Assembly (NCBI GenBank): GCA_913057135.1
Contig: CAJXNM010000012.1
Span: forward strand, 1 to 64,000
Length of the DNA: 64,000 bases
From: an uncultured Halieaceae bacterium
GTDB taxonomy: Bacteria; Pseudomonadota; Gammaproteobacteria; Pseudomonadales; Halieaceae
Direction of reading: 5' to 3'
A program made the position numbers and the translations under genes. The notes beneath the pieces were generated by a model that saw nothing but the letters and a program-made list of their open reading frames with translations, did no database searches and had not been told where the DNA came from. Shown here in pieces: positions 1-64,000 of the stretch (within the stretch, counting starts at the first letter, position 1; each line of letters starts with the position of its first letter).

Positions 1-18
1 AGACACGACGGGATCATC

Positions 19-534
19 ATGCGAGCGCTGCTACAACTAGTTTCATTCACCACGATGCTTTGCGGGCTATCCGCTGGCTCTTTCGCACAGGTGTACATCA
101 CCCAAGCCGAACTCGATGAGCTTGGGGACGACGAGACCATTGTGGTTGGCAGCGAGACACTTCTGGGCCCCGCACCCGAGTCATCACTAGACCAACTGCC
201 CTTCTTTGCCGGCGAGCGCGGAGTCGGTAATACCTTGAGCGCTACGCAGCGCGGTAATGGGAATGCACTAGATGCACTGGTGTCAGGTGCGGGCAACCGC
301 ATGCTGAGCCAACAACTGGGTGACAACATGACAAGCCTGCTCAACGTCCAGGGTTTCGACAATGACGTGTCACAGCGCCAGTCAGGTAGTAACCATTACT
401 CAGAAATCAACGTTGACGGCAGTGGCCACAGCATTGAACATATTCAGAATGGTGTCGGTACAAGTATGATTTTGAATCGCGTTGGGGGTAACGGCGCCGC
501 ACGTCCAATCACCATCATTCAGACAACAAACTAA
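19..534 (+). CDS. Curlin-repeat protein (CsgA/CsgB-like minor or nucleator subunit)
   Basis: Signal peptide followed by degenerate curlin-like repeats rich in N/G/Q (GNTLSATQRGNGNALDALVSGAGNRMLSQQLGDN...); directly upstream of csgF and csgG. Confidence 0.75.
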   Translation: MRALLQLVSFTTMLCGLSAGSFAQVYITQAELDELGDDETIVVGSETLLGPAPESSLDQLPFFAGERGVGNTLSATQRGNGNALDALVSGAGNRMLSQQLGDNMTSLLNVQGFDNDVSQRQSGSNHYSEINVDGSGHSIEHIQNGVGTSMILNRVGGNGAARPITIIQTTN

Positions 535-567
535 GCATTCCTACAGGCAACCTAGCGAGGTCCAAAG

Positions 568-984
568 GTGAGCCACATCGTAAAATTTATCTATGCCGCG
601 GGCTTTGCCCTTCTAGCTCAAACCGTTAACGCCGATTTAGTGTACCAGCCACGCAATCCAACCTTTGGTGGCAACTCTTTCAACGGCACATTTTATCTCT
701 CCACAGCCCAAATTGAGAATCAACATACGCCCACGCGGACAGAGCGCGATGCGGTCGACGATTTCCTCAGCTCACTGGAACGTCGACTCTTATCCGAGTT
801 ATCCCGGGACATTACCGATGCTATTTTCGGTGACAACGCACAAGATGCGGGTTCCTTTGAAGTGGATGGCGTCACCATCGATTTTCTCAACACGGGCGAG
901 AACATTAACATTACGCTAACCGATGAAGACGGCACCACCACGGAGCTCGTGCTGCCCACAGTCCAACCTGTGACCGGGGGCTAA
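568..984 (+). CDS. csgF: Curli assembly protein CsgF
   Basis: Signal peptide then DLVYQPRNPTFGGNSFNGTFYLSTAQIENQ, matching the CsgF N-terminal motif (RNPNFGGNPNNG.FLL..AQAQN). Confidence 0.9.
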   Translation: MSHIVKFIYAAGFALLAQTVNADLVYQPRNPTFGGNSFNGTFYLSTAQIENQHTPTRTERDAVDDFLSSLERRLLSELSRDITDAIFGDNAQDAGSFEVDGVTIDFLNTGENINITLTDEDGTTTELVLPTVQPVTGG

Positions 985-987
985 GAA

Positions 988-1935
988 ATGTTGAGCATAG
1001 CGGTAATGAAAAGTCTCTCTGTTCGGGGCGCGACAAAGACGGTTGCGCTTGGAGCAACCCTGTTGGTGCTGAGTGGCTGCAAAACCCTGAACCTAGACCC
1101 CTACTTCAAAGTGGGTAGCGAGTCACCTCGCATGCCGGCCATTACATCGGCCGAATTAGGCCTGCGTGAATTGCCAGCGCCACTGCGTCAGATTGACGTC
1201 GGCGTATACGGCTACCCAGATCTAACAGGCCAAAACAAACCCAATACCAACTTCGCTGAGTTCTCAAGGGCGGTCACGCAAGGTGGAGTCCATTTCCTCA
1301 TCGATGCACTGATGGCCGCGGGTGATGGCAGCTGGTTCAACGTAGTCGAGCGGACGGGTCTCAATAACCTGCTGCAGGAGCGTCGAATCATTCGTGGTAC
1401 CCGCGAAGAGTTTTCCGATGGCAACCAGCCCGCCATGCCGCCGCTGCGCTTTGCGGGTCTTATGCTCGAGGGCGGCATCGTCGCCTACGATACCAATCTC
1501 ACCACCGGTGGTGCAGGCGCGGCTTGGCTTGGTTTGGGCGCCGATTGGCAGTACCAAAGGGATATGGTGACCGTGTCATTGCGGGCAGTATCAGTGCAAA
1601 GCGGCGAGGTACTTGCGTCTGTGAGTGCCACTAAGACGGTGTACTCGGTGGCGACGCAAGGCATGGTGTTCCGCTATATCGCAGTGGACGAGCTATTGCA
1701 GGCAGAAGCGGGGGTGACTTACAACGAGCCACCGCAGCTCGCGGTTCGCCAGGCGATAGAGCTCGCGGTCTACAATCTCATTCTTGAAGGCCATGCCAAG
1801 AACTTGTGGGACTTCAGCGATGCAGCGAAAGCGGCGCCCGTGGTGGAACGCTATCGACAGCTGCGCAACGGCGGCGTCAGCGAGGATTGGTCCGGCGGCA
1901 CGCTGTTTGAAGAAGTCATCAATGCCGAGGGCTAA
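988..1935 (+). CDS. csgG: Curli secretion channel lipoprotein CsgG
   Basis: Lipobox LSGC; collinear with E. coli CsgG (LPAPLRQIDVGVYGYPDLTGQNKP, GLNNLLQERRIIR, LEGGIVAYDTNLTTGGAGAAWLGLGAD.QYQ). Start could be 988 or 1006. Confidence 0.92.
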   Translation: MLSIAVMKSLSVRGATKTVALGATLLVLSGCKTLNLDPYFKVGSESPRMPAITSAELGLRELPAPLRQIDVGVYGYPDLTGQNKPNTNFAEFSRAVTQGGVHFLIDALMAAGDGSWFNVVERTGLNNLLQERRIIRGTREEFSDGNQPAMPPLRFAGLMLEGGIVAYDTNLTTGGAGAAWLGLGADWQYQRDMVTVSLRAVSVQSGEVLASVSATKTVYSVATQGMVFRYIAVDELLQAEAGVTYNEPPQLAVRQAIELAVYNLILEGHAKNLWDFSDAAKAAPVVERYRQLRNGGVSEDWSGGTLFEEVINAEG

Positions 1936-2572
1936 GCGCCTCCTAAGTGGCTTTATTGTGCAGACCCTATTATTAGCAGGGTCTGTGCAAGCACAAGACC
2001 TGATAGGCGATAGCTTTGTGCAGCGCAAGGTTGGCATTGCTGGGCTGTCCCTGGCCGCCAACTATTTTAGTATTACGGCGCGGTTCCCCAGCGCCATTTA
2101 CCAAGAACAACCTTTTCAGTTTCCCTTTCTATCCCAGGTGGGCGAGCGCATTCCCGCTCGAAACATAAGCCTCTCTGTGGAACGCCGGGGCATGGAAGAA
2201 CAGCAAGCCCAGCGCTATGATTTAAGTAGCGAGGCACTGCTGCTTTCAGGGCAGCACAAAATCGACTTCTCCCTAAGCATGCAGTTCACCGGGGAATACG
2301 AACCGTACCAAATGCAATTGCAGGTGCTTTCACTAGGGGCGCGTTGTAAGCCGCTGTACGAGCAAATCACCCAGGCTATTGGCCAACCCGACAGTGTTAC
2401 CGAAAGCCAGGTGGAATGGAGTTATATTGGCATCGACCAAGAGGAACTGGTCACTGCCCGATGCGTCGATTTCTCGGGCTATGTGGTGACCGTTACCGAT
2501 CCGCAGGTTGTGCCTCGCTTTGAAAAAAGCATTGCTGACCGTGTCGAGTATTTGTTGCAGCGCTATCGTTAA
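1922..2572 (+). CDS. Secreted protein of unknown function in curli cluster
   Basis: ORF with ATG at 1922 overlapping the csgG stop; N-terminal signal peptide (LLSGFIVQTLLLAGSVQAQ); not recognisably CsgE. Confidence 0.7.
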   Translation: MPRAKRLLSGFIVQTLLLAGSVQAQDLIGDSFVQRKVGIAGLSLAANYFSITARFPSAIYQEQPFQFPFLSQVGERIPARNISLSVERRGMEEQQAQRYDLSSEALLLSGQHKIDFSLSMQFTGEYEPYQMQLQVLSLGARCKPLYEQITQAIGQPDSVTESQVEWSYIGIDQEELVTARCVDFSGYVVTVTDPQVVPRFEKSIADRVEYLLQRYR

Positions 2573-2611
2573 GCGCTGCCCCCGCACGACAGCCAGTTAT
2601 AGCGTGTACGT

Positions 2612-4438
2612 TTAATCGTCGACACTGTGCAGCACATCGTAGATGGTCTGCGCCAGTGACGAGCTTATGCCTTCGACTTTACACAACTCCTGAACGCTGG
2701 CGCCGCTGACCCCTGTCACGCTGCCAAAATGTCGAAGTAGCTCTCTGCGACGTTTCGCACCGACCCCGGGAATGCCTTCAAGTGTTGATGATTTGCGCGC
2801 CTTCGAGCGTCGTGCCCGATGCCCCGTGATAGCGAAACGGTGTGCCTCGTCGCGCACCTGCTGAATTAAGTGGAGCGCCGGATTGTCACCTCGCAGTGTC
2901 CGCTCTTGACCCGTTTCGCCGTCAATAAGTGTCTCGAAACCCGCTTTACGGGTTGTACCTTTGGCCACCCCTACGACCTTTACAGCGATGATATCCAACT
3001 CTGCAAGCACTGACATGGCTTGGGCGACCTGCCCTTTGCCACCATCGATTAACAACAAGCTGGGCAGTTGACCCTCTCCTTTGGCCAAACGCTTAAACCG
3101 CCGCTCAAGGGCCTGTTGCATCGCAGCGTAGTCATCACCGGGTGCCACACCGGTGATGTTGAAGGTTCGGTAATCGGCTTTTCGCGCACCGTCGCTATCA
3201 AATACAACACAAGACGCCACGGTAGCCTCTCCACTGCTATGGCTGATGTCGAAGCACTCTATGCGGGTTGGCGCGGCATCAAGATCGAGCTCGCTGCGCA
3301 GTGACTCCAAACGCCCCGCCATCGTTTGCTTGCCGCTTAAGTGCGACGACAAGTTGTTATCGGCGGTTTGCTGGGCCAGCTGTAACCAGCGGGCGCGGGC
3401 ATCGCGCACTTTGCTGCGCAGGCTTACTTTAAGACCAGCTTGCTGACTTAGGGCTTGCTCTAACGCCTCGGCGCTATCGGGTGCCACACCCAGCACGACC
3501 TCTGCTGGTATCGTTTGTCGACCGGACAGATAAAACTGAGGGAGAAATGCCTCAAGAATTTGTGCGGGATCCTCATCCAGCTTTAGGGGCGGATAAAAGG
3601 TACGGCTCCCCAATACTCGCCCCTCGCGAACAAATAAGACCTGCACACAGGCCGCACCGGACTGACAGCTGGCGGCAAAAATATCGAGATCACCACGCGC
3701 ACCCTCGATACCCTGTACAGACTGTACCTGTTGCAATTGCGCCAACTGGTCTCGTCGCTCTGCGGCTTTTTCGTACTCAAGTTCAGCCGCCGCCGCCTCC
3801 ATCTCATCGGCTAGTCGCACCATTAACGCCTGCGACTTACCCTTTAGAAACATGGTCGTTTTATCAACCTGCTCTGCATAGGCTTCATCGGACACTAAAC
3901 CCACGCAGGGCCCGGTACAGCGACCAATTTGGTACTGCAGACAGGGTCGAGAGCGATTGCGAAAGTAGCTATCTTGGCACTGCCTTACCTTCAAGACCTT
4001 TTGCAACAGGTGCAGTGTCGAGCGCACCGCGCCTGCACTGGGGTAAGGGCCAAAATACTCGCCTTTGCGCCGTTTGGGCCCTCTGTGCAGGGCCAACCGA
4101 GGCCAACGATCGTGGCTTGACAGGTAGATATACGGGTATGACTTGTCGTCTTTGAGGTCGATGTTATAAGGCGGGCGATGCTCCTTGATAAGATTGTGTT
4201 CCAGTAACAGGGCATCGACTTCTGTGGTTGTTACCGTGACTTGTATATCGGCAATCTTACTCACCAAAACCAGGGTTTTAGTGCTGAGCCCGCTGCCGCG
4301 AAAATAGCTGCTGACACGGTTTTTCAGGTTCTTCGCCTTGCCAACGTACAACAAGGCCCCAGCCCGGTCATACATCTGGTAAACCCCGGGTCGGGTTGTA
4401 AGGGTTTTCAAAAACCCCTCGTAATCAAAGTGACTCAC
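2612..4438 (-). CDS. uvrC: UvrABC system protein C
   Basis: GIY-YIG N-terminus (TRPGVYQMYDRAGALLYVGKAKNLKNRVSSYF), UVR motif, C-terminal HhH (LEGIPGVGAKRRRELLRHFGS). Confidence 0.97.
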   Translation of the reverse strand: MSHFDYEGFLKTLTTRPGVYQMYDRAGALLYVGKAKNLKNRVSSYFRGSGLSTKTLVLVSKIADIQVTVTTTEVDALLLEHNLIKEHRPPYNIDLKDDKSYPYIYLSSHDRWPRLALHRGPKRRKGEYFGPYPSAGAVRSTLHLLQKVLKVRQCQDSYFRNRSRPCLQYQIGRCTGPCVGLVSDEAYAEQVDKTTMFLKGKSQALMVRLADEMEAAAAELEYEKAAERRDQLAQLQQVQSVQGIEGARGDLDIFAASCQSGAACVQVLFVREGRVLGSRTFYPPLKLDEDPAQILEAFLPQFYLSGRQTIPAEVVLGVAPDSAEALEQALSQQAGLKVSLRSKVRDARARWLQLAQQTADNNLSSHLSGKQTMAGRLESLRSELDLDAAPTRIECFDISHSSGEATVASCVVFDSDGARKADYRTFNITGVAPGDDYAAMQQALERRFKRLAKGEGQLPSLLLIDGGKGQVAQAMSVLAELDIIAVKVVGVAKGTTRKAGFETLIDGETGQERTLRGDNPALHLIQQVRDEAHRFAITGHRARRSKARKSSTLEGIPGVGAKRRRELLRHFGSVTGVSGASVQELCKVEGISSSLAQTIYDVLHSVDD

Positions 4439-4444
4439 GGCCTT

Positions 4445-5572
4445 TTAGCCCACGGTTCCATTGCCATCAGTGGCCATGATAGTGCCACGTTCGGACGGCT
4501 GGGATCCCATTGTCGCCTCTGAGGTGCCCAGGACATCGGGCTCCATCACCAAGCGCACGCCGAATGTGGCTTCGACCGATGCAACAATGGTTTCGACCGC
4601 GGACAGCAAGGCATTGGCGTCAATGGCTGACTGATTGACTAATACCAGAGCATGCTGTGCCGACATCATGACACCGCCTATCGATCGACCACGCCAGCCG
4701 CAGTGCTCGAGTAGCCACGCGGCCGATAACTTAACCCATGTGTCCGCCCCCGGAAATTGGGGCATGTAGGGCCAAGCCTGTATGAGTGACGCGGCCACGT
4801 CCGGACTCACCTGCGGATTCTTAAAAAAACTACCCACGTTCGGCTGCTGCTCCGGATCCGGCAGCTTTTCCCGACGAAGCGCCACCACCGCGTTCAATAC
4901 ATCACGCCCTGTTGCAGACCTACCCGTTAGTGCCTCCACTAAGGGTGGATACTCCACCTGCGGCTGGTCAATTTTTGACAGGACAAAGTCTACCGACAAA
5001 ATAAGGTATCGACCCCGTTCACGGCTTTTGAAAATGCTGTCCCGGTATCTGAAATCGCAGGCTCCATTATCCAGGCGCAGCGGTGCCCCCGACGCCAAAT
5101 CCAGCACGTTGACCGCAGTAATATGGCGACACACCTCCACGCCATAAGCACCGATGTTCTGCACCGGTGCGGCGCCGACGGTGCCCGGAATCAGCGCCAA
5201 ATTTTCAAGACCAAAGTAACCCTTTGTCACACAGGTCATGACCAATTCATGCCAATTTTCACCGGCCGCGACCCTCAGCTCGACCGAGGTGGCTGTTTCT
5301 GACAAAAGGGTCACACCGCGGTTTTTCACGTGCACCACAAGACCCGGCAAGCGCGCTTGTAACACCACATTGCTACCCGAACCGAGGGGCGTTATGGACA
5401 TATGGTGTGAGTTTGCCCAGTGCCACAAGGATTGAGCTTGGCTGTCATCGGTGAGAACACAGTAATACTGGGCTGATGATTGCAGCCCAAGGTAATGATG
5501 TTCAGTCAGGGATACGTCGGCTTCAGGTATCAAAATACGACCTTGGCAATGCCCTGACACGCGCCAAATCAT
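4445..5572 (-). CDS. murB: UDP-N-acetylenolpyruvoylglucosamine reductase
   Basis: LGSGSNVVLQ, GTVGAAPVQNIGAYGVEV, NVGSFFKNP motifs of MurB; exact start uncertain (a non-ATG start near the kdsB stop is possible). Confidence 0.9.
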   Translation of the reverse strand: MIWRVSGHCQGRILIPEADVSLTEHHYLGLQSSAQYYCVLTDDSQAQSLWHWANSHHMSITPLGSGSNVVLQARLPGLVVHVKNRGVTLLSETATSVELRVAAGENWHELVMTCVTKGYFGLENLALIPGTVGAAPVQNIGAYGVEVCRHITAVNVLDLASGAPLRLDNGACDFRYRDSIFKSRERGRYLILSVDFVLSKIDQPQVEYPPLVEALTGRSATGRDVLNAVVALRREKLPDPEQQPNVGSFFKNPQVSPDVAASLIQAWPYMPQFPGADTWVKLSAAWLLEHCGWRGRSIGGVMMSAQHALVLVNQSAIDANALLSAVETIVASVEATFGVRLVMEPDVLGTSEATMGSQPSERGTIMATDGNGTVG

Positions 5573-6287
5573 CAGGTGTATCGACCCCCGCAGGCACCGG
5601 TAACACCGGCTCAGATACCATAATGGTTTCGCCGTAATACAGGGCGCGAAGCTGCTCGAGGCCCTCAAGCTGCTCTATGGGTGCGGGTGTCCAGTGTATG
5701 AACTGACGCAGGAATCCGCTGCGATAGGCATAGAGGCCAATGTGCCGCTTTGCACTAGCCAAGGCATTGTTTGCGGGACTCGCCGGTGCCACACCACGCT
5801 CGGCAGGTATCGATGCTCGAGAAAAATACAGCGCCCTACCGCGATAATCACAGACCACTTTCACCGCAGACTCATCGCTGAACTCGTGGCAATCATTAAT
5901 GGGTGTAGCCAACGTAGCTACCGCGGCGGAGGGGTTATCCTCAAGCAGTTCGGCCACTCTTGAGAGATTACTCGCTGGCATAAGGGGCTCATCCCCCTGT
6001 AAGTTGACGATAATCGTATCGTCAGGCCAGGCCATGGTTTCAGCGACCTCCGCCAGACGATCGGTCCCCGAGGGATGATCAGCACGGGTCATTACCACGT
6101 CTGCCCCCAGTGACGTCATGGCCTGCTCTATACGCTCGTCATCGGTGGCAACAATGACAGAGGCAGCCGCTGCTTGCAGAGCCCTTTGCCATACCCAGTA
6201 GACCATGGGATAGCCGTGGATATCCACCAAGGCCTTGCCAGGCAGTCGCGTCGAATTAAAACGCGCGGGAATAACCACGTGAAACAT
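5523..6287 (-). CDS. kdsB: 3-deoxy-manno-octulosonate cytidylyltransferase
   Basis: FHVVIPARFNSTRLPGKALVDIHGYPMVYWVW; NLQGDEPLMP. Confidence 0.96.
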   Translation of the reverse strand: MFHVVIPARFNSTRLPGKALVDIHGYPMVYWVWQRALQAAAASVIVATDDERIEQAMTSLGADVVMTRADHPSGTDRLAEVAETMAWPDDTIIVNLQGDEPLMPASNLSRVAELLEDNPSAAVATLATPINDCHEFSDESAVKVVCDYRGRALYFSRASIPAERGVAPASPANNALASAKRHIGLYAYRSGFLRQFIHWTPAPIEQLEGLEQLRALYYGETIMVSEPVLPVPAGVDTPDDLARVRALPRSYFDT

Positions 6288-7318
6288 CAGACCGTGCCTC
6301 CAGTACCCAGCTGCTGCGCAATGGTGTCAATTAAACGTTGCGGTAGCAGTGCTTCTATACGCAGAACCCACAGCCGCGGAGCCACACTACGTTCAGCTAA
6401 CGATGACAACTTCACCGCATCTTTCTCGGTGACCACAATAACCTCCGCGTCGTAGCTCTCAAGGGTCGAGGTATCGAGCTCAGCATGATCCGATACGCTG
6501 TGACGCTGTGGGACCAAACCCAGCCTCTCAAGTACCTCAAAAAACTGTTCAGGCTGCCCTAAACCCGTTGCCGCCAGCACTCTCTTGTTGCGCCAATGCG
6601 CCACCGCTTCCTCTATGGTCAGCGTCGTCTCAGTAGCACAGTGGTAAAACTCGTTGGGACGATAGCGAAAACCGGTATCCGGTTCGTCCCCGTTACGCAC
6701 CAGCAACCAATCCACCTCATCAAGTCGAGACGCGGGCTCGCGCAGCGGCCCCATTGGCAACATCCAGCCGTTACCCAGGCGACGCTTGGCATCGAGTACC
6801 GCTATTTCGAAGTCACGGGCCATGGCATAGTGTTGCAAGCCATCGTCAGACAGGACCACCTGAACGTCAGTATTTTGAGCCAAATGAGCCACCGCTCGAG
6901 CTCGCCGCTGACAAACCACAACCGTGCACCCGGCACGGGCCAACAACAAAGGCTCATCGCCCACCATTTTTGCACTCGATGTGGCCTCGACCATAATAGG
7001 GCTATCTGACACCGCCCCACCGTAGCCACGACTAACAACGCCAACCTTGAGGCCCTGCAGGGTCAATCCCTTGGCGAGCGCCAGCAATACGGGGGTTTTA
7101 CCGGTGCCGCCCACGGTGATGCCACCGACAACAATGACGGGCACAGGGCTAGGTGCGGCTGGGTGACGTAAATGGCGCGAACGCCGCAGAGCCACCACAG
7201 CGCGAAACATTAGGTTCAGGGGTAATAGGCACCAAAGCCAACCCGGGCTTTGGTCGTACCACGCTCGGGTAATCCACGACTCCAGTTGGTATTGCCCGTT
7301 ACTCACTATCGCCGCCAC
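6287..7318 (-). CDS. lpxK: Tetraacyldisaccharide 4'-kinase
   Basis: VIVVGGITVGGTGKTPVLLALA and VLSDDGLQHYAMARDFEIAVLD motifs. Confidence 0.95.
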   Translation of the reverse strand: MAAIVSNGQYQLESWITRAWYDQSPGWLWCLLPLNLMFRAVVALRRSRHLRHPAAPSPVPVIVVGGITVGGTGKTPVLLALAKGLTLQGLKVGVVSRGYGGAVSDSPIMVEATSSAKMVGDEPLLLARAGCTVVVCQRRARAVAHLAQNTDVQVVLSDDGLQHYAMARDFEIAVLDAKRRLGNGWMLPMGPLREPASRLDEVDWLLVRNGDEPDTGFRYRPNEFYHCATETTLTIEEAVAHWRNKRVLAATGLGQPEQFFEVLERLGLVPQRHSVSDHAELDTSTLESYDAEVIVVTEKDAVKLSSLAERSVAPRLWVLRIEALLPQRLIDTIAQQLGTGGTV

Positions 7319-9170
7319 TGACGTCGCCGGTCTCGACTAAATCTCCCCCCTGATAAAGTCGAGCGTAGAGTGCGTTATTGGCCAGTAATTCCCTGTGGGG
7401 GCCCTGCGCAACAATGCGGCCACCATCGAGTACCACCACACGATCAGCGCGCTCAATGGTGGCCAACCGATGGGCAATAATCAGTGTCGTTCGATGACAG
7501 GTAATGGTATCGATAGCGTTTTGGATGTACGCCTCGCTTTCGGTATCGAGGGCTGACGTAGCCTCATCCAAAATGAGCACAGGGGCGTCTTTCAGTAGGG
7601 CCCTGGCGATGGCCAGCCGCTGCCGCTGACCACCTGATAGGCCGCCACCCCCGTCTCCCAATACCGTATCCACGCCGTCGGGCAATGCGTCGATAAACTC
7701 ATCGGCATGGGCATGTTGACAGGCTCGCTGGATGGCATCATCACTGGCATCGGCCAAGCCACCGAAGGCGATGTTGTTGCGAATACTGTCACTGAACATA
7801 TCGATCGATTGGGACACCACGGCAAACTGTCGCCGATAGTCAGCGAGCCGGTAATCGTTAATAGCGGTGTCATCAAGAAAAATCGTGCCCGAGCTGGGCT
7901 GGTGAAAGCGCAACAACAGCTGCACCAGTGTCGATTTACCGCTCCCGGAGCGCCCAACCAGCGCGACCGTCTCTCCTGCCGCTAGGGTCAGCGATATATC
8001 CTGAAGGGCGGTACGTTGAGTACCCGGGTAATGAAAGCCAACCTGCTCTAGACGAATGTCACCGCGACTGCGTGCAAGCGAGAGGCTGCCGCCATCGGGC
8101 TCAGACTGTGCATCGAGCTGATCAAAGACATCTTCCGCCGCCGCTAAACCTCGCTGTATGACACTTTGGATGCCACTCAGCGTGCGAATAGGTTTCCCCA
8201 GTTGAGCAGCAGCGGTAATAAACGCCACCAGAGAGCCCGCCGAAAATCCCGACAAAATAGACGGCTCTAAAGCGAACCAGAACAGCGCACCCAAAGCGAA
8301 TGCCAGCAGCGTTTGTATGACAGGGGTGGATACCGCCTGTACAAAGGCGAGTTTTAGGCTCTGATTGCGATTGAACAGGCTGGCTTCATGGAAACGCTCA
8401 CTCTGCTGCTGTTCCGCGCCGTAAATACGCACCGTGTCAAAAGCACCGAGGGTCTCTCCGCTGACTTGAGTGACGGAACCCATGGAATCCTGGATACGAC
8501 GGCTATAACGGCGAAAGTGGCGGCCCACAACAGACACGACAATACCGATTGCCGGCGCTACGGCGAAAAAAACTAGTGTTAATCGCCAATTGAGGTAGAG
8601 CATATAGCCCACCAACGCGATGACGGTTAATCCCTCTCGCAATAGTATCTTTAGCGCTTCACTGGCCGCGCCAGACACCTGCTCTACGTTAAACGTAATT
8701 TTGCTGATGAGACTGCCGCTGGTGTAGCGATCGTAGTGCGCCTTTGGTACACGCAATAGAGTGTCAAATAAGTCGGTACGAATGGTATGCACCACAGAGC
8801 GCGCCACCACATGCATGAAATAGGAGCCAATAAAAAAGCCAGTGGCACGCCCCAGCGATAACACAACTGCAGCGATTGGTACTGCAATGCGCGCATAATC
8901 AAGGGTGCTGGCATCGCCGGGCGGCCATATCCAATGGGCGGCGCGGGCCACGAGGCCCAGATTTCCCATGGTTGTCTCCCCGAGGGAGTCCAGCAGAAAC
9001 TGGATGAGGTCCGCCAATAAAACGTTACCGGCGGAGTACACCAAAAAACCAAAAATACTGAGGCCAAATACCGCCGTGTGGGGCGCGACATAGCCCAATA
9101 AACGCCTGTACAGGCGGGCGTCAGCCCGGACGCCGCTGTCACTTGCGGTCTCCCTCACAGCGTCACTCAT
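7299..9170 (-). CDS. msbA: Lipid A ABC exporter ATPase/permease MsbA
   Basis: Six-TM plus ABC ATPase domain ([53 protein letters not shown]); neighbours lpxK. ORF opens at 9206; MSDAV start at 9170 preferred. Confidence 0.93.
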   Translation of the reverse strand: MSDAVRETASDSGVRADARLYRRLLGYVAPHTAVFGLSIFGFLVYSAGNVLLADLIQFLLDSLGETTMGNLGLVARAAHWIWPPGDASTLDYARIAVPIAAVVLSLGRATGFFIGSYFMHVVARSVVHTIRTDLFDTLLRVPKAHYDRYTSGSLISKITFNVEQVSGAASEALKILLREGLTVIALVGYMLYLNWRLTLVFFAVAPAIGIVVSVVGRHFRRYSRRIQDSMGSVTQVSGETLGAFDTVRIYGAEQQQSERFHEASLFNRNQSLKLAFVQAVSTPVIQTLLAFALGALFWFALEPSILSGFSAGSLVAFITAAAQLGKPIRTLSGIQSVIQRGLAAAEDVFDQLDAQSEPDGGSLSLARSRGDIRLEQVGFHYPGTQRTALQDISLTLAAGETVALVGRSGSGKSTLVQLLLRFHQPSSGTIFLDDTAINDYRLADYRRQFAVVSQSIDMFSDSIRNNIAFGGLADASDDAIQRACQHAHADEFIDALPDGVDTVLGDGGGGLSGGQRQRLAIARALLKDAPVLILDEATSALDTESEAYIQNAIDTITCHRTTLIIAHRLATIERADRVVVLDGGRIVAQGPHRELLANNALYARLYQGGDLVETGDVSGGDSE

Positions 9171-9594
9171 TCGCCGAGCCTTTGGTGCCTGGGCTTTGGG
9201 TTGCAATCGTCAGTTGTGCCAGACCCAGCTGAGAGGCCACATCCAGCGCCATGACCACATGCCGGTGTGCCGCTGCGCCATCGGCGGCGACGGTCAAGGG
9301 AATATCCCTACGCTCACCGGCGGCTGCCCGCAGAGCTTTGCGCAGGGCCTGGGGTTCGGCCGCAACCTGCGCACCGTTGAGTTGAAAGACACCCGCCGCA
9401 TCAATGGTTAACTCGAGACGCAAACTATTGCTCGGTGCCGGCTCACCCTCCGCCTCAGGTAGGTCCACCGCCAACTGGGTTTGGGTGGTGAAACTGGTCG
9501 AGACCATGAAGAAAATGAGCAGCAAAAACACCACGTCAATGAGCGGTGTTAAGTTGATGCTCAACTCATCCCGTCGTTGCCGCCGAAATTTCAA
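9163..9594 (-). CDS. exbD: Biopolymer transport protein ExbD/TolR family
   Basis: INLTPLIDVVFLLLIFFMVSTSF. Confidence 0.92.
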   Translation of the reverse strand: MKFRRQRRDELSINLTPLIDVVFLLLIFFMVSTSFTTQTQLAVDLPEAEGEPAPSNSLRLELTIDAAGVFQLNGAQVAAEPQALRKALRAAAGERRDIPLTVAADGAAAHRHVVMALDVASQLGLAQLTIATQSPGTKGSANE

Positions 9595-10217
9595 ACGTCA
9601 TATTCCGTTTTTTGTTTACCACTGTGTAGCGCATCGACCAATTTGATGGTCTCTTGCTCGAGACCCACCACGATCGTGTCAATCTTGCCCGTGAAGTAGC
9701 GGTGCATAACCAGCGCGGGGATGGCTACCGCCAGACCGGTGGCGGTGGTAATGAGTGCTTCTGAAATTCCCCCCGCCAGCGCATTGGCATTTCCGGTGCC
9801 CTGGACGGTAATTTCGGTGAATACACGAATCATACCCACCACCGTACCGAGGAGGCCCAGCAGTGGTGCCACTGCGGCCACTGTGCCCAAGGTATTGAGG
9901 TATTTCTCGAGGTCGTGCACGACGTGGCTGGCAGCCTCCTGAATACTCTCTTTCATCACTTCCCGGCCCTGGCGACGATTGGCGAGCCCCGCCGCCAAAA
10001 TGGCTCCCAGGGGCGATCCCTGACGCAGCTGTTTCATTCGCTGGGCATCGAGTTCACCGGCTTTTAGCTGTTTCCAGACCGATGCGAGTAAATGCGGCGG
10101 CGCAATACGCGTTTGATTGAGGGCAATCCAACGCTCAATCGAGATAGCAAGCGCCAATACGGAACACAACACGATGAGGGGCATCACCCAGCCCCCGGCG
10201 GCGAGTAGTTCAATCAC
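9591..10217 (-). CDS. exbB: MotA/TolQ/ExbB proton channel family protein
   Basis: LGTVAAVAPLLGLLGTVVGMI; GISEALITTATGLAVAIPALV; overlaps exbD. Confidence 0.92.
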   Translation of the reverse strand: MIELLAAGGWVMPLIVLCSVLALAISIERWIALNQTRIAPPHLLASVWKQLKAGELDAQRMKQLRQGSPLGAILAAGLANRRQGREVMKESIQEAASHVVHDLEKYLNTLGTVAAVAPLLGLLGTVVGMIRVFTEITVQGTGNANALAGGISEALITTATGLAVAIPALVMHRYFTGKIDTIVVGLEQETIKLVDALHSGKQKTEYDV

Positions 10218-10273
10218 ACCAAGCTCCTTTTTGAGGCGCCCAGTATACCGTCACGGTTGGCGCACCCCAATCA

Positions 10274-12598
10274 TTACAACTGCAACCAAAAAGGCAACCA
10301 AGGTCCACGCGCCCTGTTAAGTGCAATGGCTCCGGTGTCGAATATGGACAGGGTCACAGTACCCGACTGGGCACTGTTCTCCACGTGCGCACCCAGGGCG
10401 GCAAAGCGTTTAAGCACCTCGGGGTCCGGATGCCCGAAACGGCTGGCTCTTGCGGCCGATACCAAGACATAGCGAGGCTGAACCCATTTCAGTAGCGTCC
10501 AGGTACTTGAGGTGTCACTGCCGTGATGAGCGGCGACCAGAATATCGGCGTTTAGCTGCTCTCGCCAAAAGCGGACCATGGCCAGCTCTCGGGTGCGTGT
10601 CACATCGCCGGTTAGCAGCAAGGTCACACCGCGATGACGAATGCGAATAACACAACTGGCGGTATTGCTACTTACCCCTTGGCCCCCATAACCGTCGCCA
10701 TTGAGAACGGTGATGACAGTGCCATCGGGCCAGCGCTCCTGCAACCCCGTCCGGCACGGCTGTCCACCATAGCCCCAATGACGATGAATAGGGGTTTTGT
10801 CTCGAAGAGCACCCAGACCACCACTGTGATCGTTGTCGCTATGGCTGACAACGAGTAAATCTACCCCAGCGATACCCCGTGCCCCAAAATACGGTAAAAC
10901 AATCTTGTCGACCTGACTGAAACCACCGTCGACACCTGCCCCCGTATCAAAGAGCAAGGTTCGCTCCCCAGACTGCCAGACCAACGCCAATCCCTGCCCC
11001 ACATCGAGCATCACCAAGCGCCCGCTGATCTTCGTCTCTTGAGGGCTGCTTCGAGCCAACATCAAGGCCGCAGCTATGACTGCCAACCCCTTGAGGCTCA
11101 CTATGCCCCGCCATTCGTCAATGTAAACTCGGTAGACCAGCCACGACATCGCCAGAACCGCCATAGCCACGCCCAGGGTTTTAGCCAGGGACCAGTGGCC
11201 ACCTTGTAGCGCGACGCCGCGACTTAATTGGTAGAGATAATCAAGAGCGCCCAGCCACAACGTGATGACATCGGCCGCCACCCCCCACACCAAGACAGCG
11301 GTGCTGCCGCTTACCCCTATAAGTACCGCCCCGATTAATAACAAAGGCACAACGACGAGGGTCAGGGGGGGCACCAGCAGCAAATTAGCGACGACGCCCA
11401 TAACGCTAGCTGTGCCATACCAAAATAGCGACAACGGTAGCGTTCCCAGTGCCACTACCCCTTGCAGTAACACGAGCTGTCCGATAGCCCCCAGATGATC
11501 TCGAGGCCAGGACCATTGTGTATAGCCAAGCAGAATGGCGGTGGCACCGACACTCAGCCAAAACCCCGACGATAACCAAGCCATTGGGTCGAGTATCAAC
11601 ACCAGTAATACCGCCGCCAAAAGGACACGTAGGGGCTCAGAACGCCAACCCAGTAATCGTGGTAAACCGGCAACGATCAACATAAACAGCGCACGCTGAG
11701 TCGGCAATGAAAACCCCGCAAGAGCGGCGTACATGGCGGCGGCACCCAGTGGTAGCAGCAATGTGAGCTGCTCCGCGGCCGGCAATGGCCACGGCAGCAC
11801 ACCTTGGCAACGACGAATAAGCCACCAACCCATGAGGAAAACCAGGCCCACGTGTAGACCGCTGATAACCATTACATGGGACAATCCCAGAGAGCGCACC
11901 CGCTGCCAGTCGTCAGTACCGACGGCACCTCCCCGCCCTATCAGGAGGGCATTTAAGACATTGCGGCTGCGGGGCGAGGTATCAATAGCCGCCAATGACC
12001 GTGACAAATACTGCCGTGCCACAGCCAACGGCGATCTCGCCGCTTCAACCCGTATCACCTGTTTCACGGTACCTCGGGCAGAGACCCCTTGGCTGGCATT
12101 ACGCGCCTGATCGGGAATACTACCTGGGCTCAGCTGAGTCGGTGGCGGCCTTAGCTGAACCGCCAGCGTCACCCGTTGCCCCAGCGATAACAGTGGATTT
12201 AGCTGCCAATAGCTAAGCCGAATGCGCTCAATGACAGCGCAGTGAGGGGGTTCGAGGTGATGAACCCGTAACTCGAAACGTTGACCCTGTGTGTCTCGGT
12301 CAAATTGTTGCTCCTCGGGGAAGTCGCTAATGACACCCGTGACAATGGCGTCACCACGCCAGCAGCTCTCAGGTAACTGCTGTGCCATCCAACTATCGCC
12401 CCTGTGAATCGACAACAGCATGCCGACAAACACTATTCCCAGGGTCGAGAGCGTCTTTGGCCGCGGCCGAAAACATCCCATCGCCCAGGCTATAAAACCA
12501 AGGATGGCCGCTGACAGCGCCACACTAGAGGCTGCCATCGATATCGGTAGCAGACTGGGTAAGCACAGTCCCAGTAATAAAGTCACAGGACGCGACAT
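10274..12598 (-). CDS. comEC: DNA internalization-related competence protein ComEC/Rec2
   Basis: Competence TM domain (VMVISGLHVGL) plus C-terminal metallo-beta-lactamase domain (LDVGQGLALVW, VVSHSDNDHSGGL, LVAAHHGSDTSS). Longer ORF to 12766; start inferred. Confidence 0.92.
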   Translation of the reverse strand: MSRPVTLLLGLCLPSLLPISMAASSVALSAAILGFIAWAMGCFRPRPKTLSTLGIVFVGMLLSIHRGDSWMAQQLPESCWRGDAIVTGVISDFPEEQQFDRDTQGQRFELRVHHLEPPHCAVIERIRLSYWQLNPLLSLGQRVTLAVQLRPPPTQLSPGSIPDQARNASQGVSARGTVKQVIRVEAARSPLAVARQYLSRSLAAIDTSPRSRNVLNALLIGRGGAVGTDDWQRVRSLGLSHVMVISGLHVGLVFLMGWWLIRRCQGVLPWPLPAAEQLTLLLPLGAAAMYAALAGFSLPTQRALFMLIVAGLPRLLGWRSEPLRVLLAAVLLVLILDPMAWLSSGFWLSVGATAILLGYTQWSWPRDHLGAIGQLVLLQGVVALGTLPLSLFWYGTASVMGVVANLLLVPPLTLVVVPLLLIGAVLIGVSGSTAVLVWGVAADVITLWLGALDYLYQLSRGVALQGGHWSLAKTLGVAMAVLAMSWLVYRVYIDEWRGIVSLKGLAVIAAALMLARSSPQETKISGRLVMLDVGQGLALVWQSGERTLLFDTGAGVDGGFSQVDKIVLPYFGARGIAGVDLLVVSHSDNDHSGGLGALRDKTPIHRHWGYGGQPCRTGLQERWPDGTVITVLNGDGYGGQGVSSNTASCVIRIRHRGVTLLLTGDVTRTRELAMVRFWREQLNADILVAAHHGSDTSSTWTLLKWVQPRYVLVSAARASRFGHPDPEVLKRFAALGAHVENSAQSGTVTLSIFDTGAIALNRARGPWLPFWLQL

Positions 12599-12831
12599 CG
12601 GTGAAGCTAGCTGGACCGCCCTTTCATCGGCATAATATGAGGCCTTGTTAAGACTGACTCGGATTACAGCGAGCATTCGCCCATTGGGGAACATCAGCGG
12701 GTGATAGCGATGGCAAACGACTGTTGAACGCCATCGAGGCACCCACGGCCATTTGGGTGTCTGCAAGCCAAGAGTAGCGACCCATCTGTGGCCGCTTACT
12801 ATCCGTGGCAGTACTCGGATCTTCAGTAAAC

Positions 12832-13359
12832 ATGCCCAAAAAACTGTTTCGCAGACTAGCCCTGTCCCCCGAAAAACTTCGGGAAATACGGTCTTTGCGA
12901 CCTCTGGGCGATTGGATCTACGAACCGAATCTCTGGCACATCAATCGAGCGTCAACCGCCAATGCCTTTGCTATCGGTCTTTTCTGCGCCATGGTGCCGG
13001 CGCCCGGGCAGATGTTCGTGGCCGCTTTTTTTGCCGTCAGACTCCGGGCCAACCTGCCTTTAAGCGTGAGCCTGATTTTTGTCACCAACCCACTGACCAT
13101 GCCCGTCATCTATTTTGCCGCCTATAAGTTGGGCGCTCTGCTATTGGGCACGGAGGTGCGCGACGTCGAATTTGCCGTCAGCTGGAGTTGGCTCAGCGGC
13201 AGTTTGGGACATATCTGGGAACCGTTTTTACTCGGCTGCCTGGTCATGGGTGTCGTGGCGTCTGGGCTGGGCTGGTTTTTCGTCAACCAATTGTGGCGCT
13301 GGCGAGTGGCACGGGATTGGCGTAAACGGCAGCGCCGGCGCATCCGCTTGCGAAAATAA
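12832..13359 (+). CDS. DUF2062 domain-containing membrane protein
   Basis: LWHINRASTANAFAIGLFCAMVPAPGQM...NPLTMPVIYFAAYKLG, typical DUF2062. Confidence 0.85.
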   Translation: MPKKLFRRLALSPEKLREIRSLRPLGDWIYEPNLWHINRASTANAFAIGLFCAMVPAPGQMFVAAFFAVRLRANLPLSVSLIFVTNPLTMPVIYFAAYKLGALLLGTEVRDVEFAVSWSWLSGSLGHIWEPFLLGCLVMGVVASGLGWFFVNQLWRWRVARDWRKRQRRRIRLRK

Positions 13360-13380
13360 TAGCCCGAGTCAATTAAGCCT

Positions 13381-14607
13381 CTAGCGGCTCGCCGCCGCCA
13401 TAATCTGGGCCACAGGCACTTTCGCTGCGCGCTGGGCAGGTATCAAGGCAGCCAGTAAACACAGGCCCACCGACACTATCCATAGAACCACGCCATCGCG
13501 GACACGGATATCAACCGGCAGGAACGATAGCGGATAAATATCGGTATTCAGTAGTTGCAAACCCAACAGCCACTCCAGCGTCCCCGCCAAGGTCGGTGCC
13601 GCCAGCGCAAGCCCATAACCCATGAGTAGTCCGACGGTTGCACCTAAAATACCAATAGCTGCCCCATGCAGTAGAAATATCCACACAATATCCCGGGGTG
13701 TGGCACCCAAGGTTCTCAGCATGGCAATACCCATGCGTCGATCATTCACCACTAGCACCAGGGACGACACCACATTAAAGGCAGCGACTGCGATAATCGA
13801 TAACAGCAACAGGGTTACCAGGTCCCGTGACAGCTGAATAGCTGCATAGAGATTTCCCTGGGTAGCCGTCCAATCGGTGACATAGAAGTGACCGGGCAAG
13901 ATACGACCGATGGCCTGGCGCATAGCCGACGCCAGAAACAGATCGTTCAGCTGCAACCCTATGCCTGTGGCCGTAGCTGTGGCGCCGGTCATCTCGGCTA
14001 CGGCAATAAAGTCGGCGAGCACCAGGCCCTCATCGAATTCGGTGCCAGAAACCAATGTTGCGACCACCCGCAAGGTCACCGGTCGCGCTCGAGCCTGGGG
14101 TTCACGTGGTGCGGCGGGTAAAATTAGACGGAGGTTATCCCCGGGTGCCACGCCCAAGCGTTGCGCTAGCGCACGACCCAGCACCACGCCCCTATCGGAT
14201 ACAGGGGCAACTTGATCGCGAAAAAGCGGCTGCCAGCGCCCGAGAGTGTCAGGACTTACACCCAAGACCTGGGCCGGAAACACACGATTACCCTGCACCG
14301 CCAGCCCATCACGCTCGTAAAACAACTCGGCAAAGCGCACCTCGGGGAGCGCCAGCACCGTATCTCGCTGGTTCTGCCACTGCTCGAGCTCAGTGTAGCC
14401 GCGAATACTAACGTGGGGCACCATTGCCAGGATCCGCTCGCGCATTTCGCGCTCGAAGCCATTCATGACCGACAGCACAGCCAGCAGTACGGCAACCGCC
14501 AGTATCAGTCCCAACATCGACAGCTTTGACAAGAACCCCGACAAGCCGCGACCTGAGCCCGCGGTTTGACGTAGGGCAAATTGCCAGCGCGCCGACCAGG
14601 GCATCAT
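13381..14607 (-). CDS. Lipoprotein-releasing ABC transporter permease (LolC/LolE family)
   Basis: FtsX-like permease with MacB-type periplasmic domain; adjacent to lolD and a second permease. Confidence 0.9.
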
Positions 14608-15284
14608 TGCAGCGGCACCAAGTATCCGTCGCGTAATTCCAACTGCCGATCCATCCGTCGTGCAATACCGGGATCATGGGTCACCACAATAAACCCGGTA
14701 TCGTCCCGCTCAAGCTCGGCCATTAAATCGAGCACTCGCTCAGCGGCCTGTGGATCTAAATTCCCGGTGGGCTCATCCATTAGGACACATGAGGGGCGAT
14801 TGATCAGCGCCCGAGCGATAGCTACACGCTGGCGTTCACCCCCGGAAAGCATGGCCGGGAGGTGTGACAATCGATCTCCCAAGCCAACACTGGTAAGCAA
14901 CTCGGTTGCACGCTGAAACGCCGATTCGCGGGGCATCCCTCCAATACGGGCCGGCATCGCCACCGCCTCGAGGGCGCTAAATTCGGGTAGTAAATGATGA
15001 AACTGAAACACAAAACCCAACGATCGATTACGCCATGCACACCGGTCCTGTTCAGAGAGTGCGCTTAAGTTCTGCCCAGACACCCACACAGAGCCAGCGC
15101 TAGGTTCATCGAGCCCGCCCAAAACATTCAACAGGGTCGATTTTCCCGAGCCGGATTGACCGACAATGGCAATGCGCTCACCCGCAGCCAAACTCAATTC
15201 CAGCCGATTGAGCACATCAATCCGTCGGTCACCATCGACAAAAGATTTGCTCAACTGGCGGCAAGCTAGTACCGGATCAGCCAT
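14604..15284 (-). CDS. lolD: Lipoprotein-releasing system ATP-binding protein LolD
   Basis: [65 protein letters not shown]-type LolD motif. Confidence 0.95.
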
Positions 15285-16548
15285 CGTTCAAAGCCTCCAC
15301 AGGCTGTATCTGGGCGGCGCGCCAGGCCGGATAAAGCGTGGCTAACACGCTCAAGATCAGGGCAGCCACAACCGTCAGAGCAACGTCTTGCCAGACTAGC
15401 TCAGAGGGTAGCCGTCCTATGTAATAAACCCGTGGATCAAACAGTGACACACCCAGTAGTTGCTCGATAAAGGCGGCCAGGCTGCTAATTTGAGTGGCCA
15501 GGGTGATGCCGAGCAAGGCACCCAGACCAATACCCAACCCCCCCAGCAATAAACCGTGTCCAAGAAACACCAACATAATAGCGCTGGCGGGCAGACCGAG
15601 TACTCGAAGCAAGGCGATATCGCGCTGTTTGTCGGTTACTGACATCGTTAGTGTCGACACAATATTAAAAGCAGCCACCGCAATGACCGCCAACAAAAGG
15701 ATAGCGACGGTCACCTTCTCCATTGCCACCGCCGCCACCAGCGACCCACGACCTTCTCGCCAGTCGGTGACCCTGTAAACGGGCATCAGTTGCGTCTTGA
15801 GTGTCTCAGAGGATCTGTCGAGTCGCTCAGGGTCACTGAGCTCGACCTGAAGGTAATCGACCCCGGTACGGGCGAATAGTCGCGTTGCCGTATCAAGGCT
15901 AACCCACACTTGCTGTGCATCAAGATCCGCGCCTACTTCGAATAAGGCCACCACTGTGAGCGTAGCCGATCGCGGAAAAACCCCGAGGGGCGTGACGCTC
16001 AGCGTGGGCAGTGTTACCTGTAGCTTGTCGCCCACACCAACGCCCAACAGCCGCGACAGGGTACTGCCAATAGCCACTGAAAAACGCTGGCTTTCTAGCT
16101 CAGCAACGTCACCCGATACGATTTGTTGATGCAAGTCACTCACCGAGCGCTGAGCCGACAGGTCAATACCGGTAACCCGAGCAGGCCGCTGTCGGCCCCA
16201 CGCCTCCAGTAATACCGTATCGCTAATGGCCGGAGCCACACCAATGATGGCGGTATCGCTAGCTTGAATATCCGCCGCTAACGCGCGCCAGTCGGTTATT
16301 TGGCCGCGGGTATCATGGACTTCTAAGTGAGGTACTAGGGCTAGCAGCCGTCCGTAAAGCTCGCCGGCAAAGCCGTTCATGATCGACATGACCGTTATCA
16401 GACTGGTCACGCCCAGTACCATGCCAAGCATGGAGGCGCGCGCTACCAAGCGACTGAAGCCAGCACGGCGACCACGAAGACTGTAGCGAACCACAATATC
16501 GAACAGTAACGACAGCCTAGGCATGCGACCTAGTCTCTGGGTCATCAA
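15277..16548 (-). CDS. Lipoprotein-releasing ABC transporter permease (LolC/LolE family)
   Basis: FtsX-like permease ([48 protein letters not shown]). Confidence 0.9.
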
Positions 16549-16769
16549 GCGCGGGGATCGAAGGTACCCACACCTGGGTTATTGGGGGTCGTTGAACTCT
16601 GGGACTCACAGCGATTCGGATCGTCACCGCAGATTTCGCATTTTTGCTCGATGCCAAGCCGCCCTATACCGCCGCAAGAGCCAGCGATAGGTGCGCGGCC
16701 GGCCATCACACCAATGGCCATGGCCGCCATAATGACGCCAAAGGCGAGAAACGTTACAAGAAAAATCAC
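16545..16769 (-). CDS. nqrM: Na+-NQR maturation protein NqrM (DUF539)
   Basis: Short TM protein with Cys motif GSCGGIGRLGIEQKCEICGDDPNRC; located by apbE/nqr cluster. Confidence 0.92.
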   Translation of the reverse strand: MIFLVTFLAFGVIMAAMAIGVMAGRAPIAGSCGGIGRLGIEQKCEICGDDPNRCESQSSTTPNNPGVGTFDPRA

Positions 16770-16827
16770 GCTATTACCCTGGGGATCTCGCGATCCCTGT
16801 TACCTACACACGCCACCGCTGCGGCAA

Positions 16828-17886
16828 TTATTGGACCATTGGCGCCTTGGAAAGGAACGGGGCAAAACCACTGCTCCAACGCTCAACCAGCTCATCCCCT
16901 ACTCGGCTCACAACATACACCGCCAGACCCCGTTCTTCAGCCACGGCCAACGCGTCTTCCGTGCCCATAATACACAAGGCTGTGGCCCATGCATCGGCAA
17001 TACCGGTAGAAGGATGCACGACGGTCGCAGCCACTAAATCATGCTCGATGGGGTAGCCCGTTCGAGGATCCACCAAATGGGAGTAACGTTTCCCCTCCCG
17101 CTCGAAATAATTACGATAGTCACCCGAGGTTGCCACTCCAATATCCGTCAACGAAATGGCCGCCTGCACACCCCCACCTACCTGGGGACGTTCAATCGCG
17201 ATGCGCCAGGCGTCACCTCTTGGGCTCTGCCCGCGCAGCTGCATTTCGCCACCGACTTCTAACATAAAGTGCTCAATACCAAGCTCATCGAGAGCATCGG
17301 CACCCAGGTCAACGCCGTAGCCCTTAGCGATGGATGAAAAATCAAGTGATGCGCCGTCAACCAATTTAGTCAGGGTGCGTGTGCGGGGCTGCCAATCGAA
17401 GTGCTCGAAGCCGACTTCGCTCATCGCCTGCTGCAGCGCCTCAGGTGTGGGAAAGGTGGTGGGTCCGTTGGGACCAAATCCCCACAGTGCCAGTAGCGGT
17501 GCTACTGTGACGTCGTACGCGCCATCGCTCCATGCGGTAATGCGCCTTGCCTCATTGAACACATAGGTAAAGTCCCAATCCACCTCCATCGGCTCACCCG
17601 CCGATAACTGATTAAAACGGCTAATCGTGGCACTGGGATCATAGGTGTTCATGCTGGCATTCACCGTATCAAAGGCTGCCAGTAGGGCTGCTCGTACCTC
17701 TCCCGGCGTTGGACCTTCATCGATGGGCATGTAAGTCAAAGACCAACCGGTGCCAAATACCGACCCCTGCAGACGAACCGGCTGGGGCGCCCGCTCACAG
17801 CCGGCCAACAACACCAAAAACAAAACGACCAGCGCTACGGCTGGTCGTCGATCGGCGATGATGCGCAGTTTAGCCACCAAAATCAT
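16828..17886 (-). CDS. apbE: FAD:protein FMN transferase
   Basis: Lipobox [55 protein letters not shown]; follows nqrF. Confidence 0.94.
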
Positions 17887-19093
17887 CCAGCAAGATGTTT
17901 TCCCGCTCCACACCCAAATCGAGCAGCATCTTGATAACCGCGGCATTCATCATTGGCGGCCCGCACATGTAGTACTCGCAATCTTCGGGGGCGGGGTGAT
18001 CCTTCAAATACTGCTCGTACAGCACGTTGTGGATAAACCCGGTCAGACCATCCCAATTATCCTCGGGCTGAGGATCGGACAAGGCCACGTGCCAGTCAAA
18101 ATTGTCATTCTCCGCTGCGAGACCATCGTAATCTTCCACGTAAAACATCTCGCGCAAAGAGCGGGCACCGTACCAGAAGCTGATCTTACGCTTAGAGTTA
18201 AGACGCTTAAGTTGATCGAAAATATGGGATCGCATGGGCGCCATACCCGCGCCACCGCCAATGAATACCATCTCGGCGTCGGTGTCTTTAGCGAAGAACT
18301 CACCAAAGGGCCCGTAGACGGTCACTTTATCGCCCGGTTTCAGGCTGAACACCCAGCTCGACATCACACCCGCAGGTATACCCTCGCTGCCCGGGGGTGG
18401 CGTGGCAATTCGGATGTTGAATTTCACAACCCCTTTTTCCTCGGGGTAGTTGGCCATCGAGTAGGCGCGAATGGTGGTGTCTGCACATTGTGATTCAATG
18501 TTAAAGAACCCAAAGCGCTCCCAGTCACCCCGGTATTCTTCACCAATATCGAAGTCGCTGTACTTCACATGGTGCGGGGGACACTCCAACTGTACGTAGC
18601 CACCTGCGCGGAAATCAACGTTTTCACCCTCGGGTAACTTGAGCACCAGTTCTTTAATGAACGTGGCGACGTTATCGTTGGACTCGACGGTGCATTCCCA
18701 CTGCTTGACCCCGAACACCTCTTCGGGGATCTGAATATCCATGTCCTGCTTCACTGGCGTTTGGCAAGACAGGCGCCAGCCAGCGGTCGCTTCCCGACGG
18801 TTAAAGTGGGATTCTTCTGTCGGCAACATGGCGCCGCCACCGTCGTTGACGATGCATTTGCACTGGGCACAGGTACCACCACCACCGCAGGCGCTGGCCA
18901 AAAACAAATTAGCGTCGGCCAAGGTATTCAGTAACTTGCCACCCGCCGGTACCTCAATGGTGCGCTCACCATTAATGGTGATCTGCACGTTACCACTGCT
19001 CACAAGCCGCGATCGCGCAAAAAGAATCACCATTACCAGCGCCACCACAATGGTAGTAAACATACCGACGCCGTAAACAATCGTCATATCCAT
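17870..19093 (-). CDS. nqrF: Na+-translocating NADH:quinone reductase subunit F
   Basis: 2Fe-2S Cys motif ([13 protein letters not shown]) and FAD/NAD binding domains. Confidence 0.97.
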
Positions 19094-19149
19094 GATCTAT
19101 TCACCCTTAGGTCATCCGGGTCGCCACCTAGGGGCGACCCCTTCGTGAT

Positions 19150-19758
19150 TCAGATATCGATACCGCCAAACGACATAAAGCCCAGCGACATCAAACCGAC
19201 GGTGATGAACGTGATGCCCAAGCCCTGCAAACCAGCAGGTACGTCGCTGTACTTCAGTTTTTCGCGGATTCCCGCAAGGGCCACGATGGCCAGAGCCCAC
19301 CCAAAGCCCGCCCCGGCGCCAAATACGACGCTCTCACCGAAGTCATAACTGCGCTCAACCATGAACAACGAAGCACCCATAATGGCGCAGTTCACTGTGA
19401 TGAGCGGCAGGAATACCCCCAGCGCCGCGTACAGAGCAGGAACATATCGATCGAGGAACATCTCTAGAATTTGCACCAGCGCAGCAATCACACCAATGTA
19501 ACTCAACAGACCGAGGAAGCTCAGATCAACATCGGGTAATCCAGCCCAGGCAAGAGCACCGTCAGCCAACAAGTACTGATAAATCAAATTGTTAACCGGT
19601 ACAGTGATGGTGAGTACAACAATAACCGCCACGCCCAAGCCAATGGCGGCTTGGATTTTCTTTGACACCGCTAAGAAGGTGCACATACCCAAGAAGAACG
19701 ACAGTGCCATGTTCTCGATGAACACGGCCCGCACAAATAAACTCAAATAGTGTTCCAT
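19150..19758 (-). CDS. nqrE: Na+-translocating NADH:quinone reductase subunit E
   Basis: [45 protein letters not shown]. Confidence 0.97.
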
Positions 19759-20417
19759 CAGGCACTCTCCTCCACCGGCGTGTGCTTAGCAATGGTGAAT
19801 TCAGGCTCCTCTACCTGCTCGGTCTGCCAGCTACGGATAGCCCATATGAGCAGCCCAATGAGGAAGAACGCACTTGGGGGTAACAACAGCAGGCCATTGG
19901 GGGTGTACCAGCCACCCTCTGTAACAAGCGGCAAAATCTCAATACCAAATAGCTTGCCAGAGCCCAAGAGCTCTCGGATGGTACCGACCACCAGCAGGAC
20001 AAAAGAGTAACCCAAGCCATTCCCAATACCGTCTAAGAAACTGGGAATGGGTGGATTCTTCATGGCATAGGCTTCTGCTCTGCCCATGACGATACAGTTG
20101 GTAATGATCAAACCCACAAAGACAGACAGCTGCTTGGATATTTCATAAGCAACCGCCTTGAGAATTTGATCTACCACGATGACCAATGACGCGATGATAG
20201 TCATCTGTACGATGATGCGGATACTCGAGGGAATGAACATCCGAATACTCGAGATAAAAAAGCTCGAGAAAGCAGTCACCAACGTCAGGGCAATGCACAT
20301 GACGACGGTAACCTGCAGCGACGACGTCACCGCCAATGCCGAGCAAATACCCAGAATTTGAAGAGCAATAGGATTGTTCTTGAAGACCGGCCTAAAGAGG
20401 GTGTCTTTGATATCCAT
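19758..20417 (-). CDS. nqrD: Na+-translocating NADH:quinone reductase subunit D
   Basis: [39 protein letters not shown]. Confidence 0.97.
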
Positions 20418-21214
20418 TAGGCATTTCCTTTTCGCAAGTTGGCGAGATAAGGGGCAAAGCCGTGCTCACCCAACCAGAACTGAACCAGGTTATGAACCCC
20501 TTTGCTGGTTAGGGTGGCCCCTGAAAGACCATCGACCTGCCAGTCGGCGTTGGGGCTGTTGCTATTGACAGTACCCTTAATGACGCTGATGGCCACATCG
20601 CCATCCCGGTAGGCCTGCTTGCCGGGCCACTGGGCCTTCCACCGGGGGTTATCAACCTCTCCCCCAAGCCCGGGTGTTTCACCGTGCTCATAAAAACCAA
20701 GGCCGGCGATGGTATTGGCATCGGCTTCCAAAGCGACAAAGCCATACAGCGTCGACCAAAGGCCATAGCCGTGGATCGGCAAAATAACTTTGTCGAGCTG
20801 ACCTTGTTCGTCATCGACCAAGTACACCAGGGCGTAACGGGACTGACGCATGATTTTGGCGATATCGGTATCGCCGTCGAGACGCACTGACAGGGCCGGA
20901 TCTTTCGCCGCAGCCCGCTGGTCAAAGCTGGCCGGGTCGATATCGTTGACGTAGGTGCCCGTCTCGACATCAATCACTTTCGTCGTCACCCGTTCAAACT
21001 GCTGCTCGACAGTAAGGTTGGGGTCATAAAGACCGGCGGCTTGCAGAATATTGCGCTTCAAATCACGGGTTTTGTTGGCTTCCTGCTCGGGCTTTAAGAT
21101 GACAGCCGCAGTCGATACGACGACCGAACACACCACACACAATGCCAGCGCTACACCGAGAACGCGCCCCAAACCTTCGCTTTTACTGGACACGGGCAAG
21201 TCTCCTTTTGACAT
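20417..21214 (-). CDS. nqrC: Na+-translocating NADH:quinone reductase subunit C
   Basis: [21 protein letters not shown] (FMN-attachment SGAT motif); start MSKGDL. Confidence 0.96.
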
Positions 21215-22382
21215 TGGCTTGCACCACAAAATGGTCAAACAACGGGGCAAACAGGTTGGCAAACAAGATGGCCAGCATCATGCCTTCGGGAAATGCCGGG
21301 TTAACGACCCGAATCAGCACACACATAACGCCGATCAGAATGCCGTAAGCCCAACGGCCCTTATTAGTCATAGCCGCAGAGACCGGGTCGGTGGCCATAA
21401 AGAACGCCCCAAACGCAAAGCTCCCAACAACCATGTGCCAGTACCAGGGCATGGCAAAGGCCGGATTAGAATCGGAGCCCACGGTGTTGAGCAGGGTTGA
21501 GAAGGCAATCATACCCACGAAGCAACCCGCCACAACGCGCCAGGATGCGATGCGTGTGAGCAACAAGACAGCACCGCCAATCATCACCATAAGAGTTGAT
21601 GTTTCACCGATAGAGCCGGGGATAGTACCCATGAAGGCATCCCACCAGCTGTACATTTGGGTGACACCGGCCATGCCCTCGCTGGCAACCACACCCAGGG
21701 GTGTCGCCATCGTGGCGCCATCGATAGCCGTCCAGACAGTATCCCCTGACAACTGGGCGGGATATGCAAAATACAAGAACGCGCGTCCGGTGAGGGCTGG
21801 GTTGAGGAAGTTCTTACCGGTACCGCCGAACACTTCCTTGCCAATCACCACCCCAAAGCTAATACCCAGCGCCGCCTGCCAGAGGGGCAAGTCTGGGGGA
21901 AGCGTCAGTGCAAACAGTACCGACGTGACAAAGAAGCCTTCATTGACTTCGTGGCCACGCTTCATGGCGAACAGCACTTCCCAGAAACCACCGACAACAA
22001 AGGTCACTATATAAAGGGGCAAGAAGTGGAGTGCACCAAATAGGAAGCAATGCCACACGCTATTGACGTCGTAACCACCTAGAGCACCGATCACACCACC
22101 ACGCCAACCATCGAGTTGGCCACCGGTAGCGGCGAGCACCTCATTGGCCTGGAAACCCAAATTCCACATGCCGTAAAACATGGCAGGGAAAGTGGCAAAC
22201 CAGACGGTGATCATAATGCGCTTAAGATCAACACCGTCGCGGACGTGGGCCGACGATCGGGTCACGTGATTGGGTGAATAAAAAATGGTATCGACCGCTT
22301 CGTAAAGGGCGTACCAACTCTCGTAGCGGCCACCGGGCTTAAAGTGCGGCTCGAGATTATCGAGTGTGCTGCGCAAACCCAT
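21183..22382 (-). CDS. nqrB: Na+-translocating NADH:quinone reductase subunit B
   Basis: NqrB polytopic protein; SxAT FMN motif region ([11 protein letters not shown]). Confidence 0.97.
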
Positions 22383-22385
22383 GAA

Positions 22386-23732
22386 TTAACCCTCCTTCTC
22401 GATGCGCGTAAGGTTGTCGCGGAGCACCGGCCCGTACTCGTACTTACCGGGACAGACATAGGTGCACAACGCGAGATCTTCCTCGTCTAACTCCAGACAG
22501 CCCAACTGCTGTGCCGTTTGGGTATCTCCCACCAACAGCGCGCGCAACAGTTGCGTAGGCAGCACATCGAGGGGCATAACCCGCTCGTAGTTGCCAACGG
22601 GCACCATGGCGCGCTCCGAACCATTGGTGTTGGTGGTCATATCAACGGGCTTTAGTCCGAACCAACTGGATAGATAGATACCCATGACCGAGTGCTTCTT
22701 GGCACCGGGGGATAACCAACCCATGAAATCACGGTAGCGCCCTTCCGCCAGAGCAGTCACCTGCAGGTCGTATCGACCCAAATACGCCGTATCGCTTTGT
22801 ACCGCCCTGCCGCCCAAGACCGACCCCGATAACACGCGGGTTTCGCCGCCCCTGAGCTCACCGGCAGTCAATGCCTGAAGATCGGCACCCAGGCGCGCTC
22901 TAAGCAATCGCGGTTTCTCTACCTGAGGACCGGCCAAGGCAATCACCCGCGGGGTGTACAAAACACCGTCAAGGAACAGTCGGCCAATGGCAATAACATC
23001 CTGATAACCAATGTGCCAAGCCACTTTTTGCGTCGAAGCGCCCATCAGATGATGGATGTGGGTGCCGGGGAGTCCCGCAGGATGGGGACCTGCAAAGGTC
23101 TCATGCTGCAATCGTGGATGACTGCCCACAGGCAGCTGGGCATTGGGCGCTGAGCAGACATAAACGGGGCAGTTGGCCATCGCCGCAAGCACATCTTGCC
23201 CGAGGGCAAAGGCATCCCCCTGCTCTGCGATAATGAGCGCAGGGTCGGCGGCCAAAGGGCGAGTATCGATAGCGGTAATAAACAGACCCGCAGGATCGGT
23301 GCTGGGGCTGGGGACCTTGCTGTAGGGACGGGTTCGCAGGGCAGTCCACAGCCCACTGTTCACAATCTGCTCGCGGATGGCCGCCGCATCAAGTGCGCGC
23401 GCCTCCGCCGCGCTATGCTGCTTGAAGCTCACCGGCTCAATACTGTCATCGACTTCTATGACCAGCGATTGAAATACGCGTCGGGCGCCGCGATTGATAG
23501 CGACCACTTTGCCACTTGCCGGCGCTGTGTACACCACGCCATCGGTTTTTTTGTCGGTAAAGACTCGTTGACCACACTGGACAATATCGCCCTCGACCAC
23601 TTCCATGGTGGGTTTCATGCCAACGTAATCGGGACCGACCAGGGCGACTGTGCGAGTAGCCGCTGGTGTGTCGATCGTTTGCTCGGGCGCTCCCGAAATA
23701 GGGATGTCCATGCCGCGTCGAATTTTGATCAT
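22386..23732 (-). CDS. nqrA: Na+-translocating NADH:quinone reductase subunit A
   Basis: [21 protein letters not shown]...[23 protein letters not shown]. Confidence 0.97.
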
Positions 23733-23987
23733 GTGCTCTTCCACATAGTGACAGTTCTGCGCTGATCAACCGGACACGGATTACCGCAACCGGATGACAC
23801 AACCGTTTGGGGGAGCAAGGAGACGTTTCATGGGCGCGTGTGGTCTACGAGATTCCCCCAAACCTCGCGGGCCGTGCACGATGCACAGGCCTAACCAACG
23901 TCAACCGGAGGCAATAGCCAGAGCGTCTAGGGCGCTCTTCGCCGGTCGGCGGAATTGTAGCGGACCGGCGTGTTTGTGACTACCTGA

Positions 23988-25472
23988 TCAGAGCGGGCCC
24001 GTATGGTCTTTAGGGTAGGTCAAGTAGTTAATACCCGCCATTTGCTCAAGAATTCGATAGACCTGACAGCTATAACCAAATTCGTTGTCGTACCAAAGGT
24101 ACAGGACAGCCTGCTGTCCATTGACAATAGTGGCTTTGGCATCGAAGACACAGGCCGAGCGGGACCCAACGAAGTCTGAGGAGACCACTTCGGGGGATGC
24201 GGAATAATCAATTTGCTTGCGCATGTCTGAATGCAGGGCGACGTTGCGCATGAACTCGTTGAGTTCTTCTTTTGTAGTGGCTTTCGTTAAGTTTAAGTTA
24301 AGGATAGCCATGGAGACATTCGGTGTCGGTACACGAATGGCATTCCCGGTAAGTTTACCCTCTAGCTGCGGCAACACCTTCGCTACCGCCTTTGCTGCCC
24401 CTGTTTCGGTCAACACCATGTTCAAAGGTGCCGAGCGACCGCGGCGCTCTGCCTTGTGGTAATTGTCAATCAGATTCTGATCGTTGGTGTAGGCATGCAC
24501 CGTTTCCACATGACCCGTCACAATGCCGAACTCATCATCAACCGCCTTGAGCGGTGGCACGATCGCATTTGTTGTACAGGATGCCGCCGAAATAATTTGG
24601 TCGTCATCGCCAATAATATCGCTGTTAATACCGGCAACCACGTTCTTGAGGTCGCCCTTACCGGGTGCGGTAAGGATCACCTTGCGCACACCTTTCGCCT
24701 TCAAGTGACGAGACAGTCCATCTCGGTCACGCCAGACGCCGGTGTTGTCAACAACAATACAATCGTCGATGCCGTAAGCGGTGTAATCGATCTCCTCGGG
24801 TGAATTGGCATAGATCACCTTCACCTCGTTGCCGTTCGCCACGAAGGATTGGCGCTCTTCATCGACCCTGATTGTGCCCTGGAAGGCGCCGTGAACCGAG
24901 TCGCGACGCAACAGGCTAGCCCGCTTCACCAAATCATCGGGGGCACCACCTTTGCGTACGACCACGGCACGCAGCCGTAAACTGGCGCCACCGTCGGTTT
25001 TAGCAATGAGAATTCGAGCCATCAGGCGACCGATGCGTCCGAAACCGTACAACACCACATCCACCGGCTTCTCAACGGGCGGGGTGGTATTGTTCACCAA
25101 AAAGCCCAGCTGCTGCTCGACATACTGCTCAAGGGACAGACCCTGGCCCTGGGCCTTGTCGAAATATTCCACCGCCAGACGGCCAACATCAACGTGGCCG
25201 GGGCCCAAATTCATCGCCACCATTTTTTGAATGACGGGTGCGGTCTCAAACTCTGACAGCTCATTTTGCTCAACCTGGCGCACGTAGCGATGGTTTTTCA
25301 TGATGTCGAGGACAGATTGGTTCACCAGTGAGCGGCCATAGATATAGCACTTGAGGTTGCGCTCTCGGGCCAGGCCACCCACCATCGGGATCATGGCTTC
25401 AGCCAACGCCTCGCGCTGCTTCCAGTCGGCGAAGTAATCGTCGGGCCGTTCACGTTTTCTCTGCTCGGTCAT
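23988..25472 (-). CDS. gap: Glyceraldehyde-3-phosphate dehydrogenase, long form with N-terminal extension
   Basis: Rossmann motif YGFGRIGRLMARIL, catalytic SAASCTTNAIVP, ~130-residue N-terminal extension. Confidence 0.94.
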   Translation of the reverse strand: MTEQRKRERPDDYFADWKQREALAEAMIPMVGGLARERNLKCYIYGRSLVNQSVLDIMKNHRYVRQVEQNELSEFETAPVIQKMVAMNLGPGHVDVGRLAVEYFDKAQGQGLSLEQYVEQQLGFLVNNTTPPVEKPVDVVLYGFGRIGRLMARILIAKTDGGASLRLRAVVVRKGGAPDDLVKRASLLRRDSVHGAFQGTIRVDEERQSFVANGNEVKVIYANSPEEIDYTAYGIDDCIVVDNTGVWRDRDGLSRHLKAKGVRKVILTAPGKGDLKNVVAGINSDIIGDDDQIISAASCTTNAIVPPLKAVDDEFGIVTGHVETVHAYTNDQNLIDNYHKAERRGRSAPLNMVLTETGAAKAVAKVLPQLEGKLTGNAIRVPTPNVSMAILNLNLTKATTKEELNEFMRNVALHSDMRKQIDYSASPEVVSSDFVGSRSACVFDAKATIVNGQQAVLYLWYDNEFGYSCQVYRILEQMAGINYLTYPKDHTGPL

Positions 25473-25691
25473 GCCATCTCCTGTCCTAGGGTCATCTATT
25501 AGGTCGTTGTCGTAGGTCGTTGTGGCTATTTGTCAACCGTTGTTGAGTGTGCGGCTGTCAGCCAATCAATCGGGTGCCATCGACGGTGGGGCCATTATCG
25601 GTAACGGCAGAGAGGCAGGCAAGCCATGGCTTTTGCTGGAGCCACGCCCTCTGGGACCGTAAACTAGACGCCTTTCCCTCCTGGATTTCTC

Positions 25692-28600
25692 ATGTTTAGC
25701 GAACTTGTATCGTCGTTACCCTGGCCACACAAGCCCGGCACTCGCAGCTCTGTGGGCCCCTGTCCTGGCTCCGCAGCCACCCTGGCCGTCGCGGAACTGG
25801 CACAACAGGGCCGGCTATTAGTCGTGGTCACACCCAGCAGCGCCACGGCTCTTACCATTGAGCGAGAATTGCCCTTATTTCTGGAAAATCCCTTAGAAAT
25901 ACTGGTTTTGCCCGATTGGGAGACTCTGCCCTACGATAATTTCTCGCCCCACCAAGACATTGTTTCAGAGCGCCTAAACGCCTTTCACCGCCTGCCCTCC
26001 CTCGATGAGGGTGTGCTTATTGTGCCTATCACCACGCTCATGCACCGCACCCCTCCGACCCACTATGTGGCGGGTAACTCGCTAGTGCTGGCGATCGGCC
26101 AGGAGTTGGACACTGCAAGCTTCGCGCGCAATCTGAGCCTCAATGGTTACCGCGCGGTGGATACCGTTTATGAGCATGGTGAATATGCCATCCGTGGCTC
26201 GCTACTCGATATTTTCCCGATGGGCAGCCCGGTCCCCTACCGTATTGACCTGTTCGATGCAGAAATAGAGACCCTGCGCACGTTTGATCCTGAGACCCAG
26301 CGCACGGTCACCAAAGTGGACTCTGTCCGTTTACTACCTGCGCGGGAATTCCCGTTAAATGACGATGCCATTCATCGCTTTCAAATGAATTGGTATCGCC
26401 AGTTCGATGGCGACGCCGAGCTCTGCCCAACCTTCACCGAGATTAGCCAGGGTCGGGTGCCGGGCGGCGCAGAGTACTACCTACCCTTGTTTTTTGAGCA
26501 GTGCGGTAAAGTTTTCGATTACCTGCCCAATAACGCTGCCATTGTGACCTTAGGTGACCACTACCGAGCGGCTCAGCGATTCTGGGGTGAAATCAATGCC
26601 CGCCACGAAGAATATGGCATCGATCCACGACGCCCATTGCTGCCACCAGCGTCGGGCTTCGTACCGGTGGAGGAACTGTTTGCCGACCTCGGACGCTATT
26701 CAGTTCTGGAGCTGCGTGAAGAACCGAACGCGCCCGTTCATGCCCGAACAGCACTGCAATCCCCGCCTACACTGCAAAACGCGGTGGCTGGGGAGACAGC
26801 CATCCAACGGCTCGAGCATTTCATCAAAGACCACAAAGGGCCTATTTTACTCTGCGCTGAGAGTGCGGGGCGTCGAGAAATTCTGCTGGAGAGTCTCGCA
26901 AACCATCAGTTGGTTCCCACGCCAGTGGACAATTGGCATGATTTCGTCACCGGCAGCGCCGGTCTCGCCATCACCGTGGCGCCCGTCGATCGAGGCATCT
27001 ACGCGGGGCCAGGCCAGGCTACGCTCATCGTTGAAAACCAACTCTTTGGCGAGCGGGTCGCACAGCGGCGACGCCGGCGTCGAACCGAAGAGGAGACCAA
27101 TAGTGAAGCCATTATTCGCGACCTTACCGAGTTGCGCCCGGGGGTGCCGGTTGTTCATACAGAGCATGGGGTGGGTCGCTATTTAGGCTTACAGAGTCTC
27201 GAGATCGAGGGGGATCAAGCGGAATTCCTCGTCCTCGAGTACGCCGCCACAGACAAACTGTACGTGCCGGTCAGCTCGCTCCATCTGATATCCCGTTACA
27301 CCGGTGCCGATCCCGATTCCGCCCCCCTGCACCGCTTGGGCTCCGAACAGTGGGATAAAGCCCGACGCAGTGCCAGCAAGCGCGCCTCGGATGTGGCGGC
27401 GCAGCTGCTCGAAGTGTACGCGCGACGTGAAGCCCGACAGGGGTTTCAGTGCACCCTAGACCTTGAACGCTGGGAGCAGTTCGCCGAGGGTTTCCCCTTC
27501 GAGGAGACACCCGATCAGCTAGCCGCTATTGAAGCGGTGCGAGAGGACATGTGCTCGCCGCGGGTGATGGACCGTTTGGTGTGTGGCGATGTGGGTTTTG
27601 GCAAAACCGAAGTCGCCATGCGCGCGGCGTTTATCGCCGTGGAAAATGGCAAGCAAGTGGCGGTTTTGGTACCCACCACCCTATTGGCCCAACAGCACTA
27701 CAACAGCTTCCGCGACCGATTTGCCAATTGGCAGGTAAAAGTCGATGTAGTGTCACGGTTCAAAACCGCCAAAGACGTCAGTCAGGTCGCAGAGCGGGTA
27801 GCGTCCGGCCAGGTCGACATACTCGTGGGCACGCACAAATTGCTGCAGAGCGACTTCGCCTTTGAGGATCTAGGCTTACTCATTATCGATGAAGAGCACC
27901 GCTTTGGGGTTAAACAAAAGGACGCTATCAAAGCGCTGCGGGCTGAAGTCGACATCATGACCATGACCGCAACACCGATTCCCCGCACCCTGAATATGGC
28001 CCTGGGCGGATTGCGCGACCTGTCGATCATTGCAACACCCCCTGCACGGCGCCTGTCGATCAAGACCTTCATTCGGGAGCATTCTATCGCCCTCGTCAAA
28101 GAGGCCATCCTGCGAGAGACCCTGCGCGGAGGACAGGTTTACTACCTGCACAACGAAGTCAAAACCATCAACGAAACAGCGCGGAAGTTAGGGGAGCTGG
28201 TGCCGGAGCTCTCAATTGCTGTGGCCCACGGACAGATGCGGGAAACCGAACTGGAGCGCATCATGTCCGACTTTTACCACCAGCGTCACCATATATTGGT
28301 GTGCAGCACCATTATTGAAACCGGCATCGATGTGCCTAACGCCAATACCATCATCATCGACCGGGCCGACAAATTTGGCCTTGCGCAGTTGCATCAGCTT
28401 CGAGGACGTGTCGGTCGATCCCATCACCAGGCTTACGCCTACCTGCTGTGCCCACCCCGCTCATCACTCACCACCGATGCAGAAAAGCGCCTTGAGGCCA
28501 TTGAGGCCGCCGGGGAATTGGGTGCTGGCTACATGCTAGCTACCCACGATCTGGAAATACGCGGCGCAGGCGAGCTACTCGGTGACGAGCAATCGGGACA

Positions 28601-29159
28601 GATCCACAGTGTTGGCTTCAGCCTGTATCTGGACATGCTCCATAACGCGGTGGCAGCGCTGCGACGGGGTGAGATTCCCGATATCGACGCACCACTGGAC
28701 AAGGGCACGGAAGTCAAACTCCATGTGCCGGCCTTGATACCGGAGGACTACCTGCCCGATATCACCACGCGACTGGTGCTGTATAAGCGCATAGCAGCAG
28801 CGCAAACCCAAGACGGGTTGCGGGAAATACAGGTGGAGATGATCGATCGCTTTGGTCTACTGCCCGACCCCATCAAACACTTATTCACCCAGGCGAGTAT
28901 TCGTGTTCAAGCACAGCGTTTGGGAATCGCAGAAATTGAGGCCACCGCCAGCGGTGGTAGTATCGAGTTCACCGACAAAACACGGGTAAACCCCTTGAGC
29001 ATTGTCAAACTGATTCAGTCCGACCCGAGCAGTTACAGCCTGGCAGGCGCTAGCCGATTACGCTTTAAACGCGAACTGCCCGATTTGGCCGCCCGCAACA
29101 CCTTCCTGGAATCGCTGCTGGAATCATTCAAGCGCGATGCGGAAATGGCGACCCCATGA
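25692..29159 (+). CDS. mfd: Transcription-repair coupling factor
   Basis: 1155 aa; CarD-like RID domain (VVHTEHGVGRYLGLQSLE), RecG-like helicase motifs (GDVGFGKTEVAMRAAF, DEEHRFGVKQK), TRCF C-terminus. Confidence 0.98.
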   Translation: MFSELVSSLPWPHKPGTRSSVGPCPGSAATLAVAELAQQGRLLVVVTPSSATALTIERELPLFLENPLEILVLPDWETLPYDNFSPHQDIVSERLNAFHRLPSLDEGVLIVPITTLMHRTPPTHYVAGNSLVLAIGQELDTASFARNLSLNGYRAVDTVYEHGEYAIRGSLLDIFPMGSPVPYRIDLFDAEIETLRTFDPETQRTVTKVDSVRLLPAREFPLNDDAIHRFQMNWYRQFDGDAELCPTFTEISQGRVPGGAEYYLPLFFEQCGKVFDYLPNNAAIVTLGDHYRAAQRFWGEINARHEEYGIDPRRPLLPPASGFVPVEELFADLGRYSVLELREEPNAPVHARTALQSPPTLQNAVAGETAIQRLEHFIKDHKGPILLCAESAGRREILLESLANHQLVPTPVDNWHDFVTGSAGLAITVAPVDRGIYAGPGQATLIVENQLFGERVAQRRRRRRTEEETNSEAIIRDLTELRPGVPVVHTEHGVGRYLGLQSLEIEGDQAEFLVLEYAATDKLYVPVSSLHLISRYTGADPDSAPLHRLGSEQWDKARRSASKRASDVAAQLLEVYARREARQGFQCTLDLERWEQFAEGFPFEETPDQLAAIEAVREDMCSPRVMDRLVCGDVGFGKTEVAMRAAFIAVENGKQVAVLVPTTLLAQQHYNSFRDRFANWQVKVDVVSRFKTAKDVSQVAERVASGQVDILVGTHKLLQSDFAFEDLGLLIIDEEHRFGVKQKDAIKALRAEVDIMTMTATPIPRTLNMALGGLRDLSIIATPPARRLSIKTFIREHSIALVKEAILRETLRGGQVYYLHNEVKTINETARKLGELVPELSIAVAHGQMRETELERIMSDFYHQRHHILVCSTIIETGIDVPNANTIIIDRADKFGLAQLHQLRGRVGRSHHQAYAYLLCPPRSSLTTDAEKRLEAIEAAGELGAGYMLATHDLEIRGAGELLGDEQSGQIHSVGFSLYLDMLHNAVAALRRGEIPDIDAPLDKGTEVKLHVPALIPEDYLPDITTRLVLYKRIAAAQTQDGLREIQVEMIDRFGLLPDPIKHLFTQASIRVQAQRLGIAEIEATASGGSIEFTDKTRVNPLSIVKLIQSDPSSYSLAGASRLRFKRELPDLAARNTFLESLLESFKRDAEMATP

Positions 29160-30544
29160 CGGACAGGCAATGCACCTTCAGCCTCACGTGGGTCCCGCGA
29201 CGGTGTTTTGCATACTGGCGTGGGCTTGGTCTCGTCATGGCCATGACCTTCGCGCCAAACCTGCTGGCGCAATCACCTGCCGAGGGTCAAGATCAGGACC
29301 TGAACGAACCCTCGGGTTGGCTACAACTGGAACTTGCGGTACTCACAGATACCCGTCCGCAAACACTCGAGTCGGAATTTTGGCCACCCTACCCCGAGGT
29401 CAGCTACCCCGGTCGCTTCCGTTGGCTAGAGAATTTATCGGTGCTGGATGCGCTCAAAAGAGAATGGCCTGACGCCAGTATCGAGCACAGCGATATGGGC
29501 GCCATTACCCTTCGATTACCCGACCCCGACCAAGTCATCACCGAAGCGGTCAATGCGCAACTGGCGGCACAGGCTGCGGAAGCTGCGGACGCAATCGACG
29601 CATCAACCGATGCAGAGGGCATTGACCTCGATCCCCTCGCCATCGATGACCCCTCGCTCTCGGGTCCAGCTATCGATGATGTGGCCCTGTACACCGAGAC
29701 TCCACATACCGTGTCCACTGATATTGACGGCACCGACCCGGTACAAGAGCCCGCAACCGAAGCGTCAACCCCTGAGCCTGTAGCGCCGCCGCCACTGCCC
29801 ACCCCCTTCCGGTGGCGACAACCGGAACAACTCGCAGAGGGCCTGAATACTTACCTGAGAGCTACGCCCGATAGGTTGCGCCATCAAGCCGCTTGGCTGC
29901 AGCCGCCGCAAGCGGCCAACGTACCGATACTGCTCGATCTTAACGACGACAATGGCTGGCCTGAGTTACAGGGCTTTGTGCAGCTTAGACGGGGTCAAAC
30001 CCTGCGCTTGGGTATTAATCTCTGGCTCAACACCCTGGCCAACTACTACCCCCAGAGCTTTTCCATGGCGCCGCCGCCCCCGGCGCCAACAGCTGTTAGC
30101 TGGCGCGCGGCAGAGGATGACCGGTTGCTGACCGAGGGGGAAGCAAGGCAACGCCAACAGCGACTTGTTCGCTTTCACAGTGCAATCGACGCCGGCGTTA
30201 CCCCTATGAGTTTTGTCGATCAACGCCCCTACACTGACCCCGATCCATTACCAGAAGGCGCTAACGGCCCCGACCCTACATTGAATAACCCTTGGCCCTG
30301 GCGGCACGTTATTCACGTGGCAGACACGCGCACCCTGCCCGAGAACGCCGTTCGCTACTTCGACCACCCGGTTATTAAAGTGATTGCAACCTGGCGCGAA
30401 TTAAACTGGGGCGAGCTTTACGCGCTGGGAGAAGCAGAGCGGGTAGCGGCTTGCGAGGCATCGACGGCGACCGAGCCCAAGTCTGTGGGCTCCACCCCCT
30501 CCCAATGCAATGTCCGGGTTGGGAATGCCACTTCTGCCCCGTGA
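29156..30544 (+). CDS. CsiV family protein
   Basis: Signal peptide, WLQLELAVLTDTRP..., C-terminal RYFDHPVIKVIATW; position immediately after mfd. Confidence 0.75.
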   Translation: MTDRQCTFSLTWVPRRCFAYWRGLGLVMAMTFAPNLLAQSPAEGQDQDLNEPSGWLQLELAVLTDTRPQTLESEFWPPYPEVSYPGRFRWLENLSVLDALKREWPDASIEHSDMGAITLRLPDPDQVITEAVNAQLAAQAAEAADAIDASTDAEGIDLDPLAIDDPSLSGPAIDDVALYTETPHTVSTDIDGTDPVQEPATEASTPEPVAPPPLPTPFRWRQPEQLAEGLNTYLRATPDRLRHQAAWLQPPQAANVPILLDLNDDNGWPELQGFVQLRRGQTLRLGINLWLNTLANYYPQSFSMAPPPPAPTAVSWRAAEDDRLLTEGEARQRQQRLVRFHSAIDAGVTPMSFVDQRPYTDPDPLPEGANGPDPTLNNPWPWRHVIHVADTRTLPENAVRYFDHPVIKVIATWRELNWGELYALGEAERVAACEASTATEPKSVGSTPSQCNVRVGNATSAP

Positions 30545-31578
30545 TCATCGATGATGGCCAAAATACGCAGCAACACATCCTCTTTGATGGCGTGGTATGC
30601 GACCCAATCGGTGGTTTTAGTGAAGGTGTACACGAAAAAATCCAGGCTTGAAGGCCCGCAACTGACAAAATTGACGATCAGGGTTCGATTGAGATCAATG
30701 GCCTCGTGTTGCCGTAACATCGCCCTTACCGCTTCCACGATCGATGCCATCTGCCCCGCATCGCTGTAGCGGATGCCGAAGGTCTCATAAATACGGCGAT
30801 TATTCATACGTGACGGATTTTCGAGGGCCACGGTTGAGAACACCGCGTTAGGCACATACAGAGGGCGCTGGTCAAAGGTGCGTATTCGTGTCATGCGCCA
30901 GCCAATGTGTTCGACGGTACCCTCAATTTCACGATCGGGGGAGCGAATCCAGTCACCCACGGTAAACGGTCGATCCAGATAAATACTGAGACCCCCTAAA
31001 AAATTGGCGAGGACATCTTTGGCTGCAAAGCCGACAGCGATGCCACCAATGCCACCGAAGGCCAGCAAACCCGAGATCGACACCCCAGCCGACTGCATAA
31101 TCATGATGGCAATGACCAGCCACAAGACAATACGCACCAAGCGTGCAGTGGCGGCAATGGTGGCCCGGTCATCGGAGTCCCGGGGGCCGCGATGCTCGGC
31201 AAGGAGTTCCGCCTCGACCTGCTCCGACAATCGATGCAAGATCCAGCCGACCAGCAATACTAATCCGGTATCCGCTAGCTGCCGCAAACCACTGCGCAGC
31301 GCCTCACTGCTGCCGGTGACACCCAAGGCCGCATACAGCAAGACAATCCACAGGGCGTACTGACTGGGTTTCGCCAGGGCCTGCGCCACAACATTATCCC
31401 AGGGACTTGCACTGGCGGCGGCTGAGCGTTGAAAGCGGTTTAACAACCGCTGAATGACAAAATGCCCCACGACCCCTACCAGACCCAGTACGAGCCAGGT
31501 TAACCACTGGGCATCAATGCCCGTGTGATCCGCAAGCGTATACAGATAGGCAAAGACAATGTCGGTATCGGTTTCCAC
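30418..31578 (-). CDS. Mechanosensitive ion channel family protein (MscS-like)
   Basis: MscS core (GIGGIAVGFAAKDVLANFLGGLSIYLDRPFTVGDWI). Confidence 0.92.
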   Translation of the reverse strand: METDTDIVFAYLYTLADHTGIDAQWLTWLVLGLVGVVGHFVIQRLLNRFQRSAAASASPWDNVVAQALAKPSQYALWIVLLYAALGVTGSSEALRSGLRQLADTGLVLLVGWILHRLSEQVEAELLAEHRGPRDSDDRATIAATARLVRIVLWLVIAIMIMQSAGVSISGLLAFGGIGGIAVGFAAKDVLANFLGGLSIYLDRPFTVGDWIRSPDREIEGTVEHIGWRMTRIRTFDQRPLYVPNAVFSTVALENPSRMNNRRIYETFGIRYSDAGQMASIVEAVRAMLRQHEAIDLNRTLIVNFVSCGPSSLDFFVYTFTKTTDWVAYHAIKEDVLLRILAIIDDHGAEVAFPTRTLHWEGVEPTDLGSVAVDASQAATRSASPSA

Positions 31579-31669
31579 GGTCAGTCCTCGGTTAGGTCGA
31601 CCGGGATGCTACCCCAGAGCAACCTTTTAAGGCTATGTCGTCCCCTTCCGGTTGAGACCCCGGAAACAA

Positions 31670-31702
31670 CTGTATAGACTTACAGCCTGTATAGATCAAC
31701 AG
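31670..31702 (+). promoter_or_regulatory. Two LexA boxes (SOS operator) upstream of lexA
   Basis: CTGTATAGACTTACAG (31670-31685) and CTGTATAGATCAACAG (31687-31702), both CTGT-N8-ACAG/CAG type, ending 15 bp before the lexA ATG. Confidence 0.93.
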
Positions 31703-31716
31703 CAAAAGGGCTGCCA

Positions 31717-32325
31717 ATGATTAAGCTGACGGCACGGCAACAACAGGTGTTAGACGTTATCAAACACTGTATCGACGCCACGGGCTACCCACCAACCCGA
31801 GCTGATATTGCGCGGGAGCTGTCCTTCAAAAGCGCCAACGCCGCCGAAGAGCACCTGAAAGCGCTGGCGCGCAAAGGCGCCATCGAAATGATTCCCGGCG
31901 CGTCCCGAGGTATTCGGCTGGTTCAGGACACCCCTGCTCTCGGCTTGCCGATTGTGGGGCGGGTTGCAGCGGGTTCACCGGTGTTAGCCGAAGAGCACAT
32001 TGAAGACCACTGCGAGCTACCACCTGGGTTTTTCTCACCCTCGGCCGACTATTTATTGCGCGTCACCGGCGACAGCATGATTAACGTTGGCATCTACGAC
32101 AACGACCTGCTTGCAGTACATCGCACACCCGTGGCATCGGAGCGGCAAATTGTGGTGGCACGCATCGACGACGAGGTCACTGTTAAGCGGCTTCACCGGC
32201 CTGACAAGCATCGCGTTCTGTTGCTGGCGGAAAACGATGCTTATGCCCCCATCGAAGTCGACTTAAGCCAGCAGTCCTTCGCTATCGAGGGTATTAGCGT
32301 GGGTGTGATTCGACAGCAACTGTAG
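31717..32325 (+). CDS. lexA: LexA repressor
   Basis: [47 protein letters not shown]; cleavage/catalytic region ([22 protein letters not shown]). Confidence 0.98.
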
Positions 32326-32348
32326 GCCCACACCCGAACGCGCTTCGT

Positions 32349-32609
32349 TTAATGCAGGGTACGCCCCGTGGGTACACCCTTTTGTTCTACGTCCACTTCG
32401 ACTTTGGCCATTTCGGCAAGCTGCGCCGCCGCCTGAATACCGGCCTGAATCATGGCCTTGGCCACCTCTAGGTTATGTTCCATGAGGTAGGCGCTGGTTT
32501 CTTCTGAAAACTGGATGCTGACTAGAGGTTCACCGTCGTCGTCATCGGCGCGCTGGAGCACGATCTCTCCGTCACCCAGGTCGACTATTTCCAATAAAGC
32601 GGTGGACAT
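32349..32609 (-). CDS. Conserved hypothetical protein
   Basis: 86 aa ORF between lexA and topA region with good codon continuity; family not recognised. Confidence 0.65.
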   Translation of the reverse strand: MSTALLEIVDLGDGEIVLQRADDDDGEPLVSIQFSEETSAYLMEHNLEVAKAMIQAGIQAAAQLAEMAKVEVDVEQKGVPTGRTLH

Positions 32610-32688
32610 GCGGTCTCCTCGCGTTTGATGCCTGTGGTTTCACTGTAACAGGGGGGGCATTGAGGTGCCAGTCAAATGCCCTTTGGGG

Positions 32689-33153
32689 TCAATATTCGTC
32701 CAGAGAATCACCCATACGATCGAACAAGCGTTCAAAGGTATCGGCCCACTCCTGATAATCCGTGATATTGGGATAAACCCCAGCGGATGCAAGTACAGGG
32801 CCTTTAGGTCGCTTCGGTAGGCCCTGGGGTAGTGGTGCTTGTAACCGAGCCAGCCAGCCGTTGGCTTCAAGACCCTCGTACTCGAGAACTTCCCCCGGCA
32901 CCGCAATACCCGGACCGGCCTTGGGCAGGTCGGCGACTCGGTGTGGGGGCTGCTCGGGCAGCTGGGTGACACGCATCATAGCGAGCAGGAACCAGCCGTA
33001 GGCATCCAGCAAGTGCCCCCTGACGGCGGGTGCAAAGGCCGCATCGATAGCGCCAGTGACACAATCCTTACGCCCTAGATCCCGCTGCCACGCCTCGAGC
33101 AGCAGGCGCGCCATGTACAAGGCGTGGTTAGCCAAGCCACGCGCGTTAGTCAT
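32689..33153 (-). CDS. DUF6586-like hypothetical protein
   Basis: [17 protein letters not shown]... with position next to topA as in pseudomonads. Confidence 0.65.
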
Positions 33154-35878
33154 CAGCGGTCTTCGATCGCGCTTTGGCTTTAGCCTTGGCGGGTGCCTTC
33201 TTACGAGCCGGCGCTTTTTTCTTGGCGGCGGGCTTTTTAGCTTGGGCCTTGGCGCTGCCAGAACTCACCCAAGCACCGCCGTCAAAGAAGCTTCGCCAAC
33301 CGGTGGCTTTGCCATCGACTTCGGTCATCACGTACTGCTCTTTGGTCTTTCGGCTGTAGCGAATTTGACTCCGATTACCCGCGTCATCGACCGTCGGTGC
33401 GTCGAATAAAAAGTGGTATTTAGGATCAATTTCCCCCTGGTGAGGCAGCAACTCGTCAACAAAAGGCGGTCGCGTCTCCCGGTTTTTGGGGAACTGACTG
33501 GCGGCCAAGAACAGACCGGAGGCGCCATCTCGCAATACGTAATGGTCATCAACTTTAGCGCATGGCAACTCGGGCATGGGTACCGGGTCCATTTTCGGTG
33601 GCGCGGCTTCACCGTTACGCAACAGTTTGCGGGTGTTTTTGCACTCGCTATTGCTGCAGCCGAAATATTTACCGAAACGACCGGACTTCAGTTGCATGTC
33701 GGCGCCACATTTGTCGCACTCGATAACCGGTCCGTCGTACCCCTTTATGCGGAACTGCCCCTGTTCCACTTCATAGCCAGCGCAGTCAGGATTGTTGCCG
33801 CAAACGTGGAGCTTACGTGACTCATCGATAAGATAGCTGTCCATGGCGGCGTTACACAGACCACAACGTCGCTTCGACAACAGCAACCGGGACTCGGCTT
33901 CATCGTCGGCGTCGGCACTGATTGCCTCGTCACCTGGAATCAGATTGACCGTCTGCTTGCAGCGTTCTTTAGGCGGTAGGCTATAGCCCGAGCAACCCAA
34001 AAAGACGCCGGTGCTGGCGGTACGAATTTGCATAGGGCGACCACATTGGTCACAGGGAATACCGGTGGGTGTTGGATCGTTTGCCTGCATGCCCACCGGC
34101 TCGGGCTGTTCCGCCGCATCGAGCTTATCGCGAAACTCGCTGTAGAAACGGTTTAATAGCGCCTTCCAATCAAGGGCGCCCTCGGCCACCTGATCCAGAT
34201 GCTGCTCCATATCAGCCGTAAACCCGTAGTCCAATAGGTCGCTAAAGGTTTTTTGTAATCGCTGGGTAACAATGTCACCCATTTTTTCAGCGTAGAAGCG
34301 TCGATTCTCGAGCCGGACATAGCCCCGATCCTGGATAGTGGAAATAATGGCGGCATAGGTAGATGGCCGCCCAATGCCACGTTTTTCCAGCTCCCTGACC
34401 AAACTGGCCTCACCGTAGCGCGAAGGTGGTTTGGTGAAGTGTTGGCGCGGATCAAGCGCCTTCAATGTCAGTGCCTGCCCCTCCTGCAGGGGGGGTAGCT
34501 CGGCATCATCGCCCTTGCGGGCCACTGGCGACTGTATGCGTGTAAAACCATCAAACTCGACGACCCGCCCGCGGGCAGTCATCTCGTAACCCGCTGCCGT
34601 CACCGTCACGGTGGTCGATAAATAGCGAGCCGGGGTCATTTGGCAGGCGACAAACTGTCGCCAAATAAGCTCGTACAAGCGCTCAGCGTCACGCTCCATA
34701 CCCGAGAGCTGTTGCTGGGAAATGTTGACGTCCGAGGGTCTGATAGCCTCATGTGCTTCCTGCGCCCCCTCCTTCGATGAATAGCGCACCGGCTCCGACG
34801 GTAAATAGGCCGGCGGCAAATGTTTGCCGATGTATTGTCGGCAAGCCTGAATAGCGTCCTCACTCAAGTTGGTTGAGTCGGTCCGCATGTAGGTGATGTA
34901 ACCGGCCTCATAAAGGCGTTGGGCCATCGTCATGGTTTTCTTCACACTGAAGCCCAAGCGGGTACTGGCGGCCTGCTGCAAAGTGGAGGTAATAAACGGT
35001 GCACTGGGCTTCGATGAGGTCTTTCGGGCTTCTAAGCCGGTGACCGTGTAACTGGCAGGTTCAAGGGCAGCTACCGCCGCCTGAGCCTGTGCCTGGGTGG
35101 TCGGCTCAAATTTTTCACCGTTAAAACGTTTTACTTCAAAGTTGATGGGATCGGCGGCTTGGGGTTGCAGCGACGCGTGCACTTCCCAATATTCCTCCGG
35201 CACGAACGCCCTGATCTCTCGCTCACGCTCGACAATCAGTCGCACGGCCACGGACTGCACGCGACCGGCTGACAAACCGCGAGCGATTTTTGCCCACAGC
35301 AGCGGTGACACTTCGAAACCCACCACCCGATCGAGGAAGCGACGGGCCTGCTGTGCGTTAACGCGATTAGTATCCAGGTGGGATGGCTGCTGAAACGCCG
35401 CTTGGATGGCCTTTTTCGTGATCTCATTAAACACCACCCGCTGATAGCGAGCATCATCGCCACCGATGGCCTCTTTCAAATGCCAAGCAATGGCCTCACC
35501 CTCGCGGTCAAGGTCGGTTGCCAGATAGATGGCGTCTGACTTCTCGGCCAATTTACGCAGCTCTGCGACCACCTTTTCTTTACCCGGCAGAATCTCATAG
35601 CGGGCTTGCCAGTCGTGATCGGGATCGACACCCATGCGCCGCACCAATTGCTCCCGTTTCTTGCGGGCCTGGTAGCGCTGTTTCTCGTCGGGGGCCATCT
35701 TTCGCGTAATCGCGGCCTGCGCTGCGCGCTCTTTAGGATCGGTCGCCGTACTGCCACCGGACGTTGGCAAGTCGCGAATATGCCCAACACTCGACTTCAC
35801 AATAAAATCGTTGCCGAGATACTTATTGATCGTCTTCGCCTTCGCCGGCGACTCGACAATGACCAGAGATTTACCCAT
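33146..35878 (-). CDS. topA: DNA topoisomerase I
   Basis: [35 protein letters not shown]-terminal zinc-ribbon repeats and Lys-rich tail. Confidence 0.98.
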
Positions 35879-35986
35879 AGAGACAGCCAAACTCGTGAAT
35901 TGGAAACGTGAAAGGGCGCCATGTATACGGGGTTGGCGCCCCTTGGGTCAAGCCGTTGTCGATGACACGTCTGGTCAGAGCGATGT

Positions 35987-36469
35987 TTACGACGGCTTCC
36001 CTTGAGCGCAAATGTGCGGGTCGGGATGCATAAGTCGCAGGCAGTTAATCACCTTATCGGTGGCTGATATACCGCCCCGCTCATCCCAATAAACCCGAAT
36101 ATCGTCCCAGCCGGCCACAACCACCTCGGCACCCTCAGGCAGGCTCAGAAGCGTCTGTGGTGACGGCTTACCACTGGCGCTCAACCAGCCGTTGCGGGTG
36201 CGTACCCAGGTGTCTCTCTGCCACTCGCGGGCCTCACGAGGGGCAACGCGCAGGCCATAACAAACCAGTGGGTTGTCAGTTATTCGCATAAGCCGGGGGG
36301 GTATTTGAGTGGGTTCGCGCAGGGTTACCACCACGCCTGCCTCGGCGGCGCGATCTCGGGCGCTGGCCAACGCCCTTTGTCGCTTGCTGGGCACAACAGC
36401 CATTAGCGGTCCGACCACGGCGGCAATGGCCAGCAAAATCACAAAATACGCCATGGGGGCAAACTCCAA
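35987..36469 (-). CDS. Single-TM hypothetical protein
   Basis: N-terminal TM segment (YFVILLAIAAVVGPLMAVVPSKRQR); conserved position upstream of topA. Confidence 0.65.
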   Translation of the reverse strand: MEFAPMAYFVILLAIAAVVGPLMAVVPSKRQRALASARDRAAEAGVVVTLREPTQIPPRLMRITDNPLVCYGLRVAPREAREWQRDTWVRTRNGWLSASGKPSPQTLLSLPEGAEVVVAGWDDIRVYWDERGGISATDKVINCLRLMHPDPHICAQGKPS

Positions 36470-36532
36470 GAACTATTGGTCAGCAGCCAAAGCTCAGGCT
36501 AAGCTGCATAAAAAACCATGGGAGACAGCGAC

Positions 36533-36970
36533 ATGCCCTATAACACGCTACTGGTGGCCGTTGATCTGGGTACCACTTCACCGGAGGTCCTAGCTAAAGC
36601 TCATCAACTGGCCAACGCCTCCGCCGCAAGACTACACGTGATGCACGCGGTTGAGCCACTCAGTATTACCTATGGCGGCGATATTCCAATGGACTTCTCA
36701 TCCATTCAAGACGAGATTTATCAACAAGCCACGGAGCAGCTGAACCACTTTTGCGCGGCTCACAATATACCGGACGAGCAACGGCATCTGGTCATCGGCA
36801 GGCCCGAATCGGAAATTCCGGCCAAGGCGGCTGAACTGAACGCCGATGTCATTGTGATAGGTAGCCATGCCCGCTTTGGCCTAGCCGTGTTATTGGGCTC
36901 AACCACCGACGGGGTTGTTCACAGCGCTCCCTGTGACGTGTTGGCAGTGAAAGTGGCTCGCCCTAGCTGA
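36533..36970 (+). CDS. Universal stress protein (UspA family)
   Basis: YNTLLVAVDLG...; DVIVIGSHARFGLAVLLGSTTDGVVHSAPCDVLAVKV. Confidence 0.92.
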   Translation: MPYNTLLVAVDLGTTSPEVLAKAHQLANASAARLHVMHAVEPLSITYGGDIPMDFSSIQDEIYQQATEQLNHFCAAHNIPDEQRHLVIGRPESEIPAKAAELNADVIVIGSHARFGLAVLLGSTTDGVVHSAPCDVLAVKVARPS

Positions 36971-37015
36971 CCTTCCCCTACCACACAATAACAGAGTGGC
37001 TGGTAGGTACCTCGG

Positions 37016-37267
37016 CTAGCCATCGGCCAACCAAGCTCGCAAAGCCGTACCGTCGAAGGGCCAGCCCAATTCAGCGCCAGAAGCCTTTGCGACAACGGGA
37101 ATACGGATTCCATAGCGCTGAATAAGCGAGGGATCCGCTTCAATATCGATGGCGGTAAAGTCACAGCCGGCCTCAAGAAGGATGGCCTCAGCGTGCTCAC
37201 ACAAATGGCAACCCGCGGTAGTGTAAAATTGCAAGCATTCGTTCTCTTCCAAGGTATCAGTCGCCAT
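37016..37267 (-). CDS. Glutaredoxin-like family protein (DUF836)
   Basis: LQFYTTAGCHLCEHAEAIL CxxC; IRIPVV cis-Pro motif. Confidence 0.88.
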   Translation of the reverse strand: MATDTLEENECLQFYTTAGCHLCEHAEAILLEAGCDFTAIDIEADPSLIQRYGIRIPVVAKASGAELGWPFDGTALRAWLADG

Positions 37268-37268
37268 C

Positions 37269-38054
37269 GTGTCCTCCATTAATTCTGTGCGTGCTCACTC
37301 GTTTCAGCGCGACAAAACCCTCACTATTTATGGTCGCAAGGCGGTGTTAGAAGCACTGCAGACAGCCGCGCTGCCCTGCCAATCGCTGCACTGGGCCAGC
37401 ACGAATAAGCCCACAGGTGTTGCGGCAGATATCCTTGCTTGGGCCGAGCGGCGCCAAATCGAGATTCGCGAACACAGCCGGGAATCCCTGTCCCGCATTT
37501 CCAAAAACGGCAAGCAAGATCAGGGTGTCGCATTAGACATTGCCTGTCCACAATTCGGCAGTCTCGAAACCCTGGCGTCAACGGCACCCCAACCCAACAA
37601 GCGTTACCTGGCGCTGGACGGTATCACCAATCCACAGAATGTCGGCATGATCATACGCTCGGCGGTGGCTGGCGGTATCGATGGCATCCTCTATCCCAAA
37701 CGGGGGGTTGCCGCACTGGGGCCGCTGGTCATCAAGGCATCGGTTGGCACGGTATTTCGAGCTCCGCTGATCCACTGCGAGCAACTCCCAAACGCCCTAA
37801 CCACCCTGCAAACCGCAGGCTTTGCGATAGCCAGTCTCGAGGGTGGCGCTTCCTTGTCGGTGTTCGATTATGTTGCCCACGCCGCTACGGTGTTCGTATT
37901 GGGTGGGGAAACCGACGGCGTATCATCAGCGGTCTCAGGCTTGGCGGACTACCGAATGGCGATACCCATGGCTGGGGGTGTTGAATCCCTCAATGTGGCC
38001 GTGGCAGCGTCACTTATCGCCTACGCCGGTCGCATGGCCCCAAAGGCAGGCTGA
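37269..38054 (+). CDS. TrmH/SpoU-family RNA 2'-O-methyltransferase
   Basis: IYGRKAVLEALQ; LDGITNPQNVGMIIRSAVAGGIDGI; VLGGETDGVS; GVESLNVAVAASL; GTG start. Confidence 0.9.
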   Translation: MSSINSVRAHSFQRDKTLTIYGRKAVLEALQTAALPCQSLHWASTNKPTGVAADILAWAERRQIEIREHSRESLSRISKNGKQDQGVALDIACPQFGSLETLASTAPQPNKRYLALDGITNPQNVGMIIRSAVAGGIDGILYPKRGVAALGPLVIKASVGTVFRAPLIHCEQLPNALTTLQTAGFAIASLEGGASLSVFDYVAHAATVFVLGGETDGVSSAVSGLADYRMAIPMAGGVESLNVAVAASLIAYAGRMAPKAG

Positions 38055-38125
38055 GTCGCGCAACCCCTACCCCCATCCAACGCTCACCTAGCTGCTTGTC
38101 TCCCGGCGTCGGTCAGCCAGAGCCA

Positions 38126-39301
38126 CTACTTCGACAGAAAACTCATGCCCGCTTCAAGGCCATCGAGGGTCAACGGGTACATATGGCCCGCCATCAACTG
38201 CTGAGTGATGCCTACCGACTGGGTGTACTGCCACTCGTCTTTGGGTAAGGGGTTAATCCAAATACACTTCTCATAGGTTTCCCGAAGACGACGCAGCCAG
38301 ATCTCACCCGCTTCATCGTTCCAGTGCTCAACGGAGCCCCCCGGCTGAACAATTTCATAGGGGGACATCGCCGCATCACCGACAATCACCACCTTGTAAT
38401 CGGCGCTGTACTTGTGCAGCACATCGAGGGTAGCTGTGCGCTCGTTGTGACGGCGAATGTTGTTCTTCCAGACGCTCTCGTACAAAAAATTGTGGAAATA
38501 AAAATACTCGAGGTGTTTGAACTCGGTGCGCGCGGCCGAAAACAACTCTTCACATACGCGTACATGGGGGTCCATTGAGCCACCCACATCGAGGAACAGC
38601 AGCACCTTCACTGCATTATGACGCTCGGGCACCATTTTAATGTCGAGCAAGCCGGCGTTTCGGGCCGTGGAGCCAATGGTGTCATCAAGATCGAGCTCAT
38701 CCGCTGCACCGGTGCGAGCAAACTTGCGCAGACGACGCAGCGCCACCTTGATATTTCGGGTGCCCAACTCGACGTCATCGTCGTAGTTCTTAAACTCGCG
38801 CTTATCCCACACTTTTACAGCACGCTTATTCTTACTCTCCCCACCAACCCGAATACCCTCCGGGTGATAACCGTCGTTACCAAAGGGTGAAGTGCCACCA
38901 GTGCCGACCCATTTATTGCCACCCTGATGCCGCTTTTGCTGCTCTTCAAGGCGCTTCTTGAATTCCTCAATCAGCTTTTCTAAACCGCCGAGGGATTCAA
39001 TTTTGGCCTTTTCTTCCTCGCTTAAATGCTTGGTGAACTCACTGCGCAACCAGTCGTCGGGAATCAGCGCCTCGATAACATCATCGAGACTTTCGAGATC
39101 GCGAAAATGCAGGCCAAAAGCACGGTCAAACCGGTCGTAATACTTTTCATCTTTAACCATCACCGCACGGCTTAGATGATAGAACTCATCCATGTTGGCA
39201 AACGCCAGGTGCTGCTCTAGGCCCTTTAGGAGATCAAGGAGCTCCCGAGTAGTGACCGGCACACCGGCGTCGCGCAAGCCCTGGAAAAAATTGACCAGCA
39301 T
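38126..39301 (-). CDS. VWA domain-containing protein (CoxE-like)
   Basis: LFLDVGGSMDPHVRVCEELFSAA MIDAS-like motif; paired with MoxR ATPase. Confidence 0.88.
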   Translation of the reverse strand: MLVNFFQGLRDAGVPVTTRELLDLLKGLEQHLAFANMDEFYHLSRAVMVKDEKYYDRFDRAFGLHFRDLESLDDVIEALIPDDWLRSEFTKHLSEEEKAKIESLGGLEKLIEEFKKRLEEQQKRHQGGNKWVGTGGTSPFGNDGYHPEGIRVGGESKNKRAVKVWDKREFKNYDDDVELGTRNIKVALRRLRKFARTGAADELDLDDTIGSTARNAGLLDIKMVPERHNAVKVLLFLDVGGSMDPHVRVCEELFSAARTEFKHLEYFYFHNFLYESVWKNNIRRHNERTATLDVLHKYSADYKVVIVGDAAMSPYEIVQPGGSVEHWNDEAGEIWLRRLRETYEKCIWINPLPKDEWQYTQSVGITQQLMAGHMYPLTLDGLEAGMSFLSK

Positions 39302-39310
39302 AACGGGACC

Positions 39311-40156
39311 CTAGCGACGCTCGCGGCGATGCATAAAGGCCAAGCGCTCGAGCAACTGCACGTCTTGCTCGTTCTTCAGCAGGGCGCCGTACAACGGGGG
39401 AATCGCCTTGGACGGGTCGCGGTTTTTCAAAATTTCATCGGGGATATTGTCAGCCATCAGCAGTTTCAGCCAATCGATCAGCTCTGAGGTGGACGGACGC
39501 TTTTTCAGGCCCGGAATGGCGCGCAACTCGAAGAACACCTCGAGGGCCTCGGCCACCAAACTCTCCGCGATATTCGGGTGATGCACATCGACGATACGGC
39601 GCATCGTGTCCCGGTCGGGGAAGTTAATGAAGTGAAAGAAGCAGCGGCGCAAAAAGGCATCGGGCAGCTCTTTTTCATTGTTCGACGTGATGATGATGAT
39701 GGGGCGATGCTTGGCCTTGATGGTCTCTCCAGTTTCGTAGACATAAAACTCCATGCGGTCGAGCTCTACCAACAAGTCGTTGGGAAACTCAATATCTGCC
39801 TTGTCCACTTCGTCGATGAGCAATACCACCTGCTCATCGGCGGCAAACGCCTCCCACAGCTTGCCCCGTTTGATGTAGTTGGCAATGTCGTGCACCTTTT
39901 CATCGCCCAGCTGGGAGTCTCTCAGTCGCGATACGGCGTCGTACTCGTACAGGCCTTGTTGAGCTTTGGTCGTGGACTTGATGTGCCACTGGATCAGCGG
40001 CTTACCCAAGCCAGCGGCTACCTCTTCGGCCAACAAGGTTTTGCCGGTGCCTGGCTCACCTTTAATCAGTAGGGGGCGCTGCAGAGCAACGGCGGCGTTA
40101 ACCGCCATACTTAAATCGTCGGTGGCTACGTAACGCTCGGTTCCGGTAAAAGTCAT
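39311..40156 (-). CDS. MoxR family AAA+ ATPase
   Basis: LLIKGEPGTGKTLLAEEVA, VVLLIDEVDKADIEFPNDLL. Confidence 0.93.
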   Translation of the reverse strand: MTFTGTERYVATDDLSMAVNAAVALQRPLLIKGEPGTGKTLLAEEVAAGLGKPLIQWHIKSTTKAQQGLYEYDAVSRLRDSQLGDEKVHDIANYIKRGKLWEAFAADEQVVLLIDEVDKADIEFPNDLLVELDRMEFYVYETGETIKAKHRPIIIITSNNEKELPDAFLRRCFFHFINFPDRDTMRRIVDVHHPNIAESLVAEALEVFFELRAIPGLKKRPSTSELIDWLKLLMADNIPDEILKNRDPSKAIPPLYGALLKNEQDVQLLERLAFMHRRERR

Positions 40157-40250
40157 GAATCACATCTCACTTGGGCTAACACATAGGGACACATACGTGG
40201 CACTTGGGGGTTAAGACCATTGCTCAACAAATCGCTGGCAAGGTGGCTGA

Positions 40251-40610
40251 CTAGGTATTGCGCGGCGTCGCTGCCGGGGCAGTACGGGCGCGGCGTCGAG
40301 GCATAAAAAAGACCACGAGCGTTGCCACAACCCACGCCGCTATCAAGGCAAACCCGGGGCCTTTAGCAGCCTCCCAGCCACCCGCAAACGCCATATTGAA
40401 CAGGAAAGTTACCAGCGCTGGGGCTAGGGTACTAGCCTCTGGGCTTGGCAATGCCGGCGTCAGCAGTAAAGCGGCGAGCCATGCGGTTATTAGGCCGCGC
40501 CAGGGTGATCGCACCCCAGCCAACCAATATCGGTGGATGAGCACACTGCCAATTAGGGCGGCCAGCGCGTAACAGGATAAGCCTATCCAGTAAGACTCCG
40601 TGGTCAGCAT
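40251..40610 (-). CDS. Small polytopic membrane protein, unknown function
   Basis: Hydrophobic 119 aa ORF within the moxR-rnd gene string. Confidence 0.65.
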   Translation of the reverse strand: MLTTESYWIGLSCYALAALIGSVLIHRYWLAGVRSPWRGLITAWLAALLLTPALPSPEASTLAPALVTFLFNMAFAGGWEAAKGPGFALIAAWVVATLVVFFMPRRRARTAPAATPRNT

Positions 40611-40930
40611 GACTCGTCGCCTCGGCCGGCTTCCTGGGCTGACAAGCCCCGAGCCGCCAAATCTGCGTAATCGGGTCCCGCCACGTCGGCGACCTCGTCA
40701 ACCGGCGGAAGTTGTAGGAAATAACCTTGGGTATCCAATGCACCCAATACCTGCGCCCCACTGTAACGTGCCAGAGAGCGCTCCGGGGTTAAAGTCAACG
40801 AGAGTGCCAATTCAGCCCCCTCAAACAGCTCACGTAGGCCCTCGGGTAGGCCATCGAAGCCTTTGCCCCGCTCCAAATAAAGATACGCACCGGGTTTGCG
40901 CGATGTTTTAAAGACTTCAACCAATCTCAC
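40604..40930 (-). CDS. YcgL domain-containing protein
   Basis: [50 protein letters not shown] start overlapping the rnd stop (GTGA). Confidence 0.88.
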   Translation of the reverse strand: MRLVEVFKTSRKPGAYLYLERGKGFDGLPEGLRELFEGAELALSLTLTPERSLARYSGAQVLGALDTQGYFLQLPPVDEVADVAGPDYADLAARGLSAQEAGRGDESC

Positions 40931-42039
40931 GTGGCGGCTCCCTGTTTCAGCTGTTGTAGCGCCCGACGCTGTAGTGGCGCAATGACAGTGTCTTTCCGCC
41001 AGCCCTGCCAATGGCTGGGCTCGGGGGTAGGCTGGCCCATGGCTTGCTGCGCCAACAGCTCCAACTCTCTGCTGGGTAGCAAAATCTCGGGATTGGCCCC
41101 AAGGTCTTCAGCAATCGTTGTCAGCTCCCCGGCGAGGGTTTTTGCCAGTCGCTTCACCGCGGCACTGGCAGGCTTCGCTAGCGCCTCGACCGGAGCGCTA
41201 CTGGCGGTGGCATCGGCGATAAGCGATAGCAATGCTTTTCCTTGGCGCCGCAGCAGTCCCTGGTGCAGGCCGTCAATGGCCGCCAGTTGGGGCAAGGATG
41301 AAGGACATTTCTGCGCTACATCGCTGAGGGTTCGATCAGACAAAATCCAGCTTCTAGGCTTATCTCGCGAGCGTGCCTCCGCTTCGCGCCATTCAACCAG
41401 GGCGCGCAAAACCGCCTGCTGTTTGGGCTGCAGTTTCCAGGCATTTTTAAACTTTGCCAATGGGCCGCGGCCGCCGGTACTCATATGGCTACCCTCTTCC
41501 AGTACCCATGCAAAACGCCCGCGAGCATGACATTCGCCCGCCAGGGTCGGCCAGCACGCAATCAGCAGGGTGACGTCAAGGGCCGCATACTCGCATTGGG
41601 CAGCTGACAAGGGCCGAGCCAGCCAATCGGACTGGGTTTCATCTTTGGCAAGCTCGGTACCCAAAAGCTGCTGCACCAGCGCTCGGTAGCTAAGACCAAA
41701 CCCGCGATTCAACAGAGCGGCGGCCCGCTGGGTATCAAACAGGGGCGACGGCAACACCCCCAGCCAATGCTCGAATACCTCGAGGTCTTCGCTTGCGCTG
41801 TGCAATACTTTGACGACCGAGGGATCGAGCAGCAGGGCCTTTAGAGGACCTGTGTCACTCAAGGTAAGGGGATCTATAAGCCAGCAATGATCGGGGGTTG
41901 CCACCTGAACCAGTGCCACCTGGGGGAAGAAGGTATCGCGCCGGCGAAACTCGGTATCGACCGCCACCGCCTCGTAGCCGCGGGCCTGCTCTATCGCCTC
42001 CCGTAGCGCCACATCACTGGTGACCCATTGCCAACTCAT
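40927..42039 (-). CDS. rnd: Ribonuclease D
   Basis: DEDD exonuclease motifs ([36 protein letters not shown]) and HRDC domain. Confidence 0.96.
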
Positions 42040-42650
42040 TGCCGATCCACTGCCGTTCGACCTGACAAGGCATGGGCCAAGGTAGAGGTATCGATATATT
42101 CAAGCTCACCACCCAAGGGTACCCCGTGGGCAATCCGCGTGACCTTGAGACCCGCACTGTGGGCACGCTGAGAGATGTAATAAGCCGTCGCTTCACCCTC
42201 TACGGTGGGATTCGTTGCCAAAATCACCTCGGCCAGAGGCTCTTTCGCAAAACGCGCTTCCAAGAGGTCAAGGCCAATGTCCTCGGGCCCGATACCATCG
42301 ATCGGTGACAAATGCCCCATGAGCACGTGATAACGACCGCGGAACGAGGCGGTTTGCTCAAGGGCCATGACATCACCGGGGGTTTCGACAACGCAGAGGG
42401 TGGCGGGATCGCGTCTGGGGTCGATACACAGCTCACATTCATCGAGCTCGGTAAAGTTCCGGCAGGTACGGCATCGCCCCACCTTATCGAGGGCCACTTG
42501 TAGTGCCTCGGCGAGGGCCGATGCCCCTTGCCGATCCCGCTCGAGCAGGTGCAAGGTCATGCGCTGTGCCGACTTGGGGCCCACACCGGGCAGACAACGG
42601 AGGGCCTCGATGAGACCCTGTATAGAAGGACTTAAACTCTTCATTATCAA
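42036..42650 (-). CDS. recR: Recombination protein RecR
   Basis: [17 protein letters not shown], CxxC zinc finger, Toprim ([18 protein letters not shown]). Confidence 0.97.
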
Positions 42651-42654
42651 TAAT

Positions 42655-42972
42655 TTAGAATGGCATCTTAAAGCCTTCTGGAAGGCTCATGCCGGCGGTG
42701 AGTCCGGCCATTTTTTCCTGTGCCGCCGACTGGGCTTTACGGACCGCGTCATTAACAGCCGCAGCCAGTAAATCCTCGAGCACCTCTTTGTCTTCGCTCA
42801 GGACATCGGGGTCTATGGTGACCCGCTGCACTTCCATGACACCGGACATCTGAATCTGAACCAAGCCGGCACCGGCCTCGCCGGTTACCGAAATGTGTTT
42901 TACCTCTTCCTGTGCCTTGGCAAGCCCCTCTTGCATCTGTTGGGCCTGCTTCATCAAATTACCCAGTTTCAT
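42655..42972 (-). CDS. YbaB/EbfC family nucleoid-associated protein
   Basis: [19 protein letters not shown]...[21 protein letters not shown]; between recR and dnaX. Confidence 0.95.
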
Positions 42973-42985
42973 AAGTCCTCTATGG

Positions 42986-44578
42986 TCATTGGGGGGGACG
43001 GATACTGCCGTCAATGAGCCGGCCATCAAATTCCGCCAGCAGTTGTGCCAATATCGGGTCATCGGCCAGCGCCTGCTCGGCGGCTGACTGGCGAGCAGCC
43101 ATCTGCGCCTGACGGTAGTGATAGGGTGTGGCATCCCCTACCTTACCCACGGTCACCTCGACCTCGACTGGCGCCTCGGCCCACTGACTAAAGGCCAACT
43201 CAAGGGCTTTCGCCTGACGCGGCTGGTAGAGGGTTGCGTTGTTCTCGTCGAGTACAAAGCGGAGCCGACGCCCCTCAACCGCCACCAGTTCACAGTGTAG
43301 GGCGATTGTCTGGGTGATGCCCACTAAGCCCACATTTTCAAACAAGGCGGGCCATGACTGGGGACTTGGAAGGTCCTCGTCCGCTGCCACCACCGGCAGC
43401 ACCGGTGGCTCAGGCTTTTTTGGGCTCGGCTCTCCCTGGGGTGACGCATCTTTGGGCCGCTGATGGCTCTGACCATTATCCGTATCGATGATCGCCGCAG
43501 GGCGAAAAGCCACCATCCGCAGCAGGGTCATCTCTAGCGCTATACGCGGATCATGGGCCTGCATGAGATCGCGCCGACCATTCACTGCAAACTGATAAAA
43601 CAACTGGATGTCATCGAGGTGACTGCGCTGTGCTAACTCGAGGACCCGGGCCTGATCCTGCCAATCGTCAGCGATTGCACCCGGCACCATCTGCGCAATC
43701 GTCATCTGGTGCAACACTGACACCATTTCATCAAGGGTGGCTGTGTAATCGGGGGCATGCTCGGCGATGCGAGCAACCACCGCCAGAATTTGCTCGGGGT
43801 TGTCATCGAGTACCGCCGCCACCAAGTCGAGCACACGACCCCGATCGACGGTACCCAGCATGGCCTGCACATCACTGCTCTGAAGACTACCCGAACCGTA
43901 GCCAATGGCCTGATCGGTGAGGCTCAGCGCGTCGCGCATAGAGCCCGCGGCAGCCCGCGCCAGCAGTCCCAGGGCTTCACGGTCAAAGCCGATGCTCTCT
44001 TGGGTCAGGATGTGTTCAAGGTGCTCGACAATTTGGTCGGGCACCATATTTTTTAGGTTGAACTGCAAACAGCGAGATAGCACCGTTGCGGGCAGCTTCT
44101 GGGGATCGGTGGTTGCCAGCAAAAATTTGGCGTGGGGTGGCGGCTCTTCCAGGGTCTTCAACAAGGCATTGAAACTATGCCCCGATAGCATGTGCACCTC
44201 ATCGATGAGGTAGATTTTGTAGCGAGAGCGGGTCGGTGCATATTGCACGTTATCCAGCAGCTCTCGGGTATCTTCAACTTTGGTGCGCGATGCGGCATCG
44301 ACTTCGATGAGATCAACCGAGCGGTTTTCGGCAATTTCCCGGCAGGTATCGCATTGACCACAAGGCTCCGAACTCACGCCCGTCTCACAATTAAGACAGC
44401 GGGCTAAAATGCGTGCAACGGTGGTCTTACCGACCCCGCGAGTGCCGGTGAACAGATACGCGTGATGCAGTCTGTCATGATCGAGAGCGTTGATGAGCGC
44501 GCGCAGCACGTGCTGCTGCCCGACCATCTCTCGGAAGCTGCCGGGGCGCCATTTGCGCGCAAGAACCTGATAAGTCAT
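42986..44578 (-). CDS. dnaX: DNA polymerase III subunits tau/gamma
   Basis: [46 protein letters not shown], zinc Cys4, [24 protein letters not shown]. Confidence 0.97.
43390..43437 (-). other. Programmed -1 ribosomal frameshift element in dnaX (predicted gamma production)
   Basis: SD-like AGGGAG (43432-43437), 10-nt spacer, slippery A_AAA_AAG (43415-43421), -1 frame GCC then TGA (43410-43412), 6-nt spacer, stem CCACCGG/CCGGTGG (43402-43408 with 43390-43396). Confidence 0.88.
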
Positions 44579-44620
44579 GTCCGTGCCTACCCGATTCGGC
44601 CTCCGAGCGAAGAATAGGGA

Positions 44621-44730
44621 GGCGACTCGAGCAGCCGCACCCCGGCACCCGAATCAGTAACTACCGTTGCTCCCTTCCGGGCCTGGCGGGGTTCGCTACC
44701 TATCGCTGCGAGGGGACCACCCGAGTCACC
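44621..44730 (-). ncRNA. ffs: Bacterial small SRP RNA (4.5S)
   Basis: Minus strand contains GCCAGGCCCGGAAGGGAGCAACGG (conserved SRP domain IV); terminal helix GGTGACTCG / CGAGTCGCC pairs perfectly allowing one G-U; upstream of dnaX. Confidence 0.93.
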
Positions 44731-44850
44731 ACGATGCCCACCAGCGGTGGGGCCGCGTAGTGTCCCTGAATCGAGCCTCCACCGCAACTTCCCCCCAATA
44801 AAAGGACGCCACAGTCCTGCAGAAATATCGAAAAAAGGTAACACCCAGCC

Positions 44851-44871
44851 AATGTTAATCCTGTTAACATT
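44851..44871. promoter_or_regulatory. Candidate TetR-family operator
   Basis: Perfect inverted repeat AATGTTAA-TCCTG-TTAACATT, 74 bp upstream of the RND adaptor ATG; a TetR gene closes the same operon. Confidence 0.6.
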
Positions 44872-44945
44872 GCGCCGTTCACTGCACAGGCGGCCACTCC
44901 TCTCCGTCGCCACAGCCCTTTGCCGCCAACAGCCAGGACACTCCC

Positions 44946-46109
44946 ATGCCCCCTATTAAGTTCATCCGCCGCCAGTCACTGATAGCCGTCCTGATCGCCA
45001 TCGGCTCCTCCGTGGTGGCTACACGACTTATCTACGCCGGTGCCACCACCGAAGGGGCTCAGCAACAACCGCCCCTCCCCGTTCAGGTCATGGCGTTTAG
45101 CTACGTTGAAGGCTATGAACGCACAGCGGAATTTGTGGGGCTGGTAAGGGCTGACAACGAGAGCGCCCTGGGCTTTGAGGTGGGCGGCACCATCGATGAT
45201 GTACGGGTACGGGAAGGCGCAGTGGTCGTGAAGGGTGACGAACTGGCTTACCTCAACACCGACCGTCGACAGGCTCAGCTAGCCGCCGCTCGCGCCGACG
45301 TGAAGCGACTAGACGCACAACTCGAGCTTGCGGGCTTGCAGCGACGTCGGACGGCTGACCTTACCGCCGAAGGTCTGGCCTCAGCGCAGGCACTTGATGA
45401 CGCCAGGCTGAATGAGGCGGCGCTACAAGCAGCTCGCGAGGCGAGCCAAGCCGCCGTGCATGTCGCGGAATTAGAGCTCACCAAAAGTCGCCTGACAGCA
45501 CCCTATAATGGCGTCGTGGCAGCGCGGCTCGCTGAACGGGGCAGCGTTGTGAATCCGGGTACGCCGGTATTGCGGCTGATCGCCAGCGACAGCTTCGAGG
45601 CCATTGTCGGGGTGCCGCTGGATCACAGTGACCAACTGCGCATCGGAGCCAGCTATCCGCTAAAAACCCGCTCGGGGACGATTGACGGCACACTGACCGG
45701 GTTACGGGCAGACCTAGATGCCAGCACCCTGACCGTTGGTGCGGTCTTTAGTATCGATGCACGCAGCTCGACACGCCCGGGGGAAACCGTGCTACTGCAA
45801 CAGGCCGAGTGGGTTGCCACCCGTGGCGGATGGCTCCCCCTCAGCGCACTGCTCGAGGGTGATAGGGGCTTATGGAATGTGTTGACCTTGAGCGGCGATG
45901 CGGCGACTGGCTACACCGCGCAGCGAGAAGCCGTCGAGGTGCTCTACACAGGTGCCGACCGGGTTTTCGTCAGAGGCACCCTCAAGAACGGCAGCCCGGT
46001 CATTACCACCGGGGTGCACCGCTTATCACCGGGATCGCAAGTGGCCCCCGCTAACGATGGGACCGGCGTTGCCCGTTTGCCCACCAAAACAGGGGCACCC
46101 GCACTGTGA
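44946..46109 (+). CDS. RND efflux transporter periplasmic adaptor subunit
   Basis: HlyD/MFP organisation (barrel-lipoyl and alpha-hairpin region), followed by RND permease. Confidence 0.92.
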   Translation: MPPIKFIRRQSLIAVLIAIGSSVVATRLIYAGATTEGAQQQPPLPVQVMAFSYVEGYERTAEFVGLVRADNESALGFEVGGTIDDVRVREGAVVVKGDELAYLNTDRRQAQLAAARADVKRLDAQLELAGLQRRRTADLTAEGLASAQALDDARLNEAALQAAREASQAAVHVAELELTKSRLTAPYNGVVAARLAERGSVVNPGTPVLRLIASDSFEAIVGVPLDHSDQLRIGASYPLKTRSGTIDGTLTGLRADLDASTLTVGAVFSIDARSSTRPGETVLLQQAEWVATRGGWLPLSALLEGDRGLWNVLTLSGDAATGYTAQREAVEVLYTGADRVFVRGTLKNGSPVITTGVHRLSPGSQVAPANDGTGVARLPTKTGAPAL

Positions 46110-49100
46110 TTGCCCAGCTGTTCTACACCCATAGTCGCTACTTCGCCCTCGCCCTTCTGGCCATCATCGCGGTGGGCTACACCTCGTTTAGCTCCCTGGG
46201 GCGGCAGGAAGACCCAACGATCACACCCTTCATCGCGAAGATCCAAACGTTTTTCCCAGGCGCAAGCCCTGCCCGGGTTGAGGCCCTGGTCACAAAACCG
46301 CTGGAGGATGCTATTCGCGAGGTTCCGGAGGTTGATGAAATTCGATCGACATCGACCAACGGTGTATCGGTGATCTCGATCGAGGTGGATTATCGTCTTT
46401 CACAAACCGATATCGCACGGGTTTGGTCCGAGTTACGGGACATTATTGGCCGCGAGGCAGCCAGCTTCCCGCCTGGGGTACAGGCACCTGATCTCGATGA
46501 CGATGTCATTACCGCCTTCGTCAAAATTATTTCACTCAGTCGGCGGGATAGTGAGCAACCTTTGCCATCCATACTCGCAAGGGAGGCGGAACTGTTCGCC
46601 GACGCCGCCCGGCAAGTGCCCCTGACCAAGCGGGTCATGTTATTCGGACTGCCCGATGAAGAGGTGCGCCTAGCCTTGGACCACGCCCGCATGGCCACAC
46701 TGGGTATCAGTGTCGACGAGGTTACCCGGGCCCTAGCCAACGCCGATGTACGCACCCCTGCAGGGAGATTGAGCGGTTCAGGCAGCGCCATTACCGTAGA
46801 GCTCTCTGGAGAATTCCAGTCTCTGGAGACCATTCGCAATGTTCAAGTGCGCGCTCTACCCAATGGCCGGGCATTGCGTATTGAGGACATCGCTCGGGTC
46901 GAGAAAGCAGAGCAACACCCGCTACAACGCTATGCGTTATCCAACGGCAAGCGCTCTGTGCTAATCGCTGTTGAAATGAATTTGGGTTATCAGGTCGATG
47001 CCTACAGCAAGCGCTTTGATGCCTTCCTCGACAGCTACCGACAACAACTCCCGGCCAGCCTACAGCTGGATATTAGCTACGATCAAAGCGGCTACACCGA
47101 AGATCGTCTAGCCAGTGTGGCGCAGAATCTCTTTGTGGGTATTGGATTGGTACTCATCGTACTGTTGGTGACCTTGGGTTGGCGAGCGGCGCTGGTCGTG
47201 GCCGTTATCCTACCCCTGTGCACTTTGCTTTCAATGGTGGCGCTGCTTTATCTCAGTGTGCCCATTCATCAGATGTCCCTCACAGGCTTGGTGGTGGCTC
47301 TGGGCTTACTGGTAGACGGCTCCATTGTGATGGCCGATGAAGTGCGCAAGCGACTACTCGAGGGCCTTAAGCCCCTCGACGCCATGACCGGGGCGGTGTC
47401 GCGCCTTCGGGTGCCACTGATTGCCTCGACCGTGACGACGGTACTGGCCTTTTTACCCATGGCCATCCTCGAGGGACCCGCAGGGGATTTCCTAGGCTCG
47501 ATTGCCATATCGGTCATTGTCATGCTGCTGTCGTCGATGCTGTTGGCACTCACCGTCACACCAGTACTTGCGGCCCGATTGCTGCCAAGCGGCATCGGCG
47601 CCAGCCCGCGCTGGTGGCAAACCGGTGCATCCATGCCAAGGGTCAGCGCCCTGTTCCAGCGAAGTCTCGACTGGTCCTTAAGGAATCCAACGGGATCCAT
47701 TGCGCTAGCGCTGGCCTTACCCATTACCGGTTTTGCTGCCGCGGGGTCACTCACCAATCAATTTTTCCCCGGCACTGACCGGGATCAGTTTTACTTGCAA
47801 GTCACCCTGCCCGCGAATGCCGCCATTGACGACACCCTGAGTCTGGCCCAAGACATAGACCAGCAACTGCGCAAAGAACCTTTGATACGCCGGGTTGACT
47901 GGAGCATTGGCGAGAGCGCGCCGGCCTTTTACTACAACATGCGCTCAAATAAGCAGGGCATACCGGGCTGGGCCGAGGCATTGGTACTGACCACCGATGA
48001 AAACCAAACCGACGACTTGATTCGCCGCTTACAGCAGACACTGGATAAGGATTTTCCCTCGGCGCAAATCATCGTGCGGGGCATCGATCAAGGGCCACCG
48101 GTGGCAGCGCCACTAGAGGTCACCATTACCGGGCCGCAGGTAGCCACCCTGAAACGGCTCGGGGAGCAATTTCGTCAGCAGCTGGAGAACCTCGACAGCG
48201 TTACCCACACCCAGGTCAGTATGACCGCAGGCTCGCCAAAGCTGATATTCGAGCTCGATGAGGAAAAACTGCGCCGTGTTGGGCTTGAGCGGGTGGCAGT
48301 TGCCCATGCGATAGATGCCGCGCTTCGGGGTAGAACCGGAGGGGAGCTACTGGAAGACACAGAACGCCTGCCCGTTCGCGCCCAGCTCGACCCCGGACAG
48401 TGGGCCTACCCCGATGATCTCCGCAATCTTCAAATTCCCATTGCTGGCGCTAACGGCAGTACCACCGCGGTCCCCCTAAGCAGCCTTGGCCGACCGCGGG
48501 TTATACCCGACGACAGTCCCATTACCCGAGAGGAAGGCCAACGGGTTAATCGGGTACAGGGCTTTCTCACCCGCGGCATCCTACCGGAGGAGGCTTTGCA
48601 ACAGCTGCAACGCCGACTCGAGAGCAACCCCATTGCCATGCCCCACGGCTACAGCTATTCCTTTGGCGGAGATTCTGGCGAGCGTGCGCAGGTGGTCAAC
48701 GATCTCATGGCACCTTTGGGTTTAATTTTGTCGGGGCTCGTTGCCACCATCTTGCTCACCTTTAATGCATGGCGATTAACGGCACTGTCCCTACTAGTCT
48801 GTGTGTGCTCCTTTGGTCTGAGCTTTTTGGCCCTTGCGGTGTTCCGCTACCCGGTGGGTATTCAGGCACTGATCGGGGTTATTGGCTCCATCGGTGTGTC
48901 GATTAACGCAGCTATTATTATTCTCACCGCCCTGCAGCAAGACACCGGCGCGGCGCGGGGTGAGCGCCCCGCTATACGGGACGTTGTCATCGACTCTAGC
49001 CGGCACATTGTGTCCACCACGGTCACTACCTTCGGTGGCTTTCTTCCGCTTATTCTCGAGGGCAGCCAGTTTTGGCCACCCTTCGCCATGGCCATTGCGG

Positions 49101-49219
49101 GGGGTGTGCTGCTCTCGACCATCATTTCGTTTTATTTGGTGCCGCCGCTCTATTTGGTCACCCTGCGCCGATCGGCCCGTTCCCATCAGCCCCGGGCCCT
49201 ACCAGAGGCCGCCCTGTGA
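46106..49219 (+). CDS. RND family efflux transporter permease (AcrB/MMPL type)
   Basis: 1037 aa; LGRQEDPTITPFIAKIQTFFPGASPARVEALVTKPLEDAI; 12-TM pattern; IGSIGVSINAAIIILTAL. Confidence 0.96.
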   Translation: MIAQLFYTHSRYFALALLAIIAVGYTSFSSLGRQEDPTITPFIAKIQTFFPGASPARVEALVTKPLEDAIREVPEVDEIRSTSTNGVSVISIEVDYRLSQTDIARVWSELRDIIGREAASFPPGVQAPDLDDDVITAFVKIISLSRRDSEQPLPSILAREAELFADAARQVPLTKRVMLFGLPDEEVRLALDHARMATLGISVDEVTRALANADVRTPAGRLSGSGSAITVELSGEFQSLETIRNVQVRALPNGRALRIEDIARVEKAEQHPLQRYALSNGKRSVLIAVEMNLGYQVDAYSKRFDAFLDSYRQQLPASLQLDISYDQSGYTEDRLASVAQNLFVGIGLVLIVLLVTLGWRAALVVAVILPLCTLLSMVALLYLSVPIHQMSLTGLVVALGLLVDGSIVMADEVRKRLLEGLKPLDAMTGAVSRLRVPLIASTVTTVLAFLPMAILEGPAGDFLGSIAISVIVMLLSSMLLALTVTPVLAARLLPSGIGASPRWWQTGASMPRVSALFQRSLDWSLRNPTGSIALALALPITGFAAAGSLTNQFFPGTDRDQFYLQVTLPANAAIDDTLSLAQDIDQQLRKEPLIRRVDWSIGESAPAFYYNMRSNKQGIPGWAEALVLTTDENQTDDLIRRLQQTLDKDFPSAQIIVRGIDQGPPVAAPLEVTITGPQVATLKRLGEQFRQQLENLDSVTHTQVSMTAGSPKLIFELDEEKLRRVGLERVAVAHAIDAALRGRTGGELLEDTERLPVRAQLDPGQWAYPDDLRNLQIPIAGANGSTTAVPLSSLGRPRVIPDDSPITREEGQRVNRVQGFLTRGILPEEALQQLQRRLESNPIAMPHGYSYSFGGDSGERAQVVNDLMAPLGLILSGLVATILLTFNAWRLTALSLLVCVCSFGLSFLALAVFRYPVGIQALIGVIGSIGVSINAAIIILTALQQDTGAARGERPAIRDVVIDSSRHIVSTTVTTFGGFLPLILEGSQFWPPFAMAIAGGVLLSTIISFYLVPPLYLVTLRRSARSHQPRALPEAAL

Positions 49220-49830
49220 CGGCCGCGGCCAAGAGCTACCATCACGGTAACTTGCGAGATGCGCTAATTCTTGCGGCCGCTGCGCTCATTGAGCAGCAGG
49301 GCTCCCTGGAGTTCAGCATTACCGATGCCGCGCGATATGCGGGTGTCAGCAGCGCGGCGCCCTATCGTCATTTCAAGGACAAAGAGGATTTGTTGCGCGC
49401 GGTACGTGACTTGGCCTTCATGGGTTTAAACGCGCGCTCACTGGCCACTCAACACGCCCACCGTCACAGCGACAGCATCGACCGGATTATTGCCCTGGGC
49501 CACACCTACCTGGATTACGCGCGAGAAAAACACAGTTTTTTTAGCCTTATGTGGGAGGATCGGGGCGATATGGCCGAGCGCAAGCAGAACGTCGCCTTGA
49601 AACCTTCGGGTTTCGCGGTGCTCGAGACGGCGGTTGCCCAGTACCTAGCCGAATGCCCCCACACATCAATGGAAGTCGTTGATTTAGCGACCCAGTTATG
49701 GGCCACTAGCCACGGTATTGCCACACTAGAAGCCAATCGAATGCTCGACCACTTTGACCCCGCCGCCGGCGCCAGACAGCTGCTGACCTCCAGCATTCGG
49801 GCCTTACTCAACGGGATAAGACTTGGGTGA
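49216..49830 (+). CDS. TetR/AcrR family transcriptional regulator
   Basis: YHHGNLRDALILAAAALIEQQGSLEFSITDAARYAGVSSAAPYRHFKDKEDLL HTH; GTG start overlapping RND stop (GTGA). Confidence 0.92.
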   Translation: MTAAAKSYHHGNLRDALILAAAALIEQQGSLEFSITDAARYAGVSSAAPYRHFKDKEDLLRAVRDLAFMGLNARSLATQHAHRHSDSIDRIIALGHTYLDYAREKHSFFSLMWEDRGDMAERKQNVALKPSGFAVLETAVAQYLAECPHTSMEVVDLATQLWATSHGIATLEANRMLDHFDPAAGARQLLTSSIRALLNGIRLG

Positions 49831-49860
49831 CTGTGCCGACAGTGGCATACTGCGCCCGCT

Positions 49861-49937
49861 CCGCTCGTAGCACAATTGGATAGTGCATCAGCCTTCTAAG
49901 CTGGCGGTTGCAGGTTCGAGTCCTGCCGGGCGGGCCA
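49861..49937 (+). tRNA. tRNA-Arg (TCT anticodon)
   Basis: Cloverleaf: acceptor CCGCTCG/CGGGCGG, D stem GCAC/GTGC, anticodon loop CTTCTAA, T arm GCAGG-TTCGAGT-CCTGC, encoded CCA. Confidence 0.95.
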
Positions 49938-49996
49938 AATGCTCTATAAGTTTTAACGTAGAGAATCCTCCGTTGTATTTCTGAGGCTATCCTTGA

Positions 49997-50809
49997 ATGC
50001 GGTCAGTCATTGCCCATTACCACACCTACAAAAACAGCGGTACGTCGTTCGATACTATTTTGAGCGACAACTATGGTAACAGCCACCTGTCATTTGATGG
50101 CCCGTTCCCGTTCATGACCATCGGCCAGCGAGAACTCCAGAAAGTCATTCACAACCACCCTCATCATGTCGCATTTTCGTCTCATCAGATCCGACTTCCA
50201 GCGCCGGCTGATGCCCAAGTAAGAGTTATACCCGCAGCATTCATTCGCCACCCCTACCTGCGTATCAAGTCCGTATATGAGTTCGCTCAGAAACATAGTA
50301 ATGGGAATGCTGCGGATGAGTGGGCGGCAAATTATGATCTAAATGGCTGGCTACATAAGCATCGCGAAAATCGCCGCATGGTTAATATCAACAACAGCCA
50401 AGTGGAAATTTATGGTGGACGTTATGAGGGTCCCGCTCACATGATCGCCAGCGGCAATGCCGAGCTGGGGTTTTATGCAACAGGTGATGTGGTTCAAGCT
50501 AAACGCAATCTTGCAGCAACACCTTTGCTGGCTAGGACCGAGCACTTTGATGCTGACGTTTCACAGTTTCCAGGCATCCTTGCCCAGTACGATATACCTT
50601 TCAATTTCAGCTCCGGCGTTGCTAGTAACGTCACCGATAGCAATCACAATCTACCCATCGATGAGCGTATCAAAGGGGTGACTGAGTTATTAGACCTCAG
50701 CAACCAACGGTGGTTAGCCGCTGCGAACGCCCATGATATCGAGCTGTATGAATTTGCAGGTGAACTCATAAACTTTCGAGAGAAAAACCCTAGGCTTGCG
50801 TTGCTCTAA
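49997..50809 (+). CDS. Sulfotransferase-like protein
   Basis: N-terminal VIAHYHTYKNSGTSFDTIL (PAPS 5'-phosphosulfate-loop-like) and FIRHPYLRIKSVYEF (3'-phosphate-binding-like). Confidence 0.72.
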   Translation: MRSVIAHYHTYKNSGTSFDTILSDNYGNSHLSFDGPFPFMTIGQRELQKVIHNHPHHVAFSSHQIRLPAPADAQVRVIPAAFIRHPYLRIKSVYEFAQKHSNGNAADEWAANYDLNGWLHKHRENRRMVNINNSQVEIYGGRYEGPAHMIASGNAELGFYATGDVVQAKRNLAATPLLARTEHFDADVSQFPGILAQYDIPFNFSSGVASNVTDSNHNLPIDERIKGVTELLDLSNQRWLAAANAHDIELYEFAGELINFREKNPRLALL

Positions 50810-50871
50810 AGCCAGTGCTCATCCGTTTTGTAACTGCCAAAGCACGTTGTATCGGTACTGACTCCTCAGTC

Positions 50872-51726
50872 TCAGTCACCGAAAATCGCATTGACGACCT
50901 GCTTGGCAATATCGCTAACCTTCGCGTTTCGCAAGCGATCGCCGATCGCGGCAAGTCGGGGAAGGATATGCGCGGGGAAGATCCTATAGCGCACTGAGTC
51001 GAATAAGGTTAATTCGGTGTCAACCCGCAGTGTATTGTGGGGTTGGGCTATGGTCACTAGACGACGATGCATTTGGTGTTTGGCCAATTCACTGATCGAG
51101 GCGCAACCATAGCGCTCGGCTATCCCCCTCAGGCGATGCTCCATGGACTTTGGGGTGGTCTGATACTGCTCCGCCAGCTCTTTGATGGTCTTGGTTTTAC
51201 AGTAATCCAACAGCAGATCGAGCTCGCTGCGGGTAATGTGATTACCCAAACTGCCCCGAAGGTTATCTCCGTCGATCCAGGCGGTGAGTGCAATTGATCC
51301 ATCGGAGGTCGTGAGCGGATCGACGACATTAATCCACAGAGCGAAAGTCCGATCGGCGGAGCGCCACAACACATTAATGTTTCCACGGTACAGCATTTGG
51401 CTCCGAGTTAAGATATTCACTTCCCGCCCCGTTGAGCCATTCTTAACAGCATCCTTCAGAATATTCTCAAACAAACTCACTTGCTGTGTGGCGTGTATCC
51501 AAGGCACCCAGGGCCAGTTTGGACGAGTAATTAACAGCTCGACCAAATTGGCACCGATTAAATCTTTCACTGTGGTGTCGAGCATGCGCGCCGCCATCGC
51601 GGTGGCACTGAGAATATTCATTGACTCATCAAAAATAATGCCGCCAATCCACTCACCCAGCATTTGCTCTACCGCCACGCCCTGCTGGTTATTGAGATAA
51701 GCCTCGGCCCATTCGTTCTTTACCAC
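50872..51726 (-). CDS. PAS-like sensor domain + LuxR-type HTH transcriptional regulator
   Basis: N-terminal GGIIFDESMNILSATAMAARMLDTTVKDLIGANLVEL (PAS-like); ITRSELDLLLDYCKTKTIKELAEQYQTTPKSMEHRLRGIAERYGCASISELAKHQ (LuxR HTH-like). Confidence 0.7.
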   Translation of the reverse strand: MVKNEWAEAYLNNQQGVAVEQMLGEWIGGIIFDESMNILSATAMAARMLDTTVKDLIGANLVELLITRPNWPWVPWIHATQQVSLFENILKDAVKNGSTGREVNILTRSQMLYRGNINVLWRSADRTFALWINVVDPLTTSDGSIALTAWIDGDNLRGSLGNHITRSELDLLLDYCKTKTIKELAEQYQTTPKSMEHRLRGIAERYGCASISELAKHQMHRRLVTIAQPHNTLRVDTELTLFDSVRYRIFPAHILPRLAAIGDRLRNAKVSDIAKQVVNAIFGD

Positions 51727-51839
51727 CGCTCATACCCTGCGCCTGAAACGATAGCTGGGAGAATAACAGGAAGTGGCGCGGGGATTTTCCCATTCGCTCG
51801 GGCAATGCCCGAAAATCGCGCTTTAACGCCCTGTTCACC

Positions 51840-51869
51840 AAACGTCAAACTCATTAGTGTTTGGCGTTT
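51840..51869. promoter_or_regulatory. Inverted repeat, candidate operator between divergent genes
   Basis: AAACGTCAAAC-TCATTAGT-GTTTGGCGTTT, 10/11 complementary arms, 46 bp before the 51916 ATG. Confidence 0.45.
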
Positions 51870-51915
51870 ATAGATGGGTCTCACCATTTTTCTACCCAAC
51901 CAGTTGGCAGTAGTA

Positions 51916-52314
51916 ATGGCGAAAGCGAACGAATTTCGATTGATTATTGCCTCAAGCGCCAGCTACACCAGCGAATACCCCACGTACCTCAGCATCACCG
52001 ATGTCGAGCAGCGAATTATTGAGCAACAAAAGCGGCTGCGTGTAGATACGCAACTAGCACTGGTGTCGGGCACCCATATGGGTATCGAGCCACAAGCGGC
52101 TCTGCTCGCCGATCGGCTAGCACTGCCCTACTACCGATTTACGCAACCGGCCATACGGCCCATGATTGCCGCCGACTTTGCGTGCAACGAGCGTATGGCT
52201 GCGTTTTCCCACGCGATCGTAGCCCTGTGGGATGGGGAAGACAGCTTAGTGAAACACCTGATGGGAGCGGCCCACTACCACAAACTGCAGATAGTGAACC
52301 TTGAGGGCCAATGA
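51916..52314 (+). CDS. Divergent SLOG/DUF2493-like protein
   Basis: FRLIIASSASYTSEYPTYL...ALVSGTHMGIEPQAALLADRLALPYYRF...ADFACNERMAAFSHAIVALWDGEDSLVKHLMGAAHYHKLQIVNL resembles the YspA/DUF2493 layout. Confidence 0.6.
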   Translation: MAKANEFRLIIASSASYTSEYPTYLSITDVEQRIIEQQKRLRVDTQLALVSGTHMGIEPQAALLADRLALPYYRFTQPAIRPMIAADFACNERMAAFSHAIVALWDGEDSLVKHLMGAAHYHKLQIVNLEGQ

Positions 52315-52372
52315 CAGCGCCTTAGCAGTACCGAACCGGCGGCACTAACCCGGCAGCACTGACGAAGCCTTA

Positions 52373-52855
52373 TTAGTGGTGGTGACCACCGGGACCATGG
52401 GCATGGCCGTGACTGAGTTCCTCGGCCGAGGCATCTCGCACATCCTTAACGGTGACATCAAAATGCAGCGTCTGGCCCGCCAGGGCGTGGTTGCCATCGA
52501 CGGTTACGGTGTCGGCGGTGGCTTCGCGAACCGTTACCACCTGCACACCCTGGGGCGTCTGCGCCTGAAACTGCATGCCGGGCTCGATGGTATCGATGCC
52601 TTGAAACATCTGACGTGGTACCTGCTCCACCAAATTGGCGTCGTACTCACCGTAAGCATCGGCAGGTGCAATACTGGCTTCAACCCGGTCGCCGGCTGCC
52701 TTACCCAGCAGAGCTGCTTCCAAGCCCGAAATTAAATTGTTATGTCCGTGGAGATACGACAGTGGCGACTCTGGGGCCGACTGATCGAGGATATCGCCAT
52801 CGTCGTTGCGTAGTACATAGTCGATGCTGACGACTTTATCGGAGGCTATGGTCAT
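52373..52855 (-). CDS. FKBP-type peptidyl-prolyl isomerase, SlyD-like
   Basis: VSIDYVLRNDDGDILDQS...PLSYLHGHNNLISGLEAALLGKAAGD...; His-rich C-terminus. Confidence 0.95.
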   Translation of the reverse strand: MTIASDKVVSIDYVLRNDDGDILDQSAPESPLSYLHGHNNLISGLEAALLGKAAGDRVEASIAPADAYGEYDANLVEQVPRQMFQGIDTIEPGMQFQAQTPQGVQVVTVREATADTVTVDGNHALAGQTLHFDVTVKDVRDASAEELSHGHAHGPGGHHH

Positions 52856-52972
52856 AAAATAACTCGCTGTTGGTTTGAATGAGCCGCTAGCCTACGCGTT
52901 TGAGTAGCGCATCTCTACGCAATAGGAACAATTTGATGCAATAGGAACACGTTGCAGACAACAGAGGGGAGA

Positions 52973-53049
52973 TGGGGTGGCTGACGGGGATCGAACCCGC
53001 GACAACAGGAGTCACAATCCTGTGCTCTACCAACTGAGCTACAGCCACC
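52973..53049 (-). tRNA. tRNA-His (GTG)
   Basis: Minus strand G-GTGGCTGTAGCTCAGTTGGTAGAGC...ATTGTGA...GGGTTCGATCCC...CAGCCAC-C-CCA; extra 5' G consistent with His G-1. Confidence 0.97.
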
Positions 53050-53055
53050 ATTGAA

Positions 53056-53132
53056 TGGTCGGGGAGGAGGGATTCGAACCCCCGACATCCTGCTCCCAAA
53101 GCAGGCGCGCTACCAGACTGCGCTACACCCCG
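53056..53132 (-). tRNA. tRNA-Pro (TGG)
   Basis: Minus strand CGGGGTGTAGCGCAGTCTGGTAGCGC...TTTGGGA...GGGTTCGAATCCC...CCCCG-A-CCA. Confidence 0.97.
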
Positions 53133-53310
53133 ACGAACTCCCGAAGACCAGAAACAGGCGTGATGGCGCACTGGGTGCACACGAGCCCTTGGCTGGGAGG
53201 CGCGAAGTCTACTGATTCATGGCACAGGGGTCAATTGCGCGTAATAGTCTTTCCACAGCTGCCGGTATCTGGAACACTACGCCCAGTAATAAAAAGGATG
53301 TTTCAACACC

Positions 53311-54156
53311 ATGAGCGCGCTAATTCTCGACGGCAAACACGTTGCACAACTCACCGAAACCGAACTCAGCCAGCGTGTCGCTGCTCTTAAGGAGCGCTCA
53401 GGCGGTCGCACACCGGTGCTGGCCACACTGCTGGTAGGCGACGATCCAGCATCTGCCACCTACGTCAAAATGAAAGGCAACGCCTGCCGCCGCATTGGCA
53501 TGGAATCGCTCGCCATTGAACTACCTGGCACATTGCGCACCAATGACTTACTGCGCGAGATTGAGCAGCTCAATGGGAACCCCGATGTGCACGGCATTCT
53601 GTTGCAGCACCCAGTGCCCTCCCAAATTGATGAGCGCGCCTGCTTTGACATGATTGCCCTTGAAAAGGACGTCGATGGCGTCACCTGCCTGGGGTTTGGT
53701 CGTATGTCTATGGGCGAACCTGCCTATGGTTGCGCTACGCCTCAGGGCATCATGCGACTGCTACAGCACTACGATATTGAACTGTCGGGTATGCATGCGG
53801 TGGTCGTCGGCCGAAGCCCCATACTGGGCAAGCCTATGGCTATGATGATGCTGCAGGCCAATGCCACGGTGACCATCTGCCACTCCAGAACCCAGGATCT
53901 ACGCCGCCATATTGAGCAGGCCGATATCGTGGTTGGCGCCGTTGGTCGACCCGAGTTTATTCGTGCTGACTGGATCAAAGACGGCGCAGTGGTGGTCGAT
54001 GCGGGCTATCACCCAGGGGGGGTTGGTGATATTGAATTAGGGCCGCTCGCCGAGCGAGCCCGAGCCATTACCCCAGTACCGGGTGGCGTGGGACCCATGA
54101 CCATCAATACGCTCATACAGCAAACCGTGCTGTCCGGTGAGAAAGCCTTGGGCTAG
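53311..54156 (+). CDS. folD: Bifunctional methylenetetrahydrofolate dehydrogenase/cyclohydrolase
   Basis: [52 protein letters not shown]. Confidence 0.98.
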
Positions 54157-55526
54157 GCCCGCTTCCAGCTGGTCCCAGCGGGGCCGTCCTCCAGCAACAC
54201 ACCAGCTGCCGTGAGCTCATCGCGAATCGCGTCAGCCCGAGCGAAATCCCTACTCTGTTTTGCGGCTGCGCGTTCAGCGATAAGGCTCTCGATTACCGAA
54301 GCGGTTAAATCCCCGGCCCCACCCGCCGTGAACCAGGCGTCGGGATCGGTGTTCAACAAACCCAGCACAGCACCGCTTGCTAGCAACTGCCCCTTAGCGT
54401 CAGCAACCTCATCGGGATCGGCTTTGTTCAGGGCTTTAGCTGCCGCATGCAGCGCCGCAATGGCCTCGGGGGTATTGAGATCATCGAGCAGAGCCTTAAA
54501 GGCTTGGGTAGTGCTCGGTTCCACAAGGCTTGCCGTCACCTCTGTATGGGGACGCAAGGCAGCGTAAAAGCTGTCGAGTGCCCCGCGTGCACTTTCAAGC
54601 AGTTCTGCCGAGAAATTCAAGGGCGACCGGTAGTGGGCCGAGAGCAAGGCAAAACGAAGCACTTCTCCGGGGTAATGAACCAGTAATTCGCGTACCGTTC
54701 GCACATTCCCCAAGGACTTCGACATTTTCTCGCCGTCCATGTCGATATAGGCGTTATGCATCCAGTAGCGGACAAAATCGCCCCCATAGGCACAGCAACT
54801 TTGTGCGCGCTCATTTTCATGGTGGGGAAAAATGAGATCGCGACCACCGCCGTGAATATCAATGCTGTCTCCGAGGTGCGCACGAATCATCGCAGAGCAC
54901 TCTAGGTGCCAACCCGGACGACCGCGTCCCCAGGGACTGTCCCAGCCCGGCTCATCCGATGAAGACGGTTTCCACAACACAAAATCCCCCGGATGGCGTT
55001 TGTAATCGGCAACATCTACCCTCGCCCCCGCCAGCATGTCCTCAAGTTTGCGGCCACTGAGTGCGCCATAACCGGCCATGGATTCAACCGCAAACAGGGC
55101 GTGCCCGTCGGCGACATAGGCGTTACCGTTGGCGATGAGCCGCTCAACCAAATCAATCATGGGCGTGATGTTGTCGGTAGCATGGGGTTCCAGCGTGGGG
55201 GTTAAGGTATTGAGCTGGGCCATGTCTTCGCGGTATTTGAGGGTGAACTCGTCACTTACCGCATCGATGCCAACACCGCGCGCCGTGGCGGCGGCAATGA
55301 TCTTATCGTCGATATCCGTAATGTTGCGCGCGTAGATAACCTGGGGGTACAGGGCGCGCAGCACCCGGTACAGGGTATCGAAGACGACAACCGGTCGTGC
55401 GTTACCGATATGCGCTAAGTTGTAGACCGTTGGGCCGCACACATACATGGTGACGCAGTTTGGGTCTGCGGGCTTAAAAGGCTCTTTCTGTCCACTTAGT
55501 GTGTTGTGTAAGGTGAGCTCAGCCAT
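54153..55526 (-). CDS. cysS: Cysteinyl-tRNA synthetase
   Basis: [49 protein letters not shown]. Confidence 0.98.
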
Positions 55527-57180
55527 CTTGCGCGCTCCAGGTATCCCGCAGTCCTATGGTCAGGTTGAATACGGGGGCATCGGGGCGATGATCGAAACGA
55601 TCGGCCACAAAATAACCCTCGCGCTCAAACTGAAATACCGTTTCGGGCGCCGCTTCGGCGGCTGCCGCCTCAATGACCGCAGTGTCGAGCTGACGCAAGG
55701 ACATGGGATTGACCACTGCCATGACATCCTCGGCTTTACCCGGATTAGCCTCGGTAAACAATCGATCGTACAAGCGAACAGTAGCGGTTTTTCCCGTTGC
55801 ACAGGAAACCCAATGGATAACGCCTTTGGGTTTGACACCATCGGCAGGATCCTCGCCCAAGGTCCCCTCGATGAGGCGTGCATAAACAACGTCGATGCGC
55901 CCATCGGGGCCTTTGTCACAAGCATCGGCCTCGATGACATAGGCACCGCGCAAGCGCACCCGTTTACCGATCACTAAACGCTTGTACTTTTTGTTGGCCT
56001 CCTCCCGAAAATCGTCCCGATCAATCCACAGCTCGGCACCAAACTCGACGCTGCGGCTGCCTAGGCTGTCATCACTAGGATGATTAGCCAGGGTCAACTG
56101 CTCCGATGCGTCGACATTGGTGATTACCAAGCGCAGTGGATCGAGTACACACATGGCCCGTGCCGCATGTTGGTTCAAATGGTTGCGCACGGCACTTTCT
56201 AACATCGCCACATCGACAACGCTGTCCGAGCGCGATGTGCCCACCTCTTCGCAAAAATGCCTAATAGCCGCTGCCGGGTAGCCGCGCCTGCGCAAACCGG
56301 CAATGGTCGGCATACGGGGATCATCCCAGCCAGCCACCGCTCCCTCGTCCACCAGGGCTTTCAATTTTCGTTTGCTAGTGACCGTGTAACTGGTGTTAAG
56401 CCGTGCAAATTCAAACTGCCGGGGCTTTGAGGGCACCGGCAAGTTTGCAATGAACCAATCGTACAGGGGCCGATGATCCTCAAACTCCAGGGTGCAGATG
56501 GAGTGGCTGATGCCCTCGATGGCATCCTCCTGACCGTGGGCGTAATCGTAAGTTGGGTATATGGGCCAGGCGTTACCCGTCTGATGGTGCTCGGCCTTTC
56601 GAATGCGGTACAAAATCGGGTCGCGCAGGTTAATGTTGGGGGACGCCATATCAATTTTGGCGCGTAATACTTTCGAGCCATCGGCAAAAGCGCCGGCGCG
56701 CATTTGCTCAAACAAGGCGCGGTTTTCCTCGATCGTACGATTGCGGTAAGGGCTGTCTTTACCGGGTTCTGTGAGGGAGCCCCGGTACTCGCGGGCCTGC
56801 TCTGCACTCAGATCACAGACGTAGGCCAGACCTTGATCGATGAGATAGAGCGCCCACTGATATAGCTGCTCGAAGTAGCTTGAGGCATAGCGAACCTCGC
56901 CAGACCAGGTATAGCCCAGCCAGCGCACGTCCTCTTGGATCGAGTCAATGAACTCCTGGCTCTCTTTTTCGGGGTTGGTATCGTCAAAACGCAGATGGCA
57001 ACGGCCACCAAATTGCTCGGCTAACCCGAAATTCACAGTGATCGACTTTGCATGCCCAATGTGCAAATACCCATTGGGCTCAGGGGGAAACCGAGTCACT
57101 ACATCGGTGACGACCCCCTGATCGAGATCGGACTGAATCTGGGTACGGAGAAAGTTACTGCGGGGTTCGTTGCTTGACAT
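55519..57180 (-). CDS. glnS: Glutaminyl-tRNA synthetase
   Basis: [27 protein letters not shown]-type motif [34 protein letters not shown]. Confidence 0.97.
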
Positions 57181-57349
57181 AAGGGCGCCCTAATTGCGAG
57201 GCGCGTAATATATCAGGGTATCGCGATGCTTCGCAGGCTTGTCTCAACAACGGCCAAATCAGCCATTTGTAGCCAAAACCCCGTGGCACTTAAGCGCCAA
57301 AAGCTGTAGTCTCCGCGCTCCCATTATTTGTCTGATACAGGTGTTTTAC

Positions 57350-57859
57350 ATGTCTTTGTCTCGCGTCCAAATGACCACTACTTTCGGCAATCTCATTATT
57401 GAGCTGGATGGTGAAAAAGCACCCAAAACCGTCGCCAACTTTCTGAGCTACGTGGCCGATGGCTTCTACGACGGCACCATTTTCCACCGGGTGATCGACA
57501 ACTTCATGGTACAAGGGGGTGGCTTTGACACCGATATGCGCCAGAAGCCCACGAAAGAGCCCATCGAGAACGAAGCGGATAACGGCTTAGAAAATGCCCG
57601 TGGCACCATTGCCATGGCCCGCACCATGGATCCCCACTCAGCCACCGCTCAGTTTTTCATCAATGTGAAAGACAACGATTTTCTGAATCACTCGGGCAAG
57701 AATATGCAGGGCTGGGGCTACACGGTATTCGGCCGCGTGGTCGAAGGTGACAACGTTCTGGACCGCATTCGGGTGGTTGCCACGGGTAACAGCGCGGGTC
57801 ATCAAGACGTACCTGTTGAACCCATCGTCATTGAGTCAGTCACCCTGCTAGACGCGTAA
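57350..57859 (+). CDS. ppiB: Cyclophilin-type peptidyl-prolyl isomerase
   Basis: [52 protein letters not shown]. Confidence 0.95.
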
Positions 57860-57865
57860 TGGCTT

Positions 57866-58588
57866 ATGGCGATTACGCTCTTCATTAGCGACTTGCATTT
57901 AAGTGACAGCACGACTGCAACCGAATCAGCGTTAATCGCCCTGCTTGAAGACTACTCTGAACTCGATGCCCTCTATATTTTGGGTGATTTCTTCGAGTAC
58001 TGGGTAGGTGACGACGATGACTCGGCGCAAATACGCCGGGTCTGTCAAACCCTAGCCGCACGGGCCGAGCGCGGCACAGACATCTATCTCATGCGCGGCA
58101 ACCGGGATTTTGCCTTGGGTGAAGCTTTTGCCCAACGCGCCAAGGCCACCTTATTGGCCGATGATGAGCATGTCATCGACCTCTATGGAACACCCACCGC
58201 CCTACTCCACGGTGACACCTTGTGCACCGATGACCACGACTATCAGGCCATCCGAGCAGTAATCCGAGACCCAGCATGGCTTTCGGATATGCTGTCAAAA
58301 CCCCTTCAAGAACGACGTGCTTTTGCGCAGGCCATGCGCCAAGCGAGCAAAGCGAAAGCCGAGAACGATCCCGATAATATTGTTGATGTTAACGACAATG
58401 CGGTGGAGGAAACGTTCCAGCGCTTGGGGGTGACCCAACTTATCCATGGCCATACCCACCGCCCTCAAATGCACAGGCATCAAGGGGGACAACGCTGGGT
58501 ATTGGGGGATTGGACACCCGAGCACGGGGCGGTCATTGGTGTTGCCACACCTGAGGCGTTTCGCCTGCAAACACTGAGCCTTGCCTAG
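57866..58588 (+). CDS. lpxH: UDP-2,3-diacylglucosamine diphosphatase
   Basis: ISDLHLSDS, LGDFFEYWVGDDD, MRGNRDF, LLHGDTLCTDD, IHGHTHRP. Confidence 0.97.
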   Translation: MAITLFISDLHLSDSTTATESALIALLEDYSELDALYILGDFFEYWVGDDDDSAQIRRVCQTLAARAERGTDIYLMRGNRDFALGEAFAQRAKATLLADDEHVIDLYGTPTALLHGDTLCTDDHDYQAIRAVIRDPAWLSDMLSKPLQERRAFAQAMRQASKAKAENDPDNIVDVNDNAVEETFQRLGVTQLIHGHTHRPQMHRHQGGQRWVLGDWTPEHGAVIGVATPEAFRLQTLSLA

Positions 58589-58595
58589 GGAAAGC

Positions 58596-59213
58596 TCAAG
58601 CGGCGGCCGGGACCCCAGAGTGGAAGCGGAACTCCGTATCGGGCTCGCAGATCAAGCGCGCTTCTACCTGTTTTAAGTGCATCAATCGATGCTCAATGCT
58701 GGTAGCGTCGGTCAGACTAGCTGCAATAGCCAAGTAGTCTTGGAAGTGGCGCGCTTCACTTTTCAACAACGATGTATAAAAACCCGCTAATTCCTCGTCG
58801 AGATGGGGGATTAATGCGGCGAACCGTTCGCAAGAACGGGCCTCGATAAGCGCACCGACCAATAAGGTATCGATGAGCCGCTCTGGCTCATTACTGCGCA
58901 CCTCTGCGCGCAGGGCGCTGGCATAGCGCGACGCGGATACAGCGCTGTAGGCAATTCCCCGACGCTGCATAATGGCGAATACCTGCTCGAAATGACGCAG
59001 CTCTTCCCGCGCAAGGCGCGACATTTTATGCAGCAAGCTGCTGTGCTCGGTGTAGCGATACATCAGATTGAGTGCGGTAGAGGCCGCTTTCTTTTCACAA
59101 TTAGCATGGTCGATCAGCAGCAACTCGGGGTTTGCCAGAGCGGCACTGACCCAAGCATCGGGGGTGGCGCAGGGCAAGAACGCGCGCACCGGTGATAGAT
59201 CGATAACGGTCAC
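58596..59213 (-). CDS. miaE: tRNA-(ms[2]io[6]A)-hydroxylase
   Basis: DHANCEKKAASTALNLMYRY, REELRHFEQV, EARSCERF, SEARHFQDYL di-iron ligand motifs. Confidence 0.94.
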   Translation of the reverse strand: MTVIDLSPVRAFLPCATPDAWVSAALANPELLLIDHANCEKKAASTALNLMYRYTEHSSLLHKMSRLAREELRHFEQVFAIMQRRGIAYSAVSASRYASALRAEVRSNEPERLIDTLLVGALIEARSCERFAALIPHLDEELAGFYTSLLKSEARHFQDYLAIAASLTDATSIEHRLMHLKQVEARLICEPDTEFRFHSGVPAAA

Positions 59214-59746
59214 GATTGGCGGTCGTTAAACAGATCTGGGGTAGCCAAATAGCGTTCGTAATGAGCTACCGACAACTCCCACCACGCCTTATCGACCTGC
59301 TCTCGCAACTCGACCAGGGTATCGGACTGGCGAGCACCCTGAATACGAAAGCCATATTTGGCGGGATCTTTAATTTGAGTAGCGCCGGCTTTTAACAACG
59401 AAAACAACCAGCAATATGGATCGTGTTTGGGATTGAAGCGCACTTGCTGAACGTCAAGCTGCCAGCGCAAAAGATCTGGGTCTTCAACAACAAACTTTTG
59501 CTGCATACAGGTGCTAAGAAAATCGGCCAGACGACTATCGACGATACGTTTTTCCGCCTCATTGTAGGCATTCCAGTCGATGATCTCGTGGCTAAAACGC
59601 TTACAGCCGCGACACACGCTATCGCCTATACCGGTAGAACAGACGCCGATGCAGGGGGTGCGAACCCGCTCCACAGGTGAAAGAGCCCCCGACAGGGACC
59701 CAAATGCAGAGCCTGTAACGGCGTTGTTGCGTAGCGCTTCAGTCAT
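59210..59746 (-). CDS. DUF1289 domain-containing protein
   Basis: TPCIGVCSTGIGDSVCRGCKRFSHEIIDWNAYNEAEK Cys motif of DUF1289. Confidence 0.88.
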   Translation of the reverse strand: MTEALRNNAVTGSAFGSLSGALSPVERVRTPCIGVCSTGIGDSVCRGCKRFSHEIIDWNAYNEAEKRIVDSRLADFLSTCMQQKFVVEDPDLLRWQLDVQQVRFNPKHDPYCWLFSLLKAGATQIKDPAKYGFRIQGARQSDTLVELREQVDKAWWELSVAHYERYLATPDLFNDRQS

Positions 59747-59970
59747 AGGCCAAGTGTAGAGTATGGGTCCATTGAATGCACGGCATCACCGCACAATGGG
59801 TGCGGTAGAAGCCGGACGCGAGCTATACTACGACACCGTAAAGCGCCGTCAACGCTCAAAGGTAACCACCTGCCTACAGCCATAGCGCCAATCAGCAATG
59901 GCAGAGTGCACAGGACACCCGCGCCGCGACGACGATCCAACAGTCATGCCATCATCCAAGGAGTAGCACT

Positions 59971-62583
59971 GTGCTTGAAGCCTACCGCGCCCACGTCGCT
60001 GAACGCGCCGAACAAAACATCCCTCCAAAGCCGCTTAATGCCGAGCAAGTGGCCGGGCTAGTCGAGCTTTTGAAGGCGCCACCGTCGGGTGAAGAGTCCA
60101 CCTTGCTTGATCTGATTACCCACCGTGTACCGCCAGGTGTTGACGAGGCAGCCTACGTCAAAGCGGCTTTTTTATCGGCTGTCGCTAAAGGCGAAAGCCA
60201 GTGCCCCCTGATTGACCCCGAGCACGCGGTTAAATTGCTGGGCAATATGCACGGCGGCTACAACATTGAAACCCTGGTGAATCTCCTCGATGACGACCGC
60301 CTGGGTGCGCTTGCGGCCGAGGAATTGAAGCATACGCTGCTAATGTTCGATGCCTTCCACGACGTGGAAGAGCGCGCCAAAAATGGCTGTGCCAATGCTC
60401 AGGCCGTGATGAACAGCTGGGCCGAGGGCGAGTGGTTCACCCAGCGCAACAAGGTGGCCGAATCCATCAAAATGGTGGTCTTTAAGGTCACGGGCGAAAC
60501 CAATACCGATGATCTTTCCCCCGCTCCCGATGCATGGTCAAGGCCTGATATCCCCTTGCACGCCCTGGCGATGTACAAAATGGAGCGTGATGGCCTGAAC
60601 CCTGATCAACCCGGTAGCGTCGGCCCCATGGCGCAAATCGACGAGATTAAAGGCAAGGGCTTGCCCGTTGCCTTTGTGGGCGATGTGGTCGGCACCGGTT
60701 CTTCCCGTAAATCGGCCACCAACTCGGTGCTTTGGTTCTTCGGTGATGAACTGCCTGGCGTTCCCAACAAGCGCGGCGGCGGTGTTTGCATCGGCGGTAA
60801 AGTCGCGCCGATTTTCTACAACACCATGGAAGACGCCGGTGCGCTCGTGTTTGAGGCCCCGGTTGACGATTTGAACATGGGCGATGTGATCGAGATTCGC
60901 CCCTACGACGGCAAAATTCTGGACGAAGCGGGCAACGTTATCTCTGAGTTTGCACTGAAATCGCAGGTGCTACTCGATGAGGTCCAAGCGGGTGGCCGTA
61001 TTAACCTCATCATTGGCCGCGGACTCACTAGTAAAGCGCGAGAATCCCTGGGCCTTGGTGAAAGTGCGTTATTCCGCAAGCCCGATCAGCCCGCCGATAC
61101 CGGCAAAGGCTATACGCTGGCGCAAAAAATGGTGGGGCGTGCCTGTGGCGTGGACGGCGTTCGACCCGGCACGTACTGCGAGCCGCGCATGACCACGGTC
61201 GGCTCCCAAGATACCACCGGGCCAATGACCCGTGACGAGCTGAAGGACTTGGCCTGCCTTGGTTTCTCAGCAGACCTGACCATGCAATCGTTCTGTCATA
61301 CCGCGGCCTATCCTAAGCCGGTCGATATCGACACCCAGCACACGCTACCCGACTTCATCATGACCCGCGGCGGCGTATCGCTGCGCGCGGGCGACGGAAT
61401 CATCCACAGCTGGCTCAACCGCATGCTTCTGCCCGACACGGTCGGTACCGGTGGCGATTCTCACACGCGCTTCCCCATGGGTATTTCATTCCCAGCAGGC
61501 TCGGGCCTGGTTGCCTTTGCGGCCGCTACAGGTGTGATGCCACTCGACATGCCCGAGTCAGTTTTGGTCCGTTTCAAAGGCAGCATGCAACCGGGTATTA
61601 CCCTGCGCGATCTCGTGCATGCTATTCCCTACTACGCCATCCAAGAAGGACTGCTCACCGTCGAGAAAAAGGGCAAGAAAAATATCTTCTCAGGCCGCAT
61701 CTTGGAGATTGAAGGTCTCGACAACCTGACGGTGGAGCAAGCGTTCGAACTGTCCGATGCCTCCGCCGAGCGCTCTGCCGCTGGCTGTACCATTAAACTC
61801 GGTGAGGACACCATTGCCGAATATTTACGCTCTAATATTGTGCTGCTGCGCTCTATGATCGCTGAAGGTTATGGCGATCCGCGCACCCTTGAGCGTCGTG
61901 CTCGTAAAATGGAGGAGTGGCTCGCTAACCCATCGCTGATGACAGCCGATGCCGATGCGGAATACGCCGCCGTTATTGAGATCGACTTGGCGGATATTCA
62001 AGAGCCTATTGTCTGTGCGCCCAACGATCCCGATGACGCGCGTAAACTCTCTGATGTCGCCGGCGATAATGTTGATGAGGTCTTTATCGGCAGCTGCATG
62101 ACCAACATTGGCCACTTCCGCGCGGCGGGTAAATTGCTGGAATCCCATAGCCAACCGGTTAGCACCAAAATGTGGATCTGCCCCCCTACCCGCATGGACG
62201 AGCACCAACTCATGGAAGAAGGCTATTACAGCATCTTCGGTAAAGCGGGTGCGCGTACTGAAATGCCCGGGTGCTCCCTGTGTATGGGTAACCAAGCTCG
62301 AGTGGCAGCGAAGTCTACCGTGCTGTCCACATCGACCCGCAACTTCCCCAACCGACTCGGGGATGGCGCCAACGTTTACCTGACATCGGCGGAACTAGCT
62401 GCCGTGGGCGCCCTACTCGGCCGCCTGCCAACTCCAGCCGAGTACTTGGAATTCGCCAGCAAAATCAACAGCATGGCAGCGGACATATACCGCTACATGA
62501 ACTTCGATCAAGTGGTTGAATTCCAAGCCCGTGCCGAAGAAGGTAAGCGTATTGCCGCTGTCCAAATTGACCAGGTAGCCTAA
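59971..62583 (+). CDS. acnB: Bifunctional aconitate hydratase 2 / 2-methylisocitrate dehydratase
   Basis: [79 protein letters not shown] start. Confidence 0.98.
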
Positions 62584-62623
62584 GCTACCTCGGTCCCCAG
62601 GCCTCAGATAACCATGTCTGGGG

Positions 62624-63454
62624 TCATGAGGTCTGGAGACACTGCGGTGTCTCTAGGCTTCCTCCCCTGCTCTCATCCATCTGGTTAAGACTGTCTAGCA
62701 CCCACTGAAAACTTTGTTCAGGCTGCGCCGTCAGTGACACCCTAAGGCCGCTTAGCGGGTGATCAAAGGCCAAACCAACCGACGCCAACAACAGCCGGCG
62801 GCAAGCAAAGTGTTGCCGAAAAAATCGGTTGTGAGTCCCTTTGCCGTAACGGGTATCGCCAATGATGGGGTGAGCAATGTGCTTAAGGTGACGCCTCAAC
62901 TGGCGGTAACGCCCCGTGCGGGGCTGAAGTTCCACCAGAGAATAGCGAGCCTCTGGATAGCGATCGACGGCTATGGGTATTACCCATGATCTCAAACACC
63001 GCAGATGGGTCTGAGCTTCACGGTATTTGCCTTGATCACAGACCCGTCCCCGGTGATCAATCTCGTCCTTAAGCGGATGATCAATATCGATGGCCATCGG
63101 TGCATGGCCTCGGACAACAGCCCAGTAACGCTTGCTAACCGTTCGCCACTCAAACTGTTGTGCCACCGCGGCCGCCACGTCAGGTTCAAAGGCAAACAAC
63201 AATAGCCCCGAGGTGGGTTTATCAAGACGATGCACCGGATAGACCCAGCGCCCCAACTGATCGCGCAGCTGCTGCACGGCAAATTGTGTCTCGTGACGAT
63301 CGATCGGCGAGCGATGGACGAGCAAACCGGCCGGCTTATTAATGGCAACCAAAATATCGTCTTGCCAAACAATGGCGAGTGGCTTCAAAAAAAAGACCCT
63401 TCCTGTGACTCCCCATCTACGGTAGCGGCGAGCCCACTCTTTGTCACTGGGCAT
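62624..63454 (-). CDS. RluA-family pseudouridine synthase (TruC-like)
   Basis: LVAINKPAGLLVHRS; YPVHRLDKPTSGLLLFA; HPIIGDTRYGKGTHNR; ORF opens to 63511, start uncertain. Confidence 0.88.
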   Translation of the reverse strand: MPSDKEWARRYRRWGVTGRVFFLKPLAIVWQDDILVAINKPAGLLVHRSPIDRHETQFAVQQLRDQLGRWVYPVHRLDKPTSGLLLFAFEPDVAAAVAQQFEWRTVSKRYWAVVRGHAPMAIDIDHPLKDEIDHRGRVCDQGKYREAQTHLRCLRSWVIPIAVDRYPEARYSLVELQPRTGRYRQLRRHLKHIAHPIIGDTRYGKGTHNRFFRQHFACRRLLLASVGLAFDHPLSGLRVSLTAQPEQSFQWVLDSLNQMDESRGGSLETPQCLQTS

Positions 63455-63640
63455 GGCACCGAGGGCTCCACAATACGCCGTTTTAGCTGGTGTCATGAGC
63501 GGCGGCGTCATGAGAGGTGGCGCGAGGCACGGTAGCGGGCACCGAAGAGATCAGACCGGAACGCATGATAGAGAGCACGGTAGCAAGCAACGCAGAAAGC
63601 GCGTTACGAAGCACAGTAGGGAGCGCGATTAAATAAAAAA

Positions 63641-63659
63641 GCCGCCTATAACAGGCGGC
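63641..63659 (-). terminator. Rho-independent terminator
   Basis: GCCGCCT-ATAAC-AGGCGGC hairpin followed on the minus strand by TTTTTT (plus strand AAAAAA at 63635-63640). Confidence 0.85.
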
Positions 63660-63741
63660 TTGAGGATAAGTGGATCGTGAGTGGCTCACCACCGACGTGG
63701 TTCACGGCTCACTGACGCACCCTTCACTGATGAGAAAGGCT

Positions 63742-64000
63742 TTAGTCGTCTTCGTCCTCGTCTTCGTCTTCGTCTTCATCGTCGTCCTCAGCATAATCGT
63801 CATCATCGTCACGCTCAGATCGACGGCGCTTGCGCTTCTCCTCCGCCCTCGCAGCACGTCGTTCGGCCCGAGCGGCACGTCGCTCAGCACGCGCAGCTGC
63901 TCGCTCTGCCCGACGCTCGGCGCGGGCTGCCTCTCGCTCCGCCCGTCGCTCCGCGCGCGTCGCCTCGGCATCGTCTTGTTCATCTGCTTGCACGAGCTGT
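63742..64000 (-). CDS. Arg/Ala/Glu-rich protein with poly-acidic C-terminus; 5' end probably beyond the window
   Basis: ARAERRA heptad-like repeats followed by SERDDDDDYAEDDDEDEDEDEDEDD; open frame continues to window edge; terminator lies downstream. Confidence 0.6.
   Translation of the reverse strand, partial: QLVQADEQDDAEATRAERRAEREAARAERRAERAAARAERRAARAERRAARAEEKRKRRRSERDDDDDYAEDDDEDEDEDEDEDD

Follow-up and report, generated by a model that had tools for sequence, protein, structure and literature searches.

A predicted E. coli-type programmed -1 frameshift cassette in dnaX of a Luminiphilus-like bacterium and its conservation in Halieaceae

Results

The dnaX gene and its neighbors

In the window, i.e., the whole 64,000-nucleotide stretch of DNA that was analyzed, dnaX occupies positions 42986..44578 of the minus strand and, as judged from its open reading frame and Pfam domains, encodes the tau subunit of 530 aa as the 0-frame product. 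The host is a Luminiphilus-like member of Halieaceae, and the closest named relative is an uncultured Luminiphilus (77% identity across the 359 residues of the query); judging by such sequence neighbors, the organism would be a marine gammaproteobacterium of the Halieaceae type. The gene order dnaX-ybaB-recR is the same as in E. coli. The ybaB open reading frame as listed (42655-43134) begins inside dnaX and its likely start (MKLGNLMKQ) is at 42972, right past the dnaX stop codon; therefore, an automatic caller could over-extend ybaB.

Four Pfam domains were found in tau: AAA/delta2 at residues 20-178, the ATPase lid at 182-230, gamma3 (domain III) at 234-358, and tau_5 (domain V) at 407-526. 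The last of these (43001..43360, minus strand; PF12170, E 3.3e-13) belongs to tau only. Domain V of tau binds polymerase alpha in E. coli. The DnaB-binding domain IV (PF12168), which is clear in E. coli tau at residues 417-498, was not detected by Pfam in the tau of the window; this model may be narrow, and the firm point is that the protein has too little room for such a domain. Because only 18 residues lie between the slip site described below and domain V, and PF12168 was not detected, helicase coupling may differ in this organism with its short tau. Across the same genus, the length of tau ranges from 530 to 702 aa, via a variable linker.

The frameshift cassette

The following elements are all on the minus strand. 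An internal Shine-Dalgarno (SD)-like hexamer AGGGAG (43432..43437) lies 10 nt upstream of the slippery heptamer A_AAA_AAG (43415..43421), which is placed in codons 386-388 (CCA AAA AAG, P386 K387 K388). A hairpin with a 7-bp stem begins 6 nt after the slippery site and is made of the 5' arm CCACCGG (43402..43408), the loop TGCTG (43397..43401), and the 3' arm CCGGTGG (43390..43396). In the -1 frame, the stop codon TGA (43410..43412) follows GCC and is thus located one codon past the slip. The initial annotation had proposed exactly this cassette, and every base and position in it was right; its short product ending in ...SPKKA after about 389 aa, against 530 aa for tau, also agrees with the sequence. 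The predicted gamma coding region (43410..44578) consists of codons 1-388 in frame 0 followed by GCC TGA in the -1 frame, i.e., 388 residues plus Ala. The break falls between domain III and domain V, so that gamma would keep the clamp-loader domains I-III and lack the polymerase-binding domain V. We also considered internal initiation from AGGGAG and rejected it, as ATG, GTG and TTG are all absent from the next 20 nt.

Among 36 tRNA matches in the assembly, there is one tRNA-Lys, with the anticodon UUU (TTT), i.e., a single tRNA-Lys for reading both AAA and AAG. The tRNA-Lys-CUU was not found among these matches; the assembly is 97.7% complete, and a missed gene is possible. In the absence of tRNA-Lys-CUU, decoding of AAG is weak and the heptamer A_AAA_AAG is prone to slippage (PMC5009743). 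The anti-SD sequence CCTCC is present in three genomes of the same genus; the 3' end of 16S rRNA is absent from the assembly of the window, which is probably missing the rRNA.

Expectation by chance

A pattern scan of the 2.86-Mb assembly returned a single occurrence of AGGGAG-N10-AAAAAAG and three occurrences of AAAAAAGNNTGA, a number equal to that of its reversed control. When the dnaX of the window was resampled synonymously, 9.4% of draws had an in-frame A_AAA_AAR anywhere in the gene; in 1.6%, a -1 stop followed it by no more than 2 codons, and 0.66% had the heptamer, this stop and an SD. The 45-nt stretch downstream of the site has a folding energy of -18.8 kcal/mol, and 24 of 200 dinucleotide shuffles folded equally well (z -1.1). 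Hence, the hairpin of the window by itself is no more than chance, and it is the comparative conservation that carries the case.

Conservation within the genus

The cassette was compared across 34 distinct dnaX genes of the same genus that cover the region. All 34 keep A_AAA_AAG, a -1 stop (TGA or TAG) exactly one codon on, and the stem CCRCCGG...CCGGTGG. Synonymous drift in close relatives, named in the initial annotation as the observation that would count against it, has thus left both the slippery site and the stem intact. The run of A is exactly A6G in every one of the 34, a finding that speaks against transcriptional slippage at the A run, which would yield mixed mRNAs as in Thermus dnaX. 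An A run with a nearby -1 stop suits either mechanism; however, polymerase slippage has been linked to runs of 8-10 A (PMC3711429, PMC5009743), longer than the six A of this site, and it does not depend on an SD or a stem, both of which are conserved at fixed positions here. We consider this explanation very improbable.

In the codon alignment of the genus, with the cassette codons numbered relative to the first Lys, the third base is invariant at codons -1, 0, +1, +2, +5, +8 and +9. The first three of these columns anchored the alignment of the cassette, so that the independent ones are +2, +5, +8 and +9. By comparison, none of the 512 background columns has an invariant third base, and the mean third-base identity is 0.50. 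An explanation of the invariant columns would be that the nucleotides are conserved only via the peptide Lys-Lys-Pro-Glu-Pro-Pro-Val-x-Pro-Val, the heptamer and the stem being by-products of codon choice. Indeed, full conservation in the genus is seen at one Val column of this motif and at the majority of its Pro and Lys columns. However, six amino acids (Pro, Gly, Arg, Thr, Ala and Val) occur at codon -1 and four (Pro, Ser, Thr and Leu) at codon +2, yet the third bases are A and T, respectively, in all 34 genes, whereas elsewhere only 18.5% of codons end in A and 17.1% in T. The -1 stop begins with the T that ends codon +2. Furthermore, even among the 146 conserved background columns with four-fold or higher degeneracy, the third base is invariant in none; conserved Lys columns elsewhere have a third-base identity of only 0.50-0.82; and outside the genus, the peptide differs while the heptamer and the -1 stop persist. 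We therefore regard conservation through the peptide as highly unlikely. With third bases invariant although the residues flanking Lys-Lys vary, the cassette is under selection as a nucleotide sequence. Two species have TAG as the -1 stop, and in them the tau residue at this place changes from Glu to Arg, so that the stop is maintained at the expense of the protein.

The five bases of the loop and the residues encoded by them vary between species, while the arms of the stem stay fixed. Among 16 distinct hairpin sequences of the genus, the 3' arm is invariant, and the 5' arm is CCACCGG in 15 and CCGCCGG in one; this one-sided change (A-U to G-U) is the only variation of the stem, and a two-sided compensatory change was not seen among these 16 sequences. 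Thus, where the initial annotation had looked to conservation of A_AAA_AAG and covariation of the stem, the conservation holds in the whole genus set, and the arms vary too little for covariation to go beyond the one-sided change. Its expectation for the SD held in part: the exact hexamer AGGGAG is not kept, whereas an SD of the GGAG/GAGG type at a fixed distance is. Over 35 sequences of the genus, we counted 28 SD 4-mer matches at the 10-nt spacing and few at other spacings; four of the 35 lack a perfect 4-nt match under the strict rule.

The rest of Halieaceae

In 67 distinct dnaX genes from the rest of the family, an in-frame site was sought after codon 340. The slippery site is present in 57; in 53, a -1 stop follows no more than two codons later, in most cases exactly two. 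The SD core (GGGGAGG or similar) peaks 13-14 nt upstream of the site, versus 10 nt in the genus of the window. Hence, there are two fixed architectures in one family: 13-14 nt with two codons (loci L129-L256) and 10 nt with one codon (the genus of the window). The stems in other genera are strong, and their sequences are unrelated to that of the genus stem, e.g., CGCTACCTG-ATT-CAGGTAGCG in locus L137 and CAGGCACCGG-AA-CCGGTGCCTG in locus L242. Retention of a structure while its sequence is replaced provides good evidence of function. The downstream folding energy is below that of synonymous resamples, with a mean z of -1.9 in the genus, -1.25 in the family, and -1.4 in the order.

An SD and a stem can pause ribosomes, and the site lies between domains; still, a pause at the domain III/V border for folding or partner interaction, with an incidental frameshift, would leave unneeded the slippery heptamer and the -1 stop within two codons that are kept across the family, and it is accordingly a most improbable account. 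Each of the three alternatives leaves at least one conserved element unexplained.

The slippery site is absent in 10 of the 67 genes, which shows that it can be lost. These are locus L235, loci L229, L241, L244-L246 and L248 of genus g40, and loci L252-L254 of genus g18. The sequence of L235 is GGGGAG AAA AAG CCT GCT, in which G_AAA_AAG is kept and the -1 stop is gone; it looks like a decayed cassette.

Order, class and Pseudomonas

For mapping on a FastTree dnaX tree, the cassette was defined as A_AAA_AAG followed by a -1 stop no more than two codons on. It is present in 32 of the 96 sequences of the order and in 4 of the 47 of the class. Presence and absence change at least 34 times on this tree for the cassette and 29 times for the heptamer alone; it should be noted that these counts do not distinguish gain from loss and are inflated by tree errors. 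Some members of the order and class (L189, L195, L278, L288, L306, L307, and L310) have A9-A10 runs at the same place, where transcriptional slippage may operate in place of ribosomal frameshifting.

The dnaX of Pseudomonas aeruginosa is the same gene with the same N-terminal domains, and Pseudomonas relatives are about 65-67% identical; unlike the dnaX of the window, they are without the slippery site, as none of the Pseudomonas loci examined has an in-frame A_AAA_AAR beyond codon 340. This agrees with the published observation that P. aeruginosa dnaX, expressed in E. coli, yields tau alone (PMC3290774).

Because a link between gamma and Pol IV has been reported in E. coli (PMC9522359), we compared the presence of the cassette with that of DNA polymerase IV (dinB, NF002677) across the order. 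Cassette carriers are 29 of the 83 dinB-positive and 2 of the 10 dinB-negative members, and no association was found in independent pairs (median p 1), of which only 5 to 8 were supported, too small a number for a firm answer.

Discussion

Mechanism and significance

Considered together, the elements in the window and their conservation make E. coli-type programmed -1 ribosomal frameshifting in this dnaX, with gamma as the predicted product, very probable. In the proposed mechanism, the anti-SD of the ribosome would pair with AGGGAG while the P and A sites take up AAA AAG, and the hairpin would be encountered where the mRNA enters the same ribosome. Strained from both sides, the pair of Lys-tRNA(UUU) would re-pair one base back (AAA AAG to AAA AAA). 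The shifted ribosomes would incorporate a single Ala before terminating at TGA, producing the 389-aa gamma with the clamp-loader domains I-III, whereas the unshifted ribosomes would proceed to the 530-aa tau, adding the polymerase-binding domain V. We infer the occurrence of the shift, its efficiency, and, as in E. coli, a role of gamma in clamp loading and repair.

The mechanism is textbook knowledge, described for E. coli dnaX since 1990 (references in PMC3711429). No report of dnaX frameshifting in Luminiphilus or Halieaceae was found in the literature covered, which is without most subscription journals, and the strict conservation across Halieaceae seems not to have been described before. 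According to a review, most bacteria outside enterobacteria have not retained frameshift signatures in dnaX (PMC3290774). In our data, the signal is near-universal in the sampled family, and roughly one in three sampled genes from the rest of the order carries it; with the signal this widespread, annotation would miss a second clamp-loader subunit in many marine bacteria. The purpose of gamma has long been controversial even in E. coli (PMC5009743), and the many presence/absence differences between related lineages are natural comparisons for addressing it.

The wholesale replacement of stems, the SD at 10 or 13-14 nt, and the stop one or two codons on allow a more general reading, namely, that selection in Halieaceae keeps the tau/gamma ratio and not any particular sequence, with many gains or losses of the cassette in the order. 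We put this forward tentatively, with somewhat less than even confidence. If true, comparisons between sister lineages that have or lack the cassette could put the debated role of gamma to the test; these would include lineages with a tau too short to hold a DnaB-binding domain IV like that of E. coli.

Comparison with known dnaX recoding

Thermus thermophilus dnaX also produces tau and gamma from one open reading frame at an A run (PMC5009743, PMC3711429). However, the Thermus system has 9 A and depends on slippage of RNA polymerase, whereas the window combines A6, short of a run of 9 or more, with an SD and a stem, and tRNA-Lys-CUU was not found there. In the two-ORF dnaX of Chlorobium and others (PMC3711429), recoding likewise sets the tau/gamma ratio; in those genes, the shift yields tau, whereas in the window tau is the 0-frame product.

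The signal is of the kind known from E. coli dnaX, here represented by K-12 (L337); in frameshifting of this type, gamma is the outcome of about half of translation events. Some features differ: the slip is at codon 430 in E. coli versus 388 in the window; the stem is 11 bp (PMC5009743) versus the perfect 7 bp of the window, with a different sequence; and E. coli tau has 643 aa versus 530 aa in the window, where domain IV was not detected. The features that the initial annotation had named as shared with E. coli are found in K-12 dnaX, i.e., AGGGAG followed after 10 nt by A_AAA_AAG at codons 429-430, and GAG TGA in the -1 frame, with the stop one codon past the slip; a downstream stem-loop is also present, and in both genes the break separates domain III from the tau-specific part. 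Counterpart frameshift systems are known in Salmonella, Vibrio, Neisseria, Yersinia and Serratia (PMC5009743, PMC3711429). The upstream SD in -1 frameshifting is located within 9-14 nt (PMC5009743), a range that includes both the 10 nt of the window and its genus and the 13-14 nt of the rest of the family.
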